Source: Acidobacteriota bacterium (GTDB lineage Bacteria; Acidobacteriota; Thermoanaerobaculia; Thermoanaerobaculales; Thermoanaerobaculaceae). From it: DNA of 57,919 bases. Position numbers and translations under genes: made by a program. Every line of letters starts with the position of its first letter. The first letter of the stretch is position 1. Below are positions 1 to 57,919 of this stretch, in pieces. The stretch spans positions 1 through 57,919 of the forward strand of contig SCRJ01000170.1 of NCBI GenBank assembly GCA_004298115.1, given 5' to 3'. The notes under the pieces were generated by a model. It had not been told where the DNA came from. It ran no database searches and saw only the letters and a program-made list of their open reading frames with translations.

Positions 1-11
1 AGGGAACCGTG

Positions 12-96
12 GCAATCTCGAGGACGTCAGGTTTGTCGCTCCGATCGGTCGGCGCGAGATTGCTTCGCCCCGCCTGCGGCGGGGCTCGCAATGACC
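12..96. repeat. Dispersed intergenic hairpin repeat (CAATCTC/GAGATTG type)
   Basis: A 9-base inverted repeat (GCAATCTCG at 12-20, CGAGATTGC at 55-63) is followed by a perfect 8-bp stem with a 3-base loop (67-74 / 78-85), flanked by ATTGC (59-63) and GCAAT (88-92), which pair outside that stem. Read on the minus strand it has the TCATTGCGAG...CAATCTC pattern of a REP-like element I know from intergenic regions of many bacterial genomes. It lies downstream of def and carries no gene. No second copy was seen in this window, so calling it dispersed rests on general knowledge, not on copies here. Confidence 0.6.
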
Positions 97-169
97 GCAG
101 GAGGGCAACGTCTGAGCGAAAACAAGGAGGAAACGCCACGCCGCCTACGCGGAGGACCGCCGGCCGCGA

Positions 170-733
170 TCAAACCTCGACGGGAAGCTCCCGGTCGGTG
201 GCGTAACGGTCCCACTCCTCCTCGAACATCAGTGACGCCATCCCCGGCATGCGGTCGAGAAACACGATCCCGTCGAGGTGGTCGTACTCGTGCTGGATCA
301 CCCGGGCGTGGAAGCCCGTCGCCTCGAACAGGAGCGGCGTCCCGTCGGGGTCGACCGCCGCCACCCTGACGCCGGGGTGACGGGGGACGAGGCCGCGCAG
401 GCCGGGGACCGAGAGGCACCCCTCCCAACCCAGTTCGGTCGCCTCGCCGAGGAGGGTGAGGGTCGGGTTGACGAGCACCCGCGGAGCGACCTCGTCCTCA
501 TCCCCCTCGCCGGGGACGAAGTAGGCGAACACCCGCACGCCGGCGGCGATCTGGGGCGCGGCGAGGCCGACGCCGTTGTCCTCGAACATCGTGCGCAGGA
601 GGTCGCGCTCGAGGTCGCGCAGGAAACGGGTGCCGTAGCGCTCGGCCGGCACCGGCTCGGCGACCTGCCTGAGCGCCGGGTGGCCGAGCCGCACGATCGT
701 GCGGTGGCGGCCGTCGAGCGGGCGGACGCTCAC
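170..733 (-). CDS. def: Peptide deformylase
   Basis: Removes the formyl group from the N-terminal methionine of nascent proteins; a cytosolic metalloenzyme. All three family motifs are present in the 187-aa product: GVGLAAPQ (residues 54-61), EGCLS (104-108, Cys106 metal ligand) and HEYDH (148-152, His148 and His152 ligands with catalytic Glu149). The length is normal. The GTG start at 733 lies 12 bases after the stop of the Fe-S carrier gene, so the two are probably co-transcribed. Downstream is only the hairpin repeat. The usual partner fmt is not visible, but the window ends there. Confidence 0.96.
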   Translation of the reverse strand: MSVRPLDGRHRTIVRLGHPALRQVAEPVPAERYGTRFLRDLERDLLRTMFEDNGVGLAAPQIAAGVRVFAYFVPGEGDEDEVAPRVLVNPTLTLLGEATELGWEGCLSVPGLRGLVPRHPGVRVAAVDPDGTPLLFEATGFHARVIQHEYDHLDGIVFLDRMPGMASLMFEEEWDRYATDRELPVEV

Positions 734-745
734 GCGGGACCCCGC

Positions 746-1072
746 TCACTCCGTCGAGAACGAGTGGCCGCAGCCGCACGAGCGGACCGCGTTGGGGTTC
801 TCCACCACGAACCCCGAGCCGCTCAGGTCCTCGACGAAATCGACCGTCGCGCCGCCGAGGTACTGCGCCGACATCGGGTCGACCAGCACGCGCACCCCGC
901 CGGACTCGACCACCGTGTCGCCCTCCTGCAGCTCGTCGAAGGTGAAGCCGTACTGGAAACCGGAGCAGCCGCCGCCCTGGACGAAGATGCGCAGCTCCTT
1001 GCCCTTCGCCTCCGGCATCTCCCCGGCGTAGAAGCGGACCTTGTCGGCCGCCTTGTCGGTCATCGTGAGCAT
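746..1072 (-). CDS. erpA: A-type iron-sulfur cluster carrier (ErpA/IscA family)
   Basis: The 108-aa protein has the three invariant cysteines of A-type carriers: Cys36 in GGCSGF and Cys99/Cys101 in the C-terminal CGCG. These proteins accept Fe-S clusters from the scaffold and deliver them to apo-enzymes. No isc or suf genes are nearby, so ErpA-like delivery is a better guess than a dedicated IscA, but sequence alone does not separate the two. The start ATG at 1072 follows a G-rich stretch that could serve as ribosome site. A GGGGCGC/GCGCCCC hairpin lies just upstream in the leader. It sits between trxB (70-base gap) and def. Confidence 0.9.
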
Positions 1073-1142
1073 TGTTCCCCCCCGGGGCGCACGCGCCCCT
1101 CATAACGATCAACTTGCGAGCCGGCGACCGGTATTCCGGCCA

Positions 1143-2084
1143 TCACGCCCCGTGCTCGGCGAGCCAGCGCTCGGCCTCGATCGCGGCCATGCACCCGCTG
1201 CCGGCGGCCGTCACCGCCTGGCGGTACACGTGGTCCTGGACGTCGCCGCAGGCGAACACCCCCTCGACCGAGGTCCGCGTCGAGTCGGGTTTCGTGACGA
1301 CGTACCCCGCGGCGTCCACCTCGAGCTGGCCGCCCAGCAGCTCGGTGTTCGGGCTGTGGCCGATCGCCATGAACACGCCCTGGGCCGGCAGGTTGCGGCG
1401 CGCGTGCGAGCGCGTATCCTCGAGCACGACCGCCGACACCCCGTGCTCGCGCGACCCGACGATCTCCACCACCGCCGAGTTCCACTCGAACGCGATCTTG
1501 GGGTTGGCGCGGGCGCGCTCCTGCATGATCCGGGACGCCCGCAGCTCCCCGCGCCGGTGCACGACCGTGACCTTGGACGCGAACCGCGTCAGGAACGTCG
1601 CCTCCTCCATCGCGGTGTCGCCCCCGCCCACCACGACGATCGCCTTGTCCTTGAAGAAGAAGCCGTCGCACGTCGCGCACGCCGAGACGCCGTAGCCCAT
1701 CAGCTCCTTCTCGGCGGGGAGCCCGAGCAGGCGGGCCGACGCCCCGGTCGCGAGGATGAGCGCGTCGGCGGTCACCGCTCCGTGTTCGGCGGTCGTGACC
1801 TGGAACGGGCGCGAAGCGAGGTCCACGCCGCTGACCGCGTCGAAGATCGTGGTGACGCCGAAGCGCTCGGCCTGGGCGCGCATCCTGGTCATCAGCTCGG
1901 GGCCCAGGATCCCTTCCGGGAACCCCGGGTAGTTCTCGACCTCGGTCGTGATGGTGAGCTGCCCCCCCGGCTGCATGCCGTCGATGACGAGCGGCGCCAG
2001 CTCGGCGCGGGCGGCGTAGAGCGCCGCCGTCAGCCCGGCCGGGCCCGACCCGATGACCACCACCCGGTAGTGACTCTTGTCCAT
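1143..2084 (-). CDS. trxB: Thioredoxin reductase
   Basis: NADPH-dependent FAD enzyme that reduces thioredoxin. The 313-aa product shows the FAD-binding GSGPAG (residues 12-17), the redox-active CATC (Cys136, Cys139), the NADPH-site [12 protein letters not shown] and the C-terminal GVFACGDV segment. The start ATG at 2084 is preceded by AGGAGAGG, a strong ribosome binding site. A TAGAAT -10-like hexamer (complement of 2142-2147) would give a leader of about 50 bases that contains the hairpin at 2117-2134. It is followed by the Fe-S carrier gene and def, so this is a short redox/maturation cluster. Confidence 0.96.
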
Positions 2085-2116
2085 TGACCCTCTCCTCTTC
2101 CGCCCGACCGAGAACG

Positions 2117-2134
2117 ACCCGCGTGAACGCGGGT
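2117..2134 (-). terminator. Hairpin between pyrF and trxB
   Basis: Perfect 7-bp stem ACCCGCG/CGCGGGT with a 4-base loop, located after the pyrF stop and before trxB. No U-run follows, so it may be a factor-dependent or weak terminator for the pyr operon. It may instead be a 5' leader hairpin of trxB, because the likely trxB -10 lies upstream of it. Confidence 0.4.
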
Positions 2135-2179
2135 TGAAACGATTCTAGCAACCGTGTCAAAACGCGAGGGCGGCGCCAC

Positions 2180-2896
2180 CTACGGCGCGCACAGCTCGGC
2201 GAGGATCGCCTCGGCGGCGGCCGCTGGGTCGGGCGCAGCCGTGATCGGGCGCCCGACGACGAGCACGTCGGCGCCCGCCTCGAGAGCGGCCCGGGGCGTC
2301 GCAACGCGACGCTGGTCGGCGTGCGCCGCGCCGGCGGGCCGGATCCCCGGCGTCACCAGGAGGAACCCCGCCCCAAGGGCGGCCCGCAGACCCGCGGCCT
2401 CGTGCGGCGAGCACACGACGCCGCCGCACCCGGCCGCCCGCGCCATCTCGGCCCACGCCCGCACCCGGCCCGCCGCGCCTCCCGGGATCCCGAGGCCCGC
2501 GAGGGCGCCGTCGTCCAGGCTCGTGAGCACCGTGACCGCGAGCACCGCGGGGGGCCTCTCGGCGCCCGCCGCGCCGGCGACCGCCGCGCGCAGCATCGCC
2601 TCGCCCCCGGAGGCGTGCACGGTGAGCATCGCGGCCCCGAGCCGGGCGGCGTTGCGCGCCGCGCGCTCGACCGTGTTCGGGATGTCGTGCAGCTTGAGGT
2701 CGAGGAACACCGGCACGCCGAGGCGGCCCACCTCGCGCACGAGGTCCGGCCCGTGCGCCGTGAACGCCTCGAGGCCGACCTTGACGGTGCCGGCCAGGCC
2801 GGCGAGGAGGCCGGCCAGGCGAAGGATCTCGTCGCGCTCGGAGCCGTCGAGCGCGACCGCCAGGTGGGCCACCGCCGCCGCGCGCGTCAACGCCAC
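2180..2896 (-). CDS. pyrF: Orotidine 5'-phosphate decarboxylase
   Basis: Catalyses the last step of UMP synthesis, decarboxylation of OMP. The catalytic Asp-Lys-Asp array is visible as D66-L-K68-L-H-D71 in the sequence [15 protein letters not shown] (residues 14-17) is the first beta strand and TPGIRP the later phosphate-site loop. The 238-aa length is typical for the bacterial family I enzyme. The chosen GTG start at 2896 overlaps the end of pyrD by 10 bases; a TTG at 2890 is an alternative. The gene closes the pyrK-pyrD-pyrF operon. Confidence 0.94.
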
Positions 2897-3807
2897 TGCA
2901 GCCCTCCGATCAGCTCGCGCACGTCGGCGATCCCCTGCGCCTCGCAGAAGCGCTCGAGCTCGGCGACGATGCGCAGCGGCGCGGCCGGGTCGCGGAAGAT
3001 CGCGGTCCCCACCTGCACCGCGCTCGCCCCCGCGAGGAGGAACTCGGCGGCGTCGCGGCCGGTCTCCACCCCGCCGATCCCGACGAGCGGCACCTCCGGG
3101 AGGGCCCGGTGGACCTCCCACACCATGCGCAGCGCGATTGGCTTGACCGCAGGCCCGGAGAGCCCGCCGCAGCCGTTGGCGAGCACCGGGCGCCGGGCGG
3201 CGGCGTCGATCGCCATCGCGCGCACCGTGTTGATGAGCGTCAGGGCGTCCGCGCCCCCGGCAACCGCCGCTCGCGCCGTCGCGACCAGGTCGGGGGCGTT
3301 CGGCGAGAGCTTGACCCACAGCGGCCGGCCCGTCGCCTCCCGGCACCGCCTCGTCAGGGTCTCGAGCAGCGCCGGGTCGTGGCCGAACTCCATGCCGCCG
3401 GCCGTCACGTTCGGGCAGGAGACGTTGAGCTCGTAGGCGGCGACCCCCGTCTCGCGCTCGCAGCGCGCGATGACCTCCAGGTATTCCTCCATCCGCGCGC
3501 CGAAGACGTTCACCGCGACGACGGCGCCGCGCTCGCGCAGCAGCGGCAGCGCGTCGCGGCAGAACGCCTCGACGCCGACGTTCTGCAGGCCGATCGCGTT
3601 GATCATCCCGGCCGCGGTCTCGACGATGCGCGGCGTCGGGTTGCCGGGGCGCGGCTGCGGCGAGAGACCCTTGGACACCACCGCCCCCAACCGCTCCGGC
3701 GGGCAGAGGTCGATCAGGTCGAGGCCGTACCCGAACGTGCCCGACGCCGCCATGACCGGGTTGGCGAGGGCCACGGCGCCGACCGAGGTCGCCATGCGCA
3801 CGCTCAC
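2887..3807 (-). CDS. pyrD: Dihydroorotate dehydrogenase, class 1B catalytic subunit
   Basis: FMN enzyme oxidising dihydroorotate to orotate; in class 1B it works with the PyrK electron-transfer subunit and NAD. The product (306 aa) has ELNVSCPN with Cys131 as the catalytic base, which is the class 1 signature (class 2 uses Ser). [11 protein letters not shown] near the N-terminus and [24 protein letters not shown] near the C-terminus are the FMN and phosphate-binding parts. The GTG start at 3807 shares bases with the pyrK stop, implying translational coupling; it overlaps pyrF at the other end. Confidence 0.94.
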
Positions 3808-4619
3808 TGTGACCACCTCGCCGCCAGGCGCGCGGCCGGAAACACCGGCCCTTCCTTGCACGACGGCACCATGCGGCCGTCCGCCAGCTCGACGACGCAG
3901 CCGAGGCACACCCCGACGCCGCACCCCATCGGCTCCTCGAGCGACAGCTCGGCGTCGAGGCCGTGCGCGCGGGCCAGCCGCGCCAGCGCGCGCAGCATCG
4001 GGTCCGGCCCGCAGGCGAGGGCGCGGGCGTAGCGCCGGCCGGCCGTCAGGCGGCGCTCGAGCGCCCCCGTGATGACGCCCGCCTCACCGGCGCTGCCGTC
4101 GTCGGTGGCGCACACGAGCTTGCCGCCGGCGGCTTCGGTCGCCGCCCGGCAGCGCTCCACGTCCAGCAGCTCGGACGCCGTCGCGGCGCCGAGGTAGAGG
4201 TCGAACGCCACCCCCTGCCCCGCGAGCACCTCGGCGGCGAAGAGCAGCGGCGGCAGCCCGATCCCTCCCGCCACGAGCGCCAGCGGCCCGCCGTCGCCGG
4301 GCGAAAGCGTGAAACCGTTGCCGAGAGGGCCGAGCAGCCGCAGCTCGGTGCCGACACAGGCGCGGCGCAGCAGCGCGCTCCCCCGCCCGACCTCCTTGAC
4401 CATCAGCTCGACGGACGTGATCCCCGCCCGCCGGGCGACGCCGGCGATCGAGAATGCGCGCCGCAGCAGCGGGTCGAACCCGTCGCCGCACGCCACCATC
4501 CCGAACTGCCCGGGGGTCGCCGTCAGCGGCTCAGGGGTCGCGAGGGCGATGCGGAAACAGGTGGGAGAGAGGTCGGTGCGCGCAGCCACGCGTACGGCCA
4601 GGTCGCGACGGGCTATCAT
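3804..4619 (-). CDS. pyrK: Dihydroorotate dehydrogenase B electron-transfer subunit
   Basis: Flavoprotein/2Fe-2S subunit that passes electrons from PyrD to NAD. In the 271-aa product, RRAFSIAG (53-60) is the FAD-binding motif, GGIGLPPLL (118-126) starts the NAD-binding domain, and the C-terminal cluster ligands are Cys233, Cys238, Cys241 and Cys254 (CGVGVCLGC...C). The length is normal. It is the first gene of pyrK-pyrD-pyrF. Its ATG at 4619 lies only 11 bases from the divergent gene at 4631, so the two promoters must overlap each other's coding or leader DNA. Confidence 0.95.
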
Positions 4620-4630
4620 GCGGGGCCATT

Positions 4631-6253
4631 ATGCGTCACCTCCGCCGCCTTGGCCACAGCGTGGCGGCCGGCGCGGTCGCCGGCGCCGCGCTGGCGCCGT
4701 TGCAGCTCCTGCTCTGGCCAGAGGTGGCGCTGCCGCCGCTGAAGATCGCGCTCGCGGTCCTGGCGTGGACGAGCTGGGGGGCGGTCTGGCTCGGCGCGGC
4801 GCTGTTCGCGCTCACCGAGATCGCCGGCGTGTTCATGCCCTACCTCGGCACCGCCCGCGGCTTTTCCATCGGGATCTGGCGCTGGATGATGGCCGTGGTC
4901 GCCTTCCTGGTCGCCGCCGCGGCCTGGTGGAACCGTGAGGAGACCCGCGACCTCCTGCTCAAGGACAACCGCCACGCCCTCGCCTGGGCCGGCTCGGTCG
5001 CCACCTTGTTCTGGATCGCGTTCCTGGTGCAGGCGATCCGCAGGCGGCCGCGCCACCATCCGCTGGCGCGCGCCGCGATCGTCGCGGGCGTGCTCGTGGC
5101 GTGGCTGTGGGGCATCTGGGCCGTTGCGCCCCGCCCCGTCTCCGAGGCGGCGACGGTCGAGCCGCCGCGTTTCGCCCCCGCCCACAAGTTGCTCTTCGTG
5201 TCGTGGGAGGGCGCGGACCTCACCTGGATCCTCCCCGCGATGGAGCGGGGCGACATGCCGTTCCTCCGCGGCTGCTGGGAGGGAGGGGCCTGGGGCCAGC
5301 TCCGCACCGTCCACCCCTACACCCGCTCGGCGACGCTCGCGACGCTGGTCACCGGGTGCGCCCCGGCGGTGCACGGCATCCTCGGTCGCAGCTCGTACCG
5401 CATCTCCTGGCTGACGCCCGGCCCCGTCACCCTCCTCCTCGTCGGCCCGTGGCCGTCGCCGCACCAGCTCCCCTGGTGGGGGTGGAGGCGCACCCCCGGC
5501 CTCGCGCCGCAGCGCGCCACGCTCTGGCAGATCCTGGCCGCAACCGGGCGCAAGGTCGGCCTGGTCGGGTGGCCGGGCTACGCGCGCGGCACCTGGACCG
5601 TGCCGCGCCTCACGACCGCCCAGGCGATCCGCGCGGCGGCGCTGGACCCCGATCTCAAGGCTTCGCTCGACGCCGCGCTGCGCCCCGACCCTCGCCTCGC
5701 GGCGGACGCCCGCGGTTCGTTCGCCCTCGCGGCGGCGATCGGGGCCGCCGCGCAGCGCCGGGCTCGCGCCCACCCGGTGGACGCCCTGGCGGTGGACTTC
5801 GAGCTCGCCGCTCACCTGCGCCCGCGCTGGACCGCCGAGGAGCCGGGAGGCCCGGAGGAGGTGCTGCGCCTGGCGGCGCGCATGCTCGACGACGAGCTGG
5901 GCAAGCTCTGGCGGCTGATGGGGGAGGACACCCTGCTCGTGGTCGTGTCGCCGTACGGCCTCGCGGCGCCGTCCCCGTGGCAGCGCCTCATCCACCTGGG
6001 CGCGCCGCCGCGCCGATGGAAGGTCTCTCCCACCGATTCTCCCGACGGGTTCGCCTTCTTCTACGGCCCCGGCGTGCGCCCCGGCACCCGCCTGCGCGGC
6101 GGGCGCCTCGCCGACGTGACCGCGACGATCCTGTACTTCCTCGAGCTCCCGGTCGCCCGGGACATGGCCGGCCGCGTCATGCTCGAAGCGGTCACCGACG
6201 AGCGCGCCGCCGCCGTCCCGCTCCGCCTCGTCCCCAGCTACCCGGCGCCGTAG
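4631..6253 (+). CDS. Membrane-anchored alkaline-phosphatase-superfamily (type I phosphodiesterase-like) protein
   Basis: The 540-aa protein has several hydrophobic segments in the first 170 residues. A soluble domain follows that starts KLLFVSWEGADLTWILPAM, like the metal-binding beginning of type I phosphodiesterase/nucleotide pyrophosphatases. HPYTRSATLATLVTGCAPAVHGILG (from about residue 227) matches the nucleophile region of that superfamily, with a Ser/Thr nucleophile, and the C-terminus contains a GPGVRPG segment as in these enzymes. The substrate is unknown; phospholipid head-group or glycan phosphate transfer is possible. A TATCAT hexamer at 4614-4619 lies 11 bases before the ATG with no ribosome site, so the mRNA may be nearly leaderless. 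Confidence 0.75.
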   Translation: MRHLRRLGHSVAAGAVAGAALAPLQLLLWPEVALPPLKIALAVLAWTSWGAVWLGAALFALTEIAGVFMPYLGTARGFSIGIWRWMMAVVAFLVAAAAWWNREETRDLLLKDNRHALAWAGSVATLFWIAFLVQAIRRRPRHHPLARAAIVAGVLVAWLWGIWAVAPRPVSEAATVEPPRFAPAHKLLFVSWEGADLTWILPAMERGDMPFLRGCWEGGAWGQLRTVHPYTRSATLATLVTGCAPAVHGILGRSSYRISWLTPGPVTLLLVGPWPSPHQLPWWGWRRTPGLAPQRATLWQILAATGRKVGLVGWPGYARGTWTVPRLTTAQAIRAAALDPDLKASLDAALRPDPRLAADARGSFALAAAIGAAAQRRARAHPVDALAVDFELAAHLRPRWTAEEPGGPEEVLRLAARMLDDELGKLWRLMGEDTLLVVVSPYGLAAPSPWQRLIHLGAPPRRWKVSPTDSPDGFAFFYGPGVRPGTRLRGGRLADVTATILYFLELPVARDMAGRVMLEAVTDERAAAVPLRLVPSYPAP

Positions 6254-6268
6254 CCGGCCCGAGGCCGC

Positions 6269-8362
6269 CTACTTCGCGGCCTCGAACACCTGGTTGCGCA
6301 GGAACTTCTCCGGGTCCCACGGCGCCGGGCCGCCGCCCAGGTAGCGGTGGAACCAGTCGAGGTGGAGGTCGTAGTAGAACGCCATCTCGTACCACGACGG
6401 CCAGTGACCGGACTTGGCGAGCACGACCAGGCGCGACGGCACCTTCATCTCCTGCAGGTCGGTGAAGAACTCGAGCGACTGCGTGTACGGCACGCGGAAG
6501 TCGCGCTCGCCGGTGACCACCAGGCACGGCGTCTTGAACGCGGGCACGGATTCGGACGGCGACCAGGTGCGGTAGTCCGGGCTCGTCCACGGCTCGCCGA
6601 GGTCGTGCTCGGGGAACCACAACTCCTCGGTGGCCGAGTGCATGGCACGCAGGTCGTACACGCCCATCATCGCGGCGATCGCCTTGAAGCGGTCGGTGTG
6701 GCCCTCGAGCCACATCATCATGGTGCCGCCGTACGACCAACCCATCGCGCCGATGCGTGCGGCGTCCACGTAGGGCAGTTTCGCCACCGCGTCCGCCACC
6801 GCCATGACGTCCTCGTAGACCTTTCCGCCCCAGTCGTGTGCGATCCCGTCGGTGAACGCCTGGCCGAAGCCGGTCGAGCCGGTGGGGTTGGGGAACGCCA
6901 CGACGTAGCCGGCGCCCGGGTAGACCTGCCAGTCGCCGCGGTAGGCGTCGGCCCACTGCGATTGCGGCCCGCCGTGGACGTTGAGGATGAGCGGGTACTT
7001 CTTGGCCGGGTCGAACCCGTGCGGCTTGACGATGAACACCTGGATGCGGCGGCCGCCGGGCCCGTCCACCCAGATCGTCTCGACGGGGCGAACGTCCACC
7101 TCGGCGAGGATGGCGTCGTTGGCGTGCGTCAGCTTGACCCGCTGCGCCCCGTCGAGCGCGCTGCGGTAGATCTCGGCCGGCTCCCCGACCGAGCGCCGGG
7201 CGTAGGCGACGCCGCCGGGAACGAGTTGCCAGGCGTCGATCGTCGCGTCGTCGACGAGCGGGCGGATGGCGCCGGAGGCGACGTCGAGCTCGTACAGCGG
7301 CGTGCGCCCCTCGACCTCGGCCTGGAAGACGATGTGCTTGCCGTCGGGGAGCCAGCGGAAGTCATCGATCCAGTTGCGGAACGTCTCGCTGAGGACGCGG
7401 TGCGACCTCGTCGTCCGGTCGTACACCGCCAGCCGGAACAGGTCGGACTCGTAGCCGGGGACGCGCTGCGTGCGGTAGGCGATGAGGCGGCCGTCCGGGG
7501 AGTAGGCGGGGGAGCCGTCCCACGCCGGGTTCGCGGCGGTGATGTCGGCGGCCGGTCCTGGTTTGCCGTTTTCGTCGATCGGCACGGCCCAGAGGTCGGC
7601 GTTGGTGGAGCGGGCGGGGACGGCGTCGTGGTTGGAGACGACCGTGAGCTCGCGGGAGTCGGGCGCGAACGCGTAGCCGGTCTCGCCGCCGAGGCTGAAC
7701 GTCGGCGCGTCGAACGCGCCCGGCGTCAGGTCGGTGAGGGCGCCGTCGGCGAGTCGCAGCAGCAGGACGTGGCTGTACGTGCCGTCCCGCCACGAGGTCC
7801 AGTGGCGGTACAGCAGGGCGTCCGCCATGTGGGCGTGCAGGGGGCCGTCGCTCCAGGCCTTTTCGATCTTCTCGTTGCATGCGGCGTCGGCGCCGCACTC
7901 CGGGTAGACCTCGGAGGTGACCGCGATGAAACGCCCGTCGGGGGACCACACCGGGTCGCCCACACCCATCGGGAACGTCGTGAGCTGGCGGGCGTCGCCG
8001 CCGTCGAGCGGGAGGAGGAAGAGCTGGTCGGTGTCGCCGCTACGGTTGGAGACGAAGGCGAGCGTCGTGCCGTCGGGGGACCAGCGCGGCGAGCCGTCCT
8101 TGTGCTTGCCCTCGGTGAGCGGGCGGTCGCCGCTGCCGTCGGCGGCCATGATGCGCAGCTCGGACCACTGCTTCGCCGCGGCGAGGTCGGTGTGGCCGGC
8201 CACATAGACGATGCGGCGGCCGTCGGGGCTGACCTGGGGGTCGGAGACCCCGATCATGCGGTAGTGGTCCGCGATCGTGAACGCCCGCTTCTCGGCGCGC
8301 GCGCCGGCGGCCGAGAGGAGAAGACCCAGAACCGCGACCAGGACGAGCTTTCCGTGTCTCAT
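6269..8362 (-). CDS. Secreted S9 family peptidase (dipeptidyl-/acylaminoacyl-peptidase type)
   Basis: The 697-aa product begins with a Sec signal peptide ([23 protein letters not shown]). An N-terminal TolB/DPP-like beta-propeller follows, with repeated SPDGRxIxY motifs (residues about 40-400). The C-terminal alpha/beta-hydrolase domain has GWSYGG, with the nucleophile at Ser543, and a late SGHW that supplies the likely catalytic His. Such enzymes cut short peptides in the periplasm. The start ATG at 8362 is preceded by GAGGAGG. It converges with the phosphodiesterase-like gene (15-base gap) and is divergent from mscL. Cleavage specificity cannot be told from sequence. Confidence 0.92.
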
Positions 8363-8555
8363 CGTTCCTCCTCGAAGCGCGGACCGCGTCGCCCCGGAGC
8401 CGGCGACGGCGGCCGCACGCAGGCGGAATGCTAGTCCACCCGGTGCCGTTCGAGCGACCTGGCGCCTGCAGGTCAGGCCGGTGGAGGCGCACTCCGGGAT
8501 CGGGTATCCTTGCGGCATCGACAGAAGCGCGGTTCGAACCGAACGGGAGGTGGAG

Positions 8556-8993
8556 ATGCTCAAGGAATTCAAAGAGTTCGCCATGCGCGGCAACGTCATG
8601 GATATGGCCGTCGGGATCATCGTCGGCGCGTCGTTCGGACGCATCATCACGTCGCTCGTCAACGACGTGATCATGCCGCCGATCGGGCTGATCCTCGGCA
8701 ACGTCGACTTCTCGAGCTTGTTCATCAACCTCTCGGGGACCTCGTACCCCACCCTTGCGGAGGCCAAGAAAGCCGGCGCCGCGGTGATGGCGTACGGCGC
8801 CTTCCTGAACACCATCCTCGACTTCGTCATCGTGGCGTTCGTCATCTTCCTGCTCATCAAGCAGCTCAATCGCTTGAAGAAGCCCGCCCCGGCGGCGGCG
8901 CCCGCAACCAAGGATTGCCCTTTCTGTCTTTCGGCGATCCCGGTCAAGGCGACGCGCTGCCCCCACTGCACCTCGCAGCTCTCGGCCGGCTGA
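8556..8993 (+). CDS. mscL: Large-conductance mechanosensitive channel with C-terminal zinc ribbon
   Basis: Opens under membrane tension to release solutes during osmotic downshock. [28 protein letters not shown] and the [11 protein letters not shown] segment are the MscL N-terminal helix and first pore helix; the second helix is around residues 85-110 ([21 protein letters not shown]). The 145-aa product then carries CPFC...CPHC, a four-cysteine zinc-ribbon-like tail in place of the usual helical bundle end. The start ATG at 8556 follows GGGAGGTGG. A TATCCT hexamer at 8505-8510 is a plausible -10, giving a leader of about 40 bases. Confidence 0.95.
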
Positions 8994-9004
8994 GACGGGA
9001 CGCC

Positions 9005-9020
9005 GCCCGCCCGGGCGGGC
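9005..9020. other. 16-base perfect palindrome between mscL and DUF481 gene
   Basis: GCCCGCCC followed by GGGCGGGC is a perfect palindrome just after mscL and before the AAAAGGAGG ribosome site of the next gene. It could fold as an RNA hairpin (attenuating read-through from mscL) or be a protein site. There is no U-run. Confidence 0.35.
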
Positions 9021-9039
9021 AGCGGAAAAGGAGGGTGTC

Positions 9040-9765
9040 ATGCGTTCGAGAACCGTGATCGCCGCGTTGGCCGTCGCGTCGCTCTGCGCTTCTCTCGCCG
9101 CGGCCGAGGACAACCCCAACAAGCTCTCGCTGGGGTTCTCGTACCTGGCCACGACGGGGAACTCGAGCAGCCAGACCGGAGGCCTCGATCTGCTGTACAA
9201 GCACTCGTTCGACCCGTGGGGCCTCGAGGTTGCCGCCAACTACCTCCGCGCCGAACAGAACGGCGCCGTCACGGCGAAGAAGATGTTCCTCGGCGTGCGC
9301 GGCACCCGCACGCTCAACCAGGATTTCAGCCTGTTCGCCAGCGCCAGCGTCCTGCAGGACACGTTCGCCGGCCTCGACCCGCGGATCCTCGTGGCGGGCG
9401 GTGTGACCTACGCGTTCCTCAAGGGACCCGAGCACGAGCTGGCGTTCGACGTGGGCTTGACCTGGACCAGGGACAAGCTGGTCGGCGACGGCTCGACCAG
9501 CTACGTCGGCGGCATCGCTGCGGCGCGCTACGGCTGGAACATCAGCAAGACCTCGAAGTTCACCGAGAATTTCGCCTTCTACCCCAGCTTCAAGACAGGG
9601 AGCGACTGGCGCATCGAGTCCACGACGGGGCTGCAGGCGGAGGTGTCCAGCTCGGTCGCGTTGAAGCTCTCGTACGCCTTCCGCTACGCCAACCGCCCGG
9701 TGGCGGGGTTCGGAAAGACCGACACCCAGACCACCGCCTCGCTCGTCGTCAACCTTCTGAAGTGA
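9040..9765 (+). CDS. DUF481 outer-membrane beta-barrel protein (YdiY-like)
   Basis: The 241-aa product has a signal peptide (MRSRTVIAALAVASLCASLAAA) and then alternating amphipathic strands typical of an outer-membrane barrel. LSLGFSYLATTGNSSSQTGGLDLLYKH is the hallmark start of DUF481 proteins, which include the salt-induced E. coli YdiY; the last residues (TTASLVVNLLK) form a final beta strand. Its exact function is unknown even in model organisms. AAAAGGAGG precedes the ATG at 9040. It lies between mscL and the M50 protease, all three on the same strand, so a shared envelope-stress role is possible but not shown. Confidence 0.85.
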   Translation: MRSRTVIAALAVASLCASLAAAEDNPNKLSLGFSYLATTGNSSSQTGGLDLLYKHSFDPWGLEVAANYLRAEQNGAVTAKKMFLGVRGTRTLNQDFSLFASASVLQDTFAGLDPRILVAGGVTYAFLKGPEHELAFDVGLTWTRDKLVGDGSTSYVGGIAAARYGWNISKTSKFTENFAFYPSFKTGSDWRIESTTGLQAEVSSSVALKLSYAFRYANRPVAGFGKTDTQTTASLVVNLLK

Positions 9766-9781
9766 AGCTCTGAGGTGCCAG

Positions 9782-10903
9782 GTGCCTGCGATGCGACACA
9801 ATCTCCCGCTCGGCCGGATCATCGGCATCCCGATCGGCCTCGACTACTCGTGGTTCCTCATCTTCGGCCTGCTCACCTGGTCGCTGGCGGCCAGCTACTT
9901 CCCCGCCGAGTTCCACGGCTGGGCGCCCACGCTGTATTGGGTCACCGGCGCGGCGACCGCGGTCCTGCTCTTCGCGAGCGTGCTGCTGCACGAGCTTGGG
10001 CACTCGGTCGTGGCGCTGCGCTACAAGATCCCGGTCCGCAGCATCAACCTGTACATCTTCGGCGGCGTGGCCGAGATCGGCGCCGAGCCGCCCTCCGCGA
10101 AGGCCGAGCTGGGGATCGCGATCGCCGGCCCGATCGTCAGCCTGGCCCTCGCGGTCCTCTTCTCTCTGGCCAAACCGTTCGCGGCCGCCAGCGCGCCGCT
10201 GTGGGGCATGGCCAAGTACCTTGCCTACATGAACATGGCGCTGTTCGTGTTCAACCTCATCCCGGGCTACCCGCTCGACGGCGGGCGTGTCTTCCGCGCC
10301 GCCGTGTGGGGGTATACCCACAACCTCCGCCGCGCCACGTTGATCGCCGCGAACGTCGGCCGCTTCTTCGGGTTCGTCTTCATCTTCGTCGGCGTCTGGC
10401 AGGTGTTCACCGGCAACCTCGGCGGCCTCTGGATGGCGTTCATCGGCTGGTTCCTCGACAACGCGGCGTCGGCCCAGGTCCACCAGCTCGCGTTCCAGGG
10501 CGCGCTGGCCGGCCACACCGCGGCGCAGGCCATGGGCGGGCGCTGCACCGCGGTGCCCGCGGAAATGACCCTGCAGCAGCTGGTGGACGAGCACATCCTG
10601 GCCGGCGGCCAGCGCTGCTTCCTCGTCACCCGCGGCGACGACGTGGTCGGTCTCATGACCCTGCACCGGATCAAAGAAGTGCCGCGCGCCCAGTGGCCGA
10701 CCACGAGCACCTCCCAGGTCATGCTCCCGATCGAGAGCCTCAAGCGCATCGGCCCCGACACCGACCTGTGGAACGCGCTGCAGGAGATGGACCGCGACGG
10801 CGTCAACCAGCTCCCCGTGATGAGCGGCGGCCGTGTCGTCGGCATGCTCACCCGCGAGGACGTCGTCACCTTCCTGGGCACGCTGCGCGAACTCGGCGGC
10901 TAG
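9782..10903 (+). CDS. Site-2 protease family (M50) metalloprotease with CBS domains
   Basis: Intramembrane zinc protease of the SpoIVFB-like group, 373 aa. HELGHS is the zinc-binding HExxH motif (about residue 76), and NLIPGYPLDGGRVFRA (about 160-175) gives the third ligand Asp. Five or six membrane helices span residues 15-235, and two CBS domains fill the C-terminal third (about 240-370), which usually bind adenine nucleotides. The natural substrate is unknown. A GTG at 9782, 16 bases after the DUF481 stop and 6 bases after GAGG, is chosen; the in-frame ATG at 9791 is an alternative. It converges with the barrel gene at 10944. Confidence 0.9.
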   Translation: MPAMRHNLPLGRIIGIPIGLDYSWFLIFGLLTWSLAASYFPAEFHGWAPTLYWVTGAATAVLLFASVLLHELGHSVVALRYKIPVRSINLYIFGGVAEIGAEPPSAKAELGIAIAGPIVSLALAVLFSLAKPFAAASAPLWGMAKYLAYMNMALFVFNLIPGYPLDGGRVFRAAVWGYTHNLRRATLIAANVGRFFGFVFIFVGVWQVFTGNLGGLWMAFIGWFLDNAASAQVHQLAFQGALAGHTAAQAMGGRCTAVPAEMTLQQLVDEHILAGGQRCFLVTRGDDVVGLMTLHRIKEVPRAQWPTTSTSQVMLPIESLKRIGPDTDLWNALQEMDRDGVNQLPVMSGGRVVGMLTREDVVTFLGTLRELGG

Positions 10904-10943
10904 CTAGCGGCTCGCACGCGGCGGCCGGCGCTGGAACCGCGGC

Positions 10944-11762
10944 TCAGGATCGAGGGCCGTGGGGCGTCGCGGGCCCCGAGGTCCAGTAGAGGCCCAGGTA
11001 GGCGACGGTGTGGCGCTCACCGCGGATGGTATGGCCCGCGCTGAAGAGAAGGCTGAAGTCGGGAGTGAAGTTGAGGGAGCCCCCCAGGTCGGCGATCGCG
11101 AAGCCGTGGCCGCCCTGGGTGTCCGCACCCTGAGTGAAGACCTCGCCGCCGAGGGTCAGCGTCTTGCCGAGGTCCCGTTGCAGCAGCCAGCCGGCGAACG
11201 TGTGGCTCCTCTGCCCGGGGGCGTGGTTGATCGTCCAACCGCCGCCGCCGTAGGTGGTCCACGGTCCCCAGCTCTTCTGGATCCAGAGCGGGACCCGAAA
11301 CCACGCGCGGCCGTTGCCGAGGCCGCGCGCGGCGTTCCCGGCCGGCAACTCGACCATCGGGAAGATCCCGACCTGGGGTCCGTGCTCCGTCTCCTGCAGG
11401 AAGCGGAGCTTGAACCCCAGCTCCACGTCGCCCCACCCGGACTGCGTCCGGCTTCCCGACCGCCGGCTCCACGCCCACGGCACGACCAGGTGGAGCTGGA
11501 CGTTCGGGGCCGCGCCGAGGTTGAACTCGAGGGCCGGCCCTTGGATCTGCCTGGCGTCGGAGGAACCGTCGTAAGTGGAGAAGACGTACGCCTCCCAGTG
11601 CCGGTAGTCCACCGGCTCGGGGTCGTCCGTCAGGAACGGCGGCCCTGCGAACGCGGGAGGCGCCAGCACGAGGGCGAGCAAAGCCAGCACACGCACGATC
11701 GCCAGGCCACCGCGCCTCGCACCCACTCGGCCCACCGGGCTCCCGCCCCCCCGCCGTCTCAT
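10944..11762 (-). CDS. Putative outer-membrane beta-barrel/transporter-like protein
   Basis: The 272-aa product has a basic N-terminus and a hydrophobic export segment (VRVLALLALVLAPPAFA). The mature part begins GPPFLTDDPEPVDYRHWEAYVFS, a start I recognise from barrel proteins of unknown function often annotated as transporter or porin-like. The rest is rich in alternating beta strands (LEFNLGAAPNVQLHLVVPW, WGDVELGFKLRFL). The start is uncertain: ATG 11762 overlaps the stop of a tiny upstream ORF (ATGA), while GTG 11696 would give a shorter, more usual signal peptide. It ends 40 bases from the convergent M50 gene. Confidence 0.7.
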   Translation of the reverse strand: MRRRGGGSPVGRVGARRGGLAIVRVLALLALVLAPPAFAGPPFLTDDPEPVDYRHWEAYVFSTYDGSSDARQIQGPALEFNLGAAPNVQLHLVVPWAWSRRSGSRTQSGWGDVELGFKLRFLQETEHGPQVGIFPMVELPAGNAARGLGNGRAWFRVPLWIQKSWGPWTTYGGGGWTINHAPGQRSHTFAGWLLQRDLGKTLTLGGEVFTQGADTQGGHGFAIADLGGSLNFTPDFSLLFSAGHTIRGERHTVAYLGLYWTSGPATPHGPRS

Positions 11763-11910
11763 CCCTTGCGGTCCCGCCGGCGCCGCCGGTCGAGGGACCA
11801 GGCGTTGCTCATGCCACACGCTCCCTTGTCCCTTGTCCAGGCCGACGGCCGCCACCGCCCGGCCGAGGCAACGCGCGGCGACCGAGGGCCTCGCGGTTGA
11901 CGGGGTCCAT
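11759..11910 (-). other. Two short ORFs chained by ATGA overlaps upstream of the barrel gene
   Basis: A 33-codon ORF (11809-11910) starts with ATG 7 bases after AGGAG and ends in an ATGA that also starts a 17-codon ORF (11759-11812). That ORF in turn ends in the ATGA that starts the barrel gene at 11762. Both peptides are basic and of low complexity (DRRRRRDRK), so they are more likely leader ORFs for coupling than functional proteins, or chance. Confidence 0.3.
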
Positions 11911-11987
11911 GCCCGGACTCCTATGACGGTAGCCAGCAACGATATCCGCAACGCCTCCATTCCGTTCCCAAAACGGCGATCCGAGGC

Positions 11988-13865
11988 CTACGGAGCAGGC
12001 GCGACCGCGGGCTTGCGTTCGTACACCCGGAAGCGATAGCCGCTCGCGGGAAAGACCTGCTGCGAGCGCAGCCGCCAGCGCGGGTCCGCCTCCATGGCGC
12101 GGCGCGCCGGATCGAGCCACCCGGTCTCCCGCGCCCACCCCTCGCGCCACGCCGAGCCGCCCGGCTGGAGGTCGAGAACCAGGACGGCGCGCACGTCGCT
12201 GCGGTGCTCCGCGATCCCCGGCAGACGCTCCGGTCCCGCGTCGCGCAACACTTGATCCGCCGGGAGCGGCACGTCGTCCGCCGCGAACCTGCTCGCGGAC
12301 TGCCAACCTTGCCACCCGACGAGACCAGGGCTGAAGTCGTTCCAGTAGCCGACCAGGACGGACCCGCGGGCGGTCGCCGCCACCACCGCGACCGCCGCCG
12401 CGACCGGGCGTACGGCGGCCGGCACGCTGTTCTCCACCATGCCGGCGGCAAGCCGCCCGCGGTCGATCGGGACGAGGAGCGCGAGGACGAGAACGACCGC
12501 AGCGGCGCTCGCGGCCACCACGGTTCGGAGGCGAGGCGCGATCAGCCGCCCGGCCACCCACGCGAGCGTGGCCGCCGCCGCGAGCCAGAGCAGCGGCACG
12601 ACCGGGAAGAGAAAGCGCGTGAGCTTGTACGGGTGGGCCAGCGTGCCGGCCAGGCCGAGACCGAGCGCGAACACGACCACGCGGTGAGGTGGCGACAGAC
12701 GGGTCCAGAGAGCGACCGCGAGCGCGACCAGGACGAGGCACGCCGCGCCCACCGCGACCGAGGGCGAGAACTCATGGAGGAACGCCCGCGGGTAGAACAG
12801 GGCGCCAGCCGGCGTCCACAGGGAGGGGCCCGCGCTGCGGTTCTCCAGGACGCGCACGAAGCCGCGCGCGTGAGAGGGCGCGAGCATCCAGAGCGCGATC
12901 GGCAGGAGGGCCACCAGCACGATCGCCCGCGGCCGCGAGCCGGCGGCCGCATACCAGGCCTTGAGCCGCGTCCAACTCCGCCGGGGCCGCATCAGCGCGC
13001 GGGCGAGGACGAGCACGTAGAGGACGTAGAGCGGCGTGCCCAGCGAGATCGCGCGGCTGGCCTGGCCGTTGGGGTCGTCCACCCGCCCGCCGAAGAGGGC
13101 GAGCGCCACGATCCCGGCGGCGTACGCGAGCAGAAAGATCGGCCATGGGCGGCGCCACTCGATCGATTTCAAGAACCTTGCCGCTTGGGCGCGCAGGGCC
13201 GCCGGCGATCCGGCGGCGAGCCAGACCTCGGCGAGCACGAACGGCACCAGCCACGCCAGGCCGTAGTTGAACTTGAGGAAGAAGAGCAGCACCGCGGCGA
13301 GGCACGCGAGCGTGAAGTCGCGCCCGACGCCGCTGCGCAGCGAGCGCGCGTAGCTCCCCACCGCGAGGAACAGCAGCAGCGCTCCGGGGATCTCGAGCAT
13401 CACGAGCGTCCCGAAGAGCAAGAAGGCGGGGCTCGCGGCCGCCGCGGCCGCGACGAGGGCGCCGGCGAGATCCCCGCCGGCGCCGGCGACCTGCCGTCCG
13501 GCCCAGAAACCGGCCAGGACGGTGAGAGCGAACAGCACGACCATTTCGGCGTTGGCCGTCCGATAGCTCGGCCCGAAGGGGATGAACGCCGTCGTTTCGA
13601 TCAGCGGAAAGACCGGCCCCCACAGGTCGAGGCTCCCGACGCCCCGCGCGAAGTCGAGAGGCTCCAGCGCCTGCACTGCGTGCGCCAGGCGGGCCCCCGC
13701 CGCGCCGTACTTGGCCATATCCCACTTGGGCAAGCCATCCCGCGAGGAGGCCGCCTGCCACAGCCCGGCGCCGGTGCGGGCCGCGAGGATGCCCACGAGG
13801 AGCCAGGTGAGGAGCACGAGTGCTCGCGGCCAGGGGCTTGGCGGAGACGTGCGTTCGCTTGCCAT
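11988..13865 (-). CDS. Polytopic membrane protein, GT39-like glycosyltransferase
   Basis: The 625-aa product has about 11-12 hydrophobic helices and a C-terminal soluble part. The first periplasmic loop has an acidic DMAKYG motif, as in the dolichyl-phosphate-mannose/ArnT-like (GT39/GT83) family, where an Asp in this loop is catalytic. The architecture suggests transfer of a sugar from a polyprenyl-phosphate donor in the membrane; donor and acceptor cannot be inferred. ATG 13865 is the first start that precedes the first helix. The 225-base gap to the barrel gene contains only the two tiny chained ORFs. Confidence 0.7.
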   Translation of the reverse strand: MASERTSPPSPWPRALVLLTWLLVGILAARTGAGLWQAASSRDGLPKWDMAKYGAAGARLAHAVQALEPLDFARGVGSLDLWGPVFPLIETTAFIPFGPSYRTANAEMVVLFALTVLAGFWAGRQVAGAGGDLAGALVAAAAAASPAFLLFGTLVMLEIPGALLLFLAVGSYARSLRSGVGRDFTLACLAAVLLFFLKFNYGLAWLVPFVLAEVWLAAGSPAALRAQAARFLKSIEWRRPWPIFLLAYAAGIVALALFGGRVDDPNGQASRAISLGTPLYVLYVLVLARALMRPRRSWTRLKAWYAAAGSRPRAIVLVALLPIALWMLAPSHARGFVRVLENRSAGPSLWTPAGALFYPRAFLHEFSPSVAVGAACLVLVALAVALWTRLSPPHRVVVFALGLGLAGTLAHPYKLTRFLFPVVPLLWLAAAATLAWVAGRLIAPRLRTVVAASAAAVVLVLALLVPIDRGRLAAGMVENSVPAAVRPVAAAVAVVAATARGSVLVGYWNDFSPGLVGWQGWQSASRFAADDVPLPADQVLRDAGPERLPGIAEHRSDVRAVLVLDLQPGGSAWREGWARETGWLDPARRAMEADPRWRLRSQQVFPASGYRFRVYERKPAVAPAP

Positions 13866-13954
13866 CGCCGCAGATCCTACCTCGGTCAAGTCGAGCCTGT
13901 GGTCACAGGCGCCGCGGCGCGGAGCGACTCGCCACCCCGGACCGGTCCATCGCG

Positions 13955-14197
13955 CTAACGCGCGTCCGGGAGACTCCTCCGCAGGTCTCCCATCCCGCGG
14001 TCGACGGGCCATTTCGCAAGAGCGAGAAACCACAACAGGAGGATGTTCGCGACAGGCACGATGGCGGCGACTCCCAGCCACGCCGGGTAGCCGGCCTTCC
14101 TGCAGACGAGACATGCCGGGAGAAGAAACAGCAGACCGACAAACAACGCCGTGAGACAGATCAGCGCCACCTCAGGAAATCCGAGATGTCCGAACAC
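13955..14197 (-). CDS. Small two-helix membrane protein of unknown function
   Basis: An 80-aa product with two hydrophobic helices (ALICLTALFVGLLFLLPACLVC and LGVAAIVPVANILLLWFLALAKWPV) around a short CRKAGYPAW loop. This pattern (basic-aromatic loop, then a proline/asparagine-rich second helix ending in a W-P) occurs in many small bacterial membrane proteins of unknown role. GTG 14197 is chosen because GGGAG lies 6 bases before it; a TTG at 14236 would extend it to 93 aa with a polar N-terminus. It may be translated from its own transcript upstream of the GT39-like gene. Confidence 0.55.
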   Translation of the reverse strand: MFGHLGFPEVALICLTALFVGLLFLLPACLVCRKAGYPAWLGVAAIVPVANILLLWFLALAKWPVDRGMGDLRRSLPDAR

Positions 14198-14287
14198 CGC
14201 GTTCTCCCATTTCCGGGCGTCCTGGTCCCCGCCCAACGCGCGAGCGCCTGCAACGTTGCTGCGGCCCGCCGCCGGCCGCCCGTTGGC

Positions 14288-14755
14288 CTACCCCGGGACA
14301 CGGTGCCGGAGCCGCAGCCACCACCTGAAGCAGCGGTGGCCCACGTCCACGGGCCGGCAGTACATGAGGGGGCACCCGCCGACGATCGGCTCCACGCCCC
14401 CCGCGCGGCACTCCCGAACCGCCTCGGGCGACACGCTCCCCGCGCCGAACGAGCGGTGGAACCACACGTGTTCGATCCCGCGGCCGACCGCCGCCCGCGC
14501 GACGGCGGCGGAAACCGCGGGGTGCGTGACGACCATGACGCCGTGGATCGGATCGGGGACGGACGCGAGGTCCGGGAAGCAGCGCACCCCCTCGATCTCG
14601 GCGGCGGCGGGGTTGACGGGGATCACCTCATGACCGCAGTCGCGCAGCTTGCGGAAGATGGCGTTGGCCGGCGCATTGCCGGCGCGCGAGACGCCCGCCA
14701 CGGCGATGCGATGACCGGCCAGGAACTCGGCGACCGGTTGCGGGATGGGGACCAT
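14288..14755 (-). CDS. CoA-binding domain protein (YccU-like)
   Basis: A 155-aa single-domain Rossmann protein. RIAVAGVSRAGNAPANAIFRKLRDCGHEVIPVNP is the nucleotide/CoA-binding start of the succinyl-CoA-synthetase-type fold found in YccU, and the GVEPIVGGCPLMY near the C-terminus is typical for this family. The family is thought to bind CoA, with no firm role. A TAGAAT hexamer (complement of 14764-14769) lies 8 bases before the ATG and there is no ribosome site, which suggests a leaderless mRNA. It is 38 bases downstream of the NTF2-like gene. Confidence 0.85.
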   Translation of the reverse strand: MVPIPQPVAEFLAGHRIAVAGVSRAGNAPANAIFRKLRDCGHEVIPVNPAAAEIEGVRCFPDLASVPDPIHGVMVVTHPAVSAAVARAAVGRGIEHVWFHRSFGAGSVSPEAVRECRAGGVEPIVGGCPLMYCRPVDVGHRCFRWWLRLRHRVPG

Positions 14756-14793
14756 CGAGCGGCATTCTAGCGCCGGCGCGCGACCGGACCCGC

Positions 14794-15255
14794 TCAGGCG
14801 GATCGGCCCGTTTGTCCGTAGTCGAGCAAACCGGTGTGGAAGATCAAGCGCCACTCCCCGCCCACCTTCGTGTAGCCTTTGCACGCCCTCCCGATCCAAT
14901 GGAACGGCTCGCCGGACGCGCGGTGACGCCAGAGCGTATCGACGTCCACCACCGCGAACGCGCCGTCGCCCTGCTCCGAAACCGCGATGCGCACGGTTCG
15001 CCTCCGGTTGTGGACGAGCTCGCAGCTCGCGAAGAGAGCGTCCCAGCCGTCTTTCCACCGCTGCCGGTCGTACCGGCCGAGAGGGAAAACCCAGTTTTCC
15101 GGGTCGTGGCCGTCCGGACCGGGAGGCCAGGGCCACACCATGTCCGGGTGGAAGAGGGAGACCAACGCCTCGGCGTCCTGCCTGTCCCATGCATCCGTCT
15201 CGCGATCGACCATCGCCTGAATCTCGTCTCTCACGCTGCTCATGGCGATTCCCAT
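14794..15255 (-). CDS. SnoaL/NTF2-like domain protein
   Basis: The product (153 aa from ATG 15255, or 149 aa from ATG 15243) fits the cone-shaped NTF2-like fold: an N-terminal helix pair (VRDEIQAMVDRETDAWDRQDAEALVSLFHPDMVW) followed by strands ending in GGEWRLIFHTGLLDY. Members bind or convert small hydrophobic molecules, but many act only as unknown-function proteins; nothing here fixes a substrate. It is divergent from the DUF748 gene, with 157 bases between, where a TATCCT hexamer (15358-15363) faces the other way. Confidence 0.75.
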   Translation of the reverse strand: MGIAMSSVRDEIQAMVDRETDAWDRQDAEALVSLFHPDMVWPWPPGPDGHDPENWVFPLGRYDRQRWKDGWDALFASCELVHNRRRTVRIAVSEQGDGAFAVVDVDTLWRHRASGEPFHWIGRACKGYTKVGGEWRLIFHTGLLDYGQTGRSA

Positions 15256-15412
15256 TTCGTGCCCCGGAAGCCCCCGGCCGGTGCAGAGATCATATCCGCT
15301 ATCGCCCTGTGGCCCGCGACCCTGCGAAGCCGCGGCCGCCGCAGCGCTGGCGAGCGGTATCCTGGAGCGGAACCGGACCCCGATGGCACGGCCAGGCAGG
15401 AAGGCGGCCTGA

Positions 15413-18400
15413 ATGAACGTGACGGAGTTGGTGGGGCGTCCGAAGGTGAGGCGGCGGCTCGCGATCGCGGCCGGTGTGGTGGCCGCGTACGGCGTGATCG
15501 GTTTCTTCGCGGTCCCTCCCCTCGTGCGCTCGCTCCTCGCCGACAAGCTCACCCGGGCGCTGCACCGGCGCACCACGGTCGCGGGCGTGTCCGTCAACCC
15601 GTTCACCCTGTCCGTCCGCGTCCGCGGCCTGACGGTGCGCGAGCCCGCCTCCGAAACGGTGTTCGTCTCGCTCGCCGAGCTCGACGCGAACGTCAAGCTG
15701 ACCTCGCTCCTCCGCCTGGCGCCGGTGCTCAAGGAGCTGCGCCTGGCCGACCTGTACGTCCACCTCGTGCGCAACGCCGACGCCACCTACAACATCTCCG
15801 ACCTGATCGCCCCGGCGACGCCGCCGCCGGCCGTCCCCCCAAAGCCGCTGCGGTACGCCCTCAACAACATCCAGCTCACCGGCGGCAGCATCGACTTCGA
15901 CGACCGGCCGGTGGGCAAGGTCCACACCGTCCGCAACCTCTACCTCGGCATCCCGTTCCTCTCCAACCTCCCGGACGAGACCGAGGTGTTCGTGCAGCCG
16001 GCGTTGCGCGCGTCGGTCAACGGCACGCCTGTCGCGCTGGGCGGGAGGACCAAACCGTTTGCCGGTTCGCGCGAGACCGCGCTCGACGTCCAGTTCAAAG
16101 ACCTCGACGTCCCGTCGTACCTGGCCTACCTGCCGGTGCCGATGCGGGTCAAGGTCCCCTCGGCGCTGCTCTCGGGCACGTTGACGCTCACGTTCCGGCA
16201 GGAGCGGGGCAAGCCCTCGACCCTGGAGCTCTCCGGCCGGACGGCGCTTCGCGACGTGCGCGTCACCGACACCCACGGGGCCGACGTGCTGAACTTCCCG
16301 CTCCTCGACGTGCGTATCGCCGCCGCCGACCTGCTGACCGGCCGCACCCGTCTGAAGAGCGTGCTGCTGCAGCAGCCGCGTCTGCGGGTCGCGCGCGACG
16401 CCGCCGGCCTGTGGAACCTCGCCGCGCTCGCGCCTCCCTCCGCCGGACGCGGTCCCACGCCGGCGGGCAGCGCGACGGCGCTTGCCCTCGAGGTGGCGAA
16501 ACTCAACGTCACGGAAGGGACCGTGACCTTCGCCGACGCGACGGTGAAACCGCCGTTCGCGGCCACGCTGCGCTCGTTCGAGATCGGCGTGCGCTCGTTC
16601 AGCACCGCTCCCGGCGCCGTCGCCACGGTCGAGCTGTCGGCCGCGAGCGACGCGGGCGAGACGCTGCGCGAGACCGGCGAGCTGACGTTCTCGCCGCTCG
16701 CCGCGCACGGCACCATCGAGCTCGCGGGCGTGCCGCTGCGCCGCTACGCGGCGTATTACCGCGACGCGATCGCGTTCGACGTGGCCGGCGGCGTGCTTGG
16801 CCTCTCCACCGGCTACGCCTGGTCCGGCCGCGGCGACGGCTGGACGTTCGCGAACCTGGCGGGCACGCTGCGCTCGCTGCGCTTGCACCGCCCCGGAGAG
16901 CGCGGCGATTTCCTCGCCGTCCCGAACACGGCGCTGACCGGCTCCGCGTTCGATCTGGCGACGCGCACGGTCGCGCTCGGGGAGCTGTCGCTGTCGGACG
17001 CGCGCCTCGCCGTAGCCCGCGGCCGACACGGCGTCTGGAACCTCGCCACCCTGCTGCCGCCCGCGCCCGCCTCGCCGCCCGCGCCGGCGGTGACCGCGAC
17101 GCCGACGGCGGCCGCGGCCGCGCCGGCCGCGTGGACGTTCGCCGTCAAGCGGTTCGCGCTCGAGCGCGCGAGGGTCGACGTGGACGACGCGCTGCCGGCG
17201 CAGCCGGTCCATCTCGTCCTCGCCCCGCTCGCGCTCACGGCCACGGACATCTCCACCGCGCCGGGCGTCCGCGGGCGCCTGGCGGCGCGCGCCGGCGTCA
17301 ACGGGTCGGGAACGATCTCGCTCGCCGGCGGCCTCGTCCTGGCGCCGCTCGCGGCCAGCCTCGAGACCAAGGTCGCCGACGTGCCGCTCGTCCCGTTGCA
17401 GGGGTACGTCACCGACCGCCTCCGCCTCGTCGTCAACGACGGCGCCGCCTCGGCCTCCGGCGAGCTGACCGTGGCCGCCGGCGACCCGTTGCCGAGCGTC
17501 GGATTCACCGGCCGGGCCGCGATCGACCGCCTCGCCACCGTCGACGCGCACGCCGCCGAGGACCTCGTGCGCTGGAGCTCCCTCGCGTTCGAAGGCGTCT
17601 CGTTCGCGAGCGCGCCGTTCCGCCTCGCGATCGCCGACGTCGGCGTTTCCGGTCTTGTGACTCGCGTCGTCATCGCCGCCGACCGCACGATCAACCTCAG
17701 CCGCGTGTTCGGCGCCGCGCCGGCGCCGGCCGCAGCGGCCGCGGAGGAGGAGGCGGCCACCGCGGCCGAAGCGACCCCGGCGCCCGAGCCGGCGCCGATC
17801 GTCGAACCGACACCCACACCGGCGCCGGCAACGACGCCGGCGCCCCCGGCCGCCGCCGCGCCCGCGACGGAGGCGGGATCCGCCGCCGCGGTCCGCATCG
17901 CCAAGGTCACGGTGCGGGGCGGCGCGATCGTGTTCATCGATCGCTCGGTCAGCCCCGAGGTCCGCATGGACGTGACCGCCTTGGCGGGTTCGGTGTCCGG
18001 TCTCTCTTCGCTCGCCTCGACCGCCGCCGACGTCGATCTCCACGCGACCATCAACGGGCAGGCGCCGCTGTCGGTCACCGGCAAGGTGAACCCGCTCGCC
18101 CGCGACCTCTTCCTCGACCTCAAGGTGGTCGGGAACGACTTCGACCTGCCGGCGGTCTCGCCGTACTCCGGCACCTTCGCCGGCTACGCGATCCAGCGCG
18201 GCAAGCTCGACGTCGACCTCGACTACAAGCTCGCCGAGCGCCGCCTGCAGGCGCAGAACAAGTTCGAGCTCGACCAGTTCGACTTCGGCGAGAAGGTCGC
18301 CAGCCCGAAGGCGACCCACCTGCCGGTGCGCCTCGCCGTCTCGCTGCTCAAGGACCGGCAAGGGCGGATCACGCTCAACCTGCCGGTGTCCGGCTCGCTC

Positions 18401-19078
18401 GACGACCCCAAGTTCCGCCTCGGGCCGATCATCCTGAAGATGATCGTCAACCTGCTCGTCAAGGTCGCGACGTCGCCGTTCTCGCTGCTCGGCTCGCTGT
18501 TCGGCGGCAGCAGCGCCCAGCTCGATACCGTCGCGTTCGCACCCGGGACCGCCACCCTCGACGCGCCCGCTCGCGCCGGCCTCGACACCCTTGCGGCCGC
18601 GCTGCACGACCGCCCCGGCCTCCGCCTCGACATCGCCGGCCGGTTCGACGAGACCGCCGACCGCGAGGGGTTGCGCAAGCTCGGCCTCGAGCGCGCGGTC
18701 AAGCGCGAGAGGCTCGACGAGCTGGTGCGGAAGGGCGGCACCGCGCCGTCGCTCGACGCGGTCACCGTCGCGCCGTCCGAGTACGACACGTACCTGACGC
18801 GCGCGTACAAGCACGGCAAATTCGCCAAACCGCGCAACTGGCTCGGCATCGCCAAGAAGGAACCGGTGGCCGAGATGGAGAAGCTGCTCCTCGCGAGCTT
18901 CGACCCGACGGCGGACGCGTTGCGCCAGCTCGCGACCGAGCGCGCCCAGGCGGTGCAGAGCCACCTGCTGGCGACCGGCAAGGTCAACGCCGACCAGCTC
19001 TTCGTCGTCGGGTCGTCGGGCGCGCCCGCGGCCAAGGGGAAGGGCCCCGCCACCCGCGTCGACCTGTCGCTGAAGTGA
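15413..19078 (+). CDS. DUF748/AsmA-like large envelope protein
   Basis: The 1221-aa product has one N-terminal membrane helix (about residues 15-38, LAIAAGVVAAYGVIGFFAVPPLV). Very long repeated beta-strand segments of the AsmA/DUF748 type follow (VNPFTLSVRVRGLTV, LELDANVKLTSLLRLAPVLKELRL). A proline/alanine/threonine-rich linker (about 765-825) splits it in two. The C-terminus (about 1040-1220) contains a VAFAPGTATLDAPARAGLDTLAAAL stretch that resembles an OmpA-like peptidoglycan-binding domain. AsmA-like proteins move phospholipids between membranes in other bacteria; that role is inferred here. A likely -10 TATCCT is at 15358-15363. Confidence 0.85.
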   Translation: MNVTELVGRPKVRRRLAIAAGVVAAYGVIGFFAVPPLVRSLLADKLTRALHRRTTVAGVSVNPFTLSVRVRGLTVREPASETVFVSLAELDANVKLTSLLRLAPVLKELRLADLYVHLVRNADATYNISDLIAPATPPPAVPPKPLRYALNNIQLTGGSIDFDDRPVGKVHTVRNLYLGIPFLSNLPDETEVFVQPALRASVNGTPVALGGRTKPFAGSRETALDVQFKDLDVPSYLAYLPVPMRVKVPSALLSGTLTLTFRQERGKPSTLELSGRTALRDVRVTDTHGADVLNFPLLDVRIAAADLLTGRTRLKSVLLQQPRLRVARDAAGLWNLAALAPPSAGRGPTPAGSATALALEVAKLNVTEGTVTFADATVKPPFAATLRSFEIGVRSFSTAPGAVATVELSAASDAGETLRETGELTFSPLAAHGTIELAGVPLRRYAAYYRDAIAFDVAGGVLGLSTGYAWSGRGDGWTFANLAGTLRSLRLHRPGERGDFLAVPNTALTGSAFDLATRTVALGELSLSDARLAVARGRHGVWNLATLLPPAPASPPAPAVTATPTAAAAAPAAWTFAVKRFALERARVDVDDALPAQPVHLVLAPLALTATDISTAPGVRGRLAARAGVNGSGTISLAGGLVLAPLAASLETKVADVPLVPLQGYVTDRLRLVVNDGAASASGELTVAAGDPLPSVGFTGRAAIDRLATVDAHAAEDLVRWSSLAFEGVSFASAPFRLAIADVGVSGLVTRVVIAADRTINLSRVFGAAPAPAAAAAEEEAATAAEATPAPEPAPIVEPTPTPAPATTPAPPAAAAPATEAGSAAAVRIAKVTVRGGAIVFIDRSVSPEVRMDVTALAGSVSGLSSLASTAADVDLHATINGQAPLSVTGKVNPLARDLFLDLKVVGNDFDLPAVSPYSGTFAGYAIQRGKLDVDLDYKLAERRLQAQNKFELDQFDFGEKVASPKATHLPVRLAVSLLKDRQGRITLNLPVSGSLDDPKFRLGPIILKMIVNLLVKVATSPFSLLGSLFGGSSAQLDTVAFAPGTATLDAPARAGLDTLAAALHDRPGLRLDIAGRFDETADREGLRKLGLERAVKRERLDELVRKGGTAPSLDAVTVAPSEYDTYLTRAYKHGKFAKPRNWLGIAKKEPVAEMEKLLLASFDPTADALRQLATERAQAVQSHLLATGKVNADQLFVVGSSGAPAAKGKGPATRVDLSLK

Positions 19079-19126
19079 CGGCCGCGCGCACCGGGATCGC
19101 CATCTCAGTCCGACCGTGCGCTCGAC

Positions 19127-19140
19127 GTGACCGCGGTCAC
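19127..19140. promoter_or_regulatory. Perfect 14-base palindrome
   Basis: GTGACCGCGGTCAC is a perfect inverted repeat in the 227-base gap between the DUF748 gene and the exported-protein gene at 19306. Its size suits a dimeric regulator. No matching copy was noticed elsewhere in the window. Confidence 0.35.
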
Positions 19141-19305
19141 AACGAACGCAGGCCGCCGCGCCGCAACCGGCCTAGTCTCAGCAGCGGGGGCGCAGTGGAA
19201 TCCCCCGGCGTGCGCCCCGGTTGAAGGGAACGGTCCGGGCGTGGGTAGCGCCAACCGCGCCGGGCGTTCGGCTCCGCGCACCGCGGATCGCCAAAGGAGG
19301 TGCAC

Positions 19306-19758
19306 ATGCTTCGCAACGCGTCTCGCCTGCTCGTTCTCGCGGCCCTGCTCGCCTTTACGGCCGCACCGGTCGGCGCCGCCGAGTCGGCGCTCCCGACGTG
19401 CCACATGACGTTCACCCTCCGGGGCTGGTCCGCGATCTACAAGACCGCGCACGGGCACGGCCGGGTCACCTGTACGAACGGACAGAGCATGCCGGTCCTG
19501 CTCACCGTGCACGGCGGCGGCCTGACCTTCGGCAAGATGGACGTGCTCAAGGGCAAGGGCGATTTCTCCGCGGTGAAGTCGATCGACGAGGTCCTCGGCA
19601 GCTACGTCGCCGCCGAGGCGGCGGCCGGCGCGGTCAAGGCGAGCCAGGCCGCGGTGTACACCAAGGGCGAGGTCTCGCTCGCCCTCGCCGGCACCGGCCG
19701 CGGCGTCGTCATCGGCTTCGACTTCGGCAAGCTCGACATCGAACGCGCCCACAAGTAG
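19306..19758 (+). CDS. Small exported protein of unknown function
   Basis: A 150-aa protein with a clear signal peptide (MLRNASRLLVLAALLAFTAAPVGAAES). The mature part reads FTLRGWSAIYKTAHGHGRVTC, NGQSMPV, GGGLTFGK and ends with a glycine-rich strand pair (VSLALAGTGRGVVIGFDFGKLDI), a conserved pattern I know from hypothetical periplasmic proteins in several proteobacterial and acidobacterial genomes. A single Cys pair (TC and TCH) could form a disulfide. AGGAGG lies 6 bases before ATG 19306, which fixes the start rather than GTG 19300. A hairpin follows 3 bases after the stop. Confidence 0.75.
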   Translation: MLRNASRLLVLAALLAFTAAPVGAAESALPTCHMTFTLRGWSAIYKTAHGHGRVTCTNGQSMPVLLTVHGGGLTFGKMDVLKGKGDFSAVKSIDEVLGSYVAAEAAAGAVKASQAAVYTKGEVSLALAGTGRGVVIGFDFGKLDIERAHK

Positions 19759-19761
19759 CCG

Positions 19762-19783
19762 CCGGCCGCCGCAGGGCGGCCGG
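19762..19783 (+). terminator. Terminator-like hairpin
   Basis: Perfect 9-bp stem (CCGGCCGCC / GGCGGCCGG) with a 4-base GCAG loop, 3 bases after the stop of the exported-protein gene. There is no U-tract, so termination may need Rho. Confidence 0.5.
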
Positions 19784-19864
19784 GACCCGTCCTCCCTCGG
19801 AGGCGGAACCGCACGGGCGCCCGGGTCTCACGGTGGGCCGGAAGCGTGCGTAAACTGGTGCACG

Positions 19865-22800
19865 ATGAGACTGAACCGCCCCCCCCCGCGGGTGTGGCTG
19901 GAGTGCGTGACGCTCCTTTGCCTGGCGGCCGCGGCCGCCGCCGGCGACACGCGCGTCGACTTCGATCGTCTCTCGATCGACGATGGCCTGTCGCAGAGCA
20001 TCGTCGAGCAGATCGTGCAGGACCGCCAGGGGTTCATGTGGTTCGTCACCGAGGACGGCCTGAATCGGTTCGACGGCTACACCTTCACCGTCTACCGCAA
20101 CGTCGCCGGCGATCCGACGAGCTTGAGCCACAATGAACTCAAGAGCATCTGCGAGGACGGTTCGGGCATGCTCTGGGTCGGGGCGTTCGGGGGAGGCCTC
20201 AACCGCTTCGACCCGGCCACCGAGAAGGTGACCCGTTTCCGCCACGACGGCTCCGACCCCGGCAGCCTGGCCGACGACACGGTCCGCTGTATCACCGAGG
20301 ACCGGTCCGGACGCCTGTGGATCGGCACGCAGGGGGGCGGCCTCGACCTCCTCGACCGCGCCACCGGGACGTTCCGCCACCACCGCGCGAGCCCGGACAC
20401 GCCCGGCGCGCTGAGCCACGACGATGTCCGAGCGGTGTACCAGGACCGCGCCGGGGTCGTGTGGGTCGGGACCAACGGCGGCGGGCTCAACCGTCTCGAC
20501 GCGGCGACGGGCACGTTCTCCTGTTACCGCCACCGCCCGGGCGATCGATCGAGCCTCGCGAGCGATGCCGTGTTCGCGATCTTCGAGGACAAAGGGGGAA
20601 CGCTGTGGGTCGGGACGTACGGAGGCGGTCTCGCGGCGATGGACCGGGGCACCGGAACGTTCACGCCCTACCGCGCCGATCCGTCCGTCCCCGGCTCGCT
20701 GAGCAGCGACCTGGTCAAGGCCGTGTGCGAGGACCCCGGCGGCACGCTCTGGATCGGCACCGACGGCGGCGGGCTGAACCGGTTCGATCGCGCGACCGGC
20801 ACGTTCACCGCCTTCAGGCACGACCGCGTCAATCCTGCGAGCCTCAGCGCCGACCGCATCTACTCGCTCTACCTGGACCGGTCGCGGACCCTCTGGGTGG
20901 GAACGTACGGCGGCGGCCTCAGTAAGTTCGACATCGGCCGCAAGCGGTTCCGGCGCTACGCGAACGATCCGAACGACCCCAACTCCCTGAGCCACGACAT
21001 CGTCTGGTGCTTCCGCGAGGACGCCGGCGGAGCGCTGTGGGTCGGCACCGACAGCGGGGGCCTCAACCTGTTCGACCGGCGCGCCGGCCGGTGGCGGTCG
21101 TACCGGCACCGCGCCGACGACCCGTCGAGCCTCAGCCACGACACGGTGCGCGACCTTCTCGTCGAGGAGCGCGACGGGGCCGTGTGGGCCGCGACGAACG
21201 GCGGGGGACTCGACCGCCTCGACCGCACGACCGGCCGTTTCACGCACCACCGCCACGACCCTTCCGACCCCGGCACGCTGGCCCATGACGAGCTGCGGTC
21301 CGTCTACCAGGACCGGTCCGGAGCCATCTGGGTCGGCACCTTCGGCGGCGGGCTCGACCGCCTCGACCCGCGGACCGGGCGGTTCACGCACCACCGGCAC
21401 GACCCCGGCGACCCTTCCAGCATCAGCAACGACTTCGTCCGCATGATGCTCGAGGACCGGAGCGGCGCGCTCTGGGTCGGCACCCAGGGCGGCGGCGTCA
21501 ACCGCCTCGACCCCGAGCGCCGCGCGTTCACGAGCTTCCGCAACGAGCCCGGGGACCCCTCGAGCCTGAGCAACGACCACGTCTTCACGATCCTCGAGGC
21601 GCGCGACGGGACGCTGTGGTTCGGCACGTTCGGGGGCGGTCTCAATCGGCTGGATCAGTCGAGCGGCCGCTTCCGGCGGTACACCGCCCGCGACGGCCTC
21701 GCCAGCGACTCCGTCTACGCGATGCTCGAGGACGACTCCGGCCGGCTGTGGGTCAGCACCACTCGGGGCCTCTCGCGGTTCGACCCGCGCTCCGGCGAGT
21801 TCCGCAACTACGACGTGCGCGACGGCCTGCAGAGCAACGAGTTCAACGGCGCCTCGGCGTACCGCAGCGCCGACGGGGAGATGTTCTTCGGCGGGATCAA
21901 CGGCTTCAACGCCTTCTTCCCCGACGAGATCGGCTTCAACCCCACGGTCCCCGAGGTGGTGATCACCGACCTCCGGCTGTTCAACCGCCCGGTCCGGGCG
22001 GGCGAGCGCTGGCAGGGGCGCGTCATCCTGCGGCAGCCGATCAACCGCACCGACGCGATCGAGCTGTCGTACCGGGAGAACCTCTTCTCGCTGGAGTTCG
22101 CGGCCCTCCACTACGCTGCCCCGGGCAAGAACCGCTACGCCTACGCGATGGAGGGCTTTTCCGACGCCTGGATCCCGGTCGACGCCGATCGCCGCTTCGC
22201 CACCTTCACCGGCCTCGCGCCCGGCGTCTACGTCTTCCGCGTCCGCGGCGCCAACAGCGACGGCGTCTGGAACGAGCGGCCGGCTTCGCTGCGGATCACC
22301 ATCACGCCGCCGTTCTGGGGTACGTGGTGGTTCCGGCTCACGGCCGGGGTCTTCGCGTTGGCTCTCGGGGGCGCGGCTCTCCGCACCCGCGTCCACGGTG
22401 TCCGCATGCGGACCGAGCTTCGCGCCGCCCGGGACGCCCAGATGGCGATCATGCCCCAGGCGGAGCCCGCGGTGGAGGGGTTCGAGGTGTGCGGGGTGTG
22501 CATTCCGGCCCACGAGGTCGGGGGCGACTTCTTCGACTACTTCTGGCTCGAGGGCGAGAAGCGCTTCCTCTGCATCATCGTCGGGGACGTGGCCGGCAAG
22601 GCGATGCGCGCCGCCATGACGGCGTTGATGTCCGACGGGATGATCTTCTCCCGCGCGCGGCAGGGGGGGGACATCGCGGAGATCATGGCCGGTCTGAACC
22701 GGTCGATGCACGAGAAGATCGGAACGCGTCTTTTTACCGCCCTGTGCGCGATGGTCCTCGACCCCGCGACCGGCGAGGTGACGTTCGTCAACGCCGGCCT

Positions 22801-23182
22801 GTGCGAGCCGCTCATGAAGTCCGGCGCGGGCGTCGAGTACCTGGCCTCCACGGGATCGACGCTTCCGCTGGGCGCCCGCGCCGACACCTCGTACGAGAGC
22901 CGCACGGTGCGCCTGGCCGGAGGGGACGTGATCGTCGTGTTCTCCGACGGGGTCCCCGAATCCCAGAACCACGCCGGCGAGCAGTACGGCTACGACCGGC
23001 CCCGCGGCGTTCTCGCGCAACTGGACGTCGCCACCGTCGCGGCGGAGAGCGTCCGGGACACGCTCGTCCGGGACGCGCGACGCTTTTCTGGCGGCTCGCA
23101 CCAGAGCGACGACATGACCGTCGTGGTGATCAGGTCCAAGCCGGTCCCCCAAGCGCCCGAACCCGGTGTGAGATCAGCCTGA
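19865..23182 (+). CDS. Two-propeller / Y_Y_Y sensor with SpoIIE-type PP2C phosphatase output
   Basis: The 1105-aa product starts with a signal peptide, then carries about 14 repeats of the LWVGTxGGGLNRxD type (residues about 35-660), enough for two seven-bladed propellers. A Y_Y_Y domain (about 690-800) and one membrane helix (about 818-842) follow. The cytoplasmic end is a SpoIIE phosphatase: EVGGDFFDYF (about 882), GDVAGKAM (907), NAGLCEP, SDGVPE (about 1027) and DDMTVVV (1082) carry the metal ligands. It would sense a periplasmic signal and dephosphorylate a partner, classically an anti-sigma antagonist. A TAAACT hexamer 8 bases before ATG 19865 suggests a leaderless mRNA. Confidence 0.9.
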   Translation: MRLNRPPPRVWLECVTLLCLAAAAAAGDTRVDFDRLSIDDGLSQSIVEQIVQDRQGFMWFVTEDGLNRFDGYTFTVYRNVAGDPTSLSHNELKSICEDGSGMLWVGAFGGGLNRFDPATEKVTRFRHDGSDPGSLADDTVRCITEDRSGRLWIGTQGGGLDLLDRATGTFRHHRASPDTPGALSHDDVRAVYQDRAGVVWVGTNGGGLNRLDAATGTFSCYRHRPGDRSSLASDAVFAIFEDKGGTLWVGTYGGGLAAMDRGTGTFTPYRADPSVPGSLSSDLVKAVCEDPGGTLWIGTDGGGLNRFDRATGTFTAFRHDRVNPASLSADRIYSLYLDRSRTLWVGTYGGGLSKFDIGRKRFRRYANDPNDPNSLSHDIVWCFREDAGGALWVGTDSGGLNLFDRRAGRWRSYRHRADDPSSLSHDTVRDLLVEERDGAVWAATNGGGLDRLDRTTGRFTHHRHDPSDPGTLAHDELRSVYQDRSGAIWVGTFGGGLDRLDPRTGRFTHHRHDPGDPSSISNDFVRMMLEDRSGALWVGTQGGGVNRLDPERRAFTSFRNEPGDPSSLSNDHVFTILEARDGTLWFGTFGGGLNRLDQSSGRFRRYTARDGLASDSVYAMLEDDSGRLWVSTTRGLSRFDPRSGEFRNYDVRDGLQSNEFNGASAYRSADGEMFFGGINGFNAFFPDEIGFNPTVPEVVITDLRLFNRPVRAGERWQGRVILRQPINRTDAIELSYRENLFSLEFAALHYAAPGKNRYAYAMEGFSDAWIPVDADRRFATFTGLAPGVYVFRVRGANSDGVWNERPASLRITITPPFWGTWWFRLTAGVFALALGGAALRTRVHGVRMRTELRAARDAQMAIMPQAEPAVEGFEVCGVCIPAHEVGGDFFDYFWLEGEKRFLCIIVGDVAGKAMRAAMTALMSDGMIFSRARQGGDIAEIMAGLNRSMHEKIGTRLFTALCAMVLDPATGEVTFVNAGLCEPLMKSGAGVEYLASTGSTLPLGARADTSYESRTVRLAGGDVIVVFSDGVPESQNHAGEQYGYDRPRGVLAQLDVATVAAESVRDTLVRDARRFSGGSHQSDDMTVVVIRSKPVPQAPEPGVRSA

Positions 23183-23929
23183 GCCGGGCGTACCGGCCAG
23201 ATCGGGCTCCCGGTGAGGCCATCGCGTCCGGCACAGCCCGACGACCACGTCGGCGAGTTCCTCAATCGGGCGCCGGGACGAGTTGACGACCAGGTCGTAG
23301 TACAGCGGATCCTCCACGTCGCAGTCGAAGGCGTGCGACACGGCGTGCGCCCGCGCCCTGTCGGCGTCCTTGATCTCGTCGAGCGCCCGCGTCTCGTCGA
23401 GGCCGCCGCGGGCACGGACGCGGGCGATGCGATCTCCGATCGCCGCCACCACTCGCACCGCGAGACCGCGCTCGTGCGGCAGGAAGAAATTGGCGTCACG
23501 CCCGAGGAAGACGACCTCCCCGTGCACGGCGAGGAGCTGCAGGACGCGCCGCAACTCATGGGTGTAGGTATCGCGGGTGATCACGGCGTGCGGCATGAGG
23601 TCGCCGAGAACGTCGGTCACCCAGTTCGCCGCGTCTTGATCCAGAAGGTCCATCATCGAGGGGTTGACGTGCAGGTGCGCCGCCACGAGGTCGACCACCT
23701 CGCGGTCGAGGACCGGCCACCCGAGGGCCGCGCCGACCCGCCGGGCGAGCTCGATCCCGCCTGCTCCACGCTGGCGGGCCACCGCCACGTACGGCCCCAT
23801 GTGGCATTCGGCCTCGTGCTCCGGCCTCTCGCACGCGAGCGCCGCGGCGATGCGCCGCCGCATGCGGTCCCAGCTGATGCTGCGCGCCGCCAGGCGGGTG
23901 ACGATCGCGTCCACGGAGGGAGTGGTCAT
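23174..23929 (-). CDS. Cytidylate kinase-like family protein
   Basis: The 251-aa product resembles the cytidylate-kinase-like family (Pfam Cytidylate_kin2). VARQRGAGGIELARRVGAALGWPVLDREVVDLVA (residues about 49-82) is the P-loop region with the characteristic RxxGxGG and the DRE after it; VVFLGRDANFFL and the basic RIARVRAR...ADRARA lid are also present. A substrate other than CMP is possible. The P-loop lacks the usual GKS/T, which is normal for this family. Its stop overlaps the convergent SpoIIE gene end by 9 bases, so both transcripts must run into each other. Confidence 0.8.
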   Translation of the reverse strand: MTTPSVDAIVTRLAARSISWDRMRRRIAAALACERPEHEAECHMGPYVAVARQRGAGGIELARRVGAALGWPVLDREVVDLVAAHLHVNPSMMDLLDQDAANWVTDVLGDLMPHAVITRDTYTHELRRVLQLLAVHGEVVFLGRDANFFLPHERGLAVRVVAAIGDRIARVRARGGLDETRALDEIKDADRARAHAVSHAFDCDVEDPLYYDLVVNSSRRPIEELADVVVGLCRTRWPHREPDLAGTPGSG

Positions 23930-24055
23930 GACGTTGGCCTCCGAACCCGGTGTCCCTGAACCCAATCTCGTCGCATCCGGCGGCCGCGTCAACCCCGTTC
24001 GCTCGCGATCCGAGGCGCCGAACCTTTGCCGGCGGCATCGGGCCGCAAGGGGGCG

Positions 24056-25186
24056 TCAGCCGCGCGCCCGCCGCACCGCGCCGAGGAACGAGTCGGCGTA
24101 GCCGGCGAGGGTGCAGTGCCGGCCGGCCCACGCCAGGCCGGATTCGCCCATGCGCCGCGCCGCGGCGGGGTCGCGCCCCAGCCGCTCGATCGCGTCCGCC
24201 AGCGCCGCGTCGTCGCCGGGCGGGTAGAGAGGGCCGCCCCCGGAGTCGACGGCGAGCTCCCGCGCCCCGCCCGCGTCCGTCACGACGACCGGCCGGGAGC
24301 GTTTCATCGCCTCGACGACCACGCGCCCGAACGCCTCGCAGCGGGAGCACAGCAGCAGCACGTCGCACGCGTCGATCTCCGCGACCGCGTCCGCGACGCG
24401 CGGGACGAGGGTGACGGCGCCGGCGGCGAGGCCGGCGCACTCGCGCTCGAGCTCGAGCCCGTACGTCCCCTGGCTCTCGCCGACGGCGCGCAGCTTCGCC
24501 GCGCACCCCCGCTCCCTCAGGCGGGCGACGGCGCGGATCGCGTCGATCTGCCCTTTGCCCGGGTGCTTGCGCCCGAGGATCAGCACCCTGGGGGCGAGCG
24601 CCTCGCCGGGGGCGGGGAGCAGCGGGCGGTCGAGGCCGGTCGTGACGGCGTAGTACGCGACCTCGACCTTGCCGTCGGCGACGTGCTCGCCGACCCGACG
24701 TGCGAGTGCCCGCGAGCACGTCACGATGCGCCCCGAAAGGCGGTCCACCCGGCGCAGCGTGCGTTCCACACCGAGCGCGAAGCGGTAGCCGTGATCGAGG
24801 TCGCCGTACTCGTTGACGAGCCAGACGTGCGGCACGCCGGCGAGTCGTGCCGCGTACGCGCCGGCCGGGTTGATGATGCTGTTGGTGGCGACGACGTGGG
24901 GCCGGCGGCGGCGCAGCCACGCCGCGAGGCGCACGATCGCGACGGCGTTGGGCGCCATCAGCGCCATGGCCGCCGGGCGCGGCACGTTCGCGGTGGCCCA
25001 GCCGTAGTTGCGCACGACGCGCGGGCGCGCGCCGGCGGCGATCAGCGGCGCCGCCAGGGGACCGGGGGCCGGGAGCACGACGTCGACCTCGGCGCCGTGG
25101 CCGCGGACGAGGCCCTCGGCCAGCTCGAGCAGGCAGAGCTCGGCGCCGCCCAGGCGCGCGGAGTGCGACACCAGCACGATGCGCAT
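24056..25186 (-). CDS. Family 4 glycosyltransferase
   Basis: The 376-aa protein has the GT-B layout: an N-terminal Rossmann half (MRIVLVSHSARLGGAELCLLELAEGL) and a C-terminal half with PRVLILGRKHPGKGQIDAIRAVARL and the nucleotide-sugar site EAFGRVVVEAMKRSRPVVVTDAGGARELV-like (E-x7-E pattern). Such enzymes add a sugar to lipid-linked or protein glycans in the cytosol. No glycan cluster surrounds it, so the product is unknown. ATG 25186 starts the first strand directly; an in-frame GTG at 25210 would add 8 residues. The 280 bases to the next gene hold nothing I can name. Confidence 0.88.
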   Translation of the reverse strand: MRIVLVSHSARLGGAELCLLELAEGLVRGHGAEVDVVLPAPGPLAAPLIAAGARPRVVRNYGWATANVPRPAAMALMAPNAVAIVRLAAWLRRRRPHVVATNSIINPAGAYAARLAGVPHVWLVNEYGDLDHGYRFALGVERTLRRVDRLSGRIVTCSRALARRVGEHVADGKVEVAYYAVTTGLDRPLLPAPGEALAPRVLILGRKHPGKGQIDAIRAVARLRERGCAAKLRAVGESQGTYGLELERECAGLAAGAVTLVPRVADAVAEIDACDVLLLCSRCEAFGRVVVEAMKRSRPVVVTDAGGARELAVDSGGGPLYPPGDDAALADAIERLGRDPAAARRMGESGLAWAGRHCTLAGYADSFLGAVRRARG

Positions 25187-25466
25187 CGCCGCGTCGGGCG
25201 TGCTCGTCACGACCCGGTCCCCGGCAACGGGGTCGCCGAAGCGACGCGAGGGGAGGCGCTCGGCGAGGTCACGGACCGGAGTATGACACGGGAGAATGGA
25301 CCGTCGGGACGCGGGCCGCAGCTGCGACGGGCGCTGCGGCCGGCACGCATGGACGTCGCACGACCGAAGCCCCCTCGATCCAGTCGCGGTTTCCCGGTCC
25401 GCGTGACTCCCGCCACAGGTGAGCCCGGCCCAACGGAGTACGATCGCGACGTCGTGGGGGGGCGGA

Positions 25467-28400
25467 ATGCGACGCCACATCGTCTCGTGTGCTGCAATGC
25501 TTCTCGCCGGCATGGGGGCATCACTGGCGATTCAACAGACCCCGGGAGGCGCTCCCGCCTCCGGGAGCGTTGCCGCGCCGGCCGACGCCTCGATCGAGCG
25601 ACTCGCGACCACGTACCGGTTCGAGAACGACGGAACCGGGAGCGTCGAGATCCAGGGGCGCTTCAAGGCGCTCACCGTCGCCGGGAGAGACGCGCTGGGA
25701 CGGTTTGTCATGGCGTACGACCCCGGCCATGAGGAGGTCCGTTTCGATCGACTGCAAACGGTCAAGCCGAGCGGCCCGACCATCGCCGCTGACCCGGTCC
25801 AGGTGGTCGAGCGCAGGGTTCCTCTGGCCGGCGGCCTCGAGGCCGGGTACGCGATGCTCCCCGCCCCCAACTTCGAAGTGGGCGACAGCCTCGAGGTCGC
25901 CGTCACGCGCCTGCTCACGACCCCGATCGCGAAAGGCGAGTTCTGGGCGGAACACCTCCCTGCGTCGGGGGACAGGACCGGTCCGGAGACGGTGGTCCTC
26001 GACCTCCCGGCCGAGCGCCCCGTTGCGTTCTGGTATGACCCGGCGACGCCGCCCACCGTGGCGGTCCATGGCGGTCGCGTCGTCTACCGCTGGGAGCTGC
26101 CTCCGCCCTCCCGCGGGAGGTTGGCGGCGGAGCCGCGTGCGACGTTTGCCGTCAGCTCGTTCACGAGCTGGGAGAAGCTCGGAGACTGGTTCCTGCACCT
26201 CGAGGCCGGGGGCGCCGGCAGCGGCGAGAAGGCTCGCACGCAAGCCGAGTCCCTGGTCGCGCGCAGCCGCTCCACCCGCGAGAAGGCCGAAGCCATCTAC
26301 TCGTGGGTGTCGACGTCGGTTCGCTACCTGAGCCTGGCGCTCGCCGGGAACGGGTTCCAGCCGCACGCCGTGGATGACGTCCTCGCGAAGGCCTACGGCG
26401 ACTGCAAGGACAAGAACCTCCTCCTCGCCACCATGCTCAGGGACGTCGGCATTCAGGCGCAATCCGCACTGGTCTCGGTGGCAGGCAAGCTCCGCTACCC
26501 GGACGTCCCGATACCGAGTCAGTTCGACCACGTTGTCACCGTGATCGCCCTGGACAGCGGCGAGACCTGGATCGACTCGAGCCTGGAGGTGGCCAGGTTC
26601 GGCCAGTTGCTCCCGTCGCTGCGCGGAGGCAAGGCGCTGCTCGTGCGGCCCTCGGGCTCGGTCCTGGTTCCAATTCCGGAGGCGCCCGCGCCGGCGGACA
26701 CCATGGAGATCAGGGTCTCGGGGAGCGTGACCGGGGCAGGGACGCTGACCTCCTCGACCGAGGTCGAGCTCTGTGGCGAAGTCGAACTCCCCTGGAGGTT
26801 GCTCTTCCACTCCGGCGCGAGCGACGCCATCGCGGCGTTTGGCCAGGGGCTCGCGGGGGTCGAGCTCGCCGGAGCCGTGGCCGATGGTACGACCTCGTCC
26901 GATCCGGCGGCCGTCGACGAGCCGTTCGTCATCCGGCTCGCGGCGCACAAGCCCGGGTTCATCAACCCGCTGGGCACCCGCAACTCGCCGAGCATCCCGA
27001 GTCTGATCGCCTGGGCCACGGCCCGGACCGAAGCCGCGAGCGGGTCCTCCTCGTCACTCGGCGCCGGGCAGGGGGCGGACTCCGGCTCCGAGCCCGACGA
27101 CCGCCCGATCAACGGGCTAAGCCGCGTCCGCGAGACGATCGACCTCGCGCTGCCGGAAGGTTACTCCGTCGAGCCTCCCCAGGACGTGCACATCCAGAAC
27201 GGTGGTTTGACGTACGACGCGACGTACGAGTCCTTCGCCGGCCGTCTGCACGTCGAGCGCACCGTCCGGAGGCAGGACCCCGGGGCGGCCGGCGCGGAAG
27301 CCGCGTGGGCGGCGCTCGCCCAGGTCGTCAAAGGGGACGCCCAGCAGGTCGCGGAGTTCCGGCGGACGGCGGCGGGCACCGGCGCCGAGGACGCGCTGGC
27401 GGGGCTCTCGGCCGACGAGCTCAACCAGCTCGGTTCGAAGGCGCTGAACGAAAACCAGTTCGAGACCGCGCGCGCGACACTCGCCAAGGCTGTGGCGAAG
27501 GACCCGGAGAGTCGCTACGCCTGGAACAACCTCGGTCGGGCCTATCTCGGACTCCGCGAGTGGCGGAAGGCCGAGGCGGATTTCCGGAAACAGATCGAGG
27601 TGAACCCGCTCGATCAGTACGCGTTCAACAACCTGGGCGAGGCGCTGCGCAACCAACAGCGCTTTCGGGAAGCGGTCGAGGCCTACCGGTCACAGCTCGG
27701 CGTGAACCCCTTCGACCCCTTTGCGCTTCCCAATTTGGGGCGCACTCTCGACGACACCTACCGGTTCGCCGACGCCGTCCCCGTGCTCAAGCAGGCGCAC
27801 CGGGTCGCGCCCAACGACGCGCGCGTCGGGGTCTTGCTGGCCCACGCCCTGCGCGAGATCGGCCGCGACGACGAGGTGCGCGAGCTGTTGGCGGAGGTCA
27901 ACCGAACCCCTGGCTTCCCTCCGCTCCAGGAAGCCACGCTCGACATGATCCCTACCGACCAGCCCGGGCTGGCCGTCCGCATCGTCAACGTGGGGTCGGC
28001 CGACGTGGACGCCGTCGAGCAGGCGGCGAACCGGCGCGTGGCGGATGCACGCGCCCGCTTGAACGGTGAGACGACGCCTGACACGGCGTTCGACGACGTG
28101 GCCAGGTTGGCGAAGGTCGCCGAAGACCTCGACACTCTCGGCCAGATCTGGCTGCGGCGCGGTAACCGGGACAAGGCGCGCGACTATTTCACCGAGGCGC
28201 TCGCGATCTCCCTCTCCCCGGCCGTGGCTGCGCAGCTCGCCGATCTCGAGGCGGCCGCGGGCCACATGGAGAAGGCCCTGCGCTACGAGGCGCTGGCGCG
28301 GCAAGGCCCCGCCAAGGTGCGGGCCGTCCCCGCCGCCATCGAGGCGTGGGCGGAGAAGAAGTTCAAGGACCGCCAGGAACGCGATGCGGCCATGAACGCG

Positions 28401-28754
28401 TTCGCCTGGGAGTTGCGCGACCCGCGGCGAATCTCCGCACAGTCGCCCCACCGGGCGGCCGGCGCTGAGCCTGTCGGGCCGGGTCGCGTCCTGGTCCGGG
28501 CGCTGGTCGCGGCCACCGGCGACGTGATTGCGGTCGCGCCGCTGCAGGGGCGGGAGCCGTGGCGCGCGCAGGCCGTCGCCATCGCCAAGAAGCTGAAGCT
28601 TCCTCCTGCCCGCGTCGGCGGCGAGCCCGTGAGGACGAGCAGGACCCTCGACTTCCGCACGACGCCTTCCCAGACGGTGGAGGGGGTCTGGGGCTACGGG
28701 CTCAACCCGTCGCTGGAGTTTTGGATGCCCTCCCTCGCCCAGCCGATGTACTGA
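25467..28754 (+). CDS. DUF3857 / transglutaminase-like / TPR protein
   Basis: The 1095-aa product has a signal peptide (about residues 1-23), a DUF3857 domain (about 45-240) and a transglutaminase-like core with the triad Cys313 (GDCKDKN), His355 (FDHVV) and Asp370 (WIDSS). A second beta-rich part precedes TPR repeats (about 660-950), and a TonB-C-like end (VRALVAATGDVIAVAPLQ) closes it. Such proteins are found in Bacteroidetes and Acidobacteriota envelopes; their substrates are unknown. ATG 25467 follows a run of G residues that can act as ribosome site. The intact triad suggests an active cysteine hydrolase or transferase. Confidence 0.85.
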   Translation: MRRHIVSCAAMLLAGMGASLAIQQTPGGAPASGSVAAPADASIERLATTYRFENDGTGSVEIQGRFKALTVAGRDALGRFVMAYDPGHEEVRFDRLQTVKPSGPTIAADPVQVVERRVPLAGGLEAGYAMLPAPNFEVGDSLEVAVTRLLTTPIAKGEFWAEHLPASGDRTGPETVVLDLPAERPVAFWYDPATPPTVAVHGGRVVYRWELPPPSRGRLAAEPRATFAVSSFTSWEKLGDWFLHLEAGGAGSGEKARTQAESLVARSRSTREKAEAIYSWVSTSVRYLSLALAGNGFQPHAVDDVLAKAYGDCKDKNLLLATMLRDVGIQAQSALVSVAGKLRYPDVPIPSQFDHVVTVIALDSGETWIDSSLEVARFGQLLPSLRGGKALLVRPSGSVLVPIPEAPAPADTMEIRVSGSVTGAGTLTSSTEVELCGEVELPWRLLFHSGASDAIAAFGQGLAGVELAGAVADGTTSSDPAAVDEPFVIRLAAHKPGFINPLGTRNSPSIPSLIAWATARTEAASGSSSSLGAGQGADSGSEPDDRPINGLSRVRETIDLALPEGYSVEPPQDVHIQNGGLTYDATYESFAGRLHVERTVRRQDPGAAGAEAAWAALAQVVKGDAQQVAEFRRTAAGTGAEDALAGLSADELNQLGSKALNENQFETARATLAKAVAKDPESRYAWNNLGRAYLGLREWRKAEADFRKQIEVNPLDQYAFNNLGEALRNQQRFREAVEAYRSQLGVNPFDPFALPNLGRTLDDTYRFADAVPVLKQAHRVAPNDARVGVLLAHALREIGRDDEVRELLAEVNRTPGFPPLQEATLDMIPTDQPGLAVRIVNVGSADVDAVEQAANRRVADARARLNGETTPDTAFDDVARLAKVAEDLDTLGQIWLRRGNRDKARDYFTEALAISLSPAVAAQLADLEAAAGHMEKALRYEALARQGPAKVRAVPAAIEAWAEKKFKDRQERDAAMNAFAWELRDPRRISAQSPHRAAGAEPVGPGRVLVRALVAATGDVIAVAPLQGREPWRAQAVAIAKKLKLPPARVGGEPVRTSRTLDFRTTPSQTVEGVWGYGLNPSLEFWMPSLAQPMY

Positions 28755-28848
28755 CGCCCGGCTCGGAGGAAACCGGCACGATTCCGAAGCGGGCACCGCA
28801 GCTTCGTTCTCGGTGCTCCGCACGCGGATCGTCTCGGGCTCGCCGCGC

Positions 28849-28870
28849 GCGGGTATCATCGTAATCGTGG
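28849..28870 (+). promoter_or_regulatory. Promoter-like element, matched by a copy at 45757
   Basis: GCGGGTATCATCG, two variable bases, then ATCGTGG. It contains a -10-like TATCAT (28854-28859) 7 bases before GTG 28867. The same string, differing only in the two middle bases, lies at 45757-45778 upstream of the hydrolase gene. Confidence 0.4.
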
Positions 28871-29094
28871 CCGGCGACGTTCCCAGGGGCGCACTCGTTT
28901 CGGCGCTGATCCCGGCGTTGGCCCTCGTCGCCGGACTGCCGTTCGTGAACCGGATCGAGCCGGTGGTGCTCGGACTGCCGTTCCTGCTCTTTTGGATTCT
29001 CGGCTGGGTTCTCCTCACGCCGGTGTTCCTGGCCGTCGCCTACGTCCTCGCCCGCGCGGCGGCCGCCCGCGCCGCGGGCGGAGCCGGCCGGTGA
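28867..29094 (+). CDS. DUF3311 small membrane protein
   Basis: A 75-aa protein with two hydrophobic helices (LVSALIPALALVAGLPFVNRIEPVVLGLPFLLFWILGWVLLTPVFLAVAY), matching DUF3311. This family is nearly always encoded directly before a sodium:solute symporter and is thought to be its accessory subunit. That is the arrangement here: the stop overlaps the symporter's GTG start (GTGA). The start GTG 28867 has no ribosome site and lies 7 bases after TATCAT, so it may be leaderless. Alternative upstream starts add a polar N-terminus and are less likely. Confidence 0.8.
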   Translation: MAGDVPRGALVSALIPALALVAGLPFVNRIEPVVLGLPFLLFWILGWVLLTPVFLAVAYVLARAAAARAAGGAGR

Positions 29095-30539
29095 CGACGC
29101 CGCTGCTCGTCATCGTGGCGTTCGTTCTCGTCGCGGCGGCGGTCGGCGTCGTCGGCCGCGGCCGCGGCGAGATGAACATCGAGCGCTGGGCCGTCGGCGG
29201 CCGGCGGTTCGGCGTGGTGCTGGTCTGGCTGCTCACCGCCGGCGAGATCTACACGACCTTCACGTTCCTGGGCGCGAGCGGCTGGGCCTATTCGCGCGGC
29301 GCGCCGGCGTTCTACATCCTCGCCTACGGCACGATCGGCTACATCATCTCGTTCTTCCTGCTCCCGCCGGTGTGGCGCATGGCCAAACGCCTCGGCCTGC
29401 ACACGCAACCCGACTTCTTCCTGGCCCGCTACGACAGCCCGGCGCTCGCCACCCTGGTGGTGGTGATCGGGGTCGTTTCGATCGTGCCCTATCTGCAGCT
29501 TCAGCTCGCGGGGCTGGGCATGATCGTCGAGATCGCCAGCGCCGGCGCGGTCTCCTCGAGCGTCGCGATCGTCGTCGCGTTCGCGGTCACCTGCGTGTTC
29601 GTCTACACCAGCGGGATCAAGGGCATCGCGTGGGTGTCGATCATCAAGGACGTAGCGATGATCGTGGCCGTCGCGGTGATCGGGATCGGGCTGCCGGCGA
29701 TGTATTTCGGCGGCGTGGGCAAGATGCTCGCCGAGCTGATCCGCCAGCATCCCGCCCACCTCACGTTCCCGGGCGGGACGACGACGATGGGCGCCGGCTG
29801 GGTGGTCAGCACCGTTCTGCTCACCGGCATGGGCTTCTACTGCTGGCCGCACACGTTCGCGTCGGCGTTCTCCGCGAAGGACGACCGCACGCTGCGACGC
29901 AACGCCGTGATCATGCCGCTCTACCAGCTGCCGGTCCTGCTCGTCTTCTTCGTCGGCTTCACCGCGCTCCTGGTGATGCCGGGGCTGGCCAACCCGGATA
30001 CCGCGCTGCTGGCGCTCGTCAACCGCAGTTACCCGGGGTGGTTCGCCGGGTTCGTGGGGGGCGCCGGCGCGGTCACGGCGATGGTACCCGCGGCGATGCT
30101 CCTGCTCGGGGCGTCGACGCTGGTGGCGAAGAACCTCTACCGGCCGTTGCGGCGCGGCGCCGTCAGCGAGCAGCATCTGATGCGCGCGTCGCGCGGCTTC
30201 ATGCTGGTCATCGCCGTGACGGCGCTGGCGCTCGCGCTCTGGTCGCCGCACGAGTTGGTCAAACTGCTGATCTTCGGCTACGACGGAATTGCGCAGCTCT
30301 TCCCCGGCATCGCGCTCGGCGTCTTCGTCCGCCGCGCCACGGCCCGCCCTGTCATCCTCGGGCTGGTCGCCGGGTTTGCGGTCGTGGTCGGCCTCATCTG
30401 GAGCGGGAACGACCCGTTCCTGGGTCTGAACGCCGGGTTCGTGGGGCTCGCCGTCAACGCGGCGGTCACCCTCGTCGCGATGGCGGTCGGCAGCGCCGGG
30501 GAGCCGGCCGGCGCGCACGTTCCCGGAACGCAGTGCTGA
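29091..30539 (+). CDS. Sodium:solute symporter
   Basis: The 482-aa protein has about 13 membrane helices. WAVGGRRFGVVLVWLLTAGEIYTTFTFLGASGWAYSRGAPAFYILAYG is the SSS-family start (helices 1-3) with the GG in the unwound region, and KDVAMIVAVAVIG is part of the sixth to seventh helix. The family imports sugars, amino acids, organic acids or vitamins with sodium. Coupling by GTGA overlap to DUF3311 and the downstream M20 hydrolase suggests a peptide-like or acylated amino acid substrate, which is inference. Confidence 0.9.
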   Translation: MTTPLLVIVAFVLVAAAVGVVGRGRGEMNIERWAVGGRRFGVVLVWLLTAGEIYTTFTFLGASGWAYSRGAPAFYILAYGTIGYIISFFLLPPVWRMAKRLGLHTQPDFFLARYDSPALATLVVVIGVVSIVPYLQLQLAGLGMIVEIASAGAVSSSVAIVVAFAVTCVFVYTSGIKGIAWVSIIKDVAMIVAVAVIGIGLPAMYFGGVGKMLAELIRQHPAHLTFPGGTTTMGAGWVVSTVLLTGMGFYCWPHTFASAFSAKDDRTLRRNAVIMPLYQLPVLLVFFVGFTALLVMPGLANPDTALLALVNRSYPGWFAGFVGGAGAVTAMVPAAMLLLGASTLVAKNLYRPLRRGAVSEQHLMRASRGFMLVIAVTALALALWSPHELVKLLIFGYDGIAQLFPGIALGVFVRRATARPVILGLVAGFAVVVGLIWSGNDPFLGLNAGFVGLAVNAAVTLVAMAVGSAGEPAGAHVPGTQC

Positions 30540-30565
30540 GCACGCCGTCGCGGGAGGAGCGAACC

Positions 30566-31729
30566 ATGGGCAACCTCGCAGCCGAAATCGATCCGATGGC
30601 CGGCACGCTGGTGGAGTGGCGGCGCGATTTCCACCGCCACCCGGAGCTTGCGTTCGAGGAGCGGCGCACGTCGGCCGTGGTCCGAGCGTTCCTCGAGTCC
30701 CTGGGGATCGAGGTCCGAGCCTGCGGCCGCACCGGGCTGCGCGGCGTCCTCCGCGGCGGACGGCCGGGCCGAACCGTGGCGCTGCGGGCCGACATGGACG
30801 CGCTGCCGGTGGCCGAGATCGCCGATCACGACTACGCCTCCGAAAACCCCGGCGTCATGCACGCGTGCGGCCACGACGGCCACATGGCGATCCTGATGGG
30901 GGCCGCCAAGGTGCTGGCCTCCCGGCGGCCCACGCTTCCCGGGACCGTCGTGTTCCTCTTCCAACCGGCCGAGGAGAACCCGCCGGGCGGCGCGGCATTG
31001 ATGATCGAAGAAGGCGCCCTCGAGGGCGTCGAGAGCATCTTCGGGCTCCACCTCTGGCAGCCGCTGCCGACCGGCGTCGTCGGCCTGCGCGCCGGCGCGT
31101 CGATGGCCCAGGCCGACGATTTCGAGGTGGTCGTCCGCGGGCGCGGCGGCCACGCCTCGCAGCCGGACCTCACCGTCGACCCCGTCGTGGTCGCGTCCCA
31201 CGTCGTCGTCGCCGCGCAGACGATCGTCAGCCGGTTTACCGATCCTCGCCAACCCGTCGTCGTCTCGTTCACGACGGTGCACGGCGGCCGGATCCACAAC
31301 ATCATCCCGGACGAGGTCACGATGACCGGCACGGTGCGGACGCTCGACCCGGCAACGCAGCTCGCCGTCAGACAACGCCTCGGCGAACTCTCCGAGGCGA
31401 CGTGCCGGCTGTTCGGCGCGACCGCCGCGTTCACCTACAAGGAGGGCTACCCGCCGGTCATCAACGACGCCGCTTCGGTCGACCTCGTGCGCCGCGCGGC
31501 CGCGCTGGAGCTGGGCGGCGACGCCGTCAGGACCATTGCGCCGGCCATGGGCGGGGAGGATTTCGCCTACTACCTGCAGCGCGTCCCCGGAGCGTTCGCG
31601 CTGCTGGGGATGGGCGACGACCGACCCCACCCTCACCACAACGCCCGCTTCGACATCGACGAGACCATGCTGCCGGTCGGCGTGCGGCTGATGACGGCGG
31701 TGGCGCTCGAGATGCTGCAGCCGGCGTGA
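30566..31729 (+). CDS. M20D family amidohydrolase (hippurate/N-acyl-amino-acid hydrolase type)
   Basis: Zinc-dependent hydrolase of N-acyl amino acids, 387 aa. HRHPELAFEE (residues 23-32), LRADMDALP (73-81), MHACGHDGHMA (Cys101, His103, His106) and MGGEDFAYY carry the metal ligands and catalytic acid of the M20D group. GGGAGGAGC lies a few bases before ATG 30566. With the symporter 26 bases upstream, an uptake-and-hydrolysis pair is plausible. It is not LysK: the M20D pattern (HPEL, CGHDGHMA) differs from the LysK/ArgE group, though a remote role in the lysine pathway cannot be excluded. Confidence 0.9.
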   Translation: MGNLAAEIDPMAGTLVEWRRDFHRHPELAFEERRTSAVVRAFLESLGIEVRACGRTGLRGVLRGGRPGRTVALRADMDALPVAEIADHDYASENPGVMHACGHDGHMAILMGAAKVLASRRPTLPGTVVFLFQPAEENPPGGAALMIEEGALEGVESIFGLHLWQPLPTGVVGLRAGASMAQADDFEVVVRGRGGHASQPDLTVDPVVVASHVVVAAQTIVSRFTDPRQPVVVSFTTVHGGRIHNIIPDEVTMTGTVRTLDPATQLAVRQRLGELSEATCRLFGATAAFTYKEGYPPVINDAASVDLVRRAAALELGGDAVRTIAPAMGGEDFAYYLQRVPGAFALLGMGDDRPHPHHNARFDIDETMLPVGVRLMTAVALEMLQPA

Positions 31730-31890
31730 CCGCCGCCCGGCGCTCGCGCACCTCCAGCCGCCCGGAGCGCGCCGACGTAACCCCGCACGCCTGACGTTCG
31801 GACCGGCCCCGGAGGCACCCGCGGGGGTCGCGGGGGATCCGTCCGCGGCCCCGGACGTCGGCGCGGAACGATCCGTGGCATATTGAGAAC

Positions 31891-32883
31891 GTGGCGATTC
31901 CGACGGAACCTCTGCCGGCGTGGGCGCGGGACCGGGCGGCCGAGCTGACGGGCCGATCGTTGCCGGAGTCGTCTCGCGTCATCCGGGACACCTCCGAGTT
32001 CATGGCCATCGACCGCGATTGCGTCGTCGGGCTCGGCGGGGAGCTGTTCCTGGTCACGGGCACCGAGCGGGAGCAGCGTTTCGGTCTCGCAGGCGAGCCC
32101 AAGTTCTGGGTCAAGCGCGCGCTCGCTCTGGGAAGCGGGTCCCGGCACATCCTCAAGATGGTGTTCCACGAGCGTTTCCGGGCCTGCATCGGCGAGCTCG
32201 AGGTCGTTTGCGTGCGGAGCGCCGAGAAGGAGGCTGCCGTTCTCGATCTGGTGCGCGGCGACCCTCGCTACATGAGCGGGCGCTCGGTGCGCGACGAGCG
32301 GGGCAACCTGGTCCGCGTCATCGACGTCATCGAGGGCGAGACCTTCCTCTCGCGGATCCTGGGCCTGCCGCTCGGCCACCAGGCGTATATCGAGTCGGTG
32401 TTCCCGGGCGTGCTCGCGGCGATCGCCGAGAGCCTGCTCGCGATCGAGCGGCTGCACCGGAGCGGCTTGACCCACGGGGACATCCGCAACGACCACATCT
32501 TCGTCGAGGAGGGGAGCGCGCGGCTCCGGTGGATCGACTTCGACCTCGACCAGGACACGCCCGCGTACGACGTCTGGAGCGTCGGCAACCTGCTGCACTG
32601 CGTCGTGGCCAAGGGGTTCGTCACCTTCCAGGACGCGTTCGAGCAGCGGCCCGATCTCGCCACGGTCCTGCGGGAGGGCGATGCGAGCGTGTTCTTCCCC
32701 TTCCGGGTGATGAACCTGGGCAAGGTGTTCCCCTACATCCCCGACGCGCTCGCACGGGTCCTCGAGCGCTTCGCGGTCTCCGGGACGGTCCGCTACGATC
32801 GTGTCGGCCAGGTGGCGGAGGACCTTGGCGCGTGCGCATCGTCGCTCCGGCGGCCCGGGGACACGACGTTGTTTCGGGTGTGA
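31891..32883 (+). CDS. Protein-kinase-like fold protein (lipopolysaccharide-kinase-like)
   Basis: The 330-aa product shows a kinase catalytic core: LTHGDIRNDHIF is the HxDxxxxN catalytic loop, with Asp and Asn present, and RWIDFDLDQ is the metal-binding DFG-equivalent. An N-terminal lobe precedes it, with an FWVKRAL that could supply the ATP lysine. The glycine-rich loop is unclear, as in LPS kinases, RIO and APH families. The substrate could be a sugar or protein. GTG 31891 follows a TATTGA/CATATT AT-rich patch with no ribosome site. It faces the 5'-nucleotidase across a 166-base convergent gap. Confidence 0.7.
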   Translation: MAIPTEPLPAWARDRAAELTGRSLPESSRVIRDTSEFMAIDRDCVVGLGGELFLVTGTEREQRFGLAGEPKFWVKRALALGSGSRHILKMVFHERFRACIGELEVVCVRSAEKEAAVLDLVRGDPRYMSGRSVRDERGNLVRVIDVIEGETFLSRILGLPLGHQAYIESVFPGVLAAIAESLLAIERLHRSGLTHGDIRNDHIFVEEGSARLRWIDFDLDQDTPAYDVWSVGNLLHCVVAKGFVTFQDAFEQRPDLATVLREGDASVFFPFRVMNLGKVFPYIPDALARVLERFAVSGTVRYDRVGQVAEDLGACASSLRRPGDTTLFRV

Positions 32884-33027
32884 GAGCACCGCGACTCCCG
32901 GTGGCGCAGGGGAACACGCGCCGCCGGGCCGACGCGGTCCGGCTCGGGACGGAGGCACATCGGCTCGAATCGGAGCGTGGGGGCGCCGGGCGAGCTCACA
33001 CCCGTCCGGCGCCCCGACACGTTCACG

Positions 33028-33045
33028 GCCCGGCAAGAGCCGGGC
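33028..33045. terminator. Convergent-gene hairpin
   Basis: Perfect 7-bp stem GCCCGGC/GCCGGGC with an AAGA loop, 5 bases beyond the stop of the minus-strand 5'-nucleotidase and in the gap facing the kinase-like gene. A bidirectional terminator is likely, although U-runs are absent. Confidence 0.45.
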
Positions 33046-33049
33046 TCAG

Positions 33050-34741
33050 CTACCGCTCTTTGTGCCGGCGGACGCTGACGTCCACGATCCTTCCCTCCGG
33101 CCTGACGTCCACCCGGTGGAGCGACACCACGTGGTCCTTCAGCACGTCGTACTCGAGATCCGGCAGGCTCTTCAGCTCCGACACCTCGACGCCCATCATC
33201 GGCAACAGCGCGGCGATCGCCTCGTTCACGGTCACCGAGTAGAGGCGATCGGGGTCGAGAGGCTGCCCGTGCACGCGGACCGACTGCACCAGCACGCGGG
33301 CGCCGGCGTCGGCCCTCGGGTCGTACGCGAAGCTCATGCCCGAGACCTGGAGGAAGAAGTCCTCGTTGACCCCGAGGTAGGCAAGCCCAATCTCGAGGCT
33401 CTTGATCAGCTCGGCGCCCGCGATGCGGAACGTCGCGATCTTGAGGCCGAGGCCGGTCGCGGGGTCGTAGCCGTAGGACACCGGCCGGAAGAGGTCGATG
33501 CCGACGATGGGTCCCTTGAAGATCCCCTCCGAGATGAGGCCGTTGGCGGTGATCGCGATGTCGGTGCCGGTCTCGGCGCGCAGCGCGTCGGTGATGAGGT
33601 CGCCCATCGCGCTGTCGCGCTCCGGCCGCCGCGGCTCGGTCACCATCTCGAGGTCGCGGACGGCGGTGGCGAGTCTGAGGTCATAGACGTCGCCGCAGGA
33701 GGCGACGATGCCCTGCTTGAGCTCGTCCACGACGGCCTGGACCTGCGGCAGCGGCCGCACCCGCTCGTCCACCGGCAGCAGCCGGTAGCTCGCGACCTTC
33801 ACCCCCCCGGCGTCGACGGTGAAGCGCAGCCGCCCGACGTACTCGTAGTGCGACCCCGCCTGCAGGATCAGGGTCGGCTTCCCCTCGGGATTGGTCACCA
33901 CCTCAGGCCGCCCGAACACGTAATGGTCGTGGCCGCCGACGATGATGTCGATGCCGGGGACGCTGGCGGCGATCGCCCGATCGTAGAGCGCCCCGAGGTG
34001 GGACAGGCAGATCACGACTTCCGCACCGTTGGTTCGGAGCTCCGCGGCCTGCTGCGCCGCGATCCCCATCAGCACGGCCGGGTCGGGGGTACCCAGGATC
34101 TTCACCGGCGCCGGCATGTTCATCACGTCGTCAGGGACGGTCATGCCGAAGATGCCGATCGCCACGCCTCCTACCTCCTTGATCATGCTGGGCCGGATCC
34201 AGGTCGCGAGCGCCGGATAGCCGGAGAGGTCGAGGTTCGCCGACAGCAGCGGCAGCGTGCCGTCGCCGTACGCCGCCGCGAGCGCGCCGGCGAGCACGTC
34301 CGGCCCCAAGTCGAACTCGTGGTTGCCGACCGCCATTGCGTCGAACCCGAGTTGCTGCATCAGTTTCAGCTCGGGCACCCCGAAGTACTGGTTGAAGAAG
34401 AGGTCGCCGTGGAAGACGTCGCCGGCGTGCAGGAGGAGCACGTTGGGCTCCGACGCGCGCACCGCGGCGATCACGCTCGCGGCCTTCGCCATCCCGCCGA
34501 CCGTGCCTTCGAGGTGCCGGTCCTTGGGCCCCCAGGCGTCGAGGTGCGAGTGGGTGTCGTTGACGTGGAGCAGGGTGATCGTGGCCGGCCTGGCTTCGAG
34601 CGCCGGGCAGGTCCCGAGGCACGCCACCGCCGCGATCACCATCGCAAGACAGGAGACGATCCGCCGGAGCCGGCCGGCCGCCCGCCGGTTTCGCCCCACC
34701 GCATCGTCACGGTTCCTACGGCGGCTGCATTGCGTGTTCAT
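33050..34741 (-). CDS. 5'-nucleotidase / UshA-family metallophosphatase, exported
   Basis: The 563-aa product has a basic N-terminus and export helix, then the metallophosphoesterase signature: LLHVNDTHSHLD, GGMAKAASVI, LLHAGDVFHGDLFF, AVGNHEFDLG and GGHDHYVF (the ligands Asp, His, Asp, Asn, His, His). The C-terminal 5'-nucleotidase domain follows (DSAMGDLITDALRAETGTDIAI, IDLFRPVSYG). It hydrolyses nucleotides or UDP-sugars in the periplasm. AAGGAGGG lies 9 bases before ATG 34741. It is the last of four genes transcribed in one direction from 36068. Confidence 0.92.
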   Translation of the reverse strand: MNTQCSRRRNRDDAVGRNRRAAGRLRRIVSCLAMVIAAVACLGTCPALEARPATITLLHVNDTHSHLDAWGPKDRHLEGTVGGMAKAASVIAAVRASEPNVLLLHAGDVFHGDLFFNQYFGVPELKLMQQLGFDAMAVGNHEFDLGPDVLAGALAAAYGDGTLPLLSANLDLSGYPALATWIRPSMIKEVGGVAIGIFGMTVPDDVMNMPAPVKILGTPDPAVLMGIAAQQAAELRTNGAEVVICLSHLGALYDRAIAASVPGIDIIVGGHDHYVFGRPEVVTNPEGKPTLILQAGSHYEYVGRLRFTVDAGGVKVASYRLLPVDERVRPLPQVQAVVDELKQGIVASCGDVYDLRLATAVRDLEMVTEPRRPERDSAMGDLITDALRAETGTDIAITANGLISEGIFKGPIVGIDLFRPVSYGYDPATGLGLKIATFRIAGAELIKSLEIGLAYLGVNEDFFLQVSGMSFAYDPRADAGARVLVQSVRVHGQPLDPDRLYSVTVNEAIAALLPMMGVEVSELKSLPDLEYDVLKDHVVSLHRVDVRPEGRIVDVSVRRHKER

Positions 34742-34829
34742 CGTCCGTACCCTCCTTGGTCTCGGTACACAGCGCTGTTGGACTGCGACTCCCGTTCGCG
34801 ACCGGTCCTGTCCCTGCGACCGGAAGCGA

Positions 34830-35345
34830 TCAGAGGAAGAACGAGATCCCGAGTGCCATGCCGGCGCTGTTCCGGGCGGCTCCCGCATATTGGCTCGTGC
34901 TCCGCCGGTAGAACGCCGTGATGTTCACCGCGACGGACGGGACGGGCAGCAGGCGGACCCCCGCATCGGCTTCCGCCCGGTCGCGAAAGAGGTCGTAGTC
35001 GCCCAACGCCCGTTCGAAACGAAAACCGACGAACGGCACCTGAGCCGGGGCTTTCGTGACGAAGTTGTACCGGTAGAACGCGCCGAACGACCCACCGGTG
35101 AGCGAGTCCGATCCGACGCTGAACTGGTACAGGCCCAACGTGGGTCCGACCTCGTCGTGCTCGGTCAGCATGAACCCGAGCTCCGCGGTGAGCTGGAGCA
35201 TGTTTCCGGACCCGCTCACGCTCTCGAAGGTCCCCGAGAACGACAACTCGCGCGTGCCGGCCTCGAGCCCGGCGCCGAGTGCGGGCACCCCTGACACGAT
35301 CGCCGCCGCAACGGCGAACGCCGCGATCCGCACAACGCCTCTCAT
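34830..35345 (-). CDS. Small outer-membrane beta-barrel protein
   Basis: The 171-aa product has a signal peptide (MRGVVRIAAFAVAAAIVSGVPALG). Strands suited to an 8-stranded barrel follow (LSFSGTFESVSGSGNMLQLTAELGFML, GAFYRYNFV, VPFVGFRFERAL, VNITAFYRRS) and it ends with a terminal aromatic FFL, the outer-membrane insertion signature. The family is not recognised. AGGGGG precedes ATG 35345, whose ATGA overlaps the stop of the 40-aa gene upstream. It is 88 bases before the 5'-nucleotidase. Confidence 0.75.
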   Translation of the reverse strand: MRGVVRIAAFAVAAAIVSGVPALGAGLEAGTRELSFSGTFESVSGSGNMLQLTAELGFMLTEHDEVGPTLGLYQFSVGSDSLTGGSFGAFYRYNFVTKAPAQVPFVGFRFERALGDYDLFRDRAEADAGVRLLPVPSVAVNITAFYRRSTSQYAGAARNSAGMALGISFFL

Positions 35346-35464
35346 CTCGCACCCCCTTGCGCTACGCGTCCTCGTCCCTGGCTCCGCTGCACCGGCGGGA
35401 CCAGCGCCATGACCAGTACCGCGACCGCCACCGTGAGAACCGCCAGGACCGCCGTTGCGCTCAT
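35342..35464 (-). CDS. 40-aa single-helix membrane peptide
   Basis: MSATAVLAVLTVAVAVLVMALV forms one membrane helix, followed by a basic tail (RSQGRGRVAQGG). The ATG at 35464 has a strong ribosome site (AGGGAGGA, 5 bases spacing), and the TGA overlaps the next gene's ATG (ATGA), so it is translationally coupled to the barrel gene. It is too short for most gene finders. The family is unknown; KdpF-like accessory peptides look similar, but no transporter is adjacent. Confidence 0.55.
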   Translation of the reverse strand: MSATAVLAVLTVAVAVLVMALVPPVQRSQGRGRVAQGGAR

Positions 35465-35525
35465 CGTGTCCTCCCTTCTCGCGCTCGTTCGGAACCGTTC
35501 CCACGCGGGTTGCCGGCGCCCGCGG

Positions 35526-36068
35526 TCAATGGCCCCAACCCCCGGCGAGCGGGCGCCAGGCCTCCATCGCCTCGTGGCCCAGGAAGTACGCCATGCCGAC
35601 CACGACCGCGGCCCCGATCACGACCTTGACCCAGCCGTTGTAGGCGTCGGCGAGCACCACGTCGGCCATCGCCGTCTCGTTGGCGCGGATCGCGAACTTC
35701 CCTCTGTATTTGAATGGGAACGCCTGGGCCGTGCCCTGGTCGTCGAGCCAGCGGTTGACCTGCAGCTCATAGGTACCGGGCGGGAGGTCGGACGCCGTCC
35801 AGCGGGACTCCGTCTCCTCGCGCACGAGCTTCTTGGCCGCGCCTTCGACCCGGTAGAGCTCGCTGACGACGCGCAGGCGCGGGCTGAGCTCGCGCCGCCT
35901 CTCCGACCTGTCTTCGAACACCCGCACCAGCAGCCGCCCGGTCCCTTCCCCCCTGCCCGCCACGGCCGACCGCTGGAGGTGGAGCTCGGTCGCGCAGCCG
36001 AGGCACCACGGCGCCAGCGCGGCCAGCAACGCCGCACTCACGAACCTGCTCGGGATCCGACCTCGCAT
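35526..36068 (-). CDS. Putative lipoprotein of unknown function
   Basis: The 180-aa product has a lipoprotein signal (RFVSAALLAALAPWCLGCATE) with a lipobox LGC placing the modified cysteine at about residue 25. The middle region reads as beta strands (LLVRVFEDRSERR, LSPRLRVVSELYRVEG, WTASDLPPGTYELQVNRWLD), like a prealbumin-like or carboxypeptidase-regulatory domain. A hydrophobic C-terminal helix follows (VKVVIGAAVVVGMAYFLG). AAAGGAGGTC lies 7 bases before ATG 36068, the strongest ribosome site nearby. It is the first gene of the four-gene envelope operon and is divergent from the CadC-like regulator. Confidence 0.7.
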   Translation of the reverse strand: MRGRIPSRFVSAALLAALAPWCLGCATELHLQRSAVAGRGEGTGRLLVRVFEDRSERRRELSPRLRVVSELYRVEGAAKKLVREETESRWTASDLPPGTYELQVNRWLDDQGTAQAFPFKYRGKFAIRANETAMADVVLADAYNGWVKVVIGAAVVVGMAYFLGHEAMEAWRPLAGGWGH

Positions 36069-36238
36069 CGCCGACCTCCTTTCATCCCAGCCCCACGCAC
36101 GCCGCCGAGTCGTCCGTCATCCAGGTTCGTCTCCGGCCGGAGGGATGTCCTGATGGGGGACTCACGCGCAGGTGAAGGTTCGGCAACGTTGGGGCAACGC
36201 TCGGAACCGCGGGCTCAATCGCGAAATCGTTTATTTGG

Positions 36239-36267
36239 TTGCAAATGAACACTTGCAGCGGTATTCT
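36239..36267 (+). promoter_or_regulatory. Promoter of the CadC-like regulator
   Basis: A -35 TTGCAA (36239-36244) and -10 TATTCT (36262-36267) with 17 bases between, in an AT-rich patch unlike the surroundings. The predicted start of transcription is about 9 bases before ATG 36283, leaving no room for a ribosome site. Confidence 0.6.
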
Positions 36268-36282
36268 GACCAGAGCATCGAC

Positions 36283-38208
36283 ATGAACGAACACGCTGGT
36301 CACGAGGCGTACCGGGTCGGCGACCTCACGCTCGACGTGGAGGCCCGGCTGTTACGGCGTGCGGGCGCCGTCGTGCCGCTGCCGCCCAAGACGTTCGAGC
36401 TCTTCGTCGAGCTCGTCCGCCGCGCCCCCGGCGTCGTCCGGCGGCAGGAGCTGCTCGACACCGTGTGGCTTCACGAGTTGGTCAACGACGAGGCGCTCAC
36501 ACAGCGGGTGATGCTGCTGCGGCGCGCCCTCGGCGACGATCCCAAGGAGCCGACGTTCATCGCCTCGGCCCCCAGGTGGGGCTACCGGCTGGTGGCCGCC
36601 GTCGAACGGATCGAAGCCACACCGTCGGAGCCCGTCGCCGCACCGGAACCCGCCGCCCCGCCCGACCGCGGCGACGGCTCGGGAAGCAGCGATCGCCTGC
36701 GTTCGCAGCTGGCGGTCTCGCGCGTCCGCAACCGCTGGCTCGTCTGGCTCTCCGGAGGGCTCGCGGCCGCCGTCACCGCGCTGGTCGGAACCCTCGTGCT
36801 CGACGGGCACCGCCACACGATCGACTCGCTGGCGATCGTACCCTTCCGCGCCGTCGAGGGCGGCGGGAGCGGGGCCGAGTACCTGTGCGACGGCATCCCC
36901 GCGACGCTCAATCGGACGCTGCGCTCGGCGCTGCCGGGACTCCGGGTCATCGCCGAGAGCGCGATGACCCGCTACCGTGGTCAGGAGGTGGATCCGCAGC
37001 GGGTCCGCCACGACTTCGGCGTCCGCGCCGTGCTCACCGGAACGCTGCTGCGGCGCGGCGACACGCTGGTCATCGACGCCGTGCTGGCGGACGCCGAGGA
37101 CGGGACGCAGCTCTGGGACGCACACATCGAGCGCCCCATGGCCGACCTCCTGTCGGTTCAGGACGAGATCTCGCACGAGATCGTCAAGGGCCTGCGCATC
37201 CCGCTCTCCGGGAAGGAACGCACGCAGCTCGCCCGGCCGCCGGCAGCGAACGTCGAGGCGTACACGCTCTACCTCAAGGGCCGGTACTTCTGGGGCACGC
37301 GGAACGACCAGGGGTTCGCCGACGCGATCGCGTCGTTCAAGGCGGCGATCGACATGGACCCCGCGTACGCCCTCGCCTACGCCGGGCTCGCGGACTGCTA
37401 CGCGATCGAGAGCACGATCGAGTACGGCGCCGCCCCGGCCAACGAGGCGATGCCCATGGCACGGGCCCTGGCACGGAAAGCCCTTGCGATCGACGCCGAT
37501 CTCGCGGAGGCGCACGCGTCCCTCGGCCTCGTGCTCTGGTTGTACGACTGGGACAGGGCCGGCGCCGAGCGCGAGCTGCGCCGCGCCGTCGAGTTGGACC
37601 GCGACTACGCCGCGGCCTGCCAGTGGCTGGCCGAGATGCTCGCCGAGCAGGGAAAGGCGGAGGAAGCGGACCGGGAGATCCGGCGCGCCCTCGCGATCGA
37701 CCCCCTCTGCCTCGTGGCCAACGGCGACCGGGGGTTGTTCTCCTACTACCGGCGCGACTACGAGCAGGCGGTCCGGTCCTACCGCCAGACGCTCGCGATC
37801 AACCCGGAGTTCTCCCAGGCGTGGCTCGGCCTCGGCCTCGCGTATGCGCAGCAGGGAGCGTTCGCGGAGGCGGTCGAGGCCATCGGGCGGGTCAACCGCC
37901 TCGGTCCGATACCGCCGGCGATGGCCGCGCTCGGCTACGCCTACGGCCTGGCCGGCCGGAAGCGTGAGGCCCGAGCGGTGCTCGCCGACCTGGAAAGCCT
38001 CGCCAGGAAGCGCTACGTCTCCAGCCTGTACGTCGCCGCGGTGTTCATCGGCCTCGGGGACCGCGACCGCGCCTTCGAGTGGCTCGGCCGCGCCTGCGAC
38101 GAGCGCGCGAGCATGCTCGGCACCCTCAAGGTCGACCCCGCCTTCGATCCGCTGCGGAGCGACCCACGCTTCGCCGCCCTGCTCGCTCGCGTCGGTCTCG
38201 CCACGTAG
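36283..38208 (+). CDS. CadC-like winged-helix regulator with TPR repeats
   Basis: The 641-aa product has an OmpR-type winged-helix DNA-binding domain (residues about 10-105, PPKTFELFVELVRRAPGVVRRQELLDTVW), a linker, one membrane helix (about 150-173) and a TolB-N-like/adenylate-cyclase-associated domain (DSLAIVPF...). TPR repeats follow to the end (about 320-630; YAGLADCYAIES, AWLGLGLAYAQQGAFAEAV). It is a one-component membrane regulator of the kind common in Acidobacteriota. It is divergent from the lipoprotein operon and may control it. No ribosome site precedes ATG 36283, consistent with the mapped promoter. Confidence 0.9.
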   Translation: MNEHAGHEAYRVGDLTLDVEARLLRRAGAVVPLPPKTFELFVELVRRAPGVVRRQELLDTVWLHELVNDEALTQRVMLLRRALGDDPKEPTFIASAPRWGYRLVAAVERIEATPSEPVAAPEPAAPPDRGDGSGSSDRLRSQLAVSRVRNRWLVWLSGGLAAAVTALVGTLVLDGHRHTIDSLAIVPFRAVEGGGSGAEYLCDGIPATLNRTLRSALPGLRVIAESAMTRYRGQEVDPQRVRHDFGVRAVLTGTLLRRGDTLVIDAVLADAEDGTQLWDAHIERPMADLLSVQDEISHEIVKGLRIPLSGKERTQLARPPAANVEAYTLYLKGRYFWGTRNDQGFADAIASFKAAIDMDPAYALAYAGLADCYAIESTIEYGAAPANEAMPMARALARKALAIDADLAEAHASLGLVLWLYDWDRAGAERELRRAVELDRDYAAACQWLAEMLAEQGKAEEADREIRRALAIDPLCLVANGDRGLFSYYRRDYEQAVRSYRQTLAINPEFSQAWLGLGLAYAQQGAFAEAVEAIGRVNRLGPIPPAMAALGYAYGLAGRKREARAVLADLESLARKRYVSSLYVAAVFIGLGDRDRAFEWLGRACDERASMLGTLKVDPAFDPLRSDPRFAALLARVGLAT

Positions 38209-38432
38209 GCGCGTCTGCGACCGCGCCTCGGCGGAAGGATCCTCCGTGCGGGACCGGGCACCCATCACCCGCGGGCCGTGCTCGACCGGACACCAGTTGC
38301 CACTACCATGATGTTGGGACAGGCGATCACGCCGTCTCCGGGACGGGAAGCGGAACACGGCCGGGGAGTGGAAGGCTCTCGGGCTCAAACGGGCCCCGGC
38401 CGAAGCCGGGAGAAGCAAAGCGGGAGGAATCG

Positions 38433-38843
38433 ATGGACGTTCCATCAGGGTGGTTCGAAGCGGCGAAGGGCAAGGAGGTCGAGGTCGTCCTGACCGGCCA
38501 GCAGGGCCCGATCACAGGCATCCTCGAGTCGGTCGGCGCGAGCTTTCTCGAGCTTCGGGACGGGCTCGACGACGTTTGGGTGAGCCTGTCGGCGGTCGTT
38601 TCGATCAGGGTTCACTCGCGCCGGCCGCCGGTGAGGGGCGTCGATTCGAAGCGTTCGGCGACGAGCGAGCCCGAGACGCGAGAGGTTGTGCTGTTCTGCG
38701 AGGAGTGCGGGTACGAGCGGATGGGTCGCGAGCCGGTTCCCGCGGCGGAGAAACCGGAGGCAGCGCCGGGAGCCGTGCAGGCGATCGTCACCTGTCCCGT
38801 ATGCGGTTGTAGGAGCTGGACACGCAAGAGGCCGCAGCCCTAG
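38433..38843 (+). CDS. Sm-like/beta-barrel domain with C-terminal zinc ribbon, unknown function
   Basis: The 136-aa product begins with a stretch (KGKEVEVVLTGQQGPITGILESVGASFLELRDGLDDVWVSLSAVVSIRV) whose pattern matches Sm-like folds: a strongly bent five-strand sheet with the G-x-L turns. Two CxxC pairs follow (FCEECGYERMG and TCPVCGCRSW), a likely four-cysteine zinc ribbon. Such a combination could bind RNA or protein. GGAGGAAT lies before ATG 38433, 5 bases spacing. It has no close partner: 224 bases after the CadC-like gene and 156 bases before the ACT-domain gene. Confidence 0.65.
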   Translation: MDVPSGWFEAAKGKEVEVVLTGQQGPITGILESVGASFLELRDGLDDVWVSLSAVVSIRVHSRRPPVRGVDSKRSATSEPETREVVLFCEECGYERMGREPVPAAEKPEAAPGAVQAIVTCPVCGCRSWTRKRPQP

Positions 38844-38999
38844 GGATCGCCCGGCCGGGAGCCGACCGCCGCGCGTTTGCCGACTGCGGCGGAGTTGGGC
38901 GTGCCCGCGTCGTTCCGGCGCCAGCAAACCCTGTGTGTCGTCGACCGCCTGGGACGCCCAGGCACAGGGGCCGTCGCCCGGCTCGAAAAGATCCCGGGC

Positions 39000-39656
39000 T
39001 CAAGGCCAGAGGAAACGCTTGAGGATCGAGAAGGCTCGGTCCACGTCGTCCTTCGCGAGCACGATGGTCAGCTCGCCGTACGTCGAGACCACCTCCACCA
39101 CGTTGAGGCCGGCCAGCGCCAGCTGCTTGAGCAGGGTGTAGTGGACCCCCGGCGTCCGCACGCTCTTCGGCGGCAGCGGGATGACGATCGCCGAGAGGTC
39201 GTCGAGACGGCTCACCAGCTGCTCGGAGCCGAACGCCGTCTCGATGCGGCCCGCAAGCCGCGCGCTCGCGATCAGCGTCGCTTCGAACACCCCCTGCGTA
39301 TAGGTCAGGAACGCGTCCCGCTCCTTCGCGATGCTCAGCAGCAGGTTGCGATGACGCTCGAGCAGCGTGGGCGAGCTGCGGAAGGTGAACTCGACCAGGC
39401 TCGAGCGCACGGTGAGGTCGCGCATCTGGCGCAGCAGCTTCACGATCGAGCGGTCGTGCGCGGCGATCCGCGGGGCGAGGCGCTTCAACGCCATCATCAC
39501 GGCCGCGTCCGACACGCCCCTCCCCACGGCGCCCTCCACCTGCGGCCGCATGCGGCGCGCCAACGCGGAGAGGTTGAGGATGCCCGCGGCGAGCCCCTCT
39601 TCGAGCAGGGGCGACTCGCGAACCAGCTCCTCCACCACGACGGCCGTCGTCCGCAT
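39000..39656 (-). CDS. ACT-domain protein divergent from the lysW operon
   Basis: The 218-aa product ends with an ACT domain (VRTPGVHYTLLKQLALAGLNVVEVVSTYGELTIVLAKDDVDRAFSILKRFL), a fold that binds amino acids. The N-terminal half, with LEEGLAAGILNLSALARRMRPQVEGAVGRGVSDAAVMMALKRL, is a helical segment conserved with many ACT proteins of unknown role and could be a DNA-binding part. Position and divergence from the lysine pathway suggest a lysine-responsive regulator, which is inference. ATG 39656 is preferred over GTG 39716 because a good promoter (39664-39692) would start transcription right at 39656. Confidence 0.75.
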   Translation of the reverse strand: MRTTAVVVEELVRESPLLEEGLAAGILNLSALARRMRPQVEGAVGRGVSDAAVMMALKRLAPRIAAHDRSIVKLLRQMRDLTVRSSLVEFTFRSSPTLLERHRNLLLSIAKERDAFLTYTQGVFEATLIASARLAGRIETAFGSEQLVSRLDDLSAIVIPLPPKSVRTPGVHYTLLKQLALAGLNVVEVVSTYGELTIVLAKDDVDRAFSILKRFLWP

Positions 39657-39663
39657 CGCATAA

Positions 39664-39692
39664 AAATTAACAATTCGGACGATTTTCGTCAA
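39664..39692 (-). promoter_or_regulatory. Promoter of the ACT-domain gene
   Basis: On the minus strand, -35 TTGACG (39687-39692) and -10 TAATTT (39664-39669) are 17 bases apart. The expected transcription start, 7 bases after the -10, coincides with ATG 39656, so the mRNA is probably leaderless. This is one of the few AT-rich islands in the window. Confidence 0.65.
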
Positions 39693-39711
39693 TCCTTCTG
39701 AGAAATTTGAC
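39688..39711. promoter_or_regulatory. Candidate operator dyad between the ACT gene and lysW
   Basis: Arms GTCAA (39688-39692) and TTGAC (39707-39711) flank a palindrome TTCTGAGAA (39696-39704) with one central base. It overlaps the -35 of the ACT-domain gene and contains part of a TTGACA (39707-39712) facing lysW, so a bound protein could act on both directions. Confidence 0.45.
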
Positions 39712-39758
39712 AACACCCCGTGACCCGGTCGAACCTGCCACCGTCACTGGGGGGAAGA

Positions 39759-39935
39759 ATGAGTCCACTTCACAGTACTTGTCCGATCTGCGACGCGACC
39801 GTCGAGCTGCCGGGAGATGTGAGCGCATCGCAGGTGGTGCGCTGCGGCGACTGCGGCGCCGACCTCGAGGTGCAGGCGCTCGACCCGCCGGTGCTCGTCG
39901 AGGCCCCGGCGGAGGAAGAGGACTGGGGGGAGTGA
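39759..39935 (+). CDS. lysW: LysW amino-group carrier protein
   Basis: LysW protects the amino group of alpha-aminoadipate (or glutamate) during lysine (or ornithine) synthesis by carrying it on its C-terminal glutamate side chain. The 58-aa product has a zinc ribbon (CPIC at residues 8-11 and CGDC) and ends EEDWGE, the conserved LysW tail with the acceptor Glu. GGGGGGAAG lies just before ATG 39759, which is why the shorter start is chosen. The stop overlaps the next gene's ATG by one base. It is the first gene of the operon and faces the ACT-domain gene. Confidence 0.95.
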
Positions 39936-41113
39936 TGCTGCGCATCCTCGACAGCACGCTGCGCGAGGGCGAGCAGACGCCCGGCGTCTGCTTCGACGTC
40001 CACGTCAAGCTGGCGATCGCCGAGCTGCTCGCCGCGATCGGCGTGGACGTCATCGAGGCCGGCCACCCGGCGGTGACCGAGGAGATCCACCGGGCGGTCC
40101 GGGTGCTTGCCGGGCGCGGGCTCGCCCCGCTCGTCGGCGCGCACGCCCGCTCCCTGGAGGGCGACGTCGAAATGGCGCTCGAGTGCGGCGTCGGGTTCCT
40201 CGGCATCTTCTACTGCGTCTCGGAGACGCGCCTGGCCGATCGCGCGACCGACCTCGACGGCGCGGTCGCGCGGATCACCGCGGTGATCCGCCTCGCCAAG
40301 GCGCGAAAGCCGGACCTCGTCGTCCGCTACACGCCCGAGGACGCGGTCCGCTCGCCGTTTGAAAACGTCATGACCGCGGCCGCGGCCGCCTGCGCGGCCG
40401 GCGCCGACGTGATCAGCATCGCCGACACCACCGGCTACATGATCCCCGGCACCGACCGCAGCATGTTCGACTACATCACGCGCCTCAGGGCGGAGCTCGC
40501 CCTGCGGGGGTTCCAGCCGCAGATCGCGGTGCACTGCCACAACGACCGCGGCCTCGCCCTCGCCAACGCCCTCGACGCCATGCGCGCCGGCGCGGGCCTC
40601 ATCGACGCCTCGGTGCTTGGCCTCGGCGAGCGCGCCGGGATCGTGGACCTCGGCACGCTGCTCGCCGTGCTCGCGTCCGACTTCGGCCTCGCCGGTCGCT
40701 GGGACTTGACGCTGCTGCCGGAGCTGTACGAGCTCGTCAGCCGGTACGCCCGGGTGAGCGTCCCCGTCAACCTTCCGGTGACGGGCAGGAACGCGTTCAC
40801 TCACTGCGCCGGAGTCCACACCCAGGCGGCGGTGCGCAACCCGCTGCACTACCAGAGCCTCGACCCGGCGATCGTGGGCCGCGCACCCGAGATCGCGCTC
40901 GACCACATGGCGGGGATGGCGTCGCTGCGGTTCTCGCTCGAGCGCATCGGCTACGGCGACCTCCCGGACGAACTCGTCCGTTCGCTCCTGAAGCGCGTCA
41001 AGGAGGTCGGCGAGAGCGGCCGCACGGTCGACCTCGACGAGTTGCTCCTCATCGTGCGCGCCGCGCTGGAGCGGGACGCCCGGGCAGATCGCGTCGAGAG
41101 GCTCGCGTCATGA
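39935..41113 (+). CDS. Homocitrate synthase-like enzyme (2-isopropylmalate synthase family)
   Basis: The 392-aa product has [14 protein letters not shown] (residues 5-18), with the catalytic Arg and metal-binding Asp of the DRE-TIM metallolyases, and [12 protein letters not shown], the metal-binding HxH motif. Within a LysW operon this is most likely homocitrate synthase, condensing acetyl-CoA and 2-oxoglutarate. Isopropylmalate or citramalate synthase is possible on sequence alone. It lacks the long C-terminal regulatory domain of LeuA. ATG 39935 overlaps the lysW stop, and the end overlaps lysX by 4 bases. Homoaconitase and homoisocitrate dehydrogenase genes are not in this window. Confidence 0.88.
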
Positions 41114-41958
41114 GGGTCGGGTTCCTCCACTCGCTCATCCGCAAGGAGGAGAAGCTGCTCCTCGACGAGCTGGCGACCCGGTCGGACGTCGAGGTCGTGA
41201 TGATCGACGACCGCGAGATCACCTTCACGCTCGGCCAGGCCCGCCGCGATCTCGACGTGGTGCTGGAGCGCTGCATCAACCACTCGCGCGCCCTCCACGC
41301 GCTGCGCTTGTTCGAGAGCCAGGGCGTCGCGTGCGTCAACACCTCGGCGGTCGCGGCGACGTGCGGCGACAAGCTGCTCACCTCGATCGCGCTCGGCGAG
41401 CACGGCGTGCCGCAACCCGAGGTACGCGTCGCGTTCACGCCGGAATCGGCGATCGGGGCGATCGAGGCGATGGGCTACCCGGTCGTGCTCAAGCCCGCGG
41501 TCGGCTCGTGGGGGCGGCTGCTCGCCAAGGTCAACGACCGCGACGCCGCCGAGGCGCTGCTCGAGCACAAGACCACGCTCGGCTCCTACCACCACTCGGT
41601 GTTCTACATCCAGAAGTACGTCGCCAAGCCCGGCCGCGACATCCGCGCCTTCGTGGTCGGCGACGAGTGTGTGGCGGCGATCTACCGCAACTCCGAGCAC
41701 TGGATCACCAACACCGCCCGAGGCGGGTCGGCGACGAACTGTCCGATCACGCCGGAGCTGGCGGCGATCTCGCTCGCCGGCGCCAGAGCGGTCGGGGGCG
41801 GCGTGGTCGCGCTCGACATCTTCGAGTCCGACGCCGGGCTTCTCGTCAACGAGGTGAACTACACGATGGAGTTCAGGAACTCGATCGCGCCGACGGGCGT
41901 CGACATCCCGGCCAAGATCGTGGACTTCGCGCTGGCGCGCGCCCGGGTGCCGGCGTGA
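41110..41958 (+). CDS. lysX: LysX, LysW-alpha-aminoadipate ligase (RimK-type ATP-grasp)
   Basis: Joins the amino group of alpha-aminoadipate to the gamma-carboxyl of the LysW C-terminal Glu using ATP. The 282-aa product has an ATP-grasp core ([20 protein letters not shown], then IRAFVVG and [24 protein letters not shown] with the metal-binding Glu/Asn). The TGVDIP stretch that follows is like bacterial LysX enzymes. ATG 41110 overlaps the upstream gene by 4 bases and the stop overlaps lysY by 4 bases. Substrate choice (aminoadipate or glutamate) cannot be proven, but the homocitrate-synthase-like gene argues for lysine. Confidence 0.93.
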
Positions 41959-43001
41959 GCGCGGTCCCGGTCGCGATCGTCGGCGCCTCGGGCTACGCGG
42001 GCGGCGAGCTGCTCCGCCTGCTCCTCGCCCACCCCGGCGTCGAGGTGCGACAGGTCACCTCGGAGAGCCGCGCCGGCGAGCCTGCCGCAGCGGCGCACCC
42101 CAACTTACGCCGTCGCACGACACTCACGTTCTCCCGGATGGACGACCTGCACCCCTGCGACACGGCATTCCTCTGCCTCCCGCACGGGCGGACGGTCGAG
42201 GTCATCGACGGCGTGCTGGCGCGATCGGAGCGGGTCATCGACCTCTCCGCCGACTTCCGCCTGCGCCGCGCCGAGGACTACGTGCGCTGGTACGGCTTCG
42301 CCCACCCCCGGCCCGACCTGCTCGGCGCGTTCGTCTACGGCATCCCCGAGTTGCACCGCGAGGCGATGCGCGGCGCGCGCCTGGTCTCCAGCGCCGGCTG
42401 CAACGCGACCGCGGTGATCCTGGCGCTCCACCCGCTGTTCAAGCACGGGGTGGCCGACACCCGCTGCACGGTGGTCGAGGCCAAGGTCGGGTCGAGCGAG
42501 GGCGGCGCCGGCGTCTCGCCCGCATCGCACCACCCGGTGCGCGCCAACTGCGTGCGCTCGTACAAGCCCACCGGCCACCGCCACACCGCGGAGATGCTGC
42601 AGGAGCTGGGGCTATCCGGCGACTCCCGCATCCACTTCTCGGCGACCGCGGTCGACCTCGTGCGCGGCATCCTCGCCACCTGCCACGTGTTCCTCAACAA
42701 CCGCGTCGACGAGAAGCAGATCTGGAAGCTCTACCGGCAGGAGTACGGCGCCGAGCCGTTCGTCCGCATCGTCAAGGAGCGCGACGGGGCGTTCCGGTAC
42801 CCGGAACCGAAGCTGCTCGCCGGCACGAACTTCTGCGACATCGGCTTCGAGCTGGACGGTGACGGCAACCGCCTTGTCGTGATGAGCGCACTCGACAACC
42901 TGGGGAAAGGCGCCGCGGGCCAGGCCGTGCAGGCGTTCAACCTCATGCACGGCCTCGACGAAACGGCGGGCCTGGGGTTCGCCGGCCTTCATCCGGTGTG
43001 A
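41955..43001 (+). CDS. lysY: LysY, LysW-aminoadipyl-phosphate reductase (ArgC-like)
   Basis: NADPH-dependent reductase that converts the acyl phosphate on LysW to the semialdehyde. The 348-aa product has the Rossmann start [26 protein letters not shown] and [16 protein letters not shown], whose Cys is the catalytic thiol of the ArgC family; [13 protein letters not shown] is the second conserved region. It could also act in arginine synthesis as in some thermophiles with one LysW set. GTG 41955 overlaps the lysX stop (GTGA). The gap to the next gene is 3 bases. Confidence 0.93.
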
Positions 43002-43004
43002 GCC

Positions 43005-43643
43005 ATGTGCCGCCTGCTTGCCGTCAAGGACCGTACGCCGTTCGCGATCGCGCCGCTGCTCGGTGCGTTCGCCGCGATGGCGCGCAGCAGCCGCGAGTAC
43101 CAGGGCGACGGCTGGGGTTGCGCCTGGCGCGGCGCCACCGGCTGGCAGGTCTACCACAGCCTCGCGCCGGTCTGGGACGACGACGCCCGGTCGTTCGGCG
43201 AGACCCGCCTGCTCGTCGCCCACGCCCGCTCGGCGTTCCGCAACGAGGGGATCGTGGTCGAGAACAACATGCCGTTCGCCGCCGGCGGGCTCGTGTTCGC
43301 GTTCAACGGCGAGCTGCACGGCGTGCGGATCCGCGAGGAGGGCCGCATCGGCGCCGAGAAGGTGTTCAACACGGTCCGCCGCCTGACGGGCGGCGATCTC
43401 CGGGCCGGCCTCGCTCGGGCGGCGGCGCTGATCCGCGCCCGCAGCCGTTACGTCAGGGCGATGAACGTCGTGCTGAGCGACGGCGAGCGGATCCTCGCCC
43501 ACTCGTCGTTCGCCGAGCGGCCCGAGTACTTCACCGTGCACGTGGCGGCCCGCGACGGCCGGGTCGCCGTGTGCTCCGAGCCGCTGCCCTGCGAGGATGG
43601 CTGGCGTCCCATCGACAACGGCGCCACGGAGGTGTTCGCGTGA
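43005..43643 (+). CDS. Class II glutamine amidotransferase-fold protein (YafJ/EgtC-like)
   Basis: The 212-aa Ntn-hydrolase starts MCRLLAV, so Cys2 becomes the N-terminal nucleophile after Met removal. QGDGWGCAW, VAHARSAF and NNMPFAAGGLVFAFNGELHG match the substrate-binding Arg, Asn and Gly motifs of class II enzymes. There is no synthase domain, so no ammonia acceptor is built in. The family includes EgtC, which cuts a gamma-glutamyl amide. Here it lies between lysY and lysZ with 3-4-base junctions, so it surely is part of the operon. No other pathway step needs glutamine nitrogen, so cleavage of LysW-lysine is a sound hypothesis. Confidence 0.88.
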   Translation: MCRLLAVKDRTPFAIAPLLGAFAAMARSSREYQGDGWGCAWRGATGWQVYHSLAPVWDDDARSFGETRLLVAHARSAFRNEGIVVENNMPFAAGGLVFAFNGELHGVRIREEGRIGAEKVFNTVRRLTGGDLRAGLARAAALIRARSRYVRAMNVVLSDGERILAHSSFAERPEYFTVHVAARDGRVAVCSEPLPCEDGWRPIDNGATEVFA

Positions 43644-44467
43644 TCATCGTCAAGATCGGCGGCGGCAAGTCGATCAACGTCCAGGGCATCGCCCGGGACC
43701 TGGCCGGCATCGGCGAGCAGGCGGTCGTCGTACACGGCGCCAACGCGGTCCGCGACGACCTGGCGGCCACCCTCGGCCGGGTCCCACGGGTGGTGACCTC
43801 GGCCTCCGGCGTCGCCAGCGTGTTCTCCGACCAGGCGGCGATCGACCTCCTGTTGATGGCCTACGCCGGCGCGCGCAACAAGCGGATCGTCGAGGCGATG
43901 CAGCAGGCCGGGGTCGACGCGGTCGGCCTTTGCGGGCTCGACGGGCGGGTCGTGCAGGGCCGGCGCAACCGCGGCATCCGCGTCGAAGCCGGAGGCAGGA
44001 CGTGCATCCTCCACGACCTCTCGGGCAAGCCGCAGTCCGCGAACGTCGCCCTGCTGCGCGCGCTCCTGGCGCTCGGCCACACGCCGGTGCTCACGGTGCC
44101 GATCGCCGACGAGACCGGCGCCGCGATCAACGCCGAGAACGACGACATCGTCGCCGTGCTGGCGCGCGACCTCGAGGCCGACACCGTTGTTCAACTCATC
44201 GAGGCGCCGGGGATGCTGCGCGACCCCGCCGACCCTGCCTCCGTGCTCGCCTCGCTCGGGCTCGAGGAGGTGGCGCGTTGGGAGGCGGCCGCCGGCGGGA
44301 GGTTCAAACGCAAGCTCATGGCGCTGCGCCGTCTCCTCGAAGGCCGCGCGCCGCGCATCGTGATCGCGGACGGCCGCGCCGAGCATCCGCTCGGCGACGC
44401 GCTCGCCGGGATCGGGACCGAGGTCCTGCCATCCGCGCTCGCGCGAGCGGGCGGTGAGCATGGCTAG
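43640..44467 (+). CDS. lysZ: LysZ, LysW-aminoadipate kinase (amino acid kinase family)
   Basis: Phosphorylates the side-chain carboxyl of aminoadipate (or glutamate) attached to LysW. The 275-aa product has IIVKIGGGKSIN at the start (phosphate-binding loop), VVVHGANAVRDDLA and VLTVPIADETGAAINAENDDIVAVLARDL, the nucleotide-binding strand of the amino acid kinase fold. It is ArgB-like but without extra regulatory domains. GTG 43640 overlaps the amidotransferase stop by 4 bases; the end overlaps lysJ by 8 bases. In the reaction order it acts before LysY. Confidence 0.93.
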   Translation: MIIVKIGGGKSINVQGIARDLAGIGEQAVVVHGANAVRDDLAATLGRVPRVVTSASGVASVFSDQAAIDLLLMAYAGARNKRIVEAMQQAGVDAVGLCGLDGRVVQGRRNRGIRVEAGGRTCILHDLSGKPQSANVALLRALLALGHTPVLTVPIADETGAAINAENDDIVAVLARDLEADTVVQLIEAPGMLRDPADPASVLASLGLEEVARWEAAAGGRFKRKLMALRRLLEGRAPRIVIADGRAEHPLGDALAGIGTEVLPSALARAGGEHG

Positions 44468-45641
44468 CCGACCCACCACCGACGCCGCGGCAACGCAGCG
44501 GGAGTTCATGGCGGACCTCTACGTCCGGCGGGGGCTGACGTTCACGCGCGGCGAGGGCGTCGAGCTCATCGGCGATACGGGCGAACGCTACCTCGACCTC
44601 ACGAGCAACTACGGCGTCAACATCCTCGGCTACGGGCATTCCGGGCTGGAAGCAGCGCTCATCGCGCAACTGTGTACTCTTCCGACCCTCCACTGCAGCT
44701 TCGCCAGCGACGTGCGGGCGCAGGCGTCGGCGGAGCTCGCGCGGCGGGTGAACCCGGCCGATCCCGGCCTCGTGTACTGGTCCAACTCCGGCGCCGAGGC
44801 GGTCGAGGCCGCGCTCAAGTTCGCAGCGATGGCGACGGGGAAGCGGCGCTTCGTCGCCTGCCGCGGCGCCTACCACGGCAAGACCCTCGGCGCGCTCTCC
44901 GCCACCTGGGGGGCGAAGTACCGCGAGCCGTTCGAGCCGTTGCTCTGGGAGTTCACCCATGTCGAGTACGGCGACCCCGCGGCGCTCGAAGCCGCTCTCG
45001 ACGAGGGCGCCGCCGCGTTCCTCGTCGAGCCTGTCCAGGGCGAAAGCGGCATCGTCGTGCCGCCGGAAGGCTACGTGCGCTCGGTGCGGCAGCTCTGCAC
45101 CGACCACGGGACCTTGCTGATCACGGACGAGGTGCAGACCGGCGTCGGCCGCACCGGGCGTTTCCTCGCCGCGGAGCACGAGGGCGTCGCGGCCGACATC
45201 GTTTGTCTGGGCAAGGGCCTGGCGGGCGGCATCCCGGTCGGCGCGACGGTCGTGACGCGGGCCGTCGGCGAGCGCCTCCAGCGCGGCGCGCACTCCTCCA
45301 CGTTCGGCGGCAACCCCCTGGCGCTTGCGGGCGTCCGCTTCGTCCTCGCCACGCTCGACGCCGCCATGCTCGAGCACGTCTCCCTCACCGGCGAGGCCTT
45401 CCTGGCCGCGTTGCGGTCGCTCGACCACGAGTTGGTGGTTGGGGCTCGGGGCCGCGGGTTGATGCTCGGCCTGGTGGTGAGCGACCGCCGTGACGACATC
45501 CTGCGCGGCTTGCAGAAGCACAAGGTGCTCGCCGTCCCCGCCGGCAGCCACGTCGTGCGCTTCCTGCCGCCGTACGCGATCGGGTCCGGTCACATCGACC
45601 GGGCGGTCATGGCGCTCGGCGACACCTTGCGCGGCTTGTAG
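44460..45641 (+). CDS. lysJ: LysJ, LysW-semialdehyde aminotransferase
   Basis: PLP enzyme that converts the semialdehyde on LysW to lysine (or ornithine) using glutamate as amino donor. The 393-aa product is a class III aminotransferase, ArgD-like: YWSNSGAEAVEAALKFA, EPVQGESGI, LITDEVQTGVGRTG and CLGKGLAGGIPVGA with the PLP-binding Lys at 252. ATG 44460 overlaps the lysZ stop by 8 bases; a GTG 6 bases earlier is possible. It is the last gene of the operon. The step after it, release from LysW by LysK, has no obvious gene here. Confidence 0.93.
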   Translation: MASRPTTDAAATQREFMADLYVRRGLTFTRGEGVELIGDTGERYLDLTSNYGVNILGYGHSGLEAALIAQLCTLPTLHCSFASDVRAQASAELARRVNPADPGLVYWSNSGAEAVEAALKFAAMATGKRRFVACRGAYHGKTLGALSATWGAKYREPFEPLLWEFTHVEYGDPAALEAALDEGAAAFLVEPVQGESGIVVPPEGYVRSVRQLCTDHGTLLITDEVQTGVGRTGRFLAAEHEGVAADIVCLGKGLAGGIPVGATVVTRAVGERLQRGAHSSTFGGNPLALAGVRFVLATLDAAMLEHVSLTGEAFLAALRSLDHELVVGARGRGLMLGLVVSDRRDDILRGLQKHKVLAVPAGSHVVRFLPPYAIGSGHIDRAVMALGDTLRGL

Positions 45642-45756
45642 CCGGCGTGCCTCGGTGGCGAACCGGTAACGAAGCCGCTTCACCGTCCCCTCGGCGGCGC
45701 CTCCTTGTCAAGCGACCCCTTCCATCTCCTCCGGATGCGCTGCCAACGCCCTGTCC

Positions 45757-45778
45757 GCGGGTATCATCGGGATCGTGG
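45757..45778 (+). promoter_or_regulatory. Promoter-like element matched by a copy at 28849
   Basis: Identical to 28849-28870 except at two middle positions. TATCAT (45762-45767) is a good -10; the predicted start gives a leader of about 55 bases before ATG 45829. The shared string suggests that the same sigma factor or regulator reads both. Confidence 0.4.
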
Positions 45779-45828
45779 GAACGGGAGTTCCAGTCCAAAG
45801 AGAAGATACGCACCTGGGAGGTGACGCG

Positions 45829-46830
45829 ATGAGAGCACGGTTGTGGCTCGTCCCGATGGTGGTCGTGGCGTGTCTGGCGGTGGCCGCTCGCGCGTCCGCG
45901 GCCGACCCCTCGAAGCCCCCCGCGGTGTACCCGATTCAGGAGCAGTTCGTGGACGCCGGCGGCGTCATGATCTACACGCTGTCGGTGGGTCGCGGCGCCC
46001 CCCTGGTCGTCCTCCACGGCGGTCCCGGCGCCTCGCACGACTACTTCCTCCCCTACCTGCTGCCGCTCGCGCGCCACAACCGCCTGGTGTTCATCGACGA
46101 GCGCGGCTCCGGCCGGTCGGAGAAGCTCGAGGACGCCTCGCGCTATACCGTCGAGGCGATGGTCGGGGACGTCGAGGCGGTGCGCGTCGCGCTCGGGCTC
46201 GGCAAGATCAACCTGCTCGGGCACTCGTTCGGCGGCGTCCTGGCGCAGGCGTACGCGTTCGCCCACCAGGCGAACCTCGCGCACCTCGTCCTGGCTAGCA
46301 CGTTCCACAGCACCAAGGCGCTCAACGAGGTGTTCGTCCACATGAAGGCCGCGATGCCCGCGGAGCTGCGCAACCGCATCGACACGATGGAAGCCGCGGG
46401 GCTGTACGGGCACGGCAAGGCGTACGAGAAGAACCGCTACACCAACGACTACATGATCGCCGCCTGGGGCGAGGGCTACTTCCCGTACCTCTACCAGAAG
46501 CGGCCCGACCCGAACTACGACCCGGTCGCCAACGGCAACACGGCGTGGGACGTCTACCGCGAGATGTGGGGATCGCACGGCGAGTTCGTCATCGACGGCA
46601 ACCTCGCCGCGGTCGAGTACGCGGACCGGCTGCCGGGGATCAAGGTGCCGACGCTGATCACCGTGGGCGACCACGACGAGAGCGACCCCTCGATCGCCCG
46701 GGCGATGCACGCCCTCATCCCGGGGTCGAAGCTCGTGGTCCTGCCGGAGAGCGGCCACATGACGTTCGTGGACCAGCCCGACATGTTCGTGAAGGCGGTG
46801 GACGGGTTCCTCCACCCGCCGGCGAAGTGA
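45829..46830 (+). CDS. Exported alpha/beta hydrolase, proline iminopeptidase-like
   Basis: The 333-aa product has a signal peptide (MRARLWLVPMVVVACLAVAARASA). VVLHGGPGASHDYF carries the HGGPG oxyanion loop typical of proline iminopeptidases, GHSFGG is the nucleophile elbow (Ser), TVGDHDESD supplies the acid and SGHM the His. The cap region (about 160-250) is helical. It may release N-terminal residues from peptides, but hydrolysis of other small esters or amides cannot be ruled out. GGGAGGTGACG precedes ATG 45829. The stop overlaps the next gene's GTG (GTGA). Confidence 0.87.
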   Translation: MRARLWLVPMVVVACLAVAARASAADPSKPPAVYPIQEQFVDAGGVMIYTLSVGRGAPLVVLHGGPGASHDYFLPYLLPLARHNRLVFIDERGSGRSEKLEDASRYTVEAMVGDVEAVRVALGLGKINLLGHSFGGVLAQAYAFAHQANLAHLVLASTFHSTKALNEVFVHMKAAMPAELRNRIDTMEAAGLYGHGKAYEKNRYTNDYMIAAWGEGYFPYLYQKRPDPNYDPVANGNTAWDVYREMWGSHGEFVIDGNLAAVEYADRLPGIKVPTLITVGDHDESDPSIARAMHALIPGSKLVVLPESGHMTFVDQPDMFVKAVDGFLHPPAK

Positions 46831-47954
46831 GCGGAGGCGGGCAGGCGGGTGGAGGCCGCGAGGACCTCCCCGGCGGCGCGGGCGCGCCCGGGCGGTGGCG
46901 CGGCCTGGGCTTCCCGTTCCTCGCGTTCGTGACCTGGCGGCTCGCGCACTGGGTCGCCGTCGCGCTCGTCGGCGCGGCGCCGCCGGCTCCGACGTTCGCC
47001 TGGGACGCGCACTGGTACGTGCGGATCATGCGCGCCGGCTATCTGCCGTGGGCGGAGACGGGAGCGACGCAGGCCACCGCCTTCTTCCCGCTCGTCCCCT
47101 GGATCGGCCGCGCCGTCAGTTGGCTGTTGGGCTCCGAGCGTGCGGCGGTCGTCGTGGTCGCCAACGGCGCCGCCCTCGCCGCGGTGCTGCTCGTCTTCGT
47201 CGCCTTCCGCGCCTGGCGGGGGGAGCGGGTCGCCCGCGCCGGCCTCGTCGTCCTCCTCCTCTACCCGTCCTCGCTGTTCCTCTGGGCGTTCTACTCCGAG
47301 GCCACGTTCATCGCGCTCTCCGCTGCCGCACTGCTCTCGTGCCACCGCGGCCGCTCGCTGCTCGCCGCCGTTCTCGGCGTGCCGCTGGCCATGACGCGCC
47401 TGCCGGGGGTCCTGATCGTCCCGGCGCTCATCGCGGGGCGGATCGAGCGCCGGCGCCGCCTCGACCCGGCCTCGCTCGCGCTCCTTCTCCCCGTCCTCGG
47501 CGTGCTCGCGGTGATGCTCGCGCAGGCGCTCGAGGCGGGCGACGCGCTGGCGTTCCTGCACGCCGGAGCGGCCTGGCAGCGCCGCCTCGCGCCTCCCTGG
47601 GTGATCGCCGCCGACGCCGTGCGCCTGACGCTGCGGCACCGATGGCTGGTGAGCGTGGCGCTGGCCGACCTGCTCGCGCTGCTGCTGGTGACCGCGGCCG
47701 CCGTGCTGGCGGTCGTCCGGCGCTGGCCCGCCGCGGCCACCGTCTGGATCGTGCTGCTGACCGGCATCACCGTGTGCTCGGGCTCGAGCACGAGCGCGAT
47801 GCGATACGCCCTCGGCGCCTGGCCGGCGTTCGGCGTCCTCGCCGAGGCCGGGCTCGCGTTGCCGCGCGGCGTGCGCTGGGCCGTCGTGGCGGCCCTCGGC
47901 GCCGGCTCGCTCGTCGTCCTCGTGCTCGCCGGGAACAACCACTTCGTCGGCTGA
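46827..47954 (+). CDS. PIG-V-like mannosyltransferase membrane protein
   Basis: The 375-aa product has about 9-10 membrane helices. DAHWYVRIMRAGY, in the first loop after helix one, matches the Asp-containing start of the PIG-V/GT-C mannosyltransferases, and AFFPLVPWIGRAVSWLLG and YPSSLFLWAFYSEATFIALSAA (a conserved Y-S-E in the next loop) follow. Activity would be transfer of a sugar from a lipid-linked donor. GTG 46827 overlaps the hydrolase stop, so the two are coupled. Its partners are not obvious. Confidence 0.75.
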   Translation: MSGGGQAGGGREDLPGGAGAPGRWRGLGFPFLAFVTWRLAHWVAVALVGAAPPAPTFAWDAHWYVRIMRAGYLPWAETGATQATAFFPLVPWIGRAVSWLLGSERAAVVVVANGAALAAVLLVFVAFRAWRGERVARAGLVVLLLYPSSLFLWAFYSEATFIALSAAALLSCHRGRSLLAAVLGVPLAMTRLPGVLIVPALIAGRIERRRRLDPASLALLLPVLGVLAVMLAQALEAGDALAFLHAGAAWQRRLAPPWVIAADAVRLTLRHRWLVSVALADLLALLLVTAAAVLAVVRRWPAAATVWIVLLTGITVCSGSSTSAMRYALGAWPAFGVLAEAGLALPRGVRWAVVAALGAGSLVVLVLAGNNHFVG

Positions 47955-48078
47955 GGCGGACGCACCCGGCGCTCGCGGCCGGATAGCAAGGCGTTCCCGT
48001 GGAATTGGTTACGCCGCGTCGGGCGGGGAGCCCTGCGCCGCGGCGGGATCCTGGACAACAATGGACCCTTGCCGATTC

Positions 48079-48107
48079 TTGACAGAGCCTGAAATGAGAC
48101 TTAGACT
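48079..48107 (+). promoter_or_regulatory. Promoter of fur-katG
   Basis: Consensus -35 TTGACA (48079-48084), 17 bases, then TAGACT (48102-48107). The expected start of transcription is at ATG 48114, so the message is likely leaderless. Mycobacterial furA-katG is also reported to be transcribed from the furA start codon. Confidence 0.65.
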
Positions 48108-48113
48108 ACATCC

Positions 48114-50851
<2,738 letters not shown>

Positions 50852-50875
50852 TTCCGCAACGACGAGCGTCCGTTC

Positions 50876-50901
50876 GGCCCCGGCGGTGACCCGCCGGGGC
50901 C
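50876..50901 (+). terminator. Terminator-like hairpin after katG
   Basis: Perfect 11-bp stem (GGCCCCGGCGG / CCGCCGGGGCC) with a TGAC loop, 24 bases past katG. No U-run follows, but its strength suggests that transcription ends or mRNA is stabilised here. Confidence 0.55.
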
Positions 50902-51032
50902 CACCCGGAGCCGGGCGGGCAGCTCGCCCGCGTCCGGCTCCTCGGGGGCACCCGTTCGGCGGGCTTTCGTCATCGAGCGTCCGAACGCTTCGGGGCCGGC
51001 GTGAGGTGGGAGTCACCGACACCAGGTCCTGG

Positions 51033-51073
51033 CGATGGCGGCGATTTTCCTCTATAAATGCGGGGAACGCTCG
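51033..51073 (+). promoter_or_regulatory. Promoter region of first methyltransferase paralogue
   Basis: Contains CGATGGCGGCGA (51033-51044), TATAAA (51053-51058) and AACGCTCG (51066-51073), the last 17 bases before ATG 51091. The same three blocks precede the second paralogue, with the AACGCTCG-to-ATG distance unchanged. Confidence 0.55.
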
Positions 51074-51090
51074 GAGCGGGGGTCGTCGCC

Positions 51091-52218
51091 ATGCAGATCG
51101 AACAAGGGTTTCTCGAGGCGCTCTGTTGTCCAGTTTCGAAGAGCCCTCTCAGAATGATGACGGAGCCGGAGCTCGAGGAGCTGAACGGTTCGATCGCGCA
51201 GGGGAGGATCAGGCACGCCGACGGCGCGCCCGTCGCCGACGTCCTGGACAGCGGTCTGGTCGCGGTCGACGGGAGTGCGGTCTACGGGATCCGGGAAGAC
51301 GTCCCGATGCTCCTGCCGACCCTCCGGATCGTCCCCTCACGCGACGTCGCGTCGCCGTTCGCGGACAGCTCGCCCGCGGCGAGGAGCGGCACGTACGACG
51401 ACCGGTGGGAGGGACTCTCCCAGTACTGGCACGTGTTCCGGGCGCCGCAGAGGCCGTCGCGAGAGGACATCGACGTCGTGCAGCGGCTGGTGGCCGAGAG
51501 GGTTTCCTTCGCACAGGGGCCGCTCCCCCGCGCCCTGATGCTCGGTGTTACGCCGGAGATCGCCACCCTCCGATGGCCCGCCGGGACGCGCGTGCTGGCG
51601 CTCGACTCCTCACCGGGGATGATCCGAAACGTGTGGCCGGCCCGTGAGGTCCCGGGCGGGGTTGCGGCCCTCGCGGACTGGGGGGCGATGCCGGTCCGTG
51701 ATGCGGCGGTCGACTTCGCGGTCGGCGACGGGTTCCTGACCTCGGTACCGTACCCCGACGGCTTCCGCGCGGTGGTCGCCGAGCTGCGGCGGGTGCTCAA
51801 GGAGACCGGAACCTTCGTGATGCGCGAGTTCGCCAGACCGGAGGTCAGGGAACCTCTCGACACGATCTTCCGCGACTTGCGCGAAGGCCGCGTCGTCGAA
51901 CCCGGGCCCTTCGCGTGGCGGCTCGCGATGGCCTTGCACGGGGACCTCGAGGCGGGCTGCCGCATCGGCGAGATCTGCGACGCCTGGCACGACAACGTTC
52001 CCGAGCCGCTCGAGCTCACGAGGTCGTTGGGCTGGCCGCCCGACAGCCTGAGCTGGCTGGAGTCCTTCCGCGGGACGAAGGACCGGATGTGGTTTCCGAC
52101 CCGCGACGAGGTGCGCACGGTCTTCTCTCCGGACTTCGAGCAGGTGGAGTGCCTGGTCCCCGGCTACACGGACGGTGAACGGTACCCCACCGTGGTGTTC
52201 AAGCCGAGGGCGCGCTGA
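51091..52218 (+). CDS. Methyltransferase with Trm112-like N-terminus (paralogue 1)
   Basis: The 375-aa product begins FLEALCCPVSKSPLRMM, like the Trm112p domain start LLxxLxCPxC but with Ser in place of the second Cys, so zinc binding is probably lost. A class I SAM-methyltransferase-like Rossmann domain follows (PRALMLGVTPEIATLRWPAGTRVLALDSSPGMIRNVWP, with the ligand-binding Asp in LALD). The glycine motif is LGVTPE rather than GxGxG. The substrate is not known. ATG 51091 fits the conserved leader. It is 240 bases after katG and 95 bases before its tandem paralogue. Confidence 0.75.
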   Translation: MQIEQGFLEALCCPVSKSPLRMMTEPELEELNGSIAQGRIRHADGAPVADVLDSGLVAVDGSAVYGIREDVPMLLPTLRIVPSRDVASPFADSSPAARSGTYDDRWEGLSQYWHVFRAPQRPSREDIDVVQRLVAERVSFAQGPLPRALMLGVTPEIATLRWPAGTRVLALDSSPGMIRNVWPAREVPGGVAALADWGAMPVRDAAVDFAVGDGFLTSVPYPDGFRAVVAELRRVLKETGTFVMREFARPEVREPLDTIFRDLREGRVVEPGPFAWRLAMALHGDLEAGCRIGEICDAWHDNVPEPLELTRSLGWPPDSLSWLESFRGTKDRMWFPTRDEVRTVFSPDFEQVECLVPGYTDGERYPTVVFKPRAR

Positions 52219-52250
52219 AGGAGCCGCGCACAGCCCGGGACCTCACTCGA

Positions 52251-52296
52251 CGATGGCGGCGACGCCCCGCCACCCCTATACTCTCGCCAACGCTCG
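52251..52296 (+). promoter_or_regulatory. Promoter region of second methyltransferase paralogue
   Basis: CGATGGCGGCGA (52251-52262), TATACT (52277-52282) and AACGCTCG (52289-52296), again 17 bases before ATG 52314. The spacing between the first two blocks is 6 bases longer than at 51033. The duplication therefore included the regulatory DNA. Confidence 0.55.
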
Positions 52297-52313
52297 AAGG
52301 GAAGGGTTCCCGC

Positions 52314-53459
52314 ATGCCGGTCGGCCGTGAGTTGCTCGAGGTCCTCTGCTGCCCCGTCTCGAGAAGCCCGCTTCGATCCATGACGCCAGACGAGGTCGCG
52401 GAGTTCAACACGTCCGTCCCGGAGGGCCGGGCCAGGTACGCCAGCGGTGCGCCAGTGACCGAAATACTGGAGCGCGGCCTCGTCACGGTCGATGAAGCCT
52501 CGGTGTACGCGATTCTGGAGGGCGTTCCGGCGCTCATGCCGGAGTTGCGCATGGTGCGTGGCGAGGGCGCACCGGCGAACGCCGCGAATCCGGCCGGGCC
52601 ACGCCAGGAACCATGGGCCGACTACTGGGAGAAAGTCTCGCGGCACTGGGACGATCTTCGACCGCCGCGGCGGCCGGCGCCGCAGGACATCGCGCTGTTC
52701 GAGGGGCTCGTCGCCGAAGGTTGCGCCGGCGCCCGTTCGGCCCGGCCCCGCGCCCTGCTCCTCGGTGTCACCCCGGAGATCGCGACGATGCGCTGGCCGG
52801 CGGGGACGCAACTCCTGGCTCTCGACGGGTCCGCGGCGATGATCCGGCACGTCTGGCCCCGCCGTGCGGTCCCCGGCGCGGCCGTAGTCCAGGGGAGCTG
52901 GTCGGCGATGCCGATCCGCGACGCCACGTGCGACATCGTCGTCGGCGACTCATCGATCGCGCATCAGGCGTATCCCGACACCTTCTTCGCGGTCGTCGGC
53001 GAGGTGGGTCGCGTGTTGAAGGACGGCGGCGTGCTCGCGACGCGGGCGTTCACGAGGCCGGAGGAGCGCGAGCCCGTCGAAGCGATCTTCGACGACCTTC
53101 GGAACGGCCGGATCGGGACGCTCGACTACTGCAGGTGGAGGCTCGCGGCGGCGCTTCACGGCGATCGCGCCACGGGCACCAGAATGGGCGATATCTGGGA
53201 TGTCTGGGAGGCGAACGTCCCGGACCCGGGCGAGCTGATGAGGTCGCTGGGGTGGCCCCAGGAGGCGGCGCGGGTGATGGAGAACTTGCGCGGGGGGGAA
53301 GCCGTCCTGATCTTCCCCACACTCGCCGAGTTGCGGGCCGGGCTCGTGGAAGACCTCGAGGAGATGGCGTGCGAGTTCCCCGACTACGAGGACGGGGACC
53401 GCTACCCGATCCTCCTGCTCAGACGAAAGCCACGTTCGGGCCGGCGCTCGCGAGCGTGA
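52314..53459 (+). CDS. Methyltransferase with Trm112-like N-terminus (paralogue 2)
   Basis: The 381-aa product is aligned end to end with the upstream gene: LLEVLCCPVSRSPLRSM, then PRALLLGVTPEIATMRWPAGTQLLALDGSAAMIRHVWP and the C-terminal LMRSLGWPQEAARVMENLRG. By eye about half the residues match. The Trm112-like half again lacks the second Cys. A basic tail (RRKPRSGRRSRA) is added at the end. It is a tandem duplicate that has diverged, so the two copies probably act on different substrates. No biosynthetic or transport gene is next to them. Confidence 0.75.
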   Translation: MPVGRELLEVLCCPVSRSPLRSMTPDEVAEFNTSVPEGRARYASGAPVTEILERGLVTVDEASVYAILEGVPALMPELRMVRGEGAPANAANPAGPRQEPWADYWEKVSRHWDDLRPPRRPAPQDIALFEGLVAEGCAGARSARPRALLLGVTPEIATMRWPAGTQLLALDGSAAMIRHVWPRRAVPGAAVVQGSWSAMPIRDATCDIVVGDSSIAHQAYPDTFFAVVGEVGRVLKDGGVLATRAFTRPEEREPVEAIFDDLRNGRIGTLDYCRWRLAAALHGDRATGTRMGDIWDVWEANVPDPGELMRSLGWPQEAARVMENLRGGEAVLIFPTLAELRAGLVEDLEEMACEFPDYEDGDRYPILLLRRKPRSGRRSRA

Positions 53460-53579
53460 CGACCGGCCCCTCCGAGCTCCGGCGCCGGCGCCATTCAGCC
53501 CCCGCCGAGCGAACACCTGCCGCCTCGGTCATGAGGAGCCTCGGGGACGCGAGGGTAAGATGACCGCGAAAGGATGCGC

Positions 53580-55388
53580 ATGAACCTGCTCGGCGTCCGG
53601 CTGTCGGCGTGCCTAGCCGCATTCCTGCTGACTGGCGTCGTCTGCCCATGTCCGGCGTTCTCCGCCGAACCGGCCCAGCGCTCGCCAGAGGGTCCCCCAG
53701 CCTCCCCTCCCACGGGAACCCCGGGGAGTGCGGAGCTGCCAGACCAGCTCTGGCCGCTCGAGGTGGTTTCCTCCAACGGCGTCGTGGTCTCGGGCTCGGA
53801 ACAAGCCTCGCAGGCCGGTGCGGCGATGCTGGAGGCGGGCGGCAATGCCGTCGACGCCGCCGTGGCCGCCGCGTTCGCCCTCGGGGTCACGGAGCCGATG
53901 ACCTCCGGGCTCGGTGCGGAGACGTTGATCCTGATCTACCGCGCGGACGGCCGCGTCGAGGCGATCGACGGGTCCTGCTACGTCCCCGAACTGGCGCGTC
54001 CCGACGAGTTGCAGAGGGCGCGAGCCAACGCCGAGCGGGGGAACTACATCCAGAACTACAAGGCCATCGCAGTGCCCGGCTCGCTGGCTGCGCTTGCCTA
54101 CGCCCTCGAGAGCTGCGGCAGCAAGAGCCTGGCCGAGGTGCTCGCCCCCGCGATCGACCTCGCGGATTTCGGATACAACCTGAATCCGAGCAGTACCGCG
54201 GAGCTCGACAGCTTGAGCTTCCTGGTGCGACACCAGGGCTACGTTGCCGACCTCTTCCTCAAGGGATTCACGGATGCGTGGGGTCCGGGCCACGTCTTCT
54301 GCGCCTCGGATCTCGCCAACACCCTCAGGCGGATCGCCGAGTTCGGGCCGGGCGACTTCTACCGCGGGCGCATCGCCGACGAGATCGACGCCGACATGGA
54401 GCGTCGCGGCGCGTACGTGCGAAAGGCCGATCTCATGAGGGTCCGCGCCGTCCTGCGCCGACCGATCCGCGCCCACTACCGCGGCCTCGAGGTGATCACG
54501 TTCCCGTTTCCCGGAAGCGGGGGAAGCCTCGTCGAGATGCTCCACATCCTCGAGGCGTTCCCCTCGCAGCTTCTGCGCGATGACTCGCTCGACCGGCTCC
54601 ACCTGCTCATCGAGGCGGCCCGCATCGCCTGGGTGGACAGCCTGAATCCGAGGATACCGCCGACGGCTCTCGACGTCTGGCTGACCGACAGGGTCCGGGC
54701 GGCCCAGCGTGCCAAGCTGATCCGGTTCGACCGCGCCCTGCGCCCGGGCGAGATCAGCGCCAGCGAGCAGTACCGGAACGTCGCCCTCGGGACCACACAG
54801 GTCTCCGTCATCGACCGCTGGGGGAACGCCGTATCCCTGTCGCAGACCTTGGGGGGGTTCTTCGGGGCCACCGTAGCCACGCCGGGGCTCGGGTTTCTTT
54901 ACAACGCGAACCTCAACGCCTTCAACTACACGGACCCCTCCAGCCCGTACTTCCTCCGCACAGGACGGGTGCCGGCGACGACGCTGGCGCCGACGATCGT
55001 CCTGAAGGATGGAAAGCCGCTCCTCGTGCTCGGAAGCGCGGGCAGCGACCGTGTCGTACCGACGGTCGCCGCGGTCATCTCCGAGGTCGCGGACCGCGGC
55101 GCGAGCGCGTGCGAGGCGGTGGCCAGCCCGCGCGCCATTTGGGGAACGAACTTCAGCGACCCCAAGGCGTTCGTCGAGATTGCCGGAGAAATCACCCCGG
55201 CGCGAGCCGAGGCACTGGAGAAGCAGGGCTTCCGGGACATCTACCGGCTCGAGTTCCCGGCGCGCTGGTTCGACATGTCCGCGTTCGGCGGGACCAACGT
55301 CGCCTTCGTCGACCCCCTGACGGGAATGCTCGTCGGCGTGCCGGACCCGCGGCGGTCAGGGTTCGCCGCGGCGCCTGCGGCTCATTGA
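53580..55388 (+). CDS. Gamma-glutamyltransferase, exported
   Basis: Ntn hydrolase that cleaves gamma-glutamyl peptides such as glutathione. The 602-aa proenzyme has a signal peptide (MNLLGVRLSACLAAFLLTGVVCPCPAFSA) and MLEAGGNAVDAAVAAAFALGVTEPMTSGLG near the N-terminus. The maturation site is GTTQVSVIDRWGNAVSLS with the nucleophile Thr405, and GSAGSDRV-like strands (LGSAGSDRVVPTV) follow in the small subunit. AAAGGA lies 5 bases before ATG 53580, which is preferred to the ATG at 53574. A TAAGAT hexamer (53556-53561) may be the -10. Confidence 0.92.
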   Translation: MNLLGVRLSACLAAFLLTGVVCPCPAFSAEPAQRSPEGPPASPPTGTPGSAELPDQLWPLEVVSSNGVVVSGSEQASQAGAAMLEAGGNAVDAAVAAAFALGVTEPMTSGLGAETLILIYRADGRVEAIDGSCYVPELARPDELQRARANAERGNYIQNYKAIAVPGSLAALAYALESCGSKSLAEVLAPAIDLADFGYNLNPSSTAELDSLSFLVRHQGYVADLFLKGFTDAWGPGHVFCASDLANTLRRIAEFGPGDFYRGRIADEIDADMERRGAYVRKADLMRVRAVLRRPIRAHYRGLEVITFPFPGSGGSLVEMLHILEAFPSQLLRDDSLDRLHLLIEAARIAWVDSLNPRIPPTALDVWLTDRVRAAQRAKLIRFDRALRPGEISASEQYRNVALGTTQVSVIDRWGNAVSLSQTLGGFFGATVATPGLGFLYNANLNAFNYTDPSSPYFLRTGRVPATTLAPTIVLKDGKPLLVLGSAGSDRVVPTVAAVISEVADRGASACEAVASPRAIWGTNFSDPKAFVEIAGEITPARAEALEKQGFRDIYRLEFPARWFDMSAFGGTNVAFVDPLTGMLVGVPDPRRSGFAAAPAAH

Positions 55389-55552
55389 ACACGTTGGCAG
55401 CTCGAGAACCTGGCGCACGGAGAACCGGCCCTGGCGGCCCACGGGTCCGGCTCGGCACCCTTCGAGCCGAGAACGGCGCAAATCGGACGCAACCCCGTCT
55501 CGAGGGTGGTTCGCGCCACCCCCAAGGCGGCATCCGAGTCGTTTGTTTTGAG

Positions 55553-55629
55553 TGGTGCGCCCGGGGCGATTCGAACGCCCGGCCTTCAGATCCGGAGTCT
55601 GACGCTCTATCCAGCTGAGCTACGGGCGC
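55553..55629 (-). tRNA. tRNA-Arg (CCG)
   Basis: Complete cloverleaf on the minus strand: acceptor GCGCCCG/CGGGCGC, anticodon stem TCAGA/TCTGA around the loop CTCCGGA with anticodon CCG, T-loop TTCGAAT, and an encoded CCA end. It is last of four tRNA genes in the same direction. Confidence 0.97.
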
Positions 55630-55635
55630 ACAAAG

Positions 55636-55713
55636 TGGGGTGAGCGAGGGGATTTGAACCCCCGACCACCGGAGCCACAGTCCGGTGCTCTGACCAGCTG
55701 AGCTACGCTCACC
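55636..55713 (-). tRNA. tRNA-His (GTG)
   Basis: Acceptor GTGAGCG/CGCTCAC, anticodon loop CTGTGGC with GTG, T-loop TTCAAAT and an encoded CCA. An extra G at position -1 (55713) pairs with discriminator C, the identity feature of tRNA-His. Six bases separate it from tRNA-Arg (CCG). Confidence 0.97.
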
Positions 55714-55720
55714 ACAAGGC

Positions 55721-55797
55721 TGGCCTGCCTGAGAGGATTCGAACCTCCGACCCGCGGATTAGAAGTCCGCTGCTCTATCCAGCTGAGCTACAGGCAG
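55721..55797 (-). tRNA. tRNA-Arg (TCT)
   Basis: Acceptor CTGCCTG/CAGGCAG, anticodon stem GCGGA/TCCGC around loop CTTCTAA with anticodon TCT, T-loop TTCGAAT, encoded CCA. The first pair is C1-G72, unusual outside tRNA-Pro. Discriminator is G. Confidence 0.96.
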
Positions 55798-55817
55798 CTG
55801 TGTGCGGGGACGGGTGA

Positions 55818-55894
<77 letters not shown>

Positions 55895-56064
55895 TCCCAT
55901 GCTGCGTGAAACTACACGCTCCCAAAGAGCTATCCCCATTTCCGGGGAACCCTTACAGTACCAACCGCCGCCTGCTTCGTCAAGGTCGAACGCGGGTTTC
56001 GGCGCGGCCGCTCCGAGCGGATTCTGGCACGACGTCAGCAGGCCGGCCGCCCGGCGGGCGGGCG

Positions 56065-56847
56065 CTACTTCTTGTCGGCGACGAGGGACTTGACGCCGGC
56101 CTTCTCGAGCCGGTGGTCGAGGACGGCGCGCTGGGCGGCGAACGCTTTCTCCAGCCCGCTCTCGGCGAGGTCGAGCAGCGTGTCGAGCTCCCGGCGGGAG
56201 TACGGCTCGCGCTCGGCCGTGCCCTGGACCTCGACGATCCCCTTGCGCGACGTGCCCACGAGGTTGAGGTCCACCGCGGCGCGCGAGTCTTCGGCGTAGG
56301 CGAGGTCGAGCAGCGGCCGCCCGGCCACGATCCCGACCGAAACCGCCGCGAGCTGGTCGCGCACCGGCCACTCCTTGAGCGCCTTCCTCTCCTTGAGGTG
56401 GAGCAGGGCGAGCACGACCGCGACGAACGCGCCGGTGATCGCGGTGGTGCGGGTGCCGCCGTCGGCCTGGAGGACGTCGCAGTCCACCATCAAGGTGCGC
56501 TCGCCCAGCAGCCCCATGTCGAGCGAGGCGCGCAGCGAGCGCCCGATCAGGCGCTGGATCTCGGCGGAGCGGCCCGAGATCGAGCCGCGGGTGGACTCGC
56601 GCGGGCTGCGCTCTTCGGTGGCGCGGGGCAGCATCGCGTACTCCGAGGTCAGCCACCCCTCGCCGGTGTCGCGCAGGAACGGCGGCACGCGTCCCTCCAC
56701 CGTCACGTTGCACACCACGACGGTGTCGCCGGCGCGCGCCAGGACGCTTCCCTCCGGGTACTTCACGAAATCGAGGGTGAGCTGCATCGGACGGGGTTCG
56801 TCGTCGCGCCGCCCGTCCCGGCGCTCGAAGCTCGCTGCGTTGACCAC
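56065..56847 (-). CDS. rph: Ribonuclease PH
   Basis: Phosphorolytic 3'-5' exonuclease that trims tRNA ends. The 260-aa product begins [40 protein letters not shown], the classic RNase PH start, and has [39 protein letters not shown], which contains the phosphate- and metal-binding residues. GTG 56847 is chosen because it directly precedes the conserved start; GGAGGT lies 3 bases before it, closer than usual. The tRNA cluster follows in the same direction, fitting its role. The 241-base gap to murI shows no gene. Confidence 0.95.
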
Positions 56848-57088
56848 GTGACCTCCACTCGCAGGCAGGGTAGTCGCACGCGGAGTTTTCGACAACCTCG
56901 GGCGGGCCACCGCTGGAGGTCTCATCGGATGTGAGGCGTGCCCGCCGGGTGCGCCGTCGTTGGTCTTCAAAGTAGGGCCGGCCTTTGCGGCCGCCCGCGA
57001 GTCAGAGGAGACATGGGCGATGACATCACGGGCGGAGACAGGGTTTGCCCCTGCATTTCAGCCGTGCCGGGCCACCTGCCGGCCGTGG

Positions 57089-57883
57089 TCAGTCGGGGAG
57101 GTCGACGAGCTCGAGGTTGACGGCGGTGTCCGGCAGGATCAGGCGGGCGATGCGGTCGATGCGGGCGGCGGCGTCGGTGACGAGCAGGCGCACGCCGCCG
57201 CCGCTCCCGGCCAGCTCGCGGCGCGCCACCAGCGCCTCCACCTCCGCGGCGACGGCCTCGGCGGAGTCCACCAGCCGCACGTCATCGCCGACCGCGGCCG
57301 CGATCGCCGGCCGCAGCAGCGGGTAGTGCGTGCACCCCAGGATCAGGGTGTCGACGCGGCCGCGGGCGAACGGCTCGAGGTAGAGAGCCGCGACCTCCCG
57401 GGTGACCGGGTGGTCCCACCACCCTTCCTCGGCGAGCGGCACGAACAGCGGGCACGCCCGCGCCACGACGTCGATCTCGGGATCGAGCGCGCGCAGCGCC
57501 CGCCCGTAGGCGCCCGAGGCGACCGTGGACTCGGTGCCGATGACGCCCACCCGCCCGTGGGTCACGGCGAGCGCGGTGCGGGCGCCCGGCGCGACCACGC
57601 CGACCACCGGGACCTCCATCGCCTCCTCGAGCGCCGGCAGCGCCGACGCGGACACCGTGTTGCAGGCGACGACCAGGAGCTTGGCGTCGTGGCCCGCGAG
57701 GAAGCCGGCGGCGCGCACCGCGTAGCGCACGACGGTCTCGGCGGACTTCGTGCCGTACGGGAGCCGCGCGGTGTCACCGAGGTAGACGAAGCGCTCGGCG
57801 GGCAGCCGGCGCCGCAAGGCGGCGAGCACCGTCAGACCGCCGATCCCCGAGTCGAAGATCGCGATCGGCCGCGCGTCGGTCAC
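57089..57883 (-). CDS. murI: Glutamate racemase
   Basis: Makes D-glutamate for peptidoglycan. The 264-aa product has IAIFDSGIGGLTVL (residues 7-20, catalytic-site Asp11 and Ser12), LPYGTKS, VVACNTVSASALPAL with the first catalytic Cys74, and LILGCTHYPLL with the second, Cys184. Length is normal. The start is GTG 57883, 23 genomic bases before the contig end; no ribosome site can be judged with confidence because so little upstream DNA is present. Confidence 0.96.
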   Translation of the reverse strand: MTDARPIAIFDSGIGGLTVLAALRRRLPAERFVYLGDTARLPYGTKSAETVVRYAVRAAGFLAGHDAKLLVVACNTVSASALPALEEAMEVPVVGVVAPGARTALAVTHGRVGVIGTESTVASGAYGRALRALDPEIDVVARACPLFVPLAEEGWWDHPVTREVAALYLEPFARGRVDTLILGCTHYPLLRPAIAAAVGDDVRLVDSAEAVAAEVEALVARRELAGSGGGVRLLVTDAAARIDRIARLILPDTAVNLELVDLPD

Positions 57884-57906
57884 GGGGCCACCAGCTCGGG
57901 GTTGGG

Positions 57907-57919
57907 AGATCGGAAGAGC
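57907..57919. other. Illumina adapter remnant at contig end
   Basis: The final 13 bases, AGATCGGAAGAGC, equal the start of the standard Illumina TruSeq adapter. They are almost certainly not genomic, so the contig truly ends near 57906. Confidence 0.93.

Follow-up and report, generated by a model that had tools for sequence, protein, structure and literature searches.

A protein of class II glutamine-amidotransferase fold that is encoded within LysW operons (hereafter GAT) represents a widespread family and is very probably the release enzyme that replaces LysK in LysW pathways. We consider it highly likely that GAT is a Cys-Ntn amidohydrolase whose target is the gamma-glutamyl amide at the LysW C terminus, where it would release lysine or ornithine in the place of LysK and would also mature LysW encoded with a terminal Gln. 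Somewhat less firmly, we think it likely that these are two jobs of one LysW-tail amidohydrolase at one bond position (i.e., release and Gln maturation), so that the attachment residue would drift freely between Glu and Gln and the carrier would often be made as a Gln-ended precursor.

The LysW Operon and Its Amidotransferase Gene

The window (i.e., the whole stretch of DNA analyzed, 57,919 nucleotides) is a 57.9-kb contig (C34) of an Acidobacteriota draft genome of 3.97 Mb that is 96.4% complete. Seven genes run on its + strand in the order lysW-hcs-lysX-lysY-GAT-lysZ-lysJ, with overlaps of 1, 4, 4, 4, and 8 bases and a single gap of 3 bases, from lysY to GAT. Features of the LysW/AmCP pathway found here are a carrier with Zn-ribbon Cys and a C-terminal EDWG(E), and LysX, LysZ, LysY, and LysJ encoded within the operon. 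The amino-group carrier protein LysW (39759..39935; TIGR01206, 61.7 bits, cut-off 53.2; PF21344) ends in the tail EEEDWGE and is followed by a homocitrate-synthase-like gene, hcs (39935..41113), which has relatives among LEU1/2-isopropylmalate synthases and scores 302 bits with TIGR02146, under the cut-off of 413.6. The ATP-grasp LysW ligase LysX (41110..41958; TIGR02144, 344 bits, cut-off 275.6) keeps its GSWGR motif, and LysY (41955..43001) is an ArgC-type semialdehyde dehydrogenase (TIGR01850, 390 bits, cut-off 233.6). GAT itself (43005..43643) is a 212-residue protein of class II (Cys-Ntn) fold and a putative LysW gamma-aminoacyl amidohydrolase. Downstream lie the [LysW]-aminoadipate kinase gene lysZ (43640..44467; NF010659, 224.1 bits, cut-off 223) and the class III aminotransferase gene lysJ (44460..45641; PF00202; LysJ_Th_th, 305 bits, under the equivalog cut-off).

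A preliminary description of this DNA had reported the same gene order, overlaps, and 3-base gap, had called the operon lysK-less, and had listed the amidotransferase motifs as intact. On re-reading of the window the coordinates hold, no M20-type LysK was found among the operon genes, and Met1-Cys2-Arg3, QGDGWG, HARSA, NNMPF, and FNGEL are all present in GAT.

Adjoining lysW on the - strand, a divergent gene (39000..39716) with weak DUF7523 similarity might encode a regulator of the LysW operon; its counterparts stand beside lysW in GAT-type operons at loci L041, L043, L045, L047, L048, L051, L123, L147, L168, L180, L184, and L234.

The Release Step in the Host Genome

The genome-wide search for lysK- or argE-like M20 genes that the preliminary description had proposed as a check returned no LysK over cut-off in the host genome (profiles TIGR01902/NF003367), among 15 M20-fold matches. 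The one closest to LysK, on another contig (C27), was ruled out as a hidden LysK: with 112 of the 363 bits required by the LysW-lysine hydrolase model and 91 of the 163 required by TIGR01902, it lies far under both cut-offs, and it belongs to a full arginine operon as its argE. That operon (L016, G000:C27:1-10016), its genes named from translations, reads argR-argG-DUF1611-argC-argD-carbamoyltransferase-argB-argE-argH, and its carbamoyltransferase is presumably of the N-acetylornithine type, which it resembles. The M20 gene within the window (about 30566-31729) was likewise rejected: its match to TIGR01891 (377 bits) marks it as an amidohydrolase and not LysK. Other classified M20 proteins of the host are CpsA-like amidohydrolase, PRK13983, YgeY-like, PepT-like, and glutamate-carboxypeptidase-like.

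A search of the host genome for lysA gave no match at all, and a homoaconitase is encoded over cut-off. Together with the separate arginine operon and its own argE, these findings leave the LysW operon as the only lysine route seen in the host; a release step is therefore needed, and no known enzyme for it is present. Lysine is the product indicated for the window operon by its own hcs gene, by the homoaconitase, and by the lack of lysA.

Distribution of GAT and LysK

Strong GAT matches (96–476 bits) occur in 11 of 396 genomes of the phylum, all inside LysW operons. Below 96 bits the matches in the 396 genomes fall to about 40 bits, and from there they are mostly generic GATase_4 proteins; the exception among the weak matches is a gene in genome G064, split by a masked stretch, which also lies in a LysW operon. 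Within operons GAT either separates lysY from lysZ or follows lysJ. One locus of that same genome (L051, G064:C70) carries LysX and LysY of the main GAT clade, yet its GAT, placed after lysJ, belongs to the other subtype (NQPF), suggestive of an exchange of GAT subtypes within the operon.

Across the 34 phylum genomes that have a full-length LysW match or GAT, 12 encode GAT, 20 encode LysK over cut-off, none encodes both, and two encode neither, so that the anti-correlation with lysK that had been proposed as a second check is realized as mutual exclusion. LysK operons in the phylum run lysW-X-Y-Z-J-K. The two genomes that lack both enzymes nest inside the LysK clade, and in one of them the LysW contig stops right after lysY. 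The other, which is 94% complete, has lysW-lysX-lysY followed by an unrelated Gfo/Idh/MocA-like oxidoreductase gene in the place of lysZ (L218, G074:C246). Many phylum genomes also encode small LysW-like zinc-ribbon proteins that match the LysW profile short of its EDWG tail.

Fisher's test on the 34-genome table gives p = 1.7e-7 before correction for relatedness, a value that overstates the evidence because evolutionary switches are few and genome counts are thus not independent. On trees of LysX plus LysY, two changes suffice to account for the GAT/LysK label. The trees support at least two independent switches between GAT and LysK, forced by their starred branches, with differing GAT subtypes and positions.

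Scanning of the GTDB collection yielded 243 GAT relatives, and the neighborhoods of the best 80 were read: all of these 80 adjoin lysX/Y/Z/J genes and none stands beside lysK, so the placement of GAT is not due to chance. The best 80 come from Acidobacteria, Calditrichota, KSB1, Ignavibacteria/Melioribacter, Gammaproteobacteria, Gemmatimonadota, Phycisphaerae, and Desulfobacterales, among others. Most genomes in the comparison are incomplete MAGs; LysK over cut-off was found in 0/50 genomes to which these best relatives belong, one of them represented by the complete Sulfidibacter corallicola chromosome, while controls scored over it, and in a single-contig genome with GAT (G010) no M20 reaches TIGR01902 at E 1e-10. 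The exclusion that marks an equivalent of LysK thus runs in both directions, with no LysK in GAT genomes (0/12 and 0/50) and no GAT in LysK genomes (0/20). A LysX search of viral contigs gave no match.

All GAT genomes in which M20 genes were examined in full retain some M20 peptidases, and an ArgE or YgeY-like M20 in them could in principle release lysine. One argE-like gene near an operon (at L197) was considered and set aside, being a 29% match about 3.6 kb past lysJ; the apparent absence of lysY at this locus is masked sequence. As a general marker, lysA does not separate the groups, being found in many GAT and many LysK genomes, and the operon there may hence make ornithine or another product. 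Many of the GAT-type LysW operons in Gammaproteobacteria and Gemmatimonadota (L126, L130, L150, L169, and similar loci) lack hcs. Most of their genomes have lysA, and these operons may make ornithine or another amino acid.

The C-Terminal Residue of LysW

LysX couples the amino group of its substrate to LysW through the gamma-carboxylate of the terminal Glu in the EDWGE motif (PMC10433800, PMC9303977). Given this reaction, a LysW that ends in Gln is not expected to be loadable by LysX until its gamma-amide has been hydrolyzed. Gln-ended LysW is nonetheless encoded in half of the GAT operons (34 of 68), against none of the 43 operons that lack GAT. The 43 tails of the latter, all Glu, come from 16 LysK and two unresolved Acidobacteriota loci, 24 Planctomycetota loci drawn from a separate sample of 392 genomes, and one Deinococcus locus; the only GAT genome in the 392-genome sample, which is the sample centre, has the LysW tail WGQ. 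Near relatives differ in this residue, e.g., EEEDWGE in the window and EEDWGQ in its closest relative (L123), and WGQ-ended LysW is seen at GAT loci across L123-L202 and L040-L051. On a tree of 117 loci the last residue of LysW changes at least 12 times on the GAT side and not once on the other, even though their branch lengths are close (16.5 and 16.3); the chance of all 12 changes falling on the GAT side is p about 3e-4.

Gln-ended LysW suggests, at the level of sequence, that GAT acts on the carrier tail. Cleavage of LysW-gamma-Lys takes place at the same carbonyl as hydrolysis of the Gln gamma-amide, which is also the position at which LysK acts, so the Gln tail would be explained if GAT acts there. 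The same tails, found in half of GAT operons, and the M20 genes present in those genomes would also suit a narrower role, in which GAT does no more than mature LysW by deamidating its terminal Gln to Glu, and release of the amino acid falls to an ordinary ArgE-like M20 peptidase. We regard this as improbable: Glu-ended LysW, which needs no deamidation, is encoded in the other 34 of the 68 GAT operons, that of the window included, and GAT is kept there, so deamidation alone cannot be why it is kept. Moreover, the place of LysK is empty exactly where GAT is present, and no M20 passes the LysK cut-off.

GAT Fold and Key Residues

GAT scores 31.9 bits with Pfam GATase_4 (PF13230; cut-off 23), and its nearest named relative is from an Acidobacteria MAG (PKYI01000033.1, 91% identity). 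The preliminary description had likened it to EgtC, a comparison that stands for the fold and fails by score. EgtC (TIGR03442) is the sole NCBIfam match, at 48.3 bits against a cut-off of 218.7, and by score GAT is not EgtC; at the same time, EgtC is the first PDB match for a profile of 11 GAT relatives, and the 13 top PDB matches of an AlphaFold2 model of GAT (49 sequences; mean pLDDT 92.5, pTM 0.90) are EgtC chains (TM about 0.8), with the GlmS and PurF glutaminase domains ranking lower. The marks of the class II (Cys-Ntn) fold are present in GAT, namely a Cys after Met, the Ntn fold, H-x-R, and NG. In the aligned family C2, R75, N101, and G102 are invariant, and NxPF is also kept.

Three positions set GAT apart from generic amidotransferases. 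Their HNG is FNG in the GAT family, their HPF is MPF or QPF, and the aligned position of the (T)DS(E)/VDS Asp, which generic amidotransferases and EgtC have, is taken by Gly116 in 65/65 aligned GAT members and also in the diverged subfamilies. In GlmS and PurF structures this Asp binds the free alpha-amino group of glutamine, and GAT thus lacks a residue expected of a glutamine-using amidotransferase. Arg73 of PurF contacts the alpha-carboxylate of the ligand in class II amidotransferases (PMC7953260). Retention of the Arg with loss of the Asp is what would be expected of an enzyme of the LysW tail, as the last Glu of LysW has a free alpha-carboxylate and its alpha-nitrogen lies in the peptide chain.

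These residues bear also on the reading that fold and Pfam family (i.e., class II glutamine amidotransferases) would by themselves invite, that GAT supplies ammonia as an ordinary glutaminase or amidotransferase, or is a side enzyme of metabolism that travels with the operon. We hold this to be very unlikely: a synthetase domain is absent and the pathway has no ammonia-using step, the Asp that binds the alpha-amino group of Gln is an invariant Gly and the HNG and HPF motifs are altered, and GAT is tightly linked to the operon across many phyla.

Proposed Mechanism

From the operon and its distribution, the exclusion with LysK, the residue changes, and the Gln tails we infer the following course for a GAT that acts on LysW. 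Removal of Met1 would leave Cys2 N-terminal, and attack by Cys2 on the gamma-carbonyl of the terminal LysW residue would expel lysine (or ornithine in arginine-type operons), or ammonia from Gln-ended LysW. Hydrolysis of the resulting LysW-gamma-Glu thioester would then set LysW free. Where LysW is encoded with a C-terminal Gln, this acyl-enzyme route would deamidate it, and LysX could then load it. Arg75 (in HARSA), aligned with the alpha-carboxylate-binding Arg of PurF and GlmS, may hold the free C-terminal carboxylate of LysW, and the Asp would have given way to the invariant Gly116 because the alpha-nitrogen of LysW sits in a peptide bond.

A proofreading or recycling enzyme that clears mis-charged or stalled LysW, with another, unrecognized enzyme releasing the product, would likewise depend on the LysW tail and accept carriers that end in Gln, and is highly improbable since it leaves unexplained the absence of LysK from every GAT genome and of GAT from every LysK genome examined. 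Replacement of LysK by GAT, as the preliminary description had proposed, is thus supported as a predicted activity by the comparative evidence of exclusion, the Asp-to-Gly116 change, and the Gln tails.

Prior Reports and Implications

A Caldithrix genome paper notes a LysWXZYJ-Hcs locus and suspects non-orthologous displacement in lysine synthesis (PMC5317091). In the open-access literature we found no report of an EDWGQ or Gln-ended LysW and no published description of LysW joined with a class II amidotransferase. The pathway and the fold are known; their combination and the carrier biology apparently are new.

If GAT does release the product, it would supply the missing final reaction in the making of lysine or ornithine on a carrier protein for Acidobacteriota, Calditrichota, KSB1, Ignavibacteriota, Gammaproteobacteria, Gemmatimonadota, and Phycisphaerae, groups in which family models currently give only "class II glutamine amidotransferase" for this protein. 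It would also constitute a new way to hydrolyze a carrier-bound isopeptide, predict a Gln-ended carrier precursor, and correct predictions of lysine auxotrophy for many uncultured bacteria. The proposal makes single-residue predictions on each partner (i.e., Cys2 and Gly116 of GAT, and the terminal Glu/Gln of LysW).

Comparison with Known Systems

EgtC (PDB 4zfj/4zfk/4zfl) is the best match to GAT in fold and in NCBIfam. Both are of the Cys2 Ntn-hydrolase type and have the GWG, R-S-A, and NG motifs in common, and EgtC cuts a gamma-glutamyl amide, as is proposed for GAT. The two differ in that identity is about 22%, EgtC retains the VDS aspartate, and its substrate is small and carries its alpha-amino group free, whereas the partners of GAT are LysWXYZJ. 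Generic GATase_4 proteins (YafJ-like; PDB 3mdn, 1te5) and the GlmS/PurF glutaminase domains share the Ntn fold, the N-terminal Cys, the Arg of H-x-R, and the NG oxyanion motif, but they keep TDSE and HNG where GAT has Gly for Asp, and FNG.

LysK (TIGR01902, NF003367) resembles GAT in the proposed reaction, i.e., hydrolysis of the LysW gamma-glutamyl-lysine (or ornithine) isopeptide. It is, however, a metal-dependent M20 enzyme and GAT a Cys-Ntn one, so that with unrelated folds the exchange would be a non-orthologous replacement; LysW is always Glu-ended in the LysK operons sampled, unlike in half of the GAT operons. The LysW/AmCP pathways to lysine and arginine of Thermus, Sulfolobus, Deinococcus, and haloarchaea share with GAT operons homologous lysW/X/Y/Z/J, the EDWG tail, and the GSWGR motif of LysX; GAT operons differ from them in the putative release enzyme and in the carriers, half of which are Gln-ended.
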